Positions 1 to 31,416 of a stretch of 31,416 nucleotides of DNA are shown here, one piece after another (positions within the stretch are counted from its first letter, which is position 1; every line of letters starts with the position of its first letter). The notes under the pieces were generated by a model, which ran no database searches, had not been told where the DNA came from, and was given only the letters and a program-made list of their open reading frames with translations. The DNA is from a virus: positions 1 to 31,416 of IMG/VR virus record IMGVR_UViG_3300043571_000124, one strand, 5' to 3'. Made by a program: the position numbers and the translations under genes.

Positions 1-127
1 AAAGTACGTGTATCAATTTCTATATATCCGTTGTATTTTACCCTATGGTCAAATCCACCATCAATACTACTTTCATACCAATGTTTAAATATTTCGTTAT
101 TAGTCGGACTTGCAGGAATAGTAAAAC
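1..127. repeat. Left copy of 127-bp terminal duplication
   Basis: Bases 1-127 are identical to 31290-31416. The duplication lies inside a single open reading frame that continues in frame across the join, so it marks closure of a circular (or circularly permuted, terminally redundant) genome of 31,289 bp. A length of exactly 127 is a common maximum assembler k-mer, so the overlap itself is probably an assembly trace and not a biological terminal repeat. Confidence 0.95.
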
Positions 128-260
128 TTTGAGTAAAATCAGTCTTTGCTTTTGATACATCGGCAATGTCCTGAACAGATGAAGTAACGCTTATCTTTTC
201 GTCTTCAAATAATTCAATTCTTTTCGCTATTCCATCTATGTAAATGTAAAGTGCTACCAT
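1..260 (-). CDS. Tail protein, N-terminal part (continues at 31289 leftward)
   Basis: This is the start of the 749-residue tail protein whose remainder lies at 29300-31289. The ATG at 258-260 shares one base with the TAA of the preceding gene (TAATG), a common coupling in this genome. The first residues (MVALYIYIDG) lead into a segment with SVQDIADVSKAKTDF and FTIPASPTNNEIFKHWY, a pattern I associate with large tail or baseplate proteins of Bacteroidota siphophages. The reading frame stays open to base 1 and joins in frame with base 31289; the combined length is 2,250 bases. The exact function is not known to me. Confidence 0.85.
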   Translation of the reverse strand, partial: MVALYIYIDGIAKRIELFEDEKISVTSSVQDIADVSKAKTDFTQSFTIPASPTNNEIFKHWYESSIDGGFDHRVKYNGYIEIDTRT

Positions 261-1234
261 TATATCACATCGTTTATTAGTCCAAAATTATATTCAAATT
301 CAACCTCGTAGTTAATATTCTTATCTTTTAAATGCGTTTTAATATCAGCACTTTGTGATTTTACTATTGCTGGTTTATTGTCTAACAAAACAACCTGACT
401 TAATAATAAATCTTGAATTAACTCGGAATAGTTTTCATCTACCCACCCTGTGTTACATTTTACTTTTTGCTTACCTTGAAAGTTGAATCTTTGTTTCTGC
501 CCTTGTAATGGGTTGTAATCTATTGAAGATGGTAATAGGTTATAATCTTTTGAAGTTACATCTATACCTTGTTGATTCGCTTTAAAGAAAGTAAGGAACT
601 GCCAACCACCAAAACGATTAATAAATTTACAAACTATCGGTGTGTAAATAGGTTCGCATAATTGTTCAGCGTAAAAGAAATCAGATTCTACATTTTCAGT
701 AGCTTGTAAAATTGGAAACTTCCACATTCCACGTTCAGTCACATCAACATAACCATAAGAAGTATCATAGTTTTCAATTTCTAAAAAGAAGTTAACATAA
801 TTAGTATCAAAATCCTTAACGTAATTTTTAATATCTAAATTGAATAAAGGTAAAATGTCAGCAGTTGTGCCTTGATTATAACCATTTGAATAGTTAGTAT
901 ATCCATTCAAACATACATAAGTTTCGTCATCTAATTCAACATCATCTGAATAACGTACTACTTTCATATAACACCACGTATCAAATTCTTCTTCTGCTGG
1001 TGCTGATACGTTTATACCTGGTGCAATAGGTTTAATAAATGCAACTGCAAAATTAGATACATTCCACGCTATATCCGTTTGCGTTGGACTTGGTACTGCT
1101 TTTGTTAAAGTATAGTTTGGAGTTGTAGGTTCTGTATCGCCTTTATTCCATAAAAAAACTTCAATCTTTGCAGAAGTTTGACCGACCTCGTTAACCTCGA
1201 TAAAATACGGACTTCGAATAAATATTTTTTTCAT
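260..1234 (-). CDS. Putative minor tail protein, 324 aa
   Basis: A 324-residue protein starting MKKIFIRSPYFIEVNE, with no signal peptide or membrane segment. It is rich in aromatic residues and predicted beta strands, as expected for a virion protein. Proteins with this N-terminal look (KIFIRSPYFIEV, then IEVFLWNKG) recur in tail modules of Bacteroidota phages, as far as I recall, without a defined role. It lies between the gp10-like tail completion gene (4-base overlap) and the 749-residue tail protein (TAATG overlap), so a role at the tail tip is likely. It carries no enzymatic motif that I can see. The virion role is inferred from position. Confidence 0.7.
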   Translation of the reverse strand: MKKIFIRSPYFIEVNEVGQTSAKIEVFLWNKGDTEPTTPNYTLTKAVPSPTQTDIAWNVSNFAVAFIKPIAPGINVSAPAEEEFDTWCYMKVVRYSDDVELDDETYVCLNGYTNYSNGYNQGTTADILPLFNLDIKNYVKDFDTNYVNFFLEIENYDTSYGYVDVTERGMWKFPILQATENVESDFFYAEQLCEPIYTPIVCKFINRFGGWQFLTFFKANQQGIDVTSKDYNLLPSSIDYNPLQGQKQRFNFQGKQKVKCNTGWVDENYSELIQDLLLSQVVLLDNKPAIVKSQSADIKTHLKDKNINYEVEFEYNFGLINDVI

Positions 1235-1767
1235 TTCTTATTAATTGTATATTGTAAAAATTGTTCTACGTCTAATCCGTATGCTTCTACTAATTCATCA
1301 GGTAAATTATTAAAAGCTGCCTCAAATGGTTTTGTAAAAAATAAACTTGGTTTTATACCTTGTAATGCAATACTTTTAGCTATTGCAAATTTTATTCCTT
1401 GACGACTTAAAAACTTTCCTGATTTATTTCTTGGTGCTATTCCTTTTTTAATTACCCATTTATCTAAAACCTTTGTTGGTATCATTTTACTTTTAAACTT
1501 ATATTCAGAATTAGGTGCTTTTTGAACGCCATTTTTTATGCCACTTGGATTTGAACCTTGAACACCTTTATCAATAAACTTTCCGTAATCTTCCATTAAA
1601 AAAGCTAAACGAAAACTATTAGCACCTACTTCAATTTCTTTATCTAAACTATTGTATAAATCTTTAGTACTATTTTTACCGCCTTTAGTTAAATTGCTCC
1701 TACTCTGCTGAATAATATATTTAGCAAATGCGTTTAAATATTCCTTTGTGTTTGTATTCGTTAACAT
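1231..1767 (-). CDS. HK97 gp10-like tail completion/neck protein, 178 aa
   Basis: Residues around 58-75 (EDYGKFIDKGVQGSNP) resemble the conserved YGxFxDxGV.G core of HK97 gp10-like proteins, which sit at the head-tail junction. The C-terminal half is basic and contains SRQGIKFAIAKSIALQGIKPSLFF, matching the R..laf.ia..I...Gi.p..FF pattern of that group. The start overlaps the end of the upstream tail-terminator-like gene by 7 bases and the stop overlaps the next gene by 4, so the three are translated as a unit. Family assignment is by pattern only; a generic neck protein is the alternative. Confidence 0.65.
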   Translation of the reverse strand: MLTNTNTKEYLNAFAKYIIQQSRSNLTKGGKNSTKDLYNSLDKEIEVGANSFRLAFLMEDYGKFIDKGVQGSNPSGIKNGVQKAPNSEYKFKSKMIPTKVLDKWVIKKGIAPRNKSGKFLSRQGIKFAIAKSIALQGIKPSLFFTKPFEAAFNNLPDELVEAYGLDVEQFLQYTINKK

Positions 1768-2183
1768 ATAGTCATATCATTACGAACTAATACATCGAAT
1801 GTCAACGCCCAACCTGCTAAATCATTTTCAAAACGTTCTGTAAATGGTTCAAAATTTGGACTACCTGTCAACTCCCAAAAGTCATTTCTTAAATCACCAC
1901 GATTTAACCTATCCATTACCCTAACTCCTAAAGCTAATTGTGTATTCCAAACATCAACTTTATTACTTTCGTCTTTTTGATTAAGTAAATCCATTAAAAG
2001 AATAGTAACATTAAATTGTATTACGTTTCCCTGATGCGTTGCCGAGTTAATCATAATATGCGACAAAGGGAAAAGAGTACGTTTAGCTAAATCTACTTCA
2101 AAAATATCACCCTCTGTAACTGTATTAACAAAAGGTTCATCAAATAACGCTTCTTTTATTTTATTTATTAAACTATACACCAT
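1761..2183 (-). CDS. Putative tail terminator protein, 140 aa
   Basis: A 140-residue soluble protein with alternating strands (VIQFNVTILLMDLL, WALTFDVLVRNDMTIC) in the style of gpU-like or minor-capsid tail-terminator proteins, which cap the tail before head joining. It sits between the tail assembly chaperone (11-base overlap) and the gp10-like gene, where tail terminators or completion proteins are usual. There is no catalytic motif. The call rests mainly on position and size; another small tail or neck protein is possible. Confidence 0.5.
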   Translation of the reverse strand: MVYSLINKIKEALFDEPFVNTVTEGDIFEVDLAKRTLFPLSHIMINSATHQGNVIQFNVTILLMDLLNQKDESNKVDVWNTQLALGVRVMDRLNRGDLRNDFWELTGSPNFEPFTERFENDLAGWALTFDVLVRNDMTIC

Positions 2184-2433
2184 TTCTTTTTATGTTTTTT
2201 ATTTCTATTTCTGTTTTTTCTTTTTCAAAACTTAACCACATCATTAATTGTGTGATGGGAATTCTTGTAACGGCATCAAATTTGAGTACATCTCCCTGAG
2301 CTGCTGCGTACAAAGATTGATACCAACCCCATTTTTTTCCAAAATGTTCTTCGCTTGTTCCGATTGTTCCGCTTCGTTCTGTATAAAGTCCGCTAAACCG
2401 CTCACGCAATCGTTGAGCAAAGTCCAAAAAAAA
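2173..2433 (-). CDS. Tail assembly chaperone, -1 frame extension (gpT-like)
   Basis: An open frame of 84 codons, overlapping the end of the gpG-like gene in the -1 frame. It has no ATG near its start; its first usable codon (TTG, 2427) sits at the end of the slippery run. The protein includes FGKKWGWYQSLYAAAQGD and a long acidic/basic helix, and reads like a conserved domain more convincingly than the competing frame. The expected fusion is 164 residues of the upstream frame plus these 84, giving 248 aa. This parallels lambda gpG/gpGT, where a -1 slip joins the T domain to G. Its end overlaps the tail-terminator gene by 11 bases. An assembly indel in the homopolymer would instead make a single continuous gene. 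Confidence 0.7.
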   Translation of the reverse strand, partial: FFLDFAQRLRERFSGLYTERSGTIGTSEEHFGKKWGWYQSLYAAAQGDVLKFDAVTRIPITQLMMWLSFEKEKTEIEIKNIKRNGV

Positions 2434-2918
2434 AGCATCGAACCAAGTGCAACATCTAAAGGCATATACTTTAAAACCTCTGCCATATCTTGCGAATCTT
2501 TGTTGTATTCTTCAATAGTATACAAAGACTTTGTTTTGTTTTTTATCGGTCTATAAAGCACCGCCATAGCTTTATGTAATGTTTGCGTATCGCTTAAATA
2601 ACTTTCCAAATCAATATACTCACCAGAAGTAATATCTTCTAATTTCGGTATGAATCCAAACTCATAAACTCCTAACTTAAACGTATTAGTTAGTTTAGGT
2701 TTTTGTTTTAATAAATTATTTAAGTGCGTTAATATTTCGCTTACTTCTGCTATTCTAATTCTTGCAACGTCTTTTAATTCTATGTTACAAAATATTTCAA
2801 TTGTCTTTTGATTAACGAAATCACTCGGTTCATTATTTGAAATTAACTTCTCAAATCTTTGATATTGATAAAGAGTAATTTCGTTTAGTGTTTCAGGTAT
2901 CGTAATATTAATTTTCAT
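2244..2918 (-). CDS. Putative tail assembly chaperone, gpG-like zero-frame product, 224 aa
   Basis: A 224-residue soluble protein starting MKINITIPETLNEITLYQYQ, mostly helical. It opens a transcription segment just after a terminator and the CTTGTTTTTAAATAAA motif. Residue 164 is followed by a nine-T run where ribosomes can slip into the -1 frame. The last 60 residues (WTLLNDCVSG onward) exist only in the non-shifted product and overlap the gpT-like frame. The two-product arrangement and place among tail genes suggest a tape-measure chaperone, although the usual position directly before the tape measure gene is not kept: four other genes lie between. Function inferred from arrangement. Confidence 0.65.
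   Translation of the reverse strand: MKINITIPETLNEITLYQYQRFEKLISNNEPSDFVNQKTIEIFCNIELKDVARIRIAEVSEILTHLNNLLKQKPKLTNTFKLGVYEFGFIPKLEDITSGEYIDLESYLSDTQTLHKAMAVLYRPIKNKTKSLYTIEEYNKDSQDMAEVLKYMPLDVALGSMLFFWTLLNDCVSGLADFIQNEAEQSEQAKNILEKNGVGINLCTQQLREMYSNLMPLQEFPSHN
2427..2433 (-). promoter_or_regulatory. Programmed -1 frameshift heptamer (T TTT TTT)
   Basis: On the minus strand the codons read CTT TTT TTT TGG, so the heptamer T TTT TTT is in the classic X XXY YYZ register. A -1 slip continues TTG GAC TTT GCT into the 84-codon frame. I could not identify a convincing stimulatory hairpin just downstream. Confidence 0.65.
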
Positions 2919-2923
2919 ATTCT

Positions 2924-2943
2924 TTTATTTAAAAACAAGGTTT
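2924..2943 (-). promoter_or_regulatory. Late motif copy 1, upstream of chaperone gene
   Basis: The minus strand carries AAACCTTGTTTTTAAATAAA ending 5 bases before the ATG at 2918. The same 20 bases occur before the scaffold-like gene (25886-25905). Shorter versions precede the protease gene (27024-27038) and the 109-aa gene (23697-23706). It follows a terminator here. It may be a phage late promoter or a translation-enhancing leader; which is unresolved. Confidence 0.5.
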
Positions 2944-2962
2944 TAGGTTTTTTGTATAAAGT

Positions 2963-2987
2963 AAAAAGCAATCCGTTAAGATTGCTT
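2963..2987 (-). terminator. Rho-independent terminator after the terminase operon
   Basis: On the minus strand an 8-bp stem (AAGCAATC / GATTGCTT) encloses a 6-base loop and is followed by a T run. The TAA stop of the 58-aa gene lies in the loop, so the hairpin directly ends this operon. Confidence 0.8.
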
Positions 2988-3152
2988 AATTTTAATTATT
3001 TCTACATTATCAAATCTTATATTTTCATATTCTTTATTTATATCTAATTCTAAAAAAACAAGATACCTGTTATATATTTTTTCTGAAACTATTATAGATT
3101 GATTGCTGCCTATCATTTTAGATAGTTCGTTTATTATTGTATAATCTTTCAT
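2976..3152 (-). CDS. Small hypothetical protein, 58 aa
   Basis: An ATG-initiated frame of 58 codons starting MKDYTIINELSK, placed 5 bases after the stop of the 52-aa gene and ending within the terminator loop. Its neat packing between terL-linked genes and the terminator supports it being real. No motif or membrane segment is visible. Function unknown. Confidence 0.7.
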   Translation of the reverse strand: MKDYTIINELSKMIGSNQSIIVSEKIYNRYLVFLELDINKEYENIRFDNVEIIKIKQS

Positions 3153-3157
3153 AATTT

Positions 3158-3316
3158 TTATATTTGATTTGTTGCTGTTTGATATGCTTGAATTAATTTT
3201 TTAATTTCGCCCACGTTTCTCGGTAAGTTTATTTTAATTTGTCTACCTGTTTTTTTTAGTAGGTACATTTCAACTACTGCAATCATTTGTCCGTATGTAG
3301 GTTGATTAGTAGACAT
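3158..3316 (-). CDS. Small hypothetical protein, 52 aa
   Basis: A frame of 52 codons starting MSTNQPTYGQ; the ATG overlaps the 3' end of terL by 11 bases and the stop is 5 bases before the next small gene. It is basic and probably helical (AVVEMYLLKK, VGEIKKLIQAYQ). Position just after terL suggests a packaging or head-related accessory role, but the sequence does not show a function. Confidence 0.7.
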   Translation of the reverse strand: MSTNQPTYGQMIAVVEMYLLKKTGRQIKINLPRNVGEIKKLIQAYQTATNQI

Positions 3317-4466
3317 AGTAATTACCTTTGTTTGGTGTTCCTATTGATTCCATTTCGTGATACCTAAAAGCGTCTATTGCGTGGTTAAAATTATCAATAG
3401 GTTTATTTAATTTAGCACCCGTTTTTTTATCTTTATCCCAAGAGTATTTTCTTAACTCGTTAATTAAATTAGTACTTGACTTTGTAATTAAATACTCTTG
3501 TTCCTGCATAACTTGAATACCGAAATTAATACTATCTGTTCCTTTACGGACTGCTCTTGCATTAATTCCAAATGCTTTTAATTCCGCTATTGATTTTGGT
3601 TCTGCACTATCACAATAACAATCTTCTTGCGTTTTAATAAACTTTGCTATCTGACTATTTGATAATTCTTTTTGGTAACATATTTCGTTTATGATTCTTT
3701 TATCATTCCATTTGTAAACTTCAACTATTGCGGTTGGATCATTTGAATATCCAAAGTCAATACCATAACCTAAAAGTCTTGCATCATTTGGTAATACATC
3801 AATAGTTTGCCAATTGTTAAAAATAACTCCCTCAAGTGTACCTATCTGCCCAAGTCCGTAAACATTGTACCAATTATCCCAATATGCAGAAGTCTTTGCT
3901 TTCTCTTTTGCTTTTAAAATGAAATTTAGAGCAGATTCAGGACAAGCTTCGTTATCTAAATAATTAACAATTATAAAATCAACATCGTTATCATCTTTTA
4001 AATCGGTGTGAAACCAAAACTCGTTGACAGGATTCCAATCCAAATAAACACCTTTTTTTGTTCTTGATGCCAATTCTGTATAAGCGTGAAATGTCATATT
4101 ATTAGCCTCATTCATATACAAATAGTCACGTCTTGCACCTCTTAATTTGCTATCATTATCAGCACTGAAAAATTCTATTTGTGAACCATTTGCGAAAGTG
4201 TATTTAAAATCGGTTGCATTCCATCGGCTATCAACAAAACGCCCTGTTTCAATCATTATTTTTTTAAAATCCTTCATTGCACCACGTTTAAGATGTGGTA
4301 TAGATTCAGCTACTACTGATATTTCAGTAAGTTTTGTTTTCGTAGCTATATCAATTAAAATAGGAAGCACCGCAAAAGTTTTACCTGCTGAAGTGCCTCC
4401 TTGTATTCCTTTGACAAATTTTGTCAAATTTAATATCTTATTTATTACCGTTGTTCGTATAAACAT
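3306..4466 (-). CDS. terL: Terminase large subunit, 386 aa
   Basis: The packaging motor ATPase/nuclease of the Terminase_3 type. It has Walker A GGTSAGKT at residues 23-30, Walker B YLYMNEA at about 115-121 with the catalytic Glu near 120, and an RNase H-like nuclease domain beginning GIDFGYSNDPT at about 235-245. Further acidic positions are in CDSAEP (near 286) and NHAIDAFRYH (Asp near 365). Length fits the family. I chose the ATG at 4466; an upstream in-frame TTG at 4511 would add 15 residues not expected in the family. terS lies upstream with about 117 bases between, and two small genes and a terminator follow. It acts at the portal to fill procapsids with concatemeric DNA. Confidence 0.95.
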   Translation of the reverse strand: MFIRTTVINKILNLTKFVKGIQGGTSAGKTFAVLPILIDIATKTKLTEISVVAESIPHLKRGAMKDFKKIMIETGRFVDSRWNATDFKYTFANGSQIEFFSADNDSKLRGARRDYLYMNEANNMTFHAYTELASRTKKGVYLDWNPVNEFWFHTDLKDDNDVDFIIVNYLDNEACPESALNFILKAKEKAKTSAYWDNWYNVYGLGQIGTLEGVIFNNWQTIDVLPNDARLLGYGIDFGYSNDPTAIVEVYKWNDKRIINEICYQKELSNSQIAKFIKTQEDCYCDSAEPKSIAELKAFGINARAVRKGTDSINFGIQVMQEQEYLITKSSTNLINELRKYSWDKDKKTGAKLNKPIDNFNHAIDAFRYHEMESIGTPNKGNYYVY

Positions 4467-4584
4467 ATTCTTTATAAGAAAATCTAATATTATGAAAATT
4501 TGGTAATCCAATAATATTTACCCCTATTTGAAAGTAAATATTTACATAAAATTTAACTAATTGTTTTTTTAAAAATTTACTCAT
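4438..4584 (-). CDS. Possible small protein between terS and terL, 48 aa
   Basis: An ATG overlaps the terS stop (TAATG) and opens 48 codons (MSKFLKKQLVKFY onward), ending 29 bases inside terL. The coupling and the otherwise empty 117-base gap argue for it. The AT-rich composition and lack of any recognisable motif argue against. It may only serve to carry ribosomes from terS to terL. Confidence 0.35.
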   Translation of the reverse strand: MSKFLKKQLVKFYVNIYFQIGVNIIGLPNFHNIRFSYKEYVYTNNGNK

Positions 4585-5000
4585 TACTTATCAGGAAATA
4601 GTGGTTGCTCTGTTACAATTGTATTTTCTTGTCTTTCTACTAAATTATTTAATCGTTGTGTAATAGATGGATTGTAGATTCCAGCCATACCTCCCTCGAT
4701 TTGGTCTGTTCTAACTGCCTTACGTATACGTGAACAGATAGTTTGATAATCTGTATATCTTTTTTCAGTATTAGCAAAATATTGGCTTAAATCACTTATA
4801 ATTTCGTTATCAAAACACCAACATTCAAAACCATCTATTGTTAATGGTCTTTCTTTAGTTCTATAAACCATTTCTGCATCTTTGCCTACATAGTCCTGAA
4901 CTTTAATAGGATTTTCTTTAACCCATTTTTTATAGGTTTCAAAATACTCCCACATCTTTTCAGGTGTTTCTATATTTTTTGTTCCTTTAGGTCGTGCCAT
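4584..5000 (-). CDS. terS: Terminase small subunit, 138 aa
   Basis: It starts MARPKGTKNIETPEKMWEYF, the typical opening of small terminase / DNA-packaging gp3-like proteins of Bacteroidota phages, and has the internal pattern RPLTIDGFECWCFDNEI. It binds the packaging start site and recruits TerL. The first residues form a basic head, followed by helices that would build the DNA-binding region. Its start overlaps the previous small gene by 14 bases and terL follows. The assignment rests on the N-terminal pattern plus adjacency to terL. Confidence 0.85.
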   Translation of the reverse strand: MARPKGTKNIETPEKMWEYFETYKKWVKENPIKVQDYVGKDAEMVYRTKERPLTIDGFECWCFDNEIISDLSQYFANTEKRYTDYQTICSRIRKAVRTDQIEGGMAGIYNPSITQRLNNLVERQENTIVTEQPLFPDK

Positions 5001-5190
5001 TTTCTCTCATTTCTTTAGTGCTATATTCTAATTTTAACACAATTCTATCAAAATTTAAATCAGTGAAGTTAACTTGCGTTTCGCTTAAATCTTCGTTATC
5101 CATTTTACCTGACTTAATATAAGTTATAAAATCTTCTAATACTTTAATAGAGTTTTCTTTAAACCTATTTTTATCAATATTATTGTTCAT
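4987..5190 (-). CDS. Hypothetical protein, 67 aa
   Basis: A 67-residue acidic protein starting MNNNIDKNRFKENS. I chose the ATG at 5190, which overlaps the previous stop by 11 bases; an upstream in-frame start at 5217 would overlap more. It is predicted helical, with no motif that I recognise. It is embedded in the sigma-terS operon with overlaps on both sides, so it is likely expressed together with the packaging genes. Confidence 0.6.
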   Translation of the reverse strand: MNNNIDKNRFKENSIKVLEDFITYIKSGKMDNEDLSETQVNFTDLNFDRIVLKLEYSTKEMRENGTT

Positions 5191-5557
5191 TTGTCTGAAC
5201 TTCGTAAACACGTTCAATTTCTCTAATCATATCACGCCAACAAGAACCGCAAGAAGTTGTCTTAAAATCAATGCTAAACACTTCCTTATAAATAATCTTT
5301 AAACGTTCCTGTACTTTAATTGTAAGTTGTTCAGGTTTGTTTGGTAAGAAGTCAGTTAACCAAGTAATGTTATCTTCTGAAATGCAGTTCGGTTGTCTAT
5401 AACTCCAAAGTTTGTTAAGTGCTTCTTTACGTTCATTACATCCGCAGTCGATTCCTGTTACTTCTGAAATTTTATCTACAACTGCTTTAATTCCTGTTGC
5501 AGTTGTGATTTGTTCTATTGTGTCGCCTAATCCTTTAGCTTTTCTACCTCTTGCCAT
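5180..5557 (-). CDS. Conserved phage hypothetical protein with cysteine pairs, 125 aa
   Basis: It starts MARGRKAKGLGDTIEQITTA and has IDCGCNERKEALNKL near residues 45-60 and TTSCGSCWRDMIREIE near 102-117. The two CxC/CxxC pairs could bind a metal. This pattern (GLGDTIE..T.ATGIK.VV, then DCGCxxRKxxLN) is one I associate with genes near small terminases in Bacteroidota phages, with no assigned role. It lies 7 bases after the sigma-like gene. A DNA-packaging or regulatory accessory is possible, but that is inference from position only. Confidence 0.65.
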   Translation of the reverse strand: MARGRKAKGLGDTIEQITTATGIKAVVDKISEVTGIDCGCNERKEALNKLWSYRQPNCISEDNITWLTDFLPNKPEQLTIKVQERLKIIYKEVFSIDFKTTSCGSCWRDMIREIERVYEVQTNEQ

Positions 5558-5564
5558 ATATCTT

Positions 5565-6053
5565 TTATTTTAAATTGTTATAATCTTCTTGGAATAATTC
5601 TCTTAATTTTTTCTTATGTGCTTTTAGTGAATGAAATATACTCACAAAACTTATGCCAGTTTCTTTTGCTAATTTACGCATTGATATATCATTATCCCGA
5701 TAAATTGTAAATAGCTTTTTGTCGTACATGTCCCAGCTGTTTACTTCCGCTTCGCATTTGGTTCTGAACTTATACCATTCAATCTCGTAATCTTCATCAA
5801 AGTCATCTTCTATTGGCGTGTCTATTAATTCTTCCGTCCCAAACTTATTGTAAAATTGGGACAAATATACAGACCGAATAACAATAAATAAATAACCTTT
5901 GTTTAGTTTACCATTTGTAAAGCATTTTTCTTCGCTTGAATATTGATGTAATTTTAAATAAGTTTCTGAAACTATATCTTCGTAGTAAGAGCCATCAAAT
6001 ATCTTTGCATATTCGAGAAGCTGATTATGATGTTGATATAATTTTTCTAACAT
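5565..6053 (-). CDS. Sigma-factor-like transcription regulator, 162 aa
   Basis: The size and layout resemble a minimal sigma-70 family (ECF-like) protein. A region-2-like helix pair near residues 22-60 (YYEDIVSETYLKLHQYS) is followed by an acidic linker near 80-92 (EDDFDEDYEIEWY). A region-4-like helix-turn-helix lies near 112-155 (LFTIYRDNDISMRKLAKETG, then ISFVSIFHSLKAHKKKL). Such a protein would direct RNA polymerase to phage late promoters. It has its own TAnnTTTG promoter (6137-6144) and a 5' leader, and heads the operon with terS and terL. The late genes carry the CTTGTTTTTA motif and not host-type boxes, which fits. A non-sigma HTH activator is the alternative. Confidence 0.65.
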   Translation of the reverse strand: MLEKLYQHHNQLLEYAKIFDGSYYEDIVSETYLKLHQYSSEEKCFTNGKLNKGYLFIVIRSVYLSQFYNKFGTEELIDTPIEDDFDEDYEIEWYKFRTKCEAEVNSWDMYDKKLFTIYRDNDISMRKLAKETGISFVSIFHSLKAHKKKLRELFQEDYNNLK

Positions 6054-6136
6054 TTTATTTTAAATAAATCAGGAATAGCCAAACCTGAATTAACAATCTT
6101 AAATATAAGCCATTGTAAGAACGTTGCTATTTTTTA
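6054..6136 (-). promoter_or_regulatory. Structured 5' leader of the sigma-like gene
   Basis: The transcript from the promoter at 6137-6144 has an untranslated leader of about 75-80 bases. It can form a 5-bp hairpin (arms 6069-6073 and 6084-6088). Six loop bases (6074-6079, GCUAUU in the RNA) are complementary to AAUAGC near the RNA 5' end (6126-6131). A pseudoknot is therefore possible, but short pairings arise easily in AT-rich DNA. Confidence 0.3.
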
Positions 6137-6144
6137 CAAATGTA
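6137..6144 (-). promoter_or_regulatory. Promoter -7 box TACATTTG, sigma/terminase operon
   Basis: The minus strand reads TACATTTG, matching the Bacteroidota -7 consensus TAnnTTTG, about 84 bases before the sigma-like gene. It lies in the gap after the early operon (last gene ends at 6164), where a new promoter is expected. No clear -33 TTG box was confirmed. Confidence 0.5.
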
Positions 6145-6163
6145 TACAAAAAATAAATACAAA

Positions 6164-6421
6164 TTACAAATTTATTTTTTCAAAACTAAAAAAATTATCA
6201 ACATAATCAATTTCAATATTAAAACCCTCTTGCAAATGTGATTTGTCGGTGTAACGATATTCTAAAACCCAATGCCAATGCTCTGACTTATCAATCCTTT
6301 TTGATGGTTTGCGAGTTTCTTTTACTACTCCGACAAGTCTAAATGGTCTTTGACTTGGTGCAGTTTGATTTCTTAAATCTGTGTATATCTTTGAACCTTT
6401 AACAATGTAAAATAATTTCAT
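6164..6421 (-). CDS. Hypothetical protein, 85 aa
   Basis: An 85-residue protein starting MKLFYIVKGSKIYTDL, with strands and no membrane segment. The ATG overlaps the stop of the ninG-like gene (ATGA). It is the last gene of the early leftward operon. The central part (FRLVGVVKETRKPS, HWHWVLEYRY) resembles no family I can name. Confidence 0.65.
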   Translation of the reverse strand: MKLFYIVKGSKIYTDLRNQTAPSQRPFRLVGVVKETRKPSKRIDKSEHWHWVLEYRYTDKSHLQEGFNIEIDYVDNFFSFEKINL

Positions 6422-6951
6422 TGTAATTCTTTTATCTTTTGTTTATAGATTGCAATAAGTTCTTTTACCTCATCTACGCTTAATTTAAGCGGTTTGTGTC
6501 GCATTTCTAATAGTTCGCTATATTCTATATCACTTATAACATTTTGAAGCCTTAAATCGTATTCTTTTACGTTTCCGTGTTTATGTAGGTTACATTCTAC
6601 GCATTGGCCGTGTACGTTGTTTTCATTAAATCGTAAGTTAGGATATGCTCCAACAGAAAAGAAATGCCCAGCGTGAAAAGTTTTACCTAATTGTTTACCA
6701 CATGAAATGCAAGGTTTAAGTTTGTCCCTTTGTCTTATATAAGTATTAAAAACTTTCTGCAAAATATTTAAGTAATCAGACTTTGACATTAATTTTATTT
6801 TGATTTCTTTTTTTTCTTGCTTCCAATTTTTAGCGTTTTGCTTTTTCATATACTCAACTGCACAAGATGGACTGCAAACTATTTGAGTGCTGTTTTTAGG
6901 TGTAAAATTATCTTTGCACACTAAACATTTCCTTTCGTATATTTTAAGCAT
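6418..6951 (-). CDS. ninG: NinG/Rap-like recombination nuclease, 177 aa
   Basis: The C-terminal half matches the lambda NinG (Rap) family: FHAGHFFSVGAYPNLRFNE near residues 91-109, then NNVHGQCVECNLHKHGN, an HNH-like zinc and His core. The N-terminus has zinc-finger cysteines (CLVC at 9-12, VCSPSC near 26-31) and a further PCISCG pair near 80-85. In lambda this structure-specific endonuclease acts on recombination intermediates with the Red system. Here it accompanies ERF and SSB genes in the same early transcript. It overlaps both neighbours by a few bases. Length fits the family. Confidence 0.85.
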   Translation of the reverse strand: MLKIYERKCLVCKDNFTPKNSTQIVCSPSCAVEYMKKQNAKNWKQEKKEIKIKLMSKSDYLNILQKVFNTYIRQRDKLKPCISCGKQLGKTFHAGHFFSVGAYPNLRFNENNVHGQCVECNLHKHGNVKEYDLRLQNVISDIEYSELLEMRHKPLKLSVDEVKELIAIYKQKIKELQ

Positions 6952-7288
6952 TTCTTTTTTCTGATTTTAAAAATGATATATTTGTACGAATTGCATCGGA
7001 GCATCTATAACCTGAATCCATTATCCTACGCAATAAATATAATTCAGGCACTTCTACTTCTGCAAAGTTAACCGCCCTTGCGACTGTCATCTTTTTATCA
7101 GTTGTAAGTTCATAAATTCTATTTTCGTATTTCTTTTTAAATATAGCACGTTCACTTTCTAAATAGAATAAAGTTGTGTTTATCTTTTGCAATAAAAAGT
7201 TAAGACTTTCGCCATCGTTTAGACTTACATCGTCATACGCTTGTATGTAGCTTGTAAGGTTTTCAAGTGTTTTTTCAAAGTTTGTCAT
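6944..7288 (-). CDS. Hypothetical helical protein, 114 aa
   Basis: I chose the ATG at 7288 (MTNFEKTLENL), two bases past the stop of the methyltransferase gene; the frame extends upstream only within that gene. The protein is probably all helical and charged (ESERAIFKKKYENRIYE), a coiled-coil-like profile. No family recognised. It overlaps the ninG-like start by 8 bases. Confidence 0.6.
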   Translation of the reverse strand: MTNFEKTLENLTSYIQAYDDVSLNDGESLNFLLQKINTTLFYLESERAIFKKKYENRIYELTTDKKMTVARAVNFAEVEVPELYLLRRIMDSGYRCSDAIRTNISFLKSEKRNA

Positions 7289-7290
7289 AA

Positions 7291-8139
7291 TTATTTTTTT
7301 ATAAATGAAAATATATGTTCTATTATTGGTAAAGTCCAACCATCGCCTAATAATGAACCTGCTTTTTTAGTTGAAAGTATGTCGCAATAATTATCAGGAA
7401 ATCCTTGAAGTCTGCACATTTCAATTTTATTTACAGTTCTTACTAATTCATTTTCTTTTATTAAAGTAATCATACCCGTAGTTTCATTTCTATGTATTAA
7501 ATATCTTTGAGTATTTGATTGACATTGGTTTGTTTTTAATGAAACGTGTTTTAAAGAACTTACTTCACCACTTGTAATTATATCTTTTAAAAGTATTCCT
7601 CTGTCTTTTGGTTGTGGTATATCAGTAATAATATCACAAAACATACCATCTTGTTTTGTTCTTATATTACTCCAATAGTATCTATCCCTTAATTGAGCAG
7701 TAACTAAACTGCTATTTATTTGTACTGGATAAACTCCTATTGATCGGCTAATTATACCTACATCCAATTTAGAAGCACTACCTACGTTTTCTTGCAGAAA
7801 TAATACATTAGGATTTAAAGATTTTATATGTTCTAATATTTCAACAAACGTAAAAAACAAACTTGATTTACTTCCATTTATTCCTGCACGTTTTCCAGCA
7901 GCAGATAAATCTTGACATGGAGAACCACTTAAAACTAAATCAATACTTTTCCAATCAATATTCCATTCACGCCACTTGGTAACATCTCCTACTTGGATAG
8001 TGTCAGGGAAATGATGTTGTGTTAATTCAATCGCATAAGGTTTTATTTCGCTTGAATAGTATTTATTTACTTTTATACCTACATTTTCAAGAGCTTGGCG
8101 ACCTGTGTTCATTCCGTTAAATAGTGATAGTACATTCAT
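7291..8139 (-). CDS. DNA (cytosine-5) methyltransferase, 282 aa
   Basis: It transfers a methyl group from S-adenosylmethionine to cytosine C5 in phage DNA. Motif I is LFNGMNTGRQAL at 6-17 and the motif II acid is Glu31. The catalytic PCQ loop (SGSPCQDLS, Cys75) is at 71-79, ENV at 117-119, QLRDRYYW at 149-156 and RLQGFPD at 243-249. A motif X variant GDGWTLPII starts at 265. The opening and the GDGW in place of GNSV resemble the DNMT3-like group of phage enzymes. The target-recognition region (about 165-235) is short, which suggests a short target. No restriction partner is nearby, so it probably protects the phage genome from host restriction. Confidence 0.92.
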   Translation of the reverse strand: MNVLSLFNGMNTGRQALENVGIKVNKYYSSEIKPYAIELTQHHFPDTIQVGDVTKWREWNIDWKSIDLVLSGSPCQDLSAAGKRAGINGSKSSLFFTFVEILEHIKSLNPNVLFLQENVGSASKLDVGIISRSIGVYPVQINSSLVTAQLRDRYYWSNIRTKQDGMFCDIITDIPQPKDRGILLKDIITSGEVSSLKHVSLKTNQCQSNTQRYLIHRNETTGMITLIKENELVRTVNKIEMCRLQGFPDNYCDILSTKKAGSLLGDGWTLPIIEHIFSFIKK

Positions 8140-8141
8140 AA

Positions 8142-8975
8142 TTAAAAGTTATTTATTAAGAAAGGTAAAGCATTTTTATTAATATCAAAACTAAAATCTT
8201 CAAATTTGTAACCACGTGAATAAGGATTCGTAACTAAAATACTGCCATCTTTATCAATAGTTAAATCAATAACGCTTTCTGCTTTCTTTAAAACGTAAGT
8301 TCCTAAATGTCCTAAAGGTTTATTTGTTTGCGGTGATTTGTGTATAACTGCTATAATGTGAATGTTATACTCGTAAGTCCATTTCATTAAATAATCACTC
8401 GCTTCTTTTGACATAACAATATCATTTGTATTTTCTACTAAATCAGCAATTCCATCTATTGCAATTAATTTAACAGGGTGTTTATACTTTTGTTGATTCT
8501 TTAAGCAATGGTCTATTAAAAGCAATCGTTCATTACTACTTAAATGCCTTGTAGCATAACCTTTGTAGTTTTCGTAATTACCACCTACCATTTCAATAAC
8601 ACGTCTAAAAGTTCTTTGAGTGTAGTATTTACCTTGTTCAGTATCAAAATCCAAAATAGTATAATCTTTATCTCTATGACTTTTAATATTTGGGAATAAC
8701 TCGTTTGAATTTCCACCTATGTAAGAACCTAAAAAAGCAGATTTTAAAAATGTCTTTTTTGATTTTGATGCAGCAACTATTGCAGAAAACTCTCCAGCAG
8801 TCATTACAGGAGTTGGATACATTGCACCTTTGTATTCGTGTGAACCGATTGAGATAAGAGTTTCAGGGTGTATCAATTCTAAAGACAAATCAATATAACA
8901 ATCCTTTTCTAATTTATTAAAATCAAACTCAACTTCGTTTGATAGGTTTTCTAATTGGTTAAAGTCTAAATTCAT
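8142..8975 (-). CDS. RecA/RepA-like replication ATPase, 277 aa
   Basis: A RecA-fold ATPase (AAA_25/RepA-like), probably the replicative helicase. The P-loop is VAASKSKKT at 67-75, lacking the usual glycine before Lys, as I recall for related phage and plasmid ATPases of Bacteroidota. Walker B is LIAIDG at 170-175. A sensor-like stretch IHIIAVIHKSP (205-215) is followed by GHLGTYVLKKAES, a hexamer-loop style segment. I chose the ATG at 8975; an upstream TTG at 8993 would overlap the previous gene. It follows the initiator and two small genes in the replication operon, which supports the role. No primase or TOPRIM domain is visible. Confidence 0.75.
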   Translation of the reverse strand: MNLDFNQLENLSNEVEFDFNKLEKDCYIDLSLELIHPETLISIGSHEYKGAMYPTPVMTAGEFSAIVAASKSKKTFLKSAFLGSYIGGNSNELFPNIKSHRDKDYTILDFDTEQGKYYTQRTFRRVIEMVGGNYENYKGYATRHLSSNERLLLIDHCLKNQQKYKHPVKLIAIDGIADLVENTNDIVMSKEASDYLMKWTYEYNIHIIAVIHKSPQTNKPLGHLGTYVLKKAESVIDLTIDKDGSILVTNPYSRGYKFEDFSFDINKNALPFLINNF

Positions 8976-8976
8976 A

Positions 8977-9405
8977 TTAAGAATAGTTTTCAATTTCTTT
9001 TAATAAGTCATTTGCCGAATTGTAAAATGATTTTTCTACTTGTTCTTTACTCCAAGCATTATCCATTTTTTTAAATACTTCTTTTGCATCAGTTTCATTT
9101 TGCAAAGTTATTAAATTTAAATCATAAGTTAATAATTCTATTTGTCTATCTAAAGGAATATTTAACTGAAACTTAAGTTCTTTAATTGCAAATTTAATGT
9201 CTTTGTAATGGTGTACATTCTGCCTTAAAAAAACGCATAGCAATTTAGCGTAAATTAAATTATCTTTTGTTAAATTCTTTGATGATTCGTTTATAAATTC
9301 ATCAAGTGATTTAAGTGCTTCAATATCCTCTTTGTAAATACGTTCTTTGTTACGTTTAAAAGCGTTAAATATCTTTGTTACGTATCGTTTCTGTTCCCAA
9401 CTCAT
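8977..9405 (-). CDS. Hypothetical replication-module protein, 142 aa
   Basis: A 142-residue helical, highly charged protein starting MSWEQKRYVTKIFNAF. The ATG overlaps the stop of the 97-aa gene (ATGA) and the stop lies one base before the ATPase start, so it is co-expressed with the putative helicase. A helicase loader or accessory subunit would fit the position, but no motif supports it. Confidence 0.6.
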   Translation of the reverse strand: MSWEQKRYVTKIFNAFKRNKERIYKEDIEALKSLDEFINESSKNLTKDNLIYAKLLCVFLRQNVHHYKDIKFAIKELKFQLNIPLDRQIELLTYDLNLITLQNETDAKEVFKKMDNAWSKEQVEKSFYNSANDLLKEIENYS

Positions 9406-9695
9406 ATGCCTAAATTTCTTTTGTTTTTACTTTCTAAATATTGTCTAATCCAAAAGCAAACTACTTGCGTACTTAATTTATAAGTTATTCCATATTCACC
9501 TAAAGCACCTTTTCTAATTGCTTTCTGCATATCCTGAACACTAATTCTACTAAATTCTGATTCAATATCTGAAATCATATTGCTTAAATCAAATGGAGTT
9601 GTGTTTGTACGTTCTAACGCTAATATTAAAGATTGTTTAATGTTAGAGTTTGGAGTTGTTAAGTCTGAATTGTCTTGTGATGTCGTTAAGTTCAT
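9402..9695 (-). CDS. Hypothetical replication-module protein, 97 aa
   Basis: It starts MNLTTSQDNSDL with a polar, disordered-looking N-terminus of about 20 residues, then a helical domain with DMQKAIRKGALGEYGITYKL. That segment is one I have seen in small genes beside replication initiators of Bacteroidota phages. It overlaps the 3' end of the initiator gene by 53 bases in another frame, an unusually long overlap for this genome. Function unknown; an adaptor between initiator and ATPase is conceivable. Confidence 0.6.
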   Translation of the reverse strand: MNLTTSQDNSDLTTPNSNIKQSLILALERTNTTPFDLSNMISDIESEFSRISVQDMQKAIRKGALGEYGITYKLSTQVVCFWIRQYLESKNKRNLGI

Positions 9696-10383
9696 TTTGT
9701 GATGGTATTAAGTTAGTATTTGTTATTTGTATTTCGTCGTTATAACGCTCTTGGTTTAAATAAGTAATAGCGTGTGGATGGTTATAATCTTTAAATGGTT
9801 TGTTGTTTATAAAAAAAGGCAAATGAAGTTCAATTTTTTGTTTTTGATGTTTAGTTAGCTTGTTAAATTTTTCTTCTGCTTTTTTCTTATTTGTTTTGTT
9901 TGGGTATAAACTCCAAAAGTCATCAAAAGAAAATTCAATAATTTCAGCATCTTGAATTTCTATAGTTGTATTATGTATATTGTTATTTGTATATTGTTTA
10001 TTTATACTATCAATGCTTTGTATAGTGCTTTTACTTTGCTTTGTTGCGTGCTTTATACTTGCTTTGTCAAGTGCTTTATCAAGTGCTTTATCAAAATTTG
10101 ATATAGCAATTATATTACTACTATATTGATTTTTTGATTTCTCAATCAATTCTATTAAACCAAATTCTACTAATTCATTTAAAGTTTGAATGTAAGTATT
10201 GTAACTTCTTATTCCAATTGCTTCTTTACTCATTTCTGTAGGTAGTCCAAATTTCTTTTTCCAACCTAATCTATTACAATGCTCTACTATAAATAAATAT
10301 AATGCACAATGATTAGGTTTAATTTTTTCAGGATTCTCAAAAGCGAAATCCCAAAAAGCTCGAGTTAATTTAAAATAATCCAT
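9643..10383 (-). CDS. Replication initiator / replisome organiser, 246 aa
   Basis: The domain plan resembles lambda O or DnaD-type phage initiators. An N-terminal winged-helix region (about 1-93; MDYFKLTRAFWDFAFENPEK, then EMSKEAIGIRSYNTYIQTLN) is followed by a low-complexity linker (about 96-145, KALDKALDKASIK). The C-terminal domain has FSFDDFWSLYPNKTNKKKAEE and HPHAITYLNQERYND, the FDxFWxxYPxK...HPxTYLNxxRW pattern of replication proteins. The DNA coding for the linker holds six iteron-like repeats, as in lambda O. It is the first gene after a promoter and structured leader. It would bind the origin and recruit the downstream ATPase. Confidence 0.75.
   Translation of the reverse strand: MDYFKLTRAFWDFAFENPEKIKPNHCALYLFIVEHCNRLGWKKKFGLPTEMSKEAIGIRSYNTYIQTLNELVEFGLIELIEKSKNQYSSNIIAISNFDKALDKALDKASIKHATKQSKSTIQSIDSINKQYTNNNIHNTTIEIQDAEIIEFSFDDFWSLYPNKTNKKKAEEKFNKLTKHQKQKIELHLPFFINNKPFKDYNHPHAITYLNQERYNDEIQITNTNLIPSQNELNDITRQFRLNNSKL
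10027..10096. repeat. Iteron-like repeats, candidate replication origin
   Basis: Six copies of a GCTTT-headed unit start at 10027, 10038, 10050, 10061, 10073 and 10085, at 11-12 base spacing, about one helical turn. The last three are closest to GCTTTATCAAGT. They lie in the initiator gene linker and are flanked on both sides by very AT-rich DNA (9955-10015 and 10095-10145). In lambda, origin iterons also lie inside the initiator gene O. The alternative is a purely protein-level repeat (KALD). Confidence 0.5.
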
Positions 10384-10390
10384 AATAATA

Positions 10391-10490
10391 TAAAAAGAGA
10401 AAACCCAACAGATGCACTACTATCTATTGGGTTTCTCGGTTACGTTAAAATTTTAACGTTAAACTTTTCCTGTCGGTAGTGCTTCGACTT
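10391..10490 (-). ncRNA. Structured leader RNA or small RNA with complementary hairpin loops
   Basis: Downstream of a TATATTTG box the minus-strand RNA can form three hairpins. Hairpin 1 has arms 10485-10488 and 10472-10475 (GUCG/CGAC). A self-complementary 18-mer spans 10442-10459 (ACGUUAAAAUUUUAACGU). Hairpin 3 is 13 bp, with arms 10422-10434 and 10401-10413. Seven loop bases of hairpin 1 (GCACUAC, 10476-10482) pair with seven of the eight loop bases of hairpin 3 (GUAGUGC, 10414-10420). The one imperfect pair of hairpin 3 is G-U only on the minus strand. A U-rich tail (UCUCUUUUUA) follows, so hairpin 3 could terminate transcription just before the initiator gene. An attenuator, a riboswitch-like element and a free small RNA are all possible. 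Confidence 0.55.
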
Positions 10491-10493
10491 ATG

Positions 10494-10501
10494 CAAATAT
10501 A
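10494..10501 (-). promoter_or_regulatory. Promoter -7 box TATATTTG, replication operon
   Basis: TATATTTG on the minus strand, a full match to TAnnTTTG, placed between the terminator of the recombination operon and the leader RNA. The predicted start near 10488-10490 coincides with the first base of hairpin 1. Several TTTG tracts lie just upstream, but none at an ideal -33 spacing. Confidence 0.65.
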
Positions 10502-10520
10502 CAAAAAAAACAATACAAAA

Positions 10521-10553
10521 AAGAAAACCGCTAATTTATTTTAGCGGTTTTTT
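10521..10553 (-). terminator. Terminator after the SSB gene
   Basis: An 11-bp perfect stem (AAAACCGCTAA / TTAGCGGTTTT, arms 10524-10534 and 10541-10551) with a 6-base loop and T-rich flanks on both strands. It sits 6 bases past the SSB stop and separates recombination from replication transcripts. Confidence 0.85.
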
Positions 10554-10558
10554 TAACA

Positions 10559-10846
10559 TTAAAAAGGTAAATCCGAAGCATCTACAATGTCAGCTTCTAC
10601 AACAGGTATTTCTAAAGGAGTTGATTCCTTAAGATTACCAAAGTAAAATTTATCTTCCTTTGTAGCACCTTTAAAATTGCTTTGAAAAGATGCACAGTTG
10701 CCGTATTTGTCAACCTCATCATTAACGTAAACTCTTACGTTTAAATAGATTTTACCATTTTCGTTTTTGGTAAATGCTTTGTTACCTGATTTCGCTTGTT
10801 CTAATAGTTTAGAAAAGTCAATTGAGCCATAAAAACTTTGTGCCAT
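10559..10846 (-). CDS. Single-stranded DNA-binding protein, 95 aa
   Basis: It starts MAQSFYGSIDFSKLLEQAKS and ends in the acidic tail DASDLPF, the SSB-type tip that docks partner proteins. The central part (GKIYLNVRVYVNDEVDKYGN, then FYFGNL) fits the compact phage SSB-like proteins that accompany ERF genes in Bacteroidota phages. At 95 residues it is shorter than bacterial SSB. It follows the ERF gene by 11 bases and ends directly at a terminator. It would coat ssDNA during annealing and replication. Confidence 0.8.
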   Translation of the reverse strand: MAQSFYGSIDFSKLLEQAKSGNKAFTKNENGKIYLNVRVYVNDEVDKYGNCASFQSNFKGATKEDKFYFGNLKESTPLEIPVVEADIVDASDLPF

Positions 10847-10857
10847 AATAAATAAAA

Positions 10858-11352
10858 TTAAAGATTAATAAATTCTTGTTGTTGTTGTGTTGTAATTGTG
10901 TATTTAGATTTAATTTGTTCCAACGAAAAGCCACCTTGTTTTGCCTTTAGTAAAATTTCAGTTGTTGCATTTGGTTTGTTTTGAACTGCTTTTTGTCCGT
11001 CGTCGTCATCTGCACCCACGCAAACAAAAGATTGCAATGCGTAACGTCTTGCGTAGCTTATTCCACTACCTTGTGCCTGTGCGTCGTTTTGTTTATTGTA
11101 GATGATTTCAGTAAGCGAGTCCATTAACTCGCCTGATTCGTGTAGTAAAATAGTTTTTACAAAGTTTTTACCATCAACATGTACAATTGGTTGCAGTACA
11201 CTAATTCCGTTTTCGTTTAACGTAGGTATAACTGCCTCACGGATTGCGTTTAAATCAGCGTATTTTGATTTAAAGAATGGATTTGTAGCACCTTTTTTAG
11301 GGTTGCTCATTTCAGATTGTGCTTTTAATAAAGCGGTTGCAATTTGTTTCAT
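10858..11352 (-). CDS. erf: ERF-family single-strand annealing protein, 164 aa
   Basis: An ERF superfamily recombinase. Residues 24-38 (NPFFKSKYADLNAIR) and the signature AQGSGISYARRYALQSFVCVG (about 93-113), followed by the acidic ADDDDG (114-119), are diagnostic. It anneals complementary single strands during phage recombination and circularisation, working with SSB and the NinG-like nuclease. The C-terminal 40 residues (KPNATTEILLKAKQGGFSLE) form a separate small helical tail. It has a probable own promoter at 11384-11391. Length fits short ERF proteins. Confidence 0.92.
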   Translation of the reverse strand: MKQIATALLKAQSEMSNPKKGATNPFFKSKYADLNAIREAVIPTLNENGISVLQPIVHVDGKNFVKTILLHESGELMDSLTEIIYNKQNDAQAQGSGISYARRYALQSFVCVGADDDDGQKAVQNKPNATTEILLKAKQGGFSLEQIKSKYTITTQQQQEFINL

Positions 11353-11383
11353 AAAGATAAGATATTTAATTGATTAAGATTTT

Positions 11384-11391
11384 CAAAGATA
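11384..11391 (-). promoter_or_regulatory. Promoter -7 box TATCTTTG, erf-ssb
   Basis: TATCTTTG on the minus strand with TTTG (10410s region excluded; the box is at 11410-11413) 18 bases upstream, close to Bacteroidota -33/-7 spacing. The start codon of erf is 32 bases downstream. It overlaps the end of the preceding gene closely. Confidence 0.5.
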
Positions 11392-11395
11392 AGAA

Positions 11396-11845
11396 TTAAA
11401 AGCTAATTGACAAAGAACTTTTGCGTATATTTTCGCTTACTTTAGGAACTTCAACTCCTTCTGAATCGTAAATCGTTTCATTTGATTTTTGTGCCACTTT
11501 TAAAAGCATTTCTCTATCTGTTAATGCTTGTTTAAGTTGTTGCCATTTCTCATCTTCTGAATAGTTAGGTGTACTTCCGCCATTGCGATAAGTTCCTTTG
11601 ATGCCGAATGCTTCGAAGTTTTCCGCTGGTAAACTATTTTTAAGTTCATCAGTTACAATTGATAAAACCTCGTTTACTCTAACCGCCTGTGCGAATAGTT
11701 CCATTTTATCCATTTCACCACTATCTAATAAGTCAGTAGTGAATTTCTTTGCAGAAAGTTGTAATTCTTTTTTGCTTGGTAAGAAGTTGTTAGTGTTAAC
11801 TTCTTGTTCTTGCATTAGCATTAATAAATTTTTAGATTTTCCCAT
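11396..11845 (-). CDS. Hypothetical recombination-module protein, 149 aa
   Basis: A helical 149-residue protein starting MGKSKNLLMLMQEQEVN. The C-terminal half (DEKWQQLKQALTDREMLLKV, then KSNETIYDSEGVEVP) looks like small proteins commonly encoded directly before ERF or Bet-type annealases; I do not know a biochemical role. It has a good promoter (11869-11876) 24 bases upstream of the ATG. An exonuclease is not supported by any motif. Confidence 0.65.
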   Translation of the reverse strand: MGKSKNLLMLMQEQEVNTNNFLPSKKELQLSAKKFTTDLLDSGEMDKMELFAQAVRVNEVLSIVTDELKNSLPAENFEAFGIKGTYRNGGSTPNYSEDEKWQQLKQALTDREMLLKVAQKSNETIYDSEGVEVPKVSENIRKSSLSISF

Positions 11846-11868
11846 AATTTTAAAGTTTTAAATTTTGT

Positions 11869-11876
11869 CAAAGATA
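11869..11876 (-). promoter_or_regulatory. Promoter -7 box TATCTTTG, recombination operon
   Basis: TATCTTTG on the minus strand with TTG (11897-11899) about 20 bases upstream, matching the Bacteroidota -33 TTG / -7 TAnnTTTG layout well. The flanking 11877-11891 is nearly pure A/T. It lies after the 42-aa gene stop. Confidence 0.6.
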
Positions 11877-11891
11877 TAAAATATTTTTTTA

Positions 11892-12020
11892 TTAATTCAA
11901 TTTATTTTTTTTATTATTAATTATTTTATGGTATACTTTATTAACCGATTCCTTATTCGTTCCCATTTTGTAGTAGTAATCTAAAACTCTTTTAATTCTT
12001 TGTAGTGGTGTTTGTTTCAT
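11892..12020 (-). CDS. Small basic protein, 42 aa
   Basis: A frame of 42 codons starting MKQTPLQRIKRVLDYYYKMG, two bases after the stop of the radical-SAM-like gene. It is strongly basic, with the C-terminal tail almost all Asn and Lys. It could be a small nucleic-acid binder or an inhibitor of a host function; nothing in the sequence decides. Confidence 0.55.
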   Translation of the reverse strand: MKQTPLQRIKRVLDYYYKMGTNKESVNKVYHKIINNKKNKLN

Positions 12021-12022
12021 AA

Positions 12023-12817
12023 TTATAATTTTATACCGCACATTTCTAAACAATTTTCACACTTGCCTAAAAAAGCTTTTTTGTTAAACTTACTTACTAA
12101 TGCTTTTGATTTCATAAATGCCATTTTTTTTACTTTAATAATTTCATTAACTACAAATTCGTTTTTACTTGATGGTCTAAATACAGTATCAATAATATTT
12201 TCATTTTTTAATAATTCATTTTGAATTAAAGACATTTTATATCCAATTTTATTATCAGTATTAAAATCAGCAGTAATAACTCTTAAAACTGATTTACAAT
12301 AAGGTTTTAAACGATTATATTCTTTTAATGAATTATCTATTAACTTTTTATTATCTAAAGCAGAAATAGAAGTATTAATACAAATATTATATTTTGATAT
12401 TTCTTTTAGTTGTAAATCTGTTAATGATTTCCAATGTCTTGTAATAATTACAATTTGTTTTTTTGAACTAATATCAAATAATGATAATTGACTATTTTCT
12501 TTTATTTGTTTTATAATATTTATTGTATGTTCCCAATTTTCAGATGGGTCACCAGTACAACCTATTCTTATAAAATCCATATCGATTTTTTCAATTTGTC
12601 TTACTATTTGTAATCTATGTGATTCATTTAAAAAATGTCTTTCAATTGATTTGCTAAAATCTATACCATATCTTTTAGCTGTTTTTAAAGCATAGCAATC
12701 ATTATAACAACCTTTTGGATTTTCTAAAAAACCACTTTCACAACCTTTTATAGTATCTAAATCCCAAATGCCCCTCTCATTTTTAGAGAGGGATATTATA
12801 TTTTTATAAGTTTTCAT
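12023..12817 (-). CDS. Radical-SAM-like cysteine protein of the DNA-modification block, 264 aa
   Basis: A probable TIM-barrel protein with strands DFIRIGCTGDPS (81-92), QIVIITRHW (121-129), ICINTSISALD (145-155), SVLRVITADFN (176-186) and IIDTVFRP (208-215). Cys26, Cys37 and Cys41 lie in an N-terminal GCESG...GCYNDCYA segment, like phage radical-SAM relatives (Gp37/Gp68 type) with CxxxCYA. The canonical CX3CX2C third cysteine is absent: residue 44 is Leu. A second cluster, CENCLEMC (253-260), ends the protein. The start overlaps the GNAT-methyltransferase stop (TAATG), implying joint work. I infer radical or iron-sulphur chemistry on a base or on a modification precursor; the substrate is unknown. 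Confidence 0.55.
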   Translation of the reverse strand: MKTYKNIISLSKNERGIWDLDTIKGCESGFLENPKGCYNDCYALKTAKRYGIDFSKSIERHFLNESHRLQIVRQIEKIDMDFIRIGCTGDPSENWEHTINIIKQIKENSQLSLFDISSKKQIVIITRHWKSLTDLQLKEISKYNICINTSISALDNKKLIDNSLKEYNRLKPYCKSVLRVITADFNTDNKIGYKMSLIQNELLKNENIIDTVFRPSSKNEFVVNEIIKVKKMAFMKSKALVSKFNKKAFLGKCENCLEMCGIKL

Positions 12818-14208
12818 TACAAACGCCCTACATTTGGATAAAGGTCTTTTATTTTTGAAGTATCACCTTTATAAAAAACATAAATACGTTGTTCGCATTT
12901 TGGATATTTACGACTATTTAATGTTTTCTTTGCGGTTGCACGTCTTGTAAATTCAGATTCTAAATAAATTATTTTATTATAAATATGCAAACCTTGTTCT
13001 TTGAAAAATAATTCATGTTCAGCATCGCTACCATAATAACCACCATCTTTATTTCTACTATCTCCTGTCATAACTACAAAAAAAGTATTATCATTCATTA
13101 CTGAAATAGCATTTTTATAACCCTCAAAAAGCATATCTCTAAATTGTTCATATGTGGATAATGAATTTAGTTCCCCTTTTGGTGCTTTTCCATCATAGTC
13201 TAAATATGTTTCAACTTTATAATATGGAGGACAAGAAAAAACTAAATCATATTTTTGTTTAGGTGTGAATTTTGAAGTATCAGATTTTAACCACTTTACA
13301 TTTGGAAAATCTTGACATAAAGCATTATTTGCATCACATTGATTTTGTCTAATTTCAGAAGATAAATATTCATAACCACAACCACCAGCAACAAACCCCA
13401 TTTGTACACCACCCCCAAAAGGATTATAAACTCTAACTCCATTTTTAGGCATAAACATACGCACAATAATTTCACACGCAGTAGGATCTAAAACAGATGC
13501 ATTTCCGTTTAAATCTTTTGTTTTATCTGTTAATATTTCACCATCAACTACTTTCTGTTTTGATAATACAACATTTGACATACCAGCTTTACCTTGCCAA
13601 CAACCCTCACGACTTGCAAATTTAGGATTTGGAATATTGTATTTTTTTCCAGCATCTTCTAACATTTCATTCCACGCTCTTTTTACCTTTAACCACTCAC
13701 CACTTGTAGAATTCCATAAATTAGTCATAGCCATATGACAAAGTCTTTTAACTCTTACTTGTTCTTCTTTTCCATAATAAATATAAGTAAAATCATTTTT
13801 AGCTAAATTAACTTTAAAACCAAGTGCTAAAAAAACTTTTGGATTTTCTAACTTATGTTTATTTGAAACTGTCATAACCATATGATAACCATATGTATTT
13901 TGGTCAATAATTTTTTGTACCATCATTGAATAAATTTCTTTATCTTCTTTGCCTGGATACATTGCTGACTGCAAAAGACAAAACTCACCAACTATATGAT
14001 TAACTTCATATGTAAAAAAACCACTAAACTCATCATCTATTTTTAATATAATAGCTGAATGTTTTTGCATATTTGCTCTTGCTGCTCTATAAGCAATTTT
14101 ATCAATTAAAGCTAATTCAGCTACTTTAGATTCATAACCTGAACCAATAACGCTATCAACTTGTATTAATTCAATTTTAGGTTCGAACATTTTTATTTGT
14201 TTTTTCAT
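12817..14208 (-). CDS. GNAT-like domain fused to CPPY-type DNA methyltransferase, 463 aa
   Basis: Two domains. Residues about 25-147 follow GNAT acyltransferase topology: strands AIILKIDDEFSGFFTYEV and EFCLLQSAMYPG, helix EIYSMMVQKIID, strand MVMTVSN, then PKVFLALGFK. The usual Q/RxxGxG loop is degenerate (YPGKEDKE). Residues about 235-447 are a Rossmann DNA methyltransferase with motif I VYNPFGGGVQMGFVAGG (260-276) before motif IV FSCPPYYKVETY (324-335), so Cys replaces the usual D/N/S of the PPY motif. Later VMTGDSRNKDGGYY (379-392) fits phage DNA methylases of the FSCPPY type. Phage Mu Mom is also GNAT-related and hypermodifies adenine, so a combined methylation/acyl-type modification is possible. 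Whether the GNAT part is active is uncertain. Confidence 0.75.
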   Translation of the reverse strand: MKKQIKMFEPKIELIQVDSVIGSGYESKVAELALIDKIAYRAARANMQKHSAIILKIDDEFSGFFTYEVNHIVGEFCLLQSAMYPGKEDKEIYSMMVQKIIDQNTYGYHMVMTVSNKHKLENPKVFLALGFKVNLAKNDFTYIYYGKEEQVRVKRLCHMAMTNLWNSTSGEWLKVKRAWNEMLEDAGKKYNIPNPKFASREGCWQGKAGMSNVVLSKQKVVDGEILTDKTKDLNGNASVLDPTACEIIVRMFMPKNGVRVYNPFGGGVQMGFVAGGCGYEYLSSEIRQNQCDANNALCQDFPNVKWLKSDTSKFTPKQKYDLVFSCPPYYKVETYLDYDGKAPKGELNSLSTYEQFRDMLFEGYKNAISVMNDNTFFVVMTGDSRNKDGGYYGSDAEHELFFKEQGLHIYNKIIYLESEFTRRATAKKTLNSRKYPKCEQRIYVFYKGDTSKIKDLYPNVGRL

Positions 14209-14211
14209 AAT

Positions 14212-14358
14212 TTAAAGTTTATTTATTTTTTCAATTTCTAATTTTTTCCAAGTTCCATTTTTTAATCTACTGTCTAAAGTAGGTCTGCTGATTCCTAATT
14301 TTTCAGCGAGTTCTTTTTTTTCGTACTTCAAAAGAAGTAATCTAATTTTTTCGTTCAT
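14212..14358 (-). CDS. Small HTH DNA-binding protein, 48 aa
   Basis: MNEKIRLLLLKYEKKELAEK opens a 48-residue protein that is almost only a helix-turn-helix (KELAEKLGISRPTLDSRL, residues 15-32). It sits 3 bases before the GNAT-methyltransferase gene and 64 bases after the TATATTTG box. It probably binds DNA near its own promoter and adjusts expression of the modification genes. Too short to assign to a named family. Confidence 0.7.
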   Translation of the reverse strand: MNEKIRLLLLKYEKKELAEKLGISRPTLDSRLKNGTWKKLEIEKINKL

Positions 14359-14421
14359 GTGTAAAATTTTTTACGTTATTAAGGTTAAAAATAGCGGACA
14401 CTATATCCGCTTTGTTGAGTA

Positions 14422-14429
14422 CAAATATA
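14422..14429 (-). promoter_or_regulatory. Promoter -7 box TATATTTG, DNA-modification operon
   Basis: TATATTTG on the minus strand, immediately after the stop of the 52-aa gene (14435) and followed by a 64-base leader to the small HTH gene. It makes the modification block an independently controlled unit. Confidence 0.55.
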
Positions 14430-14434
14430 TAAAT

Positions 14435-14593
14435 TTATTTTAATAAATACCTAATTTTTTTATTTTTTATTTCATCAGGTGTATTATTTGCTACTTCTTT
14501 AGCTTTAGAAGTATTTTCTTTTTGCATTTCGTAAGCATTCGGACATCTTTTGCCAACTGCTACTATACTTTTACGCTTGGATAATTTGCTCAT
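14435..14593 (-). CDS. Small basic protein, 52 aa
   Basis: A frame of 52 codons starting MSKLSKRKSIVAVGKRCPNA, overlapping the end of the HTH gene by 23 bases. Lys/Arg-rich at both ends with a single cysteine; no domain recognised. It ends directly at the next promoter, as the last gene of the early operon segment. Confidence 0.6.
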   Translation of the reverse strand: MSKLSKRKSIVAVGKRCPNAYEMQKENTSKAKEVANNTPDEIKNKKIRYLLK

Positions 14594-15092
14594 ATGTTTT
14601 AAAATCTTCGTTAGTCCATGTGATGTAAACCTTGTCGTTTAAATATGTATTAATTTTTCTTAAATTCTTTGCCACTTCTAAAATGTGCGGTCTTTTAATT
14701 TTTGATTTTATTTCATCTGTTTTATTTTTTCTAATCGTTACAAGATTAGGCTTTGATAATGTTTTTACCTTGATTCTTAAAGCATCGAAATCGTTTTTTT
14801 CTTTAACTTTTAAAAATAAAAACTCATTGGATTTTTTAAGTAATAACTTATCCTTTTTTTGATAACATTCTAAAATCATTTTAAAATATACATCATTCTT
14901 ATAATTGTTGTAAGTTCTTAAAATATAGAAAACAGTTGTCCTATCTTTTTTAAGATTTTCAGCTATTTCTATAATACTCATATTTTCAATATTTTCTTTC
15001 GTATAGATGGCTCTTAAATAAATAAATAATTTATCACGTTTATTTGTTGTTATGTCTATTCCGTAAAATTCTTTTATTTCGTGTGGTGTCAT
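14571..15092 (-). CDS. HTH DNA-binding protein, 173 aa
   Basis: Residues about 15-60 (RDKLFIYLRAIYTKENIE, then MSIIEIAENLKKDRTTVFYI) resemble the helix-turn-helix of DnaA domain IV (RxIAxYL..., then RDHSTV), here KDRTTVFYIL. The remaining C-terminal part is basic and Lys-rich. I chose the ATG at 15092, two bases after the stop of the coupled 28-aa frame and behind an A-rich leader; an upstream ATG at 15164 would add 24 residues and overlap that frame. It may regulate early genes or bind the origin. No DnaA ATPase domain is present. Confidence 0.65.
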   Translation of the reverse strand: MTPHEIKEFYGIDITTNKRDKLFIYLRAIYTKENIENMSIIEIAENLKKDRTTVFYILRTYNNYKNDVYFKMILECYQKKDKLLLKKSNEFLFLKVKEKNDFDALRIKVKTLSKPNLVTIRKNKTDEIKSKIKRPHILEVAKNLRKINTYLNDKVYITWTNEDFKTYEQIIQA

Positions 15093-15094
15093 TT

Positions 15095-15181
15095 TTATTT
15101 TTCTTTTATTAGGTAATACCATAGCCAAATTATTTTTGACCTTAAAATTTCGTAAGCAATCCATATTAAAATGTACTTCAT
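15095..15181 (-). CDS. Possible hydrophobic micropeptide, 28 aa
   Basis: An ATG overlapping the stop of the 73-aa gene (ATGA) opens 28 codons (MKYILIWIAYEILRSK onward), Trp-rich and membrane-like, ending two bases before the ATG of the HTH gene. Coupling at both ends fits the pattern of this operon. Without it the HTH gene would need the upstream start. It could be a leader peptide. Confidence 0.4.
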   Translation of the reverse strand: MKYILIWIAYEILRSKIIWLWYYLIKEK

Positions 15182-15399
15182 AATCCTTTTTGTTTTTTAT
15201 AGATTTCTAAATGTTCTTCTATACTTGCATTTGGATATAAATGATATTCATTGTTATTAGCCATTTTGTAAAACCTAGCAAACTCAATAGCGTAATCATC
15301 AGCTATTTTTTCTATGATTTCAGCAGTAGGTGTGTAAACTCTTGAATAATCAGTTAGCTTGTTGCTATGTGCTTTTTGTATTTTATCTATTAGTTTCAT
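15178..15399 (-). CDS. Hypothetical protein, 73 aa
   Basis: MKLIDKIQKAHSNKL opens a 73-residue mostly helical protein with several aromatic residues. It lies 2 bases after the stop of the 126-aa gene. The segment TPTAEIIEKIADDYAIEFARF is compact and conserved-looking, but I cannot name the family. Part of the early small-gene chain. Confidence 0.6.
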   Translation of the reverse strand: MKLIDKIQKAHSNKLTDYSRVYTPTAEIIEKIADDYAIEFARFYKMANNNEYHLYPNASIEEHLEIYKKQKGL

Positions 15400-15401
15400 A
15401 A

Positions 15402-15782
15402 TTAAATAATTTTATCAAAAAAAACTACTCCTTTTTTTCTCGCTATTTCGATGTTATCAATAAACTTTTTAATGAACTCGCTTAAAAGAATCGCATCTGC
15501 TTCGTTTAATTCTGCTATTTGAGTAATCATTCTTTGTTTCATATTTAAACTATTAAGAGCAAATTCTGCATCATTTCTGTATACCTCATTATAATGCTTA
15601 ATTGTTTTTACTTCTAATGCGTTGTGAAACATATTTCCATATTTCTTTTCAAGTCCTGTTAAATTATAATTATCAAATATATCTAAAAATAATTGTGCAG
15701 TTAATAATAGTTCTAATGCGTTGTGTGTTTCCTTATTTCGTTCCATTTTAGTTAATTGTATTGCTTCGTCTAAATGTATCAT
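15402..15782 (-). CDS. Hypothetical helical protein, 126 aa
   Basis: Start chosen at the ATG at 15782 (MIHLDEAIQLTK), which overlaps the previous stop (ATGA); an upstream in-frame start at 15815 would overlap the previous gene by 37 bases. The protein is helical throughout and Asn/Glu rich, with no membrane segment. Function unknown. Confidence 0.6.
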   Translation of the reverse strand: MIHLDEAIQLTKMERNKETHNALELLLTAQLFLDIFDNYNLTGLEKKYGNMFHNALEVKTIKHYNEVYRNDAEFALNSLNMKQRMITQIAELNEADAILLSEFIKKFIDNIEIARKKGVVFFDKII

Positions 15783-15982
15783 AGTTTTTCTATTTCTGTT
15801 TTTACTTCTTGCCAATAATTAATTGTTGAATAAACATCTGTATTAAATGGATTTGAATGTGGATTACTTGTAATAATATAATCAACTGCTATTAATGCAC
15901 ATTTTTTACCTTCAACAACTCTACCATCATAAATTTGTAAATATTTATTTACTAACTCTTTTGCTTTTTCTTTTGCTTCCAT
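15779..15982 (-). CDS. Hypothetical protein, 67 aa
   Basis: MEAKEKAKELVNKYLQIYDG opens a protein with a central CALIAVDYII helix and a C-terminal INYWQEVKTEIEKL. This pattern (AKELVxKY...CAxIAVDxII...YWxxVKxEIExL) is one I have seen repeatedly in small phage proteins of Bacteroidota, with no known role. The ATG shares a base with the upstream stop (TAATG). Confidence 0.65.
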   Translation of the reverse strand: MEAKEKAKELVNKYLQIYDGRVVEGKKCALIAVDYIITSNPHSNPFNTDVYSTINYWQEVKTEIEKL

Positions 15983-16098
15983 TATTCGTATGATTTAATA
16001 AATTGGTCTAATGCGTTTTTTTCGTTTGGTGTTAACTCGCTTAATATTTTTCCGTTAACTGTCCATTTTCCGTTAATTACTTCGATTGTTAGTTTCAT
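15982..16098 (-). CDS. Small protein, 38 aa
   Basis: MKLTIEVINGKWTVNGKILS: a 38-residue protein with two strands and a helix. The ATG overlaps the upstream stop (ATGA) and its own stop overlaps the next start (TAATG). The two-sided coupling is the main evidence. Function unknown. Confidence 0.6.
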   Translation of the reverse strand: MKLTIEVINGKWTVNGKILSELTPNEKNALDQFIKSYE

Positions 16099-16247
16099 AT
16101 TTCTTTAATTTCTCTAATTTTTACTAATCTAAATGCTTCTCTGAATGCTTTGTAACATTCATCAAAATTGGAAGCTACTATTTCAACTTCTCTGTCGATG
16201 CATTCGTCACCTGTTTCTTTCCAAAAATAAACTCTAAATTTTTTCAT
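16095..16247 (-). CDS. Small protein, 50 aa
   Basis: MKKFRVYFWKETGDECIDRE begins a 50-residue protein with a strand-strand-helix look (VEIVASNFDECYKAFREAF), similar in style to small DNA-mimic or adaptor proteins of phages, though no family is clear. It starts two bases after the 73-aa gene ends and is coupled by ATGA to the next. Confidence 0.6.
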   Translation of the reverse strand: MKKFRVYFWKETGDECIDREVEIVASNFDECYKAFREAFRLVKIREIKEI

Positions 16248-16249
16248 AA

Positions 16250-16471
16250 TTAATTGTTGTTAAAAAGTTCGTCTAAAATTGTAATAAAATCTTTGTCATA
16301 ATTGGTTAAATCTTGAACTAAATGATGTGCATCAGACACGTTTAAATTAGTCCAACCATAAGTATTTTTTAGGTTTGTAATAATACTACCATATAACGTT
16401 GGATATGTTATTTGGTTGCTTAATAATTTAAATTGATTTCTTTCTGATAATCTGTCCCAAAGTGTTTTCAT
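16250..16471 (-). CDS. Hypothetical protein, 73 aa
   Basis: MKTLWDRLSERNQFKLLSNQ: a helical 73-residue protein with HHLVQDLTNYDKDFITILDE at its C-terminal end. Start overlaps the preceding stop (TAATG). No recognised domain. Part of the early chain of small genes. Confidence 0.65.
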   Translation of the reverse strand: MKTLWDRLSERNQFKLLSNQITYPTLYGSIITNLKNTYGWTNLNVSDAHHLVQDLTNYDKDFITILDELFNNN

Positions 16472-16587
16472 TATTTTTTAGTTTTAAAGATTAATATTCC
16501 ACATATAAGTAATGCACCTGACATTACTAAAAAATTATCGCTACTCATTCCGATAGTTGCAACTGATAAAAAGATAATTGTTTTCAT
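16471..16587 (-). CDS. Small membrane protein, 38 aa
   Basis: Of 38 residues, nearly all are hydrophobic: MKTIIFLSVATIGM, a short polar turn SSDN, then FLVMSGALLICGILIF and a KTKK end. This is one long or two short membrane segments with a positive C-terminus. Coupled to both neighbours (ATGA, TAATG). Early membrane proteins of this size often act on host membranes or exclude other phages; nothing here proves that. Confidence 0.55.
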   Translation of the reverse strand: MKTIIFLSVATIGMSSDNFLVMSGALLICGILIFKTKK

Positions 16588-16694
16588 TTGATTAATTTAT
16601 TTTCTTTTAATATTTTATGAAGCATTGAAATATGTTCTTTTTGTTGTTGTATTATTTTATACAATTCTATGATTTTTTTTTCTTGCTCTTTCAT
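16584..16694 (-). CDS. Small coiled-coil protein, 36 aa
   Basis: MKEQEKKIIELYKIIQQQKE: 36 residues, entirely helical with a heptad-like spacing of Ile/Leu, so a short coiled coil. The stop overlaps the next ATG (ATGA). It is 11 bases after the 60-aa gene. Confidence 0.5.
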   Translation of the reverse strand: MKEQEKKIIELYKIIQQQKEHISMLHKILKENKLIK

Positions 16695-16705
16695 TTTATT
16701 TATTA

Positions 16706-16888
16706 TTAAATTACAATCCCTAAATTTCTTTTTTGTAAATTTTCTATTTTATTATTGGTATTTAAAATTCTTACTGATGTTTTTAAATTTTTAATAATTG
16801 TACCTCTAAAATATTTTTCTTCAATACCTTCTGAAAAATAAACTTTGCTACCTATTTTATATTCTAAATTTTTAACTGATGTTTTCAT
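16706..16888 (-). CDS. First early leftward gene, small basic protein, 60 aa
   Basis: MKTSVKNLEYKIGSKVYFSE: a 60-residue basic beta-rich protein, with a G-K-V-Y-F / FRGTIIKNL pattern like small SH3- or KOW-type folds. It is the first gene after the leftward early promoter (-7 box 21 bases upstream of the ATG), so it is likely made at once on infection. Immediate-early small basic proteins often act on host transcription or defence; that is inference only. Confidence 0.6.
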   Translation of the reverse strand: MKTSVKNLEYKIGSKVYFSEGIEEKYFRGTIIKNLKTSVRILNTNNKIENLQKRNLGIVI

Positions 16889-16990
16889 ATTGTTTGATTT
16901 TGATATTGCAAATGTATTACGAAAAAACTTTATAAAAAATTTTTTTATTAAAAAAGTTATTTATATATTTGCAGAAATCAAAACTTAATT
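16889..16990. promoter_or_regulatory. Divergent early control region
   Basis: A 102-base AT-rich gap between divergent genes. Leftward -7 box TACATTTG lies at 16909-16916 (minus strand) and rightward TATATTTG at 16964-16971 (plus strand). Between them is a near-palindromic A/T stretch (AACTTT at 16926-16931 against AAAGTT at 16953-16958), a possible operator. The small HTH protein encoded at 17279-17485 is a candidate ligand. Confidence 0.6.
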
Positions 16991-17182
16991 ATGAAAATCA
17001 CAACAGAAACAAAAGAGCAAATGTACATCACCGAGTTTAAAAATTCAGATGTATCTTTAGAACAATTATTTAATGCGTTTAAATCACACCTTGTGGCATT
17101 AACTTGGCATAATAATACAATAGAACAATATATAATAGAATGGTCAGATGAATTAAAAGAAAATAACAATGAAGATAATTGA
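16991..17182 (+). CDS. Rightward small acidic protein, 63 aa
   Basis: MKITTETKEQMYITEFKNSD: a 63-residue acidic protein with the helix DVSLEQLFNAFKSHLVALTW. It is the first of three rightward genes, 20 bases after the plus-strand TATATTTG box. It has no membrane segment or known motif. Its acidic character and position beside an early switch would suit an anti-host or regulatory protein, without direct evidence. Confidence 0.7.
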   Translation: MKITTETKEQMYITEFKNSDVSLEQLFNAFKSHLVALTWHNNTIEQYIIEWSDELKENNNEDN

Positions 17183-17281
17183 ATTTTTTAAACAACTATT
17201 TTGTAAGCACCGATGGACTTACAACTACAAAAAGAAGTATTACCGATGCAAAGATTGTCACACTAAATTAAAGAAGATATG
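17168..17281 (+). CDS. Zinc-finger-like micropeptide, 37 aa
   Basis: A 37-residue frame beginning MKIIEFFKQLFCKHRW, with CKH at 12-14 and CKDCH at 27-31: a CxH...CxxCH zinc-ribbon-like pattern. Highly basic. It overlaps the 63-aa gene by 15 bases and the next gene by ATGA. Very short CxHxW...C..C proteins recur in Bacteroidota phages. Probably binds zinc and possibly nucleic acid. Confidence 0.6.
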
Positions 17282-17485
17282 AACATATTAGAAAAACTAA
17301 TTTCAGAAAATGCAAAAAATAAAAATCAATTCGCTAAACTTGTAGGTGAAACACCGCAAACAATTAACGCACAGGTAAAGTCAAAAAATCCATTATTACC
17401 AGCGTATAATTACGCAAAGATTTTAGGTAAAAAAGAATTGAAAGGAAATGCTAACGGAATAGAAATACATTTGATATTTGGTTAA
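17279..17485 (+). CDS. Cro-like small HTH regulator, 68 aa
   Basis: MNILEKLISENAKNKNQFAK: a 68-residue protein with a helix-turn-helix at about 14-37 (KNQFAKLVGETPQTINAQVK), as in small Cro/C1-type repressors. It ends the rightward operon, overlapping the zinc-finger gene (ATGA) and followed by a bidirectional terminator. A role in controlling the divergent promoters is inferred. No protease or dimerisation domain like a lambda CI C-terminal part is present. Confidence 0.7.
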   Translation: MNILEKLISENAKNKNQFAKLVGETPQTINAQVKSKNPLLPAYNYAKILGKKELKGNANGIEIHLIFG

Positions 17486-17492
17486 CTTAATT

Positions 17493-17527
17493 AAAAAACC
17501 ACCTATAACAAGGTGGTTTTATTTTTT
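17493..17527. terminator. Bidirectional terminator between convergent operons
   Basis: A 10-bp perfect stem (AAAACCACCT / AGGTGGTTTT, arms 17495-17504 and 17511-17520) with a 6-base loop and A/T tracts on both sides. It separates the rightward regulators from the leftward late operon and contains the stop codon of the spanin-like gene. Confidence 0.9.
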
Positions 17528-18051
17528 ATCCAATTAATTACAATAAACAAAACAAATAGTATCCCCACAAGCCACATAAAACGATTTGCGACGATTTTAA
17601 TAGTTTCTGAATAGTCAACTTGCTTTTCTTTTTTTTCTTCTTTAAAATCAATGTTTTGCTTTTCCTTAATAGTTTCTTTTGAGTTATTATAAATTACCCT
17701 TGTGTTATAAATCGTGTCCTTTCCTAAAAGAATAGGTTTATCCAGGTCAACAGGTTCTAATGTAAACGAGTTACTAAACTTTGTTATATCGGTTTCTGTT
17801 TCTGTTTTTACTTGCGTTTCTTCACTCGACTTTTTAATGCTTCCGCAAGAAAATAAAGTTAAAACCAAGCAACCTAAAATTAATTTTGCTAATGTACTTT
17901 TAGATTCATCACCTAAAAAATGCTCACATTTACCATCTTTGTATGGTACTTCTGTAAAGTAACTTTGCCACATTCCATCTATTGCTTTGTACCTTTTGCA
18001 ATTGTCTTTTAATGGGCAATTAAAACCTGAACATTTTGTTATATCACTCAT
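17503..18051 (-). CDS. Spanin-like lipoprotein fused to an N-terminal Cys domain, 182 aa
   Basis: Three parts. Residues 1-46 carry CSGFNCPLKDNC (7-18), a QSYF motif and KCEHF (41-45), like a small stand-alone Cys-rich protein known to me from Bacteroidota phages. Residues 53-69 (TLAKLILGCLVLTLFSC) are a lipoprotein signal with Cys69 as lipid site. Residues about 155-174 (ANRFMWLVGILFVLFIVINW) are a C-terminal membrane segment after a charged periplasmic stretch. A lipobox plus C-terminal membrane helix is the plan of unimolecular spanins (T1 gp11 type), which join inner and outer membranes in the last lysis step. It sits at the end of the lysis operon. No ATG for a separate lipoprotein is visible, so the N-terminal fusion is odd. 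Confidence 0.6.
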   Translation of the reverse strand: MSDITKCSGFNCPLKDNCKRYKAIDGMWQSYFTEVPYKDGKCEHFLGDESKSTLAKLILGCLVLTLFSCGSIKKSSEETQVKTETETDITKFSNSFTLEPVDLDKPILLGKDTIYNTRVIYNNSKETIKEKQNIDFKEEKKEKQVDYSETIKIVANRFMWLVGILFVLFIVINWIKNKTTLL

Positions 18052-18194
18052 AATTTATCTTTTATATTTTCATAATCATAACCCGCACTAATTAATAAGT
18101 TTGTGATTATTTTAATTAATTCACTTGTTGTTAAGTCATCATTTTGACTTTCAAAACTATACTTTTTTCCGTATGCTTCGATTTCTATTTTCAT
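18048..18194 (-). CDS. Small hypothetical protein, 48 aa
   Basis: MKIEIEAYGKKYSFESQNDD opens 48 residues; the ATG overlaps the exonuclease stop and its stop overlaps the spanin-like start (both ATGA). The pattern (strand, strand, then LTTSELIKIITNLLISAGY) fits a small beta-beta-helix protein. Function unknown; retained by coupling on both sides. Confidence 0.65.
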   Translation of the reverse strand: MKIEIEAYGKKYSFESQNDDLTTSELIKIITNLLISAGYDYENIKDKL

Positions 18195-19096
18195 ATAAAG
18201 TTATTTGTTTTAAATTTTAAATAATTCATATAAGCAGAATTGCTTATCTCGTTTGTGCTTTCGCAGTCATTACATTGCATAACTCGTTTAATAGTTCCTA
18301 AAGCTGTTACATTATTTTTAAGCAAAGTTACATTTTCAGAACCGCAACAACTACAACTGTATTTTAAATTTCCACCTAATACTCCAGCGTGAGTATTTGG
18401 TTTTATATAATTTTGCATTGTTAAAAACACATCTTCTAAAACTATAATATCGCCTTCGCAATAAACTACCATTTCTTGCATTGCCTCTTTAGAGCCTTTT
18501 AAAACATCTTTCCACATATCGAAACCTCTATGTTGAACCTTTGCCCCTACTCCTAAAAATTGAGCGATATAATCTAATTTATTTGAATTAAAATTAAAAC
18601 CGCTTTTTGCTTTTTTTAGTGTGTCTAAAGTTTTGTATTGTGGAAACATTGGCACTCGGTGGAAAATACAACGTGTACGAATCCATTTAATATCAAATCT
18701 ATCACCATTGTGAGCAATCAGTTCATCAGCAGTATTAGCAACATTAACAAAATCGATTAACATTTGTTTGTCGCATTGGTTTGAATCCCACGTTAACGAA
18801 TGTATTTTATCTTCGCTTTCCCACTTGTAAGATATACAAATAATTTTCCTTTCTTCTATTATATCGTGAGGTTGTAGACTTAAATTATAACCGATACGCC
18901 ACGCAAAAACAATATTCGGACTTGTTTCAATATCAAAAAATAATCTTCTAATTTGGTGTTGTGGTTCTCTTAATTTTAGTAGTTGTACTTCTTGCTCTTT
19001 TGAAAGTCTATAACGATTCCAAAGATTGAATTCAAGACCTAATCTTTTGACCTCAACATTGTTTAGTCGATAGCGTCTGTTTTTGTTTGGTTTCAT
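18191..19096 (-). CDS. DEDD-type 3'-5' exonuclease with zinc ribbon, 301 aa
   Basis: An RNase H-like exonuclease (DnaQ-like / RNase_H_2 type). Metal ligands: Asp55 and Glu57 in FFDIETSPN, Asp132/Asp135 in AHNGDRFD, and Asp216 in VVYCEGD with Tyr212 four residues earlier, the DEDDy signature. The N-terminal 50 residues are basic and HTH-like (NNVEVKRLGLEFNLWNRY). The C-terminal part adds a C4 zinc ribbon (Cys248, Cys251, Cys275, Cys278). It could proofread, degrade DNA or process RNA. The position inside the lysis operon, not the replication one, is unusual. Fully sized for the family. Confidence 0.8.
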   Translation of the reverse strand: MKPNKNRRYRLNNVEVKRLGLEFNLWNRYRLSKEQEVQLLKLREPQHQIRRLFFDIETSPNIVFAWRIGYNLSLQPHDIIEERKIICISYKWESEDKIHSLTWDSNQCDKQMLIDFVNVANTADELIAHNGDRFDIKWIRTRCIFHRVPMFPQYKTLDTLKKAKSGFNFNSNKLDYIAQFLGVGAKVQHRGFDMWKDVLKGSKEAMQEMVVYCEGDIIVLEDVFLTMQNYIKPNTHAGVLGGNLKYSCSCCGSENVTLLKNNVTALGTIKRVMQCNDCESTNEISNSAYMNYLKFKTNNFI

Positions 19097-19119
19097 AGTT
19101 TTATATTAATAGGTTTTAC

Positions 19120-19127
19120 CAAAAGTA
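19120..19127 (-). promoter_or_regulatory. Possible promoter -7 box TACTTTTG
   Basis: TACTTTTG on the minus strand fits TAnnTTTG and lies 24 bases before the exonuclease ATG in the gap after the amidase gene (19097-19146). No good -33 element is present, so this is weak. Confidence 0.3.
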
Positions 19128-19146
19128 ATAAAAAAAACCAACTAAA

Positions 19147-19557
19147 TTAATAATTGGCATATTCTTTTTTCGCATCAAAACTTGGACAAGCCTTTGCAAC
19201 GCCTTTAAAATCTTTGTGACCTTGTATAATTGCGTTAGGAAATTGTTTTTTAGCTTGTTTAATTAAGTATAAAAGACTTTCTTTTTGTTTTGGTGTTCTA
19301 GTGTCTTTTGGTTTTCCTTTTTCATCTATGCCACCAATATAACTAAAATGGATTGATTCAGAATTATAACCTTTTACACCGTTAGTTATTTGTTCGTATT
19401 TTGCCAATTCGTGAATGATTCCATTAGCGTCAATAAGTCTATGATAACCTACAGACTTCCATTTTAAAACATTTTTCCAATAGTCTAAAATACTTTGCTT
19501 TGTGGCAGTTGGTTGAGAAGCAGTACAATGAATTACTATGTAATCAATCTTTCTCAT
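19147..19557 (-). CDS. Endolysin: N-acetylmuramoyl-L-alanine amidase, 136 aa
   Basis: An Amidase_2 (T7 lysozyme-like) zinc enzyme that cuts the amide between MurNAc and L-Ala in peptidoglycan. Zinc ligands His10 (YIVIHCTAS), His114 (IQGHKDF) and Cys124 (AKACPSFD) are present. Catalytic-support residues Tyr38 (VGYHRL) and Lys122 correspond to T7 Tyr46 and Lys128. It is a single domain with no cell-wall binding module, as usual for phages of Gram-negative hosts, and has no signal peptide, so it needs a holin. Its ATG overlaps the small membrane gene before it; the holin lies one gene further up. Confidence 0.95.
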   Translation of the reverse strand: MRKIDYIVIHCTASQPTATKQSILDYWKNVLKWKSVGYHRLIDANGIIHELAKYEQITNGVKGYNSESIHFSYIGGIDEKGKPKDTRTPKQKESLLYLIKQAKKQFPNAIIQGHKDFKGVAKACPSFDAKKEYANY

Positions 19558-19714
19558 TATTCCTTTTATTTTTAATTATTTCAATTGTTTTCAAAATAGT
19601 ATAGAAAATAGAAACACAAAGTAAAACTATTTTTAAAATTGACTCTAAATTTGAAAAACTTACAGCCATTGCGATTGAGTTTAATGCGTATATTTTTAAA
19701 TCGTTATTAGTCAT
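19544..19714 (-). CDS. Second small membrane protein of lysis cassette, 56 aa
   Basis: A 56-residue frame starting MTNNDLKIYALNSIAMAVSF with one membrane segment (ILKIVLLCVSIFYTILKTIEI, about 25-45) and a charged C-terminus (KNKRNNEKD). It overlaps the holin stop by 8 bases and the amidase start by 14. Position between holin and endolysin suggests a second holin or antiholin. Confidence 0.7.
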   Translation of the reverse strand: MTNNDLKIYALNSIAMAVSFSNLESILKIVLLCVSIFYTILKTIEIIKNKRNNEKD

Positions 19715-19907
19715 TTTTCTTTACCTTCATTAAACGTTCAACAATGTTAGTTGCTCCCTCAATAGCTATATATGATGTTGCAATAATTACCCAATCAGTT
19801 GAAGTAATAACGCCACTGAACAACCCAGCAGACGCTACTACAAAAACTAATAATTTTCTACTCACCCATTTTGATAGGAACAAGTCTATTTTTTCTTTTC
19901 TACTCAT
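19707..19907 (-). CDS. Holin, 66 aa
   Basis: A small membrane protein that would form the inner-membrane lesion letting the amidase out. A basic N-terminus (MSRKEKIDLFLSKWVSRK) precedes membrane segments at about 19-36 (LLVFVVASAGLFSGVI) and 39-52 (DWVIIATSYIAIEG), and the end is charged (KVKKND). The KWVSRKLLVFV...DWVIIATxYI pattern is one I associate with phage holins of Bacteroidota. It is directly upstream of the second membrane protein and amidase. Confidence 0.85.
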   Translation of the reverse strand: MSRKEKIDLFLSKWVSRKLLVFVVASAGLFSGVITSTDWVIIATSYIAIEGATNIVERLMKVKKND

Positions 19908-20097
19908 TAGCTAAAAATTCAATAGTTTCTAATTGTGATAAATCGTGCCATATTTCATAAAAACATTCCGCAGTAAGTACATTCATTCCTACTATCCAAT
20001 TATCGTTTCCATCTTTTACAAACTCTAAAATATTTCCGTTATTTTCGTAATAATTTAAAGCGTTGTATTGCTCTGTATTTGCTTTTAATACTAACAT
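19900..20097 (-). CDS. Hypothetical protein upstream of holin, 65 aa
   Basis: MLVLKANTEQYNALNYYENN: a 65-residue acidic protein; the segment ILEFVKDGNDNWIVGMNVL resembles small proteins often found between tail genes and lysis genes in these phages. It overlaps the holin start by 8 bases and follows the fibre-like gene after 1 base. No membrane helix. Function unknown. Confidence 0.65.
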   Translation of the reverse strand: MLVLKANTEQYNALNYYENNGNILEFVKDGNDNWIVGMNVLTAECFYEIWHDLSQLETIEFLANE

Positions 20098-20098
20098 A

Positions 20099-20959
20099 TT
20101 ATAAAGAGTTTAAATAAGTGTTTACAGCGTTAACTATTGCGGTATTTTCAGCTACCATACTTGCACCATTCATATAAAATGAAATTGTGTGTGCTCCATA
20201 TCCTGAACCACTTCGTAATATTAACTGATTTGATGAAGTCATTGATGCAGATAAAGCTGTTCTACTTGCTTGCGTTGTGCCATTAAATAATTCAACATTC
20301 AAAGAACTTGTACGATGTATAGACTTCATTCCACGAGTTGAATTAAAATCAAATGCTCCACCAATTAAAGCTGTTGTTCCTTGATTGATTCTTTGGTTTG
20401 AAGAACTTGCTCTTAAAGAGTTGTTTATGTTAACAGCACTACGACCATCTAAAGCACCTGTTCCGCTTGCTGTGTCCATAAAAATATAACGACTTGCATT
20501 GTTTTGAGTATAATTAACTCCATCAGTAACAGGGTTAAAGTTAGTGTCTATATAAGCGCTACTTCCATTGCCTTGAAAACCTTTCCCACTTACAAAATTT
20601 GGAGCATTAAATAAAGTTGCAGTATGTGTAAAGTTTTTCCAATCTACACGAGCAAAATTTGAATTTGAATTTGTTGCAAAAAGATAAAAACAATCTATTT
20701 TAGTCCACGCTCCTGCATTTTTCAAATCAATAACTAACTGATTTTGTATTAATTTTTCTTCATCACTTGGTAAAGTAAAACCTAAATCAGTACCTCTGTC
20801 TAAAATGGCTTGATAATCGGTATCGTAAGCAAAACCAACAATATTAGTATCACCTGCCCAACTATCCTCGTGAATAGCACCCCAACTGATATTATTATTG
20901 ACTGCACCTTGCCCCCAACCTATATTATTATTTTTCGCTCCTTGTCCCCAATCGCTCAT
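20099..20959 (-). CDS. Fibre-like virion protein with WGQG repeats, 286 aa
   Basis: Residues 1-28 hold near-repeats WGQGAKNNNIG / WGQGAVNNNIS / WGAIHEDSWAG, an opening I associate with virion surface proteins of Bacteroidota phages. The C-terminal part (about 115-260: GKGFQGNGSSAYIDTNFNPV, GTGALDGRSAVNINN, GGAFDFNSTRGMKSIHRTS) has the look of a jelly-roll, LamG-like carbohydrate-binding domain. A receptor-binding or decoration protein is therefore likely. It lies between the connector gene and the lysis genes. It is overlapped at its start by a 41-aa frame. Sequence-level evidence for the lectin fold is suggestive only. Confidence 0.6.
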   Translation of the reverse strand: MSDWGQGAKNNNIGWGQGAVNNNISWGAIHEDSWAGDTNIVGFAYDTDYQAILDRGTDLGFTLPSDEEKLIQNQLVIDLKNAGAWTKIDCFYLFATNSNSNFARVDWKNFTHTATLFNAPNFVSGKGFQGNGSSAYIDTNFNPVTDGVNYTQNNASRYIFMDTASGTGALDGRSAVNINNSLRASSSNQRINQGTTALIGGAFDFNSTRGMKSIHRTSSLNVELFNGTTQASRTALSASMTSSNQLILRSGSGYGAHTISFYMNGASMVAENTAIVNAVNTYLNSL

Positions 20960-21053
20960 TTTGTACTTTTTTTAATTGTTCAACTTTTGCTAAATATAAA
21001 TTCAGCTTCTTAAAATTCTCTATTTTAGGTTTATTATATTTGCCAGCCACCAT
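20928..21053 (-). CDS. Possible small basic protein bridging connector and fibre genes, 41 aa
   Basis: A 41-codon frame (MVAGKYNKPKIENFKKLNLY onward) overlaps the end of the connector gene by 20 bases and the start of the fibre gene by 32. It fills an otherwise empty 74-base gap without a stop and is strongly basic, with a helix LAKVEQLKKVQNERL. It may only act as a translational bridge. No homolog known to me. Confidence 0.45.
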   Translation of the reverse strand: MVAGKYNKPKIENFKKLNLYLAKVEQLKKVQNERLGTRSEK

Positions 21054-21543
21054 AAAAATTATTAGTATCAGGATTTACGTCTTCATTTGAATTACTATTG
21101 TATTCAGGATAAGTAGATTGATTAAAACACATAAAATCAATAAACCTTTGAGTATAACTTTCTGCAATATCCCTTTCCTTTTCAACTAAGTAATCAACTT
21201 CTGCTTTATCTACGTTTGTAGCACTTTCAGAACTATGTTTAAACAATCCTTTATTACTTAAAGTATATGCTGCAAAAGGTAAATAGTAAACCATTGCCCA
21301 ATGCACGAGCATAGGTTTAATGTAAGTAACTAAAAGACTTCTATAGTCTGCAAATTCCTCATTATTTATTTCATCGCTTAAAATCAAATCTTGTAACTTT
21401 TTATATAATTGACTTCCTAAATAATTTTGAATTGTAATATCTTGACTAATTTTGATGTACTCGATAAAATCGTCAGGATCTAAATTTCCATTTGCTATTG
21501 TAAATTTCTTTACGTCTTCTGTTGATATAAGTAATGCGTACAT
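21034..21543 (-). CDS. Head-tail connector/adaptor-like protein, 169 aa
   Basis: A 169-residue helical protein starting MYALLISTEDVKKFTIANGN. The FIEYIKISQDITIQNYLGSQLYKKLQDLI segment (about 27-55) follows the I..aQ...I...LG..LY.kL pattern of small head-completion adaptors in Bacteroidota phages (a gp6-like role). The C-terminus is Asn/Asp-rich and probably disordered. It directly follows the portal gene (7 bases), where connectors belong. Assignment by pattern and position. Confidence 0.6.
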   Translation of the reverse strand: MYALLISTEDVKKFTIANGNLDPDDFIEYIKISQDITIQNYLGSQLYKKLQDLILSDEINNEEFADYRSLLVTYIKPMLVHWAMVYYLPFAAYTLSNKGLFKHSSESATNVDKAEVDYLVEKERDIAESYTQRFIDFMCFNQSTYPEYNSNSNEDVNPDTNNFYGGWQI

Positions 21544-21550
21544 AATTTAA

Positions 21551-23350
21551 TTATTTAGGTAAAAAGCCTTTATTCGGCATATCAATAGGTCTTTGAGAAA
21601 CTAATTCAGGATTTTTTATAACGTATCCGTATTGTTCAGCTTTACGCCCTGCTATTTGTTTTGCTTTTGGTGAATTAACATCTATGTTTACATTTTCAAA
21701 ACTTGCATAAACTTGCTTATTCCATCTATGGTGGCACGCTCCACCGCCTTTGTAAAACCATACGTTTACTAAAGGACTTCCGTTAGGCCCAAAACCTTTT
21801 TTTTCTCCATTTGCATTAACTCTAACCTCGTTTACTTCTTTGTTTGACATTGCTATAATATCTTCTTTTCTGTAAATCTTTTTAGCGTCAATCATTTTTT
21901 GGCAAAACTTTCTACTTTTTGAAGTTGTTTCACCTGCATAAACATATCGAGTTATAAAACGAACTCCGTCAATAGTTTCATCTTGTTGGCTTTTTGCGTT
22001 TCCTCTTGCAGTACCGGTACTAACTAAATTAATTATTTTAGATAATAAACTTTGATTTGATTCTTTAGATAACAATTCATTTTCTGCATCGTCATTATCG
22101 TAATCAACTTCGCTTTCATCAATTAAAAGCCATTTATCATTCGGTGTTTCACCTAAAGAAATTAAAGCATCCGCAACTGAATCATCTGAATTATCTTCAC
22201 TTAAACAACAAGTATGAGCCGATAATTGCATTCCTGTTTCTTCTGCTACTTGTTCAGAAGTTTGTGCATTCTCTAAATCGGTAAACTCTAAAGGCTGTAT
22301 CGTTTTAAAGTATAATTTCAATTTGATATTATTAACCGCTAAAATAGCATCTAACGCTTCAATTATTTCAATCTGATAAGGTTTGATTACTAAATTATCG
22401 TAAAGTAAAGTAGCGGTTTTTATTTCATCTGCATTGTTTGAAAATCCACCACCTGAATCACGAACTCCTAAAAGCATAGGACTTGTTACTCTATGCCCTA
22501 CAACTAATTTTTCAAAACATTCTTTTGCTAAATACTCGTAATGTTGTGGTGCATCGTTTAATGGTATATCAGTTACTTCAGTTGCGTTTTCTTTACTACT
22601 ATTAAAAGATACAATTACCTTTTGACCTTTTGCACCTGTTAATTTTCTTTTTACATCTGCAGAAATTTCTTCTCTTTTTTCTTCAGGCGGTATATTGTTA
22701 TTAAAATTTACAACTTTAGTACCTGAAAACCCATTCATTACATCGTTAATCAAATAGTCTGAAATTTCTTCTTCTAACTTTGCATAAGGTAACGCACCCG
22801 AATAATCAATCGGAGTGTAATAATGGTAACCACTTACATATGGTCTTATAATATAAAGTTCAACTTCTTTTTTATCACCAAAACCAAAAGCAGGTATTCT
22901 TTTTAATTCATCACTTGGTTTTTTATTCGCCCAATCAGGGTGATAATACCACGCTTCTATTTCGCCTTTATCGTTGCATTTTTCAGCACGTAAAGTATGC
23001 ATTGGAAAATGCTCTATAAATTTTACTTCGCCCTTTTCGTAAACAACTTGCATAGCAGCCATTCCTAAAAGTTTTCGCTCTAAAGCAACTTTCTTTAATG
23101 CGTTTGGCTTAATTATAGAAATCATTTTAGCGTACTCGTCAGGTTTTTTATTAGCGTCTAACGCTGATATACCTTTTCCGTAAATCATATTACTACAGCC
23201 TGTAATAATAGCGTTATTTGTGGTGCTATATAGATACCTGTCAATTAAAAACTGAAAGTAGTTATTATCTGCTCCATATTCCACAAAATCACCTTTTTTA
23301 CTTTCGTTAATTTGTGGACTTGTATAAGCACTTAAATTTAATACATACAT
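21551..23350 (-). CDS. Portal protein fused to a MuF-like C-terminal domain, 599 aa
   Basis: The N-terminal about 400 residues have phage portal features: EYGADNNYFQFLIDRYLYS near 23-41, NAIITGCSNMIYGKG, a clip/stem region, and HRVTSPMLLGVRDSGGGFSN near 285-304, common in Bacteroidota portals. After an acidic linker (about 405-440), the C-terminal part has SKSRKFCQKMIDAKKIYRKE, then GPNGSPLVNVWFYKGGGACHHRWNK, resembling MuF/head-morphogenesis domains with their R.FC...G...C.H core. The dodecameric portal is the DNA gate; MuF proteins are minor head proteins often carried inside. Usually these are two genes; here one. The 109-aa gene precedes it by 2 bases. Confidence 0.8.
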   Translation of the reverse strand: MYVLNLSAYTSPQINESKKGDFVEYGADNNYFQFLIDRYLYSTTNNAIITGCSNMIYGKGISALDANKKPDEYAKMISIIKPNALKKVALERKLLGMAAMQVVYEKGEVKFIEHFPMHTLRAEKCNDKGEIEAWYYHPDWANKKPSDELKRIPAFGFGDKKEVELYIIRPYVSGYHYYTPIDYSGALPYAKLEEEISDYLINDVMNGFSGTKVVNFNNNIPPEEKREEISADVKRKLTGAKGQKVIVSFNSSKENATEVTDIPLNDAPQHYEYLAKECFEKLVVGHRVTSPMLLGVRDSGGGFSNNADEIKTATLLYDNLVIKPYQIEIIEALDAILAVNNIKLKLYFKTIQPLEFTDLENAQTSEQVAEETGMQLSAHTCCLSEDNSDDSVADALISLGETPNDKWLLIDESEVDYDNDDAENELLSKESNQSLLSKIINLVSTGTARGNAKSQQDETIDGVRFITRYVYAGETTSKSRKFCQKMIDAKKIYRKEDIIAMSNKEVNEVRVNANGEKKGFGPNGSPLVNVWFYKGGGACHHRWNKQVYASFENVNIDVNSPKAKQIAGRKAEQYGYVIKNPELVSQRPIDMPNKGFLPK

Positions 23351-23352
23351 AA

Positions 23353-23682
23353 TTATTCAAATATTTTATATTCGTTTGTTGTCACGTGTTGGATATATTG
23401 TTCGTGATTTATTGTATAATCTTCTATTTTTTGATTAGTACAAAATATCTTATCTCTATAAACGACATTATCAGCATCTTTAATTGTTAGAGTATAATAT
23501 TTACTTTCTTTAATTGGAAAAATAACAGAAGTAGTAACAAAATATTTATCAATTGAAAAAACTGCATCAATTTCAGTCTCAATATTTGTTTCTTCATCAC
23601 GCAAAACAATAGTATCCGCATCGCTACCATAGATAATAGCGTTTAATGTTTGTGCGGTTTCTTGCTCTTTTAAAATAATCAT
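23353..23682 (-). CDS. Putative virion protein, 109 aa
   Basis: A 109-residue protein rich in beta strands, starting MIILKEQETAQTLNAIIYGS, with YYTLTIKDADNVVYRDKIFCTN near 63-84 and an end like YIQHVTTNEYKIF. This is a recurrent small structural protein of Bacteroidota siphophages, as I remember it, without a set function. It begins a segment after a terminator and the CTTGTTTTTA motif and is followed by the portal gene. Confidence 0.6.
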   Translation of the reverse strand: MIILKEQETAQTLNAIIYGSDADTIVLRDEETNIETEIDAVFSIDKYFVTTSVIFPIKESKYYTLTIKDADNVVYRDKIFCTNQKIEDYTINHEQYIQHVTTNEYKIFE

Positions 23683-23696
23683 ATTACTTCTTTTGG

Positions 23697-23706
23697 TAAA
23701 AACAAG
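23697..23706 (-). promoter_or_regulatory. Late motif copy 4 (CTTGTTTTTA)
   Basis: CTTGTTTTTA on the minus strand, 15 bases before the ATG at 23682, after a terminator. The neighbouring minus-strand TTAACAGAAATGTTAA (23711-23726) forms a 6-bp hairpin with a GAAA tetraloop. The downstream AAATAAA half of the motif differs here (CCAAAA). Confidence 0.4.
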
Positions 23707-23721
23707 AATTTAACATTTCTG

Positions 23722-23763
23722 TTAAAATAAAAAAAAGCGTACCAATTAAGATACGCTTTTTAA
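23722..23763 (-). terminator. Terminator after the tail-tube gene
   Basis: Arms 23732-23741 (AAAAAGCGTA) and 23752-23761 (TACGCTTTTT) form a 10-bp stem with a 10-base loop and a T run of eight on the minus strand. It follows the stop of the tail-tube-like gene (23782). Confidence 0.85.
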
Positions 23764-23781
23764 ATTCAAAACTATGAAAAA

Positions 23782-24309
23782 TTAAGAACCTAAAACCACT
23801 GTAAATCCTGCAGCCGTTAAAGTGTCACCGATAAAGTTAGCAGGTGCTTGTTCTTGTCCTGTAAGCGTTAATGTATAACCGCTTAAGTCACCCATTGCGC
23901 CACCTGTAACGATTGTACCACCTGTTACTTCGCATCCGTGTTTTAAACCTGCATAAAAGAAATTTCCGTTGTTATCTTCTACAATAACCTGTGGACGACC
24001 ATAAGCCATCAACTTCAATTCTTTATGGTCTTTAACTGTTAACTTTTTAAAAGTTAATTCTAAAACTTGTTCGTAAAATGTAGTTCCGTTTTCACGTGAA
24101 CTATTAATATTTTGAGTAAAGGTACTTGCACCTTTTAACTCATATTTGTAAGCAGTTGGAGTACCTGCTACCGCATCGATAACATCCGTATTTGTAGCGT
24201 CGTAAGTGTATCCTGTTGCATCGCCATAATTAACGAAGTAAACGTTTTTTAAACCACCTACTGAATCCTTACAAACTTCTAATCTTCCTAATGATAAATC
24301 ACAAGCCAT
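23782..24309 (-). CDS. Putative major tail (tube) protein, 175 aa
   Basis: It starts MACDLSLGRLEVCKDSVGGL and has SSRENGTTFYEQVLELTFKK near residues 69-88, then GDLSGYTLTLTGQEQAPANF near 142-161. This pattern (SRENGTtfyeQ, then GYTLTxxGxE) is one I link to tail-tube proteins of Bacteroidota siphophages. It is isolated between two terminators, as expected for a protein needed in many copies. It directly follows the capsid gene. A minor head protein is the alternative. Confidence 0.7.
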   Translation of the reverse strand: MACDLSLGRLEVCKDSVGGLKNVYFVNYGDATGYTYDATNTDVIDAVAGTPTAYKYELKGASTFTQNINSSRENGTTFYEQVLELTFKKLTVKDHKELKLMAYGRPQVIVEDNNGNFFYAGLKHGCEVTGGTIVTGGAMGDLSGYTLTLTGQEQAPANFIGDTLTAAGFTVVLGS

Positions 24310-24320
24310 ATTATTTATGT

Positions 24321-24355
24321 TTTATAAAAAAAGGGAAGGCATTTTACCTCCCCTT
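24321..24355 (-). terminator. Terminator after the major capsid gene
   Basis: Arms 24331-24339 and 24347-24355 give a 9-bp stem with a 7-base loop. The single imperfect pair is G-U only in the minus-strand RNA, followed there by a seven-T run. It lies 22 bases past the capsid stop. Confidence 0.8.
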
Positions 24356-24377
24356 CTTAAAGTTAATATTTAATTAA

Positions 24378-25310
24378 TTACGCTGGAGTATATAATACGA
24401 TTTCTGAACCGATACCATATTGAACCGCTGCAGTAAATCTCATTACAATTCTAACGTTTTGACTTCCGTCAATTTCTGACATATCAATTACTTTAACTTC
24501 ATTTTGGTCTGATAATAAACCTGTACCAAAGTATAAGTTTGATTTTTGAGCAGCCATCATATAGTTAGAAGCCAATCCGTTTGCAACAAAGATTTTAACA
24601 CCATCAAAAGATAATGAACCATTGTTAAACCATTGTGTACCCATTGCGTTAGTTCCGTTTGCTCCTAAACCTGAAGCTCCAAAACCGCCCAAAGCCCTTA
24701 CGTATGCACGTGCCACCGAGTTAGAGACATATATATACAGGTCTTCTTTTCCGTAAAGTGCAGCAGGAATAGCGTCAACTACTTTTCCTAATTCTGTGAT
24801 AACATTTGCAGCAGTAATTGTAGTACCTACTACATCGATTACAGTTGAATCAGCAGTAGCTAAAGGAACAAATCCGTTAAATTCACCTGCATTTGCAGTT
24901 GCACCTCTCCAAATGTTAGTCTCGTTTTTCTCTGCAACTTTAGCTGCAACGTGTCCGATTAAGAAATCAGCAAATGATTTTGGTAAAGTGTCAAAAGCAG
25001 ACATTCCCATTTCAATTGATTGCCAAGTTGAACGGAAATCTTTTTTACATAATTCAAGGTTAACTTGAAACTCCTCGGGAGTAATTACTCTTTCTGTAAT
25101 TGTTACAGTAGATGTAGCGTCAAAAGCACAAGTAGCATCTTTTACAATTGCATCTGTAGCAATTCTATTGATAACTGATTTGAACTTTACGTTTGGCATT
25201 ACTTCGATTCCACCATTCTCAATAGTAGAAGCCGATAATAATGCTGCAGATATGTATTTCTTTGAAAACTCACCTGCATAGGTTGTTGTAATACTTGTAG
25301 TAGTAGCCAT
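24378..25310 (-). CDS. Major capsid protein, 310 aa
   Basis: A 310-residue protein starting MATTTSITTTYAGEFSKKYI, with an HK97-type look. There is a variable N-terminus without a long delta domain, CKKDFRSTWQSIEMGMSAFD near 93-112, KVAEKNETNIWRGA near 127-140, a Gly/Ala-rich loop GGFGASGLGANGTNAMGTQW near 213-232, and a strand-rich end (IVMRFTAAVQYGIGSEIV). It forms the icosahedral shell; the scaffold-like gene lies just upstream (13 bases) and the protease three genes further up. Its own terminator follows. Family assignment by pattern, supported by position. Confidence 0.85.
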   Translation of the reverse strand: MATTTSITTTYAGEFSKKYISAALLSASTIENGGIEVMPNVKFKSVINRIATDAIVKDATCAFDATSTVTITERVITPEEFQVNLELCKKDFRSTWQSIEMGMSAFDTLPKSFADFLIGHVAAKVAEKNETNIWRGATANAGEFNGFVPLATADSTVIDVVGTTITAANVITELGKVVDAIPAALYGKEDLYIYVSNSVARAYVRALGGFGASGLGANGTNAMGTQWFNNGSLSFDGVKIFVANGLASNYMMAAQKSNLYFGTGLLSDQNEVKVIDMSEIDGSQNVRIVMRFTAAVQYGIGSEIVLYTPA

Positions 25311-25323
25311 TTTTTTTATTTAA

Positions 25324-25875
25324 TTAATTTGCGATTTTACTCATTACTCTGTCGAAAGTTGTCATTTCTCTACCTTGTGAGAAAAGTATTTTTTCAACGT
25401 TTTGTTTAGCATCAGGATTGTGTGTTAAAGGTTCAGCTGATAATTCAACTACTTCTTTAACTTCCGTTTGTTTTGCTAATTCTGTTTTTAAAGATTCGAT
25501 TTCAGCTTTTAAATCTTCAATTTCTTTTGAAAAATGTGATTCTCTTACTGTCGATTCAATTACCTTTTTAGCTGTTGCTGTTGGTTCAGCTGCTTGTTCA
25601 ACTTCTACTTCAACTTCAGGAGTTTCCTCCTCTGTTGGCATAGCTTCTTTGATTTCAGCAATTTCGCCATCAATTGCAACAACTAAAATCATTCCGTTAT
25701 CAAGAATATAATCACCTTTTGGCAATGCAACTCTATCTTCACCATTAACAATAAACACTGGTTGCTTTGCTTCGAATACTTCTGCTTCGATAACAGTACC
25801 ATTGTCTAATGTCATTTGCTCTAATTGGATTTGCATCCCTAAAAGCTTTTTGATTTCTGTTAGTACGTTTGACAT
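25324..25875 (-). CDS. Scaffold-like / head assembly protein, 183 aa
   Basis: An N-terminal beta domain (LEQMTLDNGTVIEAEVFEAK near 19-38 and VALPKGDYILDNGMILVVA near 48-66), then a Glu/Pro linker (about 78-95), then a coiled coil (KEIEDLKAEIESLKTELAKQ, 116-135). This matches proteins placed before capsid genes in Bacteroidota phages, likely scaffold or decoration. It has the full 20-base late motif before its start. The LEQMxLxDGTxIEA opening is a recurrent one. Which of scaffold or decoration cannot be told. Confidence 0.65.
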   Translation of the reverse strand: MSNVLTEIKKLLGMQIQLEQMTLDNGTVIEAEVFEAKQPVFIVNGEDRVALPKGDYILDNGMILVVAIDGEIAEIKEAMPTEEETPEVEVEVEQAAEPTATAKKVIESTVRESHFSKEIEDLKAEIESLKTELAKQTEVKEVVELSAEPLTHNPDAKQNVEKILFSQGREMTTFDRVMSKIAN

Positions 25876-25885
25876 ATTAATAATA

Positions 25886-25905
25886 TTTATTTAAAAACAA
25901 GGTTT
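25886..25905 (-). promoter_or_regulatory. Late motif copy 2, upstream of scaffold-like gene
   Basis: AAACCTTGTTTTTAAATAAA on the minus strand, identical over 20 bases to the copy at 2924-2943, ending 10 bases before the ATG at 25875. Here no terminator separates it from the preceding gene. Confidence 0.5.
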
Positions 25906-25923
25906 GTTTAATGTTGTTGTATT

Positions 25924-26247
25924 TTATAATTTATTTGCTGAATAAAAAGCATCATCTAAATTTCTTTGTCTGTCTGTAAAACTTTTAACTAATGGGAAGT
26001 CATCAGGATTTAAACCTAACTCTTTTGCTTTTTGTTTAAAATTTCCATAATTAGTATTAGCACCATCAATAGCATCTAAATAAGTTTTTTTCATTTCTGC
26101 TCTTAATGATTTTAATTTATCTAATCCTTTTTTCATTCTTACATCATCATCTTCTAAAATTTTAATTGATGATAAATCAATTTTATGCGTACCTAATTCA
26201 GTTTTAGGAAATAATTTACTGAATACTTGTTTTTCTTGTGGTGTCAT
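25924..26247 (-). CDS. Hypothetical head-module protein, 107 aa
   Basis: A 107-residue, Lys/Asp-rich helical protein starting MTPQEKQVFSKLFPKTELGT, with RMKKGLDKLKSLRAEMKKTY near 37-56, coiled-coil-like. It lies 2 bases after the Cys-rich 64-aa gene in the protease-capsid block. A head assembly role is probable from position; no family recognised. Confidence 0.6.
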   Translation of the reverse strand: MTPQEKQVFSKLFPKTELGTHKIDLSSIKILEDDDVRMKKGLDKLKSLRAEMKKTYLDAIDGANTNYGNFKQKAKELGLNPDDFPLVKSFTDRQRNLDDAFYSANKL

Positions 26248-26249
26248 TT

Positions 26250-26444
26250 TTATCCGTTTATTCTTGTTATTGTTCTTACTCCGTTGTTTTCTGTAATGGT
26301 TACGTTATCAACTCCGCTTGTTTTACCAATGCCTTGATTTTGTAAATCACCATTGCAACATTCTTTACTATAAGTGTTGTCATCACATAGACAACCACGC
26401 TTGCCACCTTTAGGACTTGTTTTACTTTTTGTTTTCGTGCTCAT
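26250..26444 (-). CDS. Cys-rich small virion-module protein, 64 aa
   Basis: A basic N-terminus (MSTKTKSKTSPKGGKRG) is followed by CLCDDNTYSKECCNGDLQNQ (18-37), with four cysteines in a CxC...CC pattern, then a beta-hairpin tail (NVTITENNGVRTITRI). The CLCxDxxYxxxCCxGxxxxQGIG pattern recurs in Bacteroidota phage and prophage structural regions, as I recall it. It may bind metal or form disulphides on the virion. It overlaps the protease gene by 23 bases. Confidence 0.65.
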   Translation of the reverse strand: MSTKTKSKTSPKGGKRGCLCDDNTYSKECCNGDLQNQGIGKTSGVDNVTITENNGVRTITRING

Positions 26445-27015
26445 TTATTAATTGTTTTAATTGTTCTATAATTGTTTCTTGTTTACTTAACTGCTTTTTT
26501 TCTTCTAACTTATCAGCAAAGTACCCCTCTAATGAAAAACCTTTTACTTTACCCGTTTTAACATAGTCATTCCATATTGTTTCATCTTCAACTTTTACCG
26601 AAGCCATCCACGTACCAACAGGAACACTTAAATTATAAATAGCACTTTTGTCTTTTGCGTTATCTTCAACAATCCAACTTTCAACAACAGTTAGACCTTT
26701 GATTTCTTTTCCGTGTTCTAAAGTCCAATTATTTTGGTTACCATTTTTAAAGAATAATTGACTCGCTTTGTTAACGGTATCTTTTGAAAAGTATATGTAG
26801 TACTCATCTTCACCATTGCGTCTGTAAATAGGTTTTTCAGGAATTAAAACCGCACCCATTAAGATACGTTTTTCATTACTAACCTCAGCAAGTTTTATTT
26901 CTTCTGACTTTAACGCTACGAAATTAGACTCGATTGCAGGAGTTTCTACTACTGAAATAGCATCAACACCACTTAACTCATCTTTATCGTCGATAATTAA
27001 TTCGATTAAGTTCAT
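26422..27015 (-). CDS. Prohead protease, XkdF-like (Peptidase_S78_2), 197 aa
   Basis: The pattern ELSGVDAISVVETPAIES (13-30), then NWTLEHGKEIKGLTVVESW near 96-114 and VGTWMASVKVEDETIW near 132-147, followed by KTGKVKGFSLEGYF near 152-165, matches the XkdF-like phage serine protease family. His101 (LEHG) and Ser160 (GFSLEG) are the likely catalytic pair. It would mature the capsid by cutting scaffold and capsid proteins. The C-terminal tail is a Lys/Glu coiled coil. First gene of the head block, after a hairpin and late motif. Confidence 0.8.
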   Translation of the reverse strand: MNLIELIIDDKDELSGVDAISVVETPAIESNFVALKSEEIKLAEVSNEKRILMGAVLIPEKPIYRRNGEDEYYIYFSKDTVNKASQLFFKNGNQNNWTLEHGKEIKGLTVVESWIVEDNAKDKSAIYNLSVPVGTWMASVKVEDETIWNDYVKTGKVKGFSLEGYFADKLEEKKQLSKQETIIEQLKQLINEHENKK

Positions 27016-27023
27016 TTTTTTTC

Positions 27024-27038
27024 TTTATTTAAAAACAA
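27024..27038 (-). promoter_or_regulatory. Late motif copy 3, upstream of protease gene
   Basis: TTGTTTTTAAATAAA on the minus strand ending 8 bases before the ATG at 27015. It shares 15 bases with copies 1 and 2 but lacks the leading AAACC. It follows the 27110-27134 hairpin. Confidence 0.45.
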
Positions 27039-27055
27039 CAATTAATATTTTTTGT

Positions 27056-27137
27056 TATATTTGTGCTTTGAGTTTTTTCATAGTTTAAGTTTTTTAGTTA
27101 TTAATCATTAAAGCCACCCTTAACGAGTGGCTTTTTT
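27056..27137 (+). ncRNA. Candidate rightward small RNA, promoter plus terminator hairpin
   Basis: On the plus strand TATATTTG (27056-27063) is followed about 47 bases later by an 8-bp stem (AAAGCCAC / GTGGCTTT, arms 27110-27117 and 27127-27134) and a T6 run (27132-27137). The T run is good only on the plus strand, so the hairpin is oriented to end a rightward transcript of roughly 65-70 bases antisense to the tape-measure/protease junction. It lacks a -33 box and any ATG. The same hairpin could act weakly as terminator for the leftward tape-measure transcript. Confidence 0.35.
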
Positions 27138-27154
27138 GTTTTAAGGCTATAACC

Positions 27155-29185
27155 TTAACCTAAACTTGCGTTTTGAACTATATTCCTGTCTAAACTTTGA
27201 GCAGTTGTTACATTGTTTGCAACTACATACGCTTGAACTGGTTGTTGATTTCCTAAAGTTTGTGCAATTTGATTTACTCCGCTATTACCTACAACGTTGA
27301 AACTTGGTGCAGGAGCACCACCGCTTGGAGAATTCGCACCACCTGAACCTCCTGCTGAACCGCCACCAACTGCTGATAACGCTTTTGCAGTTGCAGCTAA
27401 ATTTGCAGCTATTCCAATACCAGTTGATATATTGTTAAAAGCTATTACAGGAGCTGCACTTGCCCCACCTGAAGCAATTGCTTGTGGCGTTGCTAATGCT
27501 CCAATATTAGCTTGATTATTTGCTATAATCATTTTACCTATACCGATAGCACTTTCAGCAATAATAGCAGCCTTTTGAACACCCTTACTTTTTTCAAATA
27601 AACCTTTAAGAAGTCCTACGCCTTGTAATGCAACATCTAATCCTTGTTGTTGTATAGCGGCTTTTTGTTCCTCTTTTGCTCTTTCAATTTCAACTTCTTT
27701 ATCTGCTTTTGCTTTTAAATCTTCTTGTCTTGCAATTGCTTTTTCAGCTTCTGCATTCCAATAGGCATCCTCTTTTTCTTTATCTTCTAAATCAAATTTA
27801 GCTTGTAACTCTTTTTCTTTTGTGCGTTGTGCTTCTTTTAATGCAGTTGTATCTTTTCCGTATTTTTCCGCTTCTGCAATTAAATCAGTATATTGTTTTT
27901 GAACTTGTAATAATTCTTCTGCTCTGCGTTCCGCTTCTGTATCAATTTCGCCTTGTCTAATTCGTTCTAATGCATCCGCTTTTTGTTTTGCTAATTCAAT
28001 AGCTTTATCGTTAGCTTCTTTTTGTTTGGCTTGTGCGTCTTTATTAGCTTGTGCGTCAATATTATTTAAAGATAATTGCAAACCTGCTTTATCATTCTTT
28101 AATTTTTCTAAACTTTTTTTAGCTTCATCTTGTACCTCTTTAGCTTTTTTCTTTTCGTTTTCAGGGTCAAAAATTAAACTTGTACCCTTATCAATTAAAT
28201 CAGTAAAACCTTGTGCTAAACCAAAATCTTGCCCTAATGCTTTACCTACTGCATCAACTCCCTCTAATAATAATGTTAAAGGCGTTTGAATGAATCTAAT
28301 AATACCCGTTAAAATATCTTTGTTTCTTTGCGACGCTGCTATTTGTGCTTTTGCGGTTATTTCGTTTTGAACAATTTGATTTTCAGTAGCTTTTATTACT
28401 TGGTCTGTTTGAGCAATCTTTAATTTTAAAATATCCTTTTCAGATTTACCTTGTAACTTTAAAATATTTTCTTGCCCACCTATTGCATCAAGTTTGCCTT
28501 GTTCAGCTGTTAAATTTGTAGCAGCTAATTCGTTCAGTTTTTCTTGTTCACTACTTACACCACTTACTGCTCCTTTTATATCATCCCAATAAGCTACAAC
28601 TGCTCCTAAAGCTAAAACTAAAAGACCGATACCCGTAGCAGCAATTCCCGTTCTGATTCCTGCAAGTGCTAATTTAGCAGAAACACCTAATGCTCTAAAA
28701 GCTACCATACCCTCACGAACACCACGAACGCCCTCGGCAAGTGCCATAGCTCCCTGAACTTTTAAAATAGCTTTTTCGAGTTCTTCACTTTGCCCACCTG
28801 CTAAAGCCATTGCACCTTGAACACCCGCAAAAGCAGAAGTAGCACCTTGTAACGCTCCGCCTAATTTTGTGTCAAATGTCGTAGCTGCTGCATCGACAAC
28901 CATATCGGTTTGCATTTGCACACGTCTATAATTACCAACCGAAGCAAGCAAATCTTTATATTCCTGACTTGCTGATTGACCTGCTAATGCTAATTCGTAA
29001 AGTCTATCTTCTGCCTCACCCATTCGAGCAGTCAAAGGTTTTAAATCCCCGTAAACTTCTTCAAAAGACGCATCAACGCTTTTAACTGAATTATCTACTT
29101 TTTTTAGTGCCTTATCTAAATTGTCAAGACCGCCTACTGCTTGGAGCGTGTTAACATCAATTTCTATCGTTTTTGTAATTGCCAT
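27155..29185 (-). CDS. Tape measure protein, 676 aa
   Basis: The length-determining tail protein of a siphovirus. It starts MAITKTIEIDVNTLQAVGGL with a helical N-terminal part (KALKKVDNSVKSVDASFEEV). A hydrophobic Gly/Ala-rich middle follows (IRTGIAATGIGLLVLALGAV near 178-197), then long charged coiled coils (about 375-510, for example KQKADALERIRQGEIDTEAE), then a Gly/Ser/Pro-rich tail (GGGSAGGSGGANSPSGGAPA). By the usual 0.15 nm per residue this predicts a tail near 100 nm. No peptidase or lytic domain is visible. It overlaps the 47-aa gene by 22 bases. Confidence 0.9.
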   Translation of the reverse strand: MAITKTIEIDVNTLQAVGGLDNLDKALKKVDNSVKSVDASFEEVYGDLKPLTARMGEAEDRLYELALAGQSASQEYKDLLASVGNYRRVQMQTDMVVDAAATTFDTKLGGALQGATSAFAGVQGAMALAGGQSEELEKAILKVQGAMALAEGVRGVREGMVAFRALGVSAKLALAGIRTGIAATGIGLLVLALGAVVAYWDDIKGAVSGVSSEQEKLNELAATNLTAEQGKLDAIGGQENILKLQGKSEKDILKLKIAQTDQVIKATENQIVQNEITAKAQIAASQRNKDILTGIIRFIQTPLTLLLEGVDAVGKALGQDFGLAQGFTDLIDKGTSLIFDPENEKKKAKEVQDEAKKSLEKLKNDKAGLQLSLNNIDAQANKDAQAKQKEANDKAIELAKQKADALERIRQGEIDTEAERRAEELLQVQKQYTDLIAEAEKYGKDTTALKEAQRTKEKELQAKFDLEDKEKEDAYWNAEAEKAIARQEDLKAKADKEVEIERAKEEQKAAIQQQGLDVALQGVGLLKGLFEKSKGVQKAAIIAESAIGIGKMIIANNQANIGALATPQAIASGGASAAPVIAFNNISTGIGIAANLAATAKALSAVGGGSAGGSGGANSPSGGAPAPSFNVVGNSGVNQIAQTLGNQQPVQAYVVANNVTTAQSLDRNIVQNASLG

Positions 29186-29307
29186 TTGACTTGGTTTTTA
29201 AATTCTTGTAGGTTACTTGGTATTTTATATTTTCCTTTTGCGATGTCGACCGCTTCACTTGTTCCCAACTTTTGGAACTCAAGCATTTCAATAATTAGTT
29301 TAAGCAT
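29164..29307 (-). CDS. Small protein between tail protein and tape measure, 47 aa
   Basis: MLKLIIEMLEFQKLGTSEAV begins a 47-residue frame that overlaps the end of the 749-aa tail gene by 8 bases and the start of the tape measure by 22. It is the only frame filling the gap of 114 bases. Basic with two helices (PSNLQEFKNQVKWQLQKR). Function unknown; possibly a tail chaperone remnant. Confidence 0.6.
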   Translation of the reverse strand: MLKLIIEMLEFQKLGTSEAVDIAKGKYKIPSNLQEFKNQVKWQLQKR

Positions 29308-31416
29308 TTTGTATAATTGGTATTTCTATGTCTATAATTGTTCCTAATTCATCTTCCCATTTTCCTGTAATATACCCTATACGTTGTGAACCCGTTGTGT
29401 TTTGTGATATATCTACTCGTATCGTTGTGTCGTTATAATAGTCCGTAGGTATATAATCAATCCACCCATAAAGAGAAGATTGCAACGATATAACGGGACT
29501 TACATTTCGCAATAATAATACTTCAATAGTTTGCTCTGTATTATCAACTTCATAAAATGGTTCAAAAGCAAATCTATTTCCAATCGGTACTTCGCCACTA
29601 CGATAATCAGTTAATAATTCGAGAGTAGTTTCGCCACTTGTTAAATCAGTTGTTAGCTTGTTTATCGTGTACTTCTTATCCCTTATGATAATTCTATCGT
29701 TTAGTTTAATATCGATTAATTGTACCGGATTAAAATAGCATTTAACAATAACTAATCTACTTTTAATGTTGAAGATATTACCTAAATAGTTTTCGTAGTG
29801 TCTTTTATAAAGTCCGTTTGATACATTCGACAAAAACCAAGTTGATATTTCTTCACCCCAATTTAAAGTTAAAATAGTTCCGTTACTATAATCGTTTGAG
29901 AATCTTCTGTATTGGGTTATATGCTGATGTCCGCCCGTTGTTAAATGGATTCTAATATTTGGAGTTACTGTCTGCACTCCATTATCATACATCAATAAAG
30001 GTTTTGGCAAGTAATTAGATAAATCAATCTTTTTAAAAGTTAGCGTTTGAAAGTTACTATTTGATTTACGTTCATACATTGCATTTTCAAAAGGTAACTC
30101 TACGCTAAAAGTTGAACTTTCTAAACTATCAATTTGCTCGTATGCTAAATCCCCATAAGCAAAGTTTCGAGTTGATAAAAACAAATCATTAAATTTAGTA
30201 TTTAGTATATTTTCAGAACTTTGATATTTGAAGTTGATGTTTTTATACATCGAAGTCTTTTTTAAATCAATTTCATCAGTTATAACATTTGCTGAAATAT
30301 CATTGTAACGCCCATCGTTGTAATAAAGTTCTAACGGAATTAACTCGTAGGTTGTTTCATCTTGCGGTATAATAACAAGATTAAACATTTTTATTAGTCC
30401 CGTAATTAAATCAATCAATTTTAAGTCAGGAGCATAACTACCGATGTCAATAGTGCTTCCAATAGTTTGACTTGTTCCGCTTGCTGTAAAAACAGTGCCA
30501 GTCGTAAATCCTCTATAATAAGTTAACGTACTTGTGAAAGACATACCTGCTTGTCCTTGAATAGCTATTGTATATTTATCGTTTACGTTTTGACTTGTAA
30601 TAGCGTGACTTATAAAAGTATCATTACTATTACCGATTACACCTGCATACGTTCCGTGTAACGCACCATTTTTATAAATTAATATATCATATGGTTGAGT
30701 GCTTGCGGTTGTAATTTGTAAATTTACCCTTCTATTATTATTAAAAAAGCTTGTAAATTGTGTACCTATTTCATTAGTAGTTAAATTAATTTCTGTATCA
30801 GTCCCACCTGTCTTACTTGTGAAATTTACTTGTAAAGGTGTTAACTTTTGGCTAAAACTTTCAGCGTTTTTAAACAACATCCATAACTTTGTAAATTGTG
30901 GATAATCTAAAAATGCACCCGTAAAATTTAAATCATATTCGGTTGATATTCTCGATAATATTTCAGATAATGGTATTGCTGGAAATAAACTATTCCAATA
31001 AATAGAGCCAGTATTAGTTGTAATGTCATTACTTCCACCAGTATTGTAATCGTAAATCCTATCGTGTGCAAATAACGGATAAGCTACTCCTAATGTCGGA
31101 CTTGTTATTCTGCTAATTACTTCCGCACTTGTATAGGTGTGATTTAAAGCACTAAAATCTAAATTGGCAAGTTTATCCTCTTTTAGAATATCTTTTATAT
31201 TCTTTGCCTTACCATAAAATACAATACTATAAGCTTCAAGCATTCCATTTTTATACTTGACATCGTTTAACGCAAATGCACCATCTCTAAAAGTACGTGT
31301 ATCAATTTCTATATATCCGTTGTATTTTACCCTATGGTCAAATCCACCATCAATACTACTTTCATACCAATGTTTAAATATTTCGTTATTAGTCGGACTT
31401 GCAGGAATAGTAAAAC
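29300..31416 (-). CDS. Large tail protein, C-terminal part (starts at 260 through the circle join)
   Basis: The frame is open from the window end down to 29300; in the circular genome it begins at the ATG at 258-260 and totals 749 residues. Bases 31290-31416 duplicate 1-127. The protein is strand-rich and Tyr/Thr/Asn-rich, for example YRGFTTGTVFTASGTSQTIG and HITQYRRFSNDYSNG, with no signal or membrane helix. In the middle (about residue 380) LKLIDLITGLIKMFNLVIIP resembles domains of distal tail / baseplate hub proteins. It directly precedes the small gene and tape measure. An ATG at 31243 exists but would remove about 100 conserved-looking residues. Confidence 0.8.
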   Translation of the reverse strand, partial: FTIPASPTNNEIFKHWYESSIDGGFDHRVKYNGYIEIDTRTFRDGAFALNDVKYKNGMLEAYSIVFYGKAKNIKDILKEDKLANLDFSALNHTYTSAEVISRITSPTLGVAYPLFAHDRIYDYNTGGSNDITTNTGSIYWNSLFPAIPLSEILSRISTEYDLNFTGAFLDYPQFTKLWMLFKNAESFSQKLTPLQVNFTSKTGGTDTEINLTTNEIGTQFTSFFNNNRRVNLQITTASTQPYDILIYKNGALHGTYAGVIGNSNDTFISHAITSQNVNDKYTIAIQGQAGMSFTSTLTYYRGFTTGTVFTASGTSQTIGSTIDIGSYAPDLKLIDLITGLIKMFNLVIIPQDETTYELIPLELYYNDGRYNDISANVITDEIDLKKTSMYKNINFKYQSSENILNTKFNDLFLSTRNFAYGDLAYEQIDSLESSTFSVELPFENAMYERKSNSNFQTLTFKKIDLSNYLPKPLLMYDNGVQTVTPNIRIHLTTGGHQHITQYRRFSNDYSNGTILTLNWGEEISTWFLSNVSNGLYKRHYENYLGNIFNIKSRLVIVKCYFNPVQLIDIKLNDRIIIRDKKYTINKLTTDLTSGETTLELLTDYRSGEVPIGNRFAFEPFYEVDNTEQTIEVLLLRNVSPVISLQSSLYGWIDYIPTDYYNDTTIRVDISQNTTGSQRIGYITGKWEDELGTIIDIEIPIIQNA
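31290..31416. repeat. Right copy of 127-bp terminal duplication
   Basis: Identical to 1-127. It should be counted once when the circular genome is written. See the left copy for interpretation. Confidence 0.95.

Follow-up and report, generated by a model that had tools for sequence, protein, structure and literature searches.

A kissing-loop leader RNA ahead of phage replication genes: covariation of the loop-loop contact and a possible role in attenuation

In the kissing complex of ColE1 RNA I and RNA II, antisense transcripts meet in an intermolecular contact through 7-nt loops that are paired almost completely. The pT181-type attenuators combine the leader of an initiator mRNA, a terminator ahead of the gene and kissing hairpins as the first contact (PMC4878617). 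In the case of P4, the CI RNA derives from the leader of the replication operon; its pairing partners are seqA and seqC, and it halts the transcription of replication genes (PMC4825925). The put RNA of HK022 is promoter-proximal and acts in cis on transcription (PMC9378689), and for HMP_4078, a palindromic element of 109 bp from the human microbiome, a location in Bacteroidetes close to integrase and D5 N-terminal domains has been described (PMC8040213).

The leader analyzed here lies on the minus strand of a 31.4-kb virus record, which we refer to as a whole as the window. A sequence-only reading had placed there a TATATTTG box, two hairpins, a self-complementary 18-mer and a 7-base match between the two loops, and every coordinate was found to be right. 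In the direction of transcription, the TATATTTG box (10494..10501), a -7 box of the Bacteroidetes promoter type (consensus in PMC7366714), is followed by hairpin P1 (10472..10488), with a GUCG/CGAC stem and a 9-nt loop that carries the kissing bases L1 (GCACUAC, 10476..10482). Next come P2 (10442..10459), a hairpin formed by the 18-mer ACGUUAAAAUUUUAACGU, and P3 (10397..10437, GAGAAACCC...GGGUUUUCUC), a long terminator-like hairpin whose loop carries L3 (GUAGUGC, 10414..10420), the exact complement of L1. A U tract (TTTTT, 10392..10396) separates P3 from the first gene, which encodes a replication initiation protein (9643..10383, ATG at 10381-10383; PHROG 270, E 4e-17). The 13-bp core of P3, with its single U-G pair, is as had been described, but the stem goes further, through GAG/CUC and one bulged U. 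Likewise the 18-mer, a 100% opposite-strand self-match, is present, but turned out to be a third covarying hairpin. The folding energy of the leader strand is -29.9 kcal/mol, while shuffled sequences give -16.4 +/- 3.1 (z -4.4). A 7-base loop match in one sequence alone is not rare: a loose version of the kissing design was passed by 9.5% of the shuffles of the window leader.

We then compared homologous leaders. A scan with exact 20-mers led to three viral contigs in which the same leader stood ahead of other genes, and two pattern scans on the P3 base (GAGAAACCC...GGGNTTTCTC and CGACAAANCC...GGNNTTTTGTC) gave many more leaders. A covariance model was built from 14 leaders; it included P1, P2 and P3 and left out the loop-loop contact. 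This model gathered and aligned 52 leaders on uncultivated-virus contigs. Against model R1, in which the kiss is not represented, the window leader scored 90.3 bits (E 1e-15) and showed 7 of 7 kiss pairs; leaders that combine an R1 score with an intact 7-bp L1-L3 kiss are called type I kissing leaders. Weak extra model matches in the records G020, G021 and G028 were plain terminators. Since the earliest list of homologues had been selected for a 7-base match, its 100% kiss was partly built in; later searches with kiss-blind models brought further leaders, and the kiss was kept in all of these. The invariance of the P3 base is also partly a matter of ascertainment, and the 52 leaders do not amount to 52 independent events, as several loci come from related phages.

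Covariation of the loop-loop pairs had been set beforehand as a test on which the reading could fail, and the 52 leaders passed it. The 7-bp L1-L3 contact was present in all of them, formed by ten different loop pairs: GCACUAC/GUAGUGC in 16 leaders, CUACUAC/GUAGUAG in 9, CCAUCAC/GUGAUGG in 8, GCUCAAC/GUUGAGC in 6, GCAUCAC/GUGAUGC in 5, CCACUAC/GUAGUGG in 4, and GCUCUAC, CCACCAC, CUCUCAC and CCACUGC in one leader each, the CCACUGC pair including one G-U. Outside the alignment, leader L156 has an eleventh, divergent pair, UGUGCGGC/GCCGCACA. By pairing energy, the ten types are mostly orthogonal. Because 52 of 52 homologous leaders keep 7 bp with ten loop pairs, the kiss goes beyond chance complementarity, which could be ruled out. 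An eighth kiss pair occurs in 0/52 leaders on the 3' side and in 4/52 on the 5' side; a long-range helix in place of a loop-loop contact was rejected, as complementarity ends at the loop edges. Double changes were observed at 5 of the 7 kiss positions, at all four pairs of P1 (whose stem has at least 4 bp around the loop in 52/52 leaders) and at all four counted pairs of P2, where 88% of cells are paired. In P3, 99.8-100% of cells are paired and 11 of 17 counted pairs show double changes; variants at its base covary as well, from GAG/CUC to GAC/GUC, and with GCC/GGC or UCC/GGA for CCC/GGG. Over the whole structure we counted 343 double-changed cells against 106 in shuffles, and none of 500 shuffles reached the score, a control that ignores relatedness among the 52 leaders. 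Slid alignments paired at 40-48%, against 96% for the true register.

The alignment contained 54 G-U cells and 9 A-C cells. This excess indicates selection on the transcribed strand as RNA, a conclusion drawn earlier from the one G-U in the stem and now borne out across the family, and it rules out a structure of the DNA or of the opposite strand. Together with the fold and the covariation, it agrees with the proposal of a structured leader RNA on the strand of the initiator. The TAnnTTTG box is conserved upstream of 50 of the 52 leaders, at 9-11 nt between the end of the box and the first kissing base, and near-boxes are found in the other two. If the usual spacing of Bacteroidetes -7 promoters holds, P1 would be situated at the extreme 5' end of the RNA. 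In the window, a terminator-like site of an upstream SSB-like gene (10524..10551, minus strand; 11 pairs and a T-rich tail) lies just before the leader promoter. This site and the TATATTTG box indicate that the leader opens its own transcription unit. On the plus strand, positions 9370-12829 hold no TAnnTTTG box, the one box type searched for, and an antisense ctRNA was rejected on this ground. There is no conserved leader ORF in the 52-leader family, which rules out a leader peptide and argues against ribosome-mediated attenuation. Similar boxes occur elsewhere in the window. At 14393-14429, a terminator-like hairpin (AGCGGATATAGTGTCCGCT and ATTTTT) comes no more than about 10 nt after a TATATTTG box, so that a promoter at this place would give an RNA of only about 30 nt. 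Two divergent TAnnTTTG boxes are located at 16916 (minus) and 16964 (plus), in the region 16916-17485; the plus side leads to two small genes, the only clear plus-strand genes of the window, of which the second (17279-17485) resembles, by eye, a Cro-like helix-turn-helix protein.

At the other end of the leader, P3 is followed in the 52 leaders by (A/U)UUUU, then by an A-rich stretch and the ATG. T occupies positions 2-5 after P3 at 87-100%, compared with 23-41% in ordinary regions upstream of an ATG. Behind the full stem, the U tract comprises just 4-5 U, and its first base is A in half of the leaders. That the final hairpin is terminator-like, as had been suggested, was confirmed by the terminator-scan score and by the conserved U tract.

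The leader had been tied to expression of the initiator; it is not specific to this gene, as leaders also precede many different first genes. These were assigned by eye from translations outside the window. They comprise three related initiators (window, L008 and L007) and other initiator-like proteins, large primase/helicase-like proteins, DEAD-type helicases, DNA methylases, GIY-YIG and HNH endonucleases, and small unknown proteins. As the first genes differ, autoregulation by the first gene product is unlikely, and an initiator-specific form of it can be ruled out; since different replication genes come next, the leader appears to act on the transcript and not via one product. In four loci (L128, L146, L098 and L131) a GIY-YIG endonuclease-like gene stands directly behind the leader, an arrangement that would result if homing genes inserted themselves behind the leader, ahead of the operon. 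In each of two phages there are two leaders whose kissing pairs do not match: L084 (leaders at 262-361 and 3351-3450) has GCACUAC and CUACUAC, its second leader standing ahead of an HNH-like gene, and L255 (leaders at 6641-6748 and 8339-8436) has CUACUAC and CCAUCAC, one of its leaders again standing ahead of an HNH-like gene. These differing pairs alone do not prove selection for orthogonality, because with ten loop types two random leaders would usually differ. In the window, the upstream neighbours (10559-11352) are a small SSB-like gene, recognized by eye with a PHROG without function, and an Erf-like gene. The initiator gene and the next ORF share 53 bases (9643-9695), and a NinG homologue (PF05766, E 2e-47) lies further down the operon at 6418-6951.

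The large terminase of the window shares 49% identity with its counterpart in Flavobacterium psychrophilum phages, and the leader-carrying phages probably infect Bacteroidetes. A tyrosine integrase (PF00589) was found in 0 of 28 records, which may be incomplete, and in 14 of 14 control genomes; as far as this one enzyme tells in such records, the phages look virulent. Among 50,697 records of isolated phages, blastn gave no convincing relative. Flavobacterium phage Fpv5 showed no convincing match, and the gene of the closest named initiator, from Polaribacter phage Danklef, overlaps the preceding gene and has no leader. A host-borne RNA was also set aside: no match was obtained in 395 Bacteroidota genomes, a weak test in which few candidates per genome were scored, and nine exact-pattern matches in 84,980 genomes were not convincing by the model (best E 0.027, for the P3 part only).

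The earlier statement that the RNA belongs to no known riboswitch class agreed with a search of Rfam 15, in which the window and nine further loci, of which seven or more carry type I or sister leaders, gave no match above the gathering cut-off and only weak sub-threshold ones; a known riboswitch or sRNA was rejected accordingly. No description of the leader was found in the open papers searched. With the P4 immunity leader and the related IsrK RNA of Gifsy-1, the leader has in common its place at the head of a phage replication operon and complementary stretches in loops; no match to Rfam isrK was above threshold. The output in P4 is premature termination (PMC4825925), which would only be the predicted output here. 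Moreover, the P4 CI RNA undergoes processing and exerts its effect in trans in lysogens, the P4 type being a temperate element with an integrase, whereas here the complement is part of the same hairpin pair, in cis, in phages whose records, possibly incomplete, lack the tyrosine integrase. The pT181 attenuators are the nearest plasmid analogue, with the leader of a replication initiator mRNA and kissing hairpins in both cases. They need a separate antisense RNA, for which no promoter of the TAnnTTTG type was seen in the stretch searched, while in the leader the partner is built into the same RNA. The same difference separates the leader from ColE1, whose kiss is intermolecular, although both use almost fully paired 7-nt loops. 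HK022 put is likewise a promoter-proximal phage RNA, but it has two stem-loops without a kiss or an end terminator and targets distant terminators; the leader has three hairpins and a kiss. HMP_4078, compared by its description only, resembles the leader in being palindromic, from Bacteroidetes and near phage replication domains, and differs in lying near integrases without a predicted terminator; it could be related to the leader family. We file the leader as a new RNA family that would work like a cis attenuator and is not a member of the P4, pT181 or put groups.

Related initiators in other phages are preceded by leaders that cannot be aligned with the window leader. In these, a stretch of 6-9 complementary bases links the loop of a 5' hairpin with that of a terminator-like hairpin directly ahead of the ATG. 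Sister leaders with this plan were found in L003, L005, L009, L022, L031, L047, L073 and L077, and in L234 from a separate scan. An automatic test detected the plan in 13 of 23 leaders, where dinucleotide shuffles would predict 1.26; the 23 include the window leader, L008 and three pattern-picked leaders (one of which, L234, passes), and among the 13, L011 and L029 are doubtful in detail. Four leaders failed narrowly, L007 by a G-U, and L004, L224 and L240 by a weak P1. Textbook terminators are present in L003, L031 and L073. In L004 (~3905-4000), L009 (~1190-1289), L224 (~560-650) and L240 (~7632-7725), CUCACUA is found twice, at the 5' end and again directly upstream of the ATG, and the loop UAGUGAG lies between the copies; L011 has a similar double complement with AAACCGC. 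The doubled complement in these five leaders could be an explicit switch between two partners. The comparison suggests that evolution preserves the topology of these leaders and not their sequence, which would explain why homology searches missed the class.

Our preferred reading, to which we give a probability of roughly 0.45, is that of an attenuator that lies close to the promoter, acts in cis and heads the phage replication operon; the kiss would tune the folding of the terminator-like P3. Attenuation is suggested by the terminator-like hairpin that, with its short conserved U tract, lies between promoter and ATG. The RNA would begin within a few bases of P1, and P1 and P2 would fold first. 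When the 5' half and the loop of P3 leave the RNA polymerase, L3 may pair with the waiting L1 (7 bp), after which the 3' half of P3 would close the terminator-like hairpin just ahead of the U tract and the ATG. Folds of the growing transcript, in a nested folding model only, follow this order: L1 and L3 pair once the P3 loop is out, and P3 closes afterwards. In this model the order makes the kiss a plausible rate setter, by which the speed or stability of P3 would determine the fraction of polymerases stopping before the first replication gene. Because the kiss and a formed P3 are compatible, an antiterminator role is not obvious, and the kiss would somewhat more likely promote termination by P3 than hinder it. 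A phage or host factor may shift the balance. In favour of the attenuator are the covariation of P1, P2, P3 and the kiss, the constant distance from the promoter, the U tract, the terminators of sister leaders and the diversity of the replication genes; against it is the U tract of type I leaders, so short and in half of them starting with A.

This short tract, together with the extended stem kept by covariation (GAG/CUC to GAC/GUC), would suit a 5' cap in which P1, the kiss and P3 shield the mRNA from nucleases and set the ATG in an open A-rich stretch, with a role in stability or translation and no termination at P3. The position of P1 at the 5' end and the A-rich stretch ahead of the ATG are also as such a cap would have them, but a conserved U tract is not expected of a stability element and sister leaders have strong terminators, so we regard this explanation as rather unlikely. 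It is unlikely too that the terminated leader, of about 100 nt, pairs loop-to-loop in trans with new leader transcripts and forces their termination, as a feedback or superinfection brake in the manner of the P4 CI RNA. That RNA pairs with two short stretches of its own leader (PMC4825925), the kissing pairs form ten mostly orthogonal types, and some sister leaders carry the loop complement both before and after the loop. However, every leader satisfies its own loop in cis, and since a tyrosine integrase is found in none of the 28 records, lysogenic immunity as in P4 is not expected.

Two further proposals fit less well. Like putL of HK022, which lies just downstream of its own promoter (PMC9378689), the leader is promoter-proximal, about 100 nt long, made of stem-loops and indifferent to the next gene; the nascent RNA might thus bind the polymerase so that later terminators of the replication operon are ignored. 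Yet the element itself ends in a terminator-like hairpin, put needs two stem-loops where the leader has three hairpins and a kiss, the genes lie close together between the initiator and 6164, and no terminator-like site was detected when the coding strand was scanned from below the leader as far as 6000, which makes put-like antitermination improbable. We hold it for highly improbable that the palindromes act in DNA as a replication origin, or that the RNA primes replication like ColE1 RNA II: in many phages the leader has replication genes beside it, and a single 7-8-mer recurs in direct and inverted orientation within some sister leaders, but the 54 G-U against 9 A-C cells and the three covarying hairpins speak for selection on transcribed RNA, two phages carry two copies, and there is no GC-skew switch at 10.4 kb.

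The promoter-proximal attenuator thus remains our preferred reading of an RNA family that is undescribed as far as Rfam and the open papers searched go, and for which the proof of a kissing-loop tertiary contact by covariation is unusually clean. The ten natural, mostly orthogonal loop pairs make the kiss testable by loop swaps and offer parts for designed attenuators. The leader occupies the point from which the replication genes are controlled, and little regulation at the RNA level has been described for these phages. It is doubtful, although conceivable, that these leaders belong to a widespread class of phage leaders that cannot be aligned and is defined by topology only, with a 5' hairpin, located at +1, that kisses the loop of the terminator ahead of the first replication gene, and whose terminated leaders act in trans via interchangeable loop codes of 7-9 nt. 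If true, this would represent an RNA-only device of virulent Bacteroidetes phages for timing and cross-phage exclusion.

Follow-up and report, generated by a model that had tools for sequence, protein, structure and literature searches.

Three open reading frames of 48, 463 and 264 amino acids, which an earlier note had picked out as a candidate DNA-modification system, lie on the minus strand of the window, the 31,416-nucleotide stretch of viral DNA analysed here (IMG/VR record IMGVR_UViG_3300043571_000124). Their positions, and the one-base TAATG overlap between the two longer frames, were confirmed. All features listed here are on the minus strand:

12817..14208, minus: GNAT-fold/amino-methyltransferase (GNAT-MTase) fusion protein, 463 aa; IMG/VR relatives, 90 confirmed and 242 by profile
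13771..14175, minus: GNAT-fold domain, approximately residues 12-146 (structure model, fold search, alignment)
12844..13503, minus: Rossmann methyltransferase domain, approximately residues 236-455, equivalent to the C-terminal half of the phage ParB-methyltransferase family (PHROG 12517 and 498, ParB-methyltransferase relatives)
13408..13425, minus: methyltransferase motif I, NPFGGG, residues 262-267; in 166/168 distinct relatives
13219..13239, minus: methyltransferase motif IV, FSCPPYY, residues 324-330; CPPY in 164/170 distinct GNAT-type and 91/95 distinct ParB-type relatives
12023..12817, minus: rSAM-A, a divergent radical-SAM-like protein, 264 aa; overlaps the fusion gene by one base
12695..12742, minus: first cysteine cluster, C26-x10-C37-x3-C41-Y, predicted [4Fe-4S]/SAM site
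12038..12061, minus: second cysteine cluster, C253-x2-C256-x3-C260-G; falls in the rSAM-GNAT linker of fused homologs
12815..12819, minus: TAATG stop/start overlap of the fusion and rSAM-A genes; overlaps of 1 or 4 bases in most relatives
14212..14358, minus: 48-aa HTH-like ORF, directly upstream of the fusion gene; weak HTH matches
14393..14411, minus: AGCGGA-N7-TCCGCT, an inverted repeat without mismatches, upstream of the 48-aa ORF
14422..14429, minus: TATATTTG, a promoter-like site

Both the fusion gene and the rSAM-A gene are under purifying selection (dN/dS of approximately 0.01-0.10 and 0.11-0.22, respectively, each against five relatives), and neither frame is therefore a chance ORF.

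The N-terminal domain of the fusion protein has a GNAT fold

The GNAT-like character that had been proposed for the N-terminus of the 463-aa protein was borne out by its predicted structure: the AlphaFold model of the domain (pLDDT 80.5) gave 278 PDB matches at E <= 1e-3 in a fold search, and the best 50 of the 278 were all acetyltransferases, with a probability of 1.00. Alignment of the relatives revealed strong conservation of GSGYE, YRAARxNMQxHS, FxGFFT and NH, as well as of EFCLLQSAM (strand 75-83) and MTVSxKHxLExPxVF (from strand 109-115), and these residues gather on the strands from which the catalytic cleft is built. The acetyl-CoA pyrophosphate loop, R/QxxGxG/A, is absent after strand 4, where the alignment reads YPGKEDKEIY or similar. 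Because this usual loop is missing, we name the domain GNAT-fold rather than acetyl-CoA acetyltransferase, and regard both an acyl donor and acyltransfer itself as putative.

Kinship with phage Mu Mom, which had also been suggested, was abandoned, since neither single-sequence comparison nor a profile of eight Mom-like proteins produced a match to the domain. Mom, which makes N6-carbamoylmethyl-adenine, has in common with the domain the GNAT superfamily fold and, probably, a place in phage DNA modification; however, its ELNRMW and SFAD motifs are missing from the GNAT domain of the window, and it needs no rSAM or methylase partner.

rSAM-A is a divergent radical-SAM-like protein

The cysteines of both clusters in the 264-aa protein were invariant in 40 rSAM-A relatives; across 117 sequences, C26, C37 and C41 were conserved in 99-100%, and C253, C256 and C260 in 98-99%. 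The first cluster has the form Cx10-11Cx3C (107 of the 117 have a spacing of 10 or 11) instead of CxxxCxxC. Profile-profile comparison aligned rSAM-A with rSAM-B, a set of PF04055 members, over 204 columns at 91% and E 1e-6, a match that needed deeper alignments, small ones having given a weak 16%; control comparisons with the GNAT profile reached only 0-0.3%. PDB sequence searches with both profiles produced no match. Direct searches of rSAM-A matched neither PF04055 nor TIGR01211 (Elp3), and no rSAM-A relative was present among 50,697 annotated phage records. The structure model (pLDDT 93) consists of alternating strands and helices, for which the best radical-SAM-like hit in Foldseek was lipoyl synthase (E 0.06), with no PDB match at E <= 1e-3. 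The profile comparison, together with the three invariant cysteines of the first cluster, supports the assignment of rSAM-A as a divergent radical SAM enzyme, as the earlier note had supposed. SPL/COG1533-type and DUF5131-type radical SAM proteins, which include rSAM-B, are its remote relatives, from which it is distinguished by the Cx10Cx3C spacing and the C-terminal CxxCxxxC cluster. Membership of DUF5131 itself was rejected, since Pfam gave one weak match (E 7.7e-4) in 40 members and profile comparison with a DUF5131 protein gave none.

GNAT-methyltransferases are always accompanied by a radical SAM protein

The distribution of the two genes was surveyed in 96 GNAT-MTase proteins made non-redundant at <85% identity. 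rSAM-A was adjacent to 47 of them, 34 were single-ORF rSAM-GNAT-MTase fusions, and 13 were adjacent to rSAM-B, a canonical Radical_SAM protein (PF04055, E 2.6e-11) that occupies the place of rSAM-A; the remaining two, without an rSAM, were both cut by contig ends. A radical SAM protein was thus adjacent, fused or replaced by another in 94/94 testable non-redundant cases, in locus lists that, because the best-scoring 80 relatives were taken, are biased to near relatives, a bias that is lessened, though not eliminated, by the 85% filter. The functional coupling that had been proposed for the pair withstood this survey, in which the refuting pattern, the two genes mostly occurring apart, did not appear; the coupling proved far stronger than the sequence alone could have told. 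The fused proteins are approximately 740-860 aa long, and all 34 non-redundant examples carry CxxCxxxC in the rSAM-GNAT linker. As the two are obligately associated in related phages, and often form one protein, GNAT-MTase and rSAM are probably one machine.

Both gene orders occur among the relatives, 92% of locus pairs have no flanking protein in common, and only seven matches were found in the genomes of 84,980 species; the module is mobile and nearly confined to phages. Phage early regions do collect unrelated cargo genes, which would allow the two to have come together by accident as mobile cargo that shares no function, but we consider this explanation extremely improbable and effectively refuted here by the fusions, the two gene orders and the rSAM replacement that together account for all 94 testable cases, on largely unrelated backbones. 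Outside its partnership with GNAT-MTase, rSAM-A lies near genes for TAGT (TET-associated glycosyltransferase; E 7e-42, 3e-16 and 3e-15 at three loci, L373, L379 and L383), PAPS-reductase-like proteins and ParB.

The methyltransferase domain is shared with ParB-type phage enzymes

The methylase half of the fusion protein matched PHROG 12517 (E 1.6e-39) and PHROG 498, 'DNA methyltransferase' (E 2e-38), and only weakly Pfam N6_N4_Mtase (3e-4, under the curated cut-off). The DNA methyltransferase with FSCPPYY described in the earlier note was confirmed, with NPFGGG as the preceding motif I, and the cysteine of motif IV occupies the N, D or S position of canonical amino-methyltransferases. An FAG/FGG motif I and a CPPY motif IV place the domain in the phage ParB-methyltransferase family (PHROG 498/12517), of which Croceibacter phage P2559S gp66 and Mycobacterium phage Vincenzo gp1 are examples and with which it has approximately 30% identity. 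The ParB domain of these enzymes is absent from the N-terminus of the 463-aa protein, the GNAT-fold domain taking the same position. Their partners also differ, being SpeD (SAM decarboxylase) or PLP enzymes and not rSAM-A: among 80 ParB-type loci, rSAM-A was found in none, rSAM-B in two and an adjacent SpeD in 58, and some ParB-type methylases adjoin, or are joined to, fold-type-II PLP enzymes. Neither SpeD nor a PLP gene turned up beside the GNAT-type systems. Because the ParB-type relatives do without rSAM-A (0/80), the rSAM goes with the GNAT and not with the methylase. One phage methylase domain is thus paired with SpeD, with PLP enzymes, or with GNAT plus rSAM, pairings that suggest a modular repertoire of pathways for decorating bases.

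The replacement of ParB by GNAT at one position speaks for an alternative in which the module carries out ordinary 6mA or 4mC methylation, the GNAT fold serving only in DNA binding or target recognition, as ParB may do in the relatives, and the rSAM in a task with a looser connection, for instance SPL-like DNA repair. We consider this unlikely. The degenerate acetyl-CoA loop would fit it, as would the relation of rSAM-B to DNA photolyase-type rSAMs and the frequent occurrence of rSAM-B without any methylase; however, the conserved GNAT residues cluster on the catalytic-cleft strands, rSAM-A is fused in 34/96 proteins and never separated in testable cases, and ParB-type methylases manage without any rSAM.

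The neighbors of the ParB-type enzymes, the closest relatives of the methylase, bring in a stepwise decoration that is not Elp3-like, in which an exocyclic amine would first receive from the methylase a methyl, or an aminocarboxypropyl/aminopropyl group taken from SAM or one of its derivatives, after which the GNAT domain would acylate the new amine and the rSAM would remodel the side chain. Both SAM and amino-acid side chains are conceivable substrates of SAM decarboxylase and PLP enzymes, an amine is a natural GNAT substrate, and transfer of carboxymethyl from carboxymethyl-SAM to DNA cytosine has been proven for another phage methylase (PMC12783734). Against this, neither of those genes was seen with the GNAT-type systems, some SpeD homologs of phages are decarboxylases of ornithine or arginine instead of SAM (PMC10407285), and donor use cannot be read from motif IV because CPPY is identical in the GNAT and ParB types. 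We judge this route rather unlikely.

A proposed function modeled on Elp3

We give about an even chance to the proposal that the products of the two genes form a single phage enzyme of three parts which, by an Elp3-like logic, puts a group larger than a methyl on the phage's own DNA to shield it from host nucleases; chemistry that goes further than simple methylation is the most likely outcome, and DNA the likely target. The MTase-fold domain would bind DNA and the target base, along with a donor, either SAM or a derivative of it; the GNAT-fold domain would bind or activate a small acyl moiety or some other substrate that reacts with amines; and the rSAM domain would make a 5'-deoxyadenosyl radical, which would turn the acyl group, or a group already on the base, into the carbon radical that completes the adduct.

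The rSAM domain of Elp3, the model for this scheme, has a non-canonical cysteine spacing, as does rSAM-A. Elp3 acts on a nucleobase, building 5-carboxymethyluridine in tRNA from acetyl-CoA: its GNAT domain supplies acetate, which its rSAM domain radicalizes, adding carboxymethyl to uridine. In bacterial and archaeal Elp3 the rSAM is followed by the KAT/GNAT domain with a three-cysteine metal site in the linker (PMC6367351), and acetate is handed to the rSAM site (PMC13315578). The order of rSAM, three-cysteine linker and GNAT recurs in the fused phage homologs (34/34), a likeness of architecture only. In the window, by contrast, the parts are divided between two genes, as they often are in the phage module, and stand in reverse order. 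The module also differs from Elp3 in giving no TIGR01211 or PF04055 sequence match, in its extra methyltransferase domain, in the missing acetyl-CoA loop, in being phage-borne and in its target, presumably DNA. A true DNA counterpart of Elp3, in which an acyl donor (acetate, for example) would be turned into a carbon radical and added to a DNA base (carboxymethyl- or acylmethyl-type) while the methylase domain positions the base or caps the product, is a reading that we entertain tentatively; it would provide a radical route to carboxymethyl-like DNA bases independent of carboxy-SAM.

The same comparison raises the alternative that the module modifies RNA (for instance as an Elp3-like tRNA enzyme that counters anticodon nucleases) or else a protein of the host or phage, since Elp3, its best mechanistic analogue, is a tRNA enzyme (PMC6367351) and proteins are the targets of many phage GNATs (PMC7824862). 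We regard this as improbable, given that the methylase domain falls in DNA methylase families, that relatives carry ParB DNA-binding domains, and that rSAM-A elsewhere neighbors DNA-modification genes.

Relation to known phage DNA modifications

In Synechococcus phage S-B43, CmoA, CmoX and CmoY produce 5-carboxymethylcytosine and a glycine adduct, a phage pathway to a larger base adduct by way of an enzyme with the methyltransferase fold; that system uses carboxy-SAM and a C5-type methylase, however, and neither rSAM nor GNAT. Thymidine hypermodification in phages M6 and ViI involves rSAM, PLP and acyltransferase steps on phage DNA bases, but starts from 5-hydroxymethyl-dU and has no amino-methylase fusion. 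To our knowledge, apart from photoproduct repair and a few pathways of thymidine hypermodification, there are hardly any cases of radical SAM chemistry on intact DNA bases. Literature searches on a GNAT-methylase-rSAM combination turned up no relevant paper, and papers on phage DNA modification or Mom may contain an earlier prediction; Iyer et al. (2013) reportedly predicted phage modifications from SAM derivatives. If the preferred reading of a three-part DNA-modifying enzyme is true, a widespread combination of rSAM, GNAT fold and methylase would suggest a DNA base not yet described, a novel counter-restriction strategy and perhaps an Elp3-like reaction on DNA, and the natural single-chain versions make the enzyme directly testable.

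Upstream and neighboring elements

Two further parts of the system first envisaged do not belong to the module. The 48-aa ORF has weak HTH matches (best E 1.7e-4, under Pfam cut-offs) and was rejected as a module member; it is a local gene, found in just 1/80 relatives (L001). A C5 methyltransferase, which had been expected to supply a general second layer, was likewise set aside, as it lies near the module in 1/80 loci and in 0/10 longer relatives. The inverted repeat at 14393-14411, for which 0.13 sites with <=2 mismatches are expected by chance, is a possible operator, and the site at 14422-14429 fits TAnnTTTG, which we take to be the Bacteroidota -7 box consensus.

A GNAT-methyltransferase fusion coupled to a divergent radical SAM protein

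The window, a 31.4-kb IMG/VR phage record, carries terminase, portal and NinG genes, along with the following ORFs:

14212-14358, minus strand, 48-aa ORF, HTH-like
12817-14208, minus strand, 463-aa ORF, GNAT-methyltransferase (GNAT-MTase) fusion protein
12023-12817, minus strand, 264-aa ORF, rSAM-A

The 463-aa and 264-aa ORFs are joined by TAATG, and both evolve under purifying selection: in comparisons with five close relatives, dN/dS was about 0.01-0.10 in the fusion protein and about 0.11-0.22 in the 264-aa protein.

The GNAT-like N-terminal domain proposed in an earlier note was borne out by structure modelling; this half of the 463-aa protein models as a GNAT fold (pLDDT 80.5), and of its 278 PDB matches at E <= 1e-3 the 50 listed were all acetyltransferases. 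Two stretches are strongly conserved, EFCLLQSAM on strand 75-83 and MTVSxKHxLExP from strand 109-115; they map to the two strands building the catalytic cleft of GNAT enzymes, but the usual acetyl-CoA loop was not found in an alignment of relatives. The kinship to Mom suggested in that note was not upheld, as neither Mu Mom nor a profile built from eight Mom-like proteins showed a relation to this domain. A methyltransferase (PHROG 12517, E 1.6e-39; PHROG 498, E 2e-38; weak match to Pfam N6_N4_Mtase) with NPFGGG as motif I and FSCPPYY as motif IV forms the C-terminal half; in motif IV, Cys occupies the place of N, D or S in canonical amino-methylases. This CPPY core is conserved in 164 of 170 distinct GNAT-type relatives and in 91 of 95 ParB-type relatives, which carry an N-terminal ParB domain instead.

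The 264-aa protein was not recognised by Pfam, NCBIfam or PHROGs, had no significant PDB match by sequence or fold, and no relative was found in annotated phage records. Two cysteine sets, C26-x10-C37-x3-C41-Y and C253-x2-C256-x3-C260-G, are invariant in rSAM-A. A deep profile alignment of rSAM-A (117 sequences) with rSAM-B (66 sequences), a canonical radical SAM family (PF04055, E 2.6e-11), spanned 204 columns (probability 91%, E 1e-6), against 0-0.3% when the GNAT profile served as control. Together with the invariant cysteines, this alignment supports the radical-SAM-like nature first claimed from the sequence alone, and the 264-aa protein is treated here as a divergent radical SAM protein. 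In one rSAM-A frame (L073:5158-5274) a TAG interrupts the first cysteine motif (GGC*GLCYA) at a position that is Tyr in relatives, which may reflect sequencing error, decay or recoding.

The radical SAM partner accompanies the GNAT domain

Locus lists comprised the best 80 loci each. Among the best 80 IMG/VR relatives of the fusion protein, rSAM-A was directly downstream in 70, upstream in 2 and fused in 3, rSAM-B took its place in 3, and 2 were cut by a contig end; the best 80 rSAM-A loci all held the fusion protein, whole or as much of it as the contig contains. Seeding with distant rSAM-A members recovered GNAT-MTase in 72 of 80 loci, in 49 of them as a single ORF (mostly 730-860 aa) that runs rSAM, GNAT, MTase. 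Of the eight loci without it, L367 is truncated at its contig end, and L316 is the opposite end of one contig shared with L314, the locus that bears the fused gene; the remaining six are truly different contexts. In a non-redundant set of 96 proteins (GNAT domains <85% identical), rSAM-A was adjacent in 47 (34 downstream, 13 upstream) and fused in 34, and rSAM-B was adjacent in 13. Only two proteins (L071 and L220) had no rSAM, and because each lies at a contig end, an rSAM was present in every testable case, in agreement with the coupling that had been predicted.

Since 92% of locus pairs had no flanking protein in common, the module moves from one phage backbone to another as a whole. Cellular genomes are nearly free of it (7 matches among 84,980 species, 4 of them fused). 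Two further genes once assigned to the system fell away: 1 of 80 relatives has the 48-aa HTH gene, and the C5 methyltransferase, envisaged as a second layer, lies close to the module in 1 of 80 loci and in 0 of 10 longer relatives. Neither has a defining role in the module, and both may matter to the window phage. A perfect inverted repeat, AGCGGA-N7-TCCGCT (14393-14411), between a TAnnTTTG-like box and the HTH ORF, is a possible operator for the 48-aa protein.

rSAM-B (L229-L306) is an SPL-like radical SAM family that many phages carry; it frequently stands by itself or next to ParB genes, and once (L262) in an apparent 7-deazaguanine synthesis cluster.

An Elp3-like logic is proposed for the module

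In Elp3, a tRNA carboxymethylation enzyme, the rSAM domain precedes a GNAT (KAT) domain, and in bacterial and archaeal Elp3 the linker holds a three-Cys zinc site (PMC6367351); acetyl-CoA is the source of the acetate that the GNAT domain frees, and the rSAM domain turns this acetate into a radical that adds at uridine C5 (PMC13315578). On function, which we infer from sequence, fold and context, we propose an Elp3-like logic, because rSAM likewise precedes GNAT in the fused phage proteins, and 34/34 of these have CxxCxxxC in the linker. A methylase-fold domain would be added to this logic and would bring the DNA. The likeness is one of anatomy, however: TIGR01211 and PF04055 gave no match to the phage proteins, and the lack of the acetyl-CoA loop speaks against a straightforward copy. 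Plain methylation, with the other domains accessory, is also possible. Addition of a larger-than-methyl adduct by a methylase fold has a proven phage precedent in 5-carboxymethylcytosine, made by CmoX with carboxy-SAM (PMC12783734).

DNA as the target is supported by the six rSAM-A neighbourhoods that lack GNAT-MTase, since these hold gene kinds that occur in DNA-modification loci. TET-associated glycosyltransferases lie near rSAM-A in three (L373, E 7e-42; L379, 3e-16; L383, 3e-15). At L376:4995-6844 rSAM-A adjoins a PAPS-reductase-like gene and two ParB-like genes, possibly a different DNA-modification cluster; rSAM-A, ParB and a second, canonical Radical_SAM gene are consecutive at L377:4998-8227, and the same profiles matched ParB and a second rSAM near rSAM-A in L378.

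Sister methylases have other partners

In the main rival to the Elp3-like logic, a handle derived from SAM would be decorated step by step, a route suggested by the SpeD and PLP partners of sister methylases. In 80 ParB-type loci, a set biased by its seeding with SpeD-linked phages, SpeD (an S-adenosylmethionine decarboxylase homolog) lay <=300 bases away in 58, and further methylase relatives adjoin or are joined to fold-type-II PLP enzymes. The ParB-methyltransferase/SpeD pairing suggests a non-methyl DNA modification, SAM-derived or polyamine-derived; some SpeD homologs, however, decarboxylate ornithine or arginine (PMC10407285). The same set held rSAM-A in 0/80 and rSAM-B in 2/80 loci and, given these other partners, rSAM goes with the GNAT domain rather than with the methylase as such.

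Where it occurs beside ParB-methyltransferase (among L387-L466 from IMG/VR, and L082, L083), the SpeD homolog is small. In proteins of Pseudanabaena phage Pam4 (L094:1024-3513) and Erythrobacter phage ZS04 (L093:1093-3531), a PALP domain is flanked by two methyltransferase-profile stretches, apparently a PLP-dependent enzyme inserted within the methylase domain; the Pam4 protein has a ParB-like domain ahead of these, at its N-terminus. A Riemerella columbipharyngis contig with phage-like genes (L226) encodes the same methylase domain behind a different N-terminal region, FemAB/GNAT-like by eye and without rSAM (5683-7323), possibly a second independent GNAT-type fusion. Also on this contig, at 1481-4147, is an 889-aa putative Cas9-like nuclease (HNH_4, E 8.7e-11; by eye, an arginine-rich helix and a RuvC-like start).
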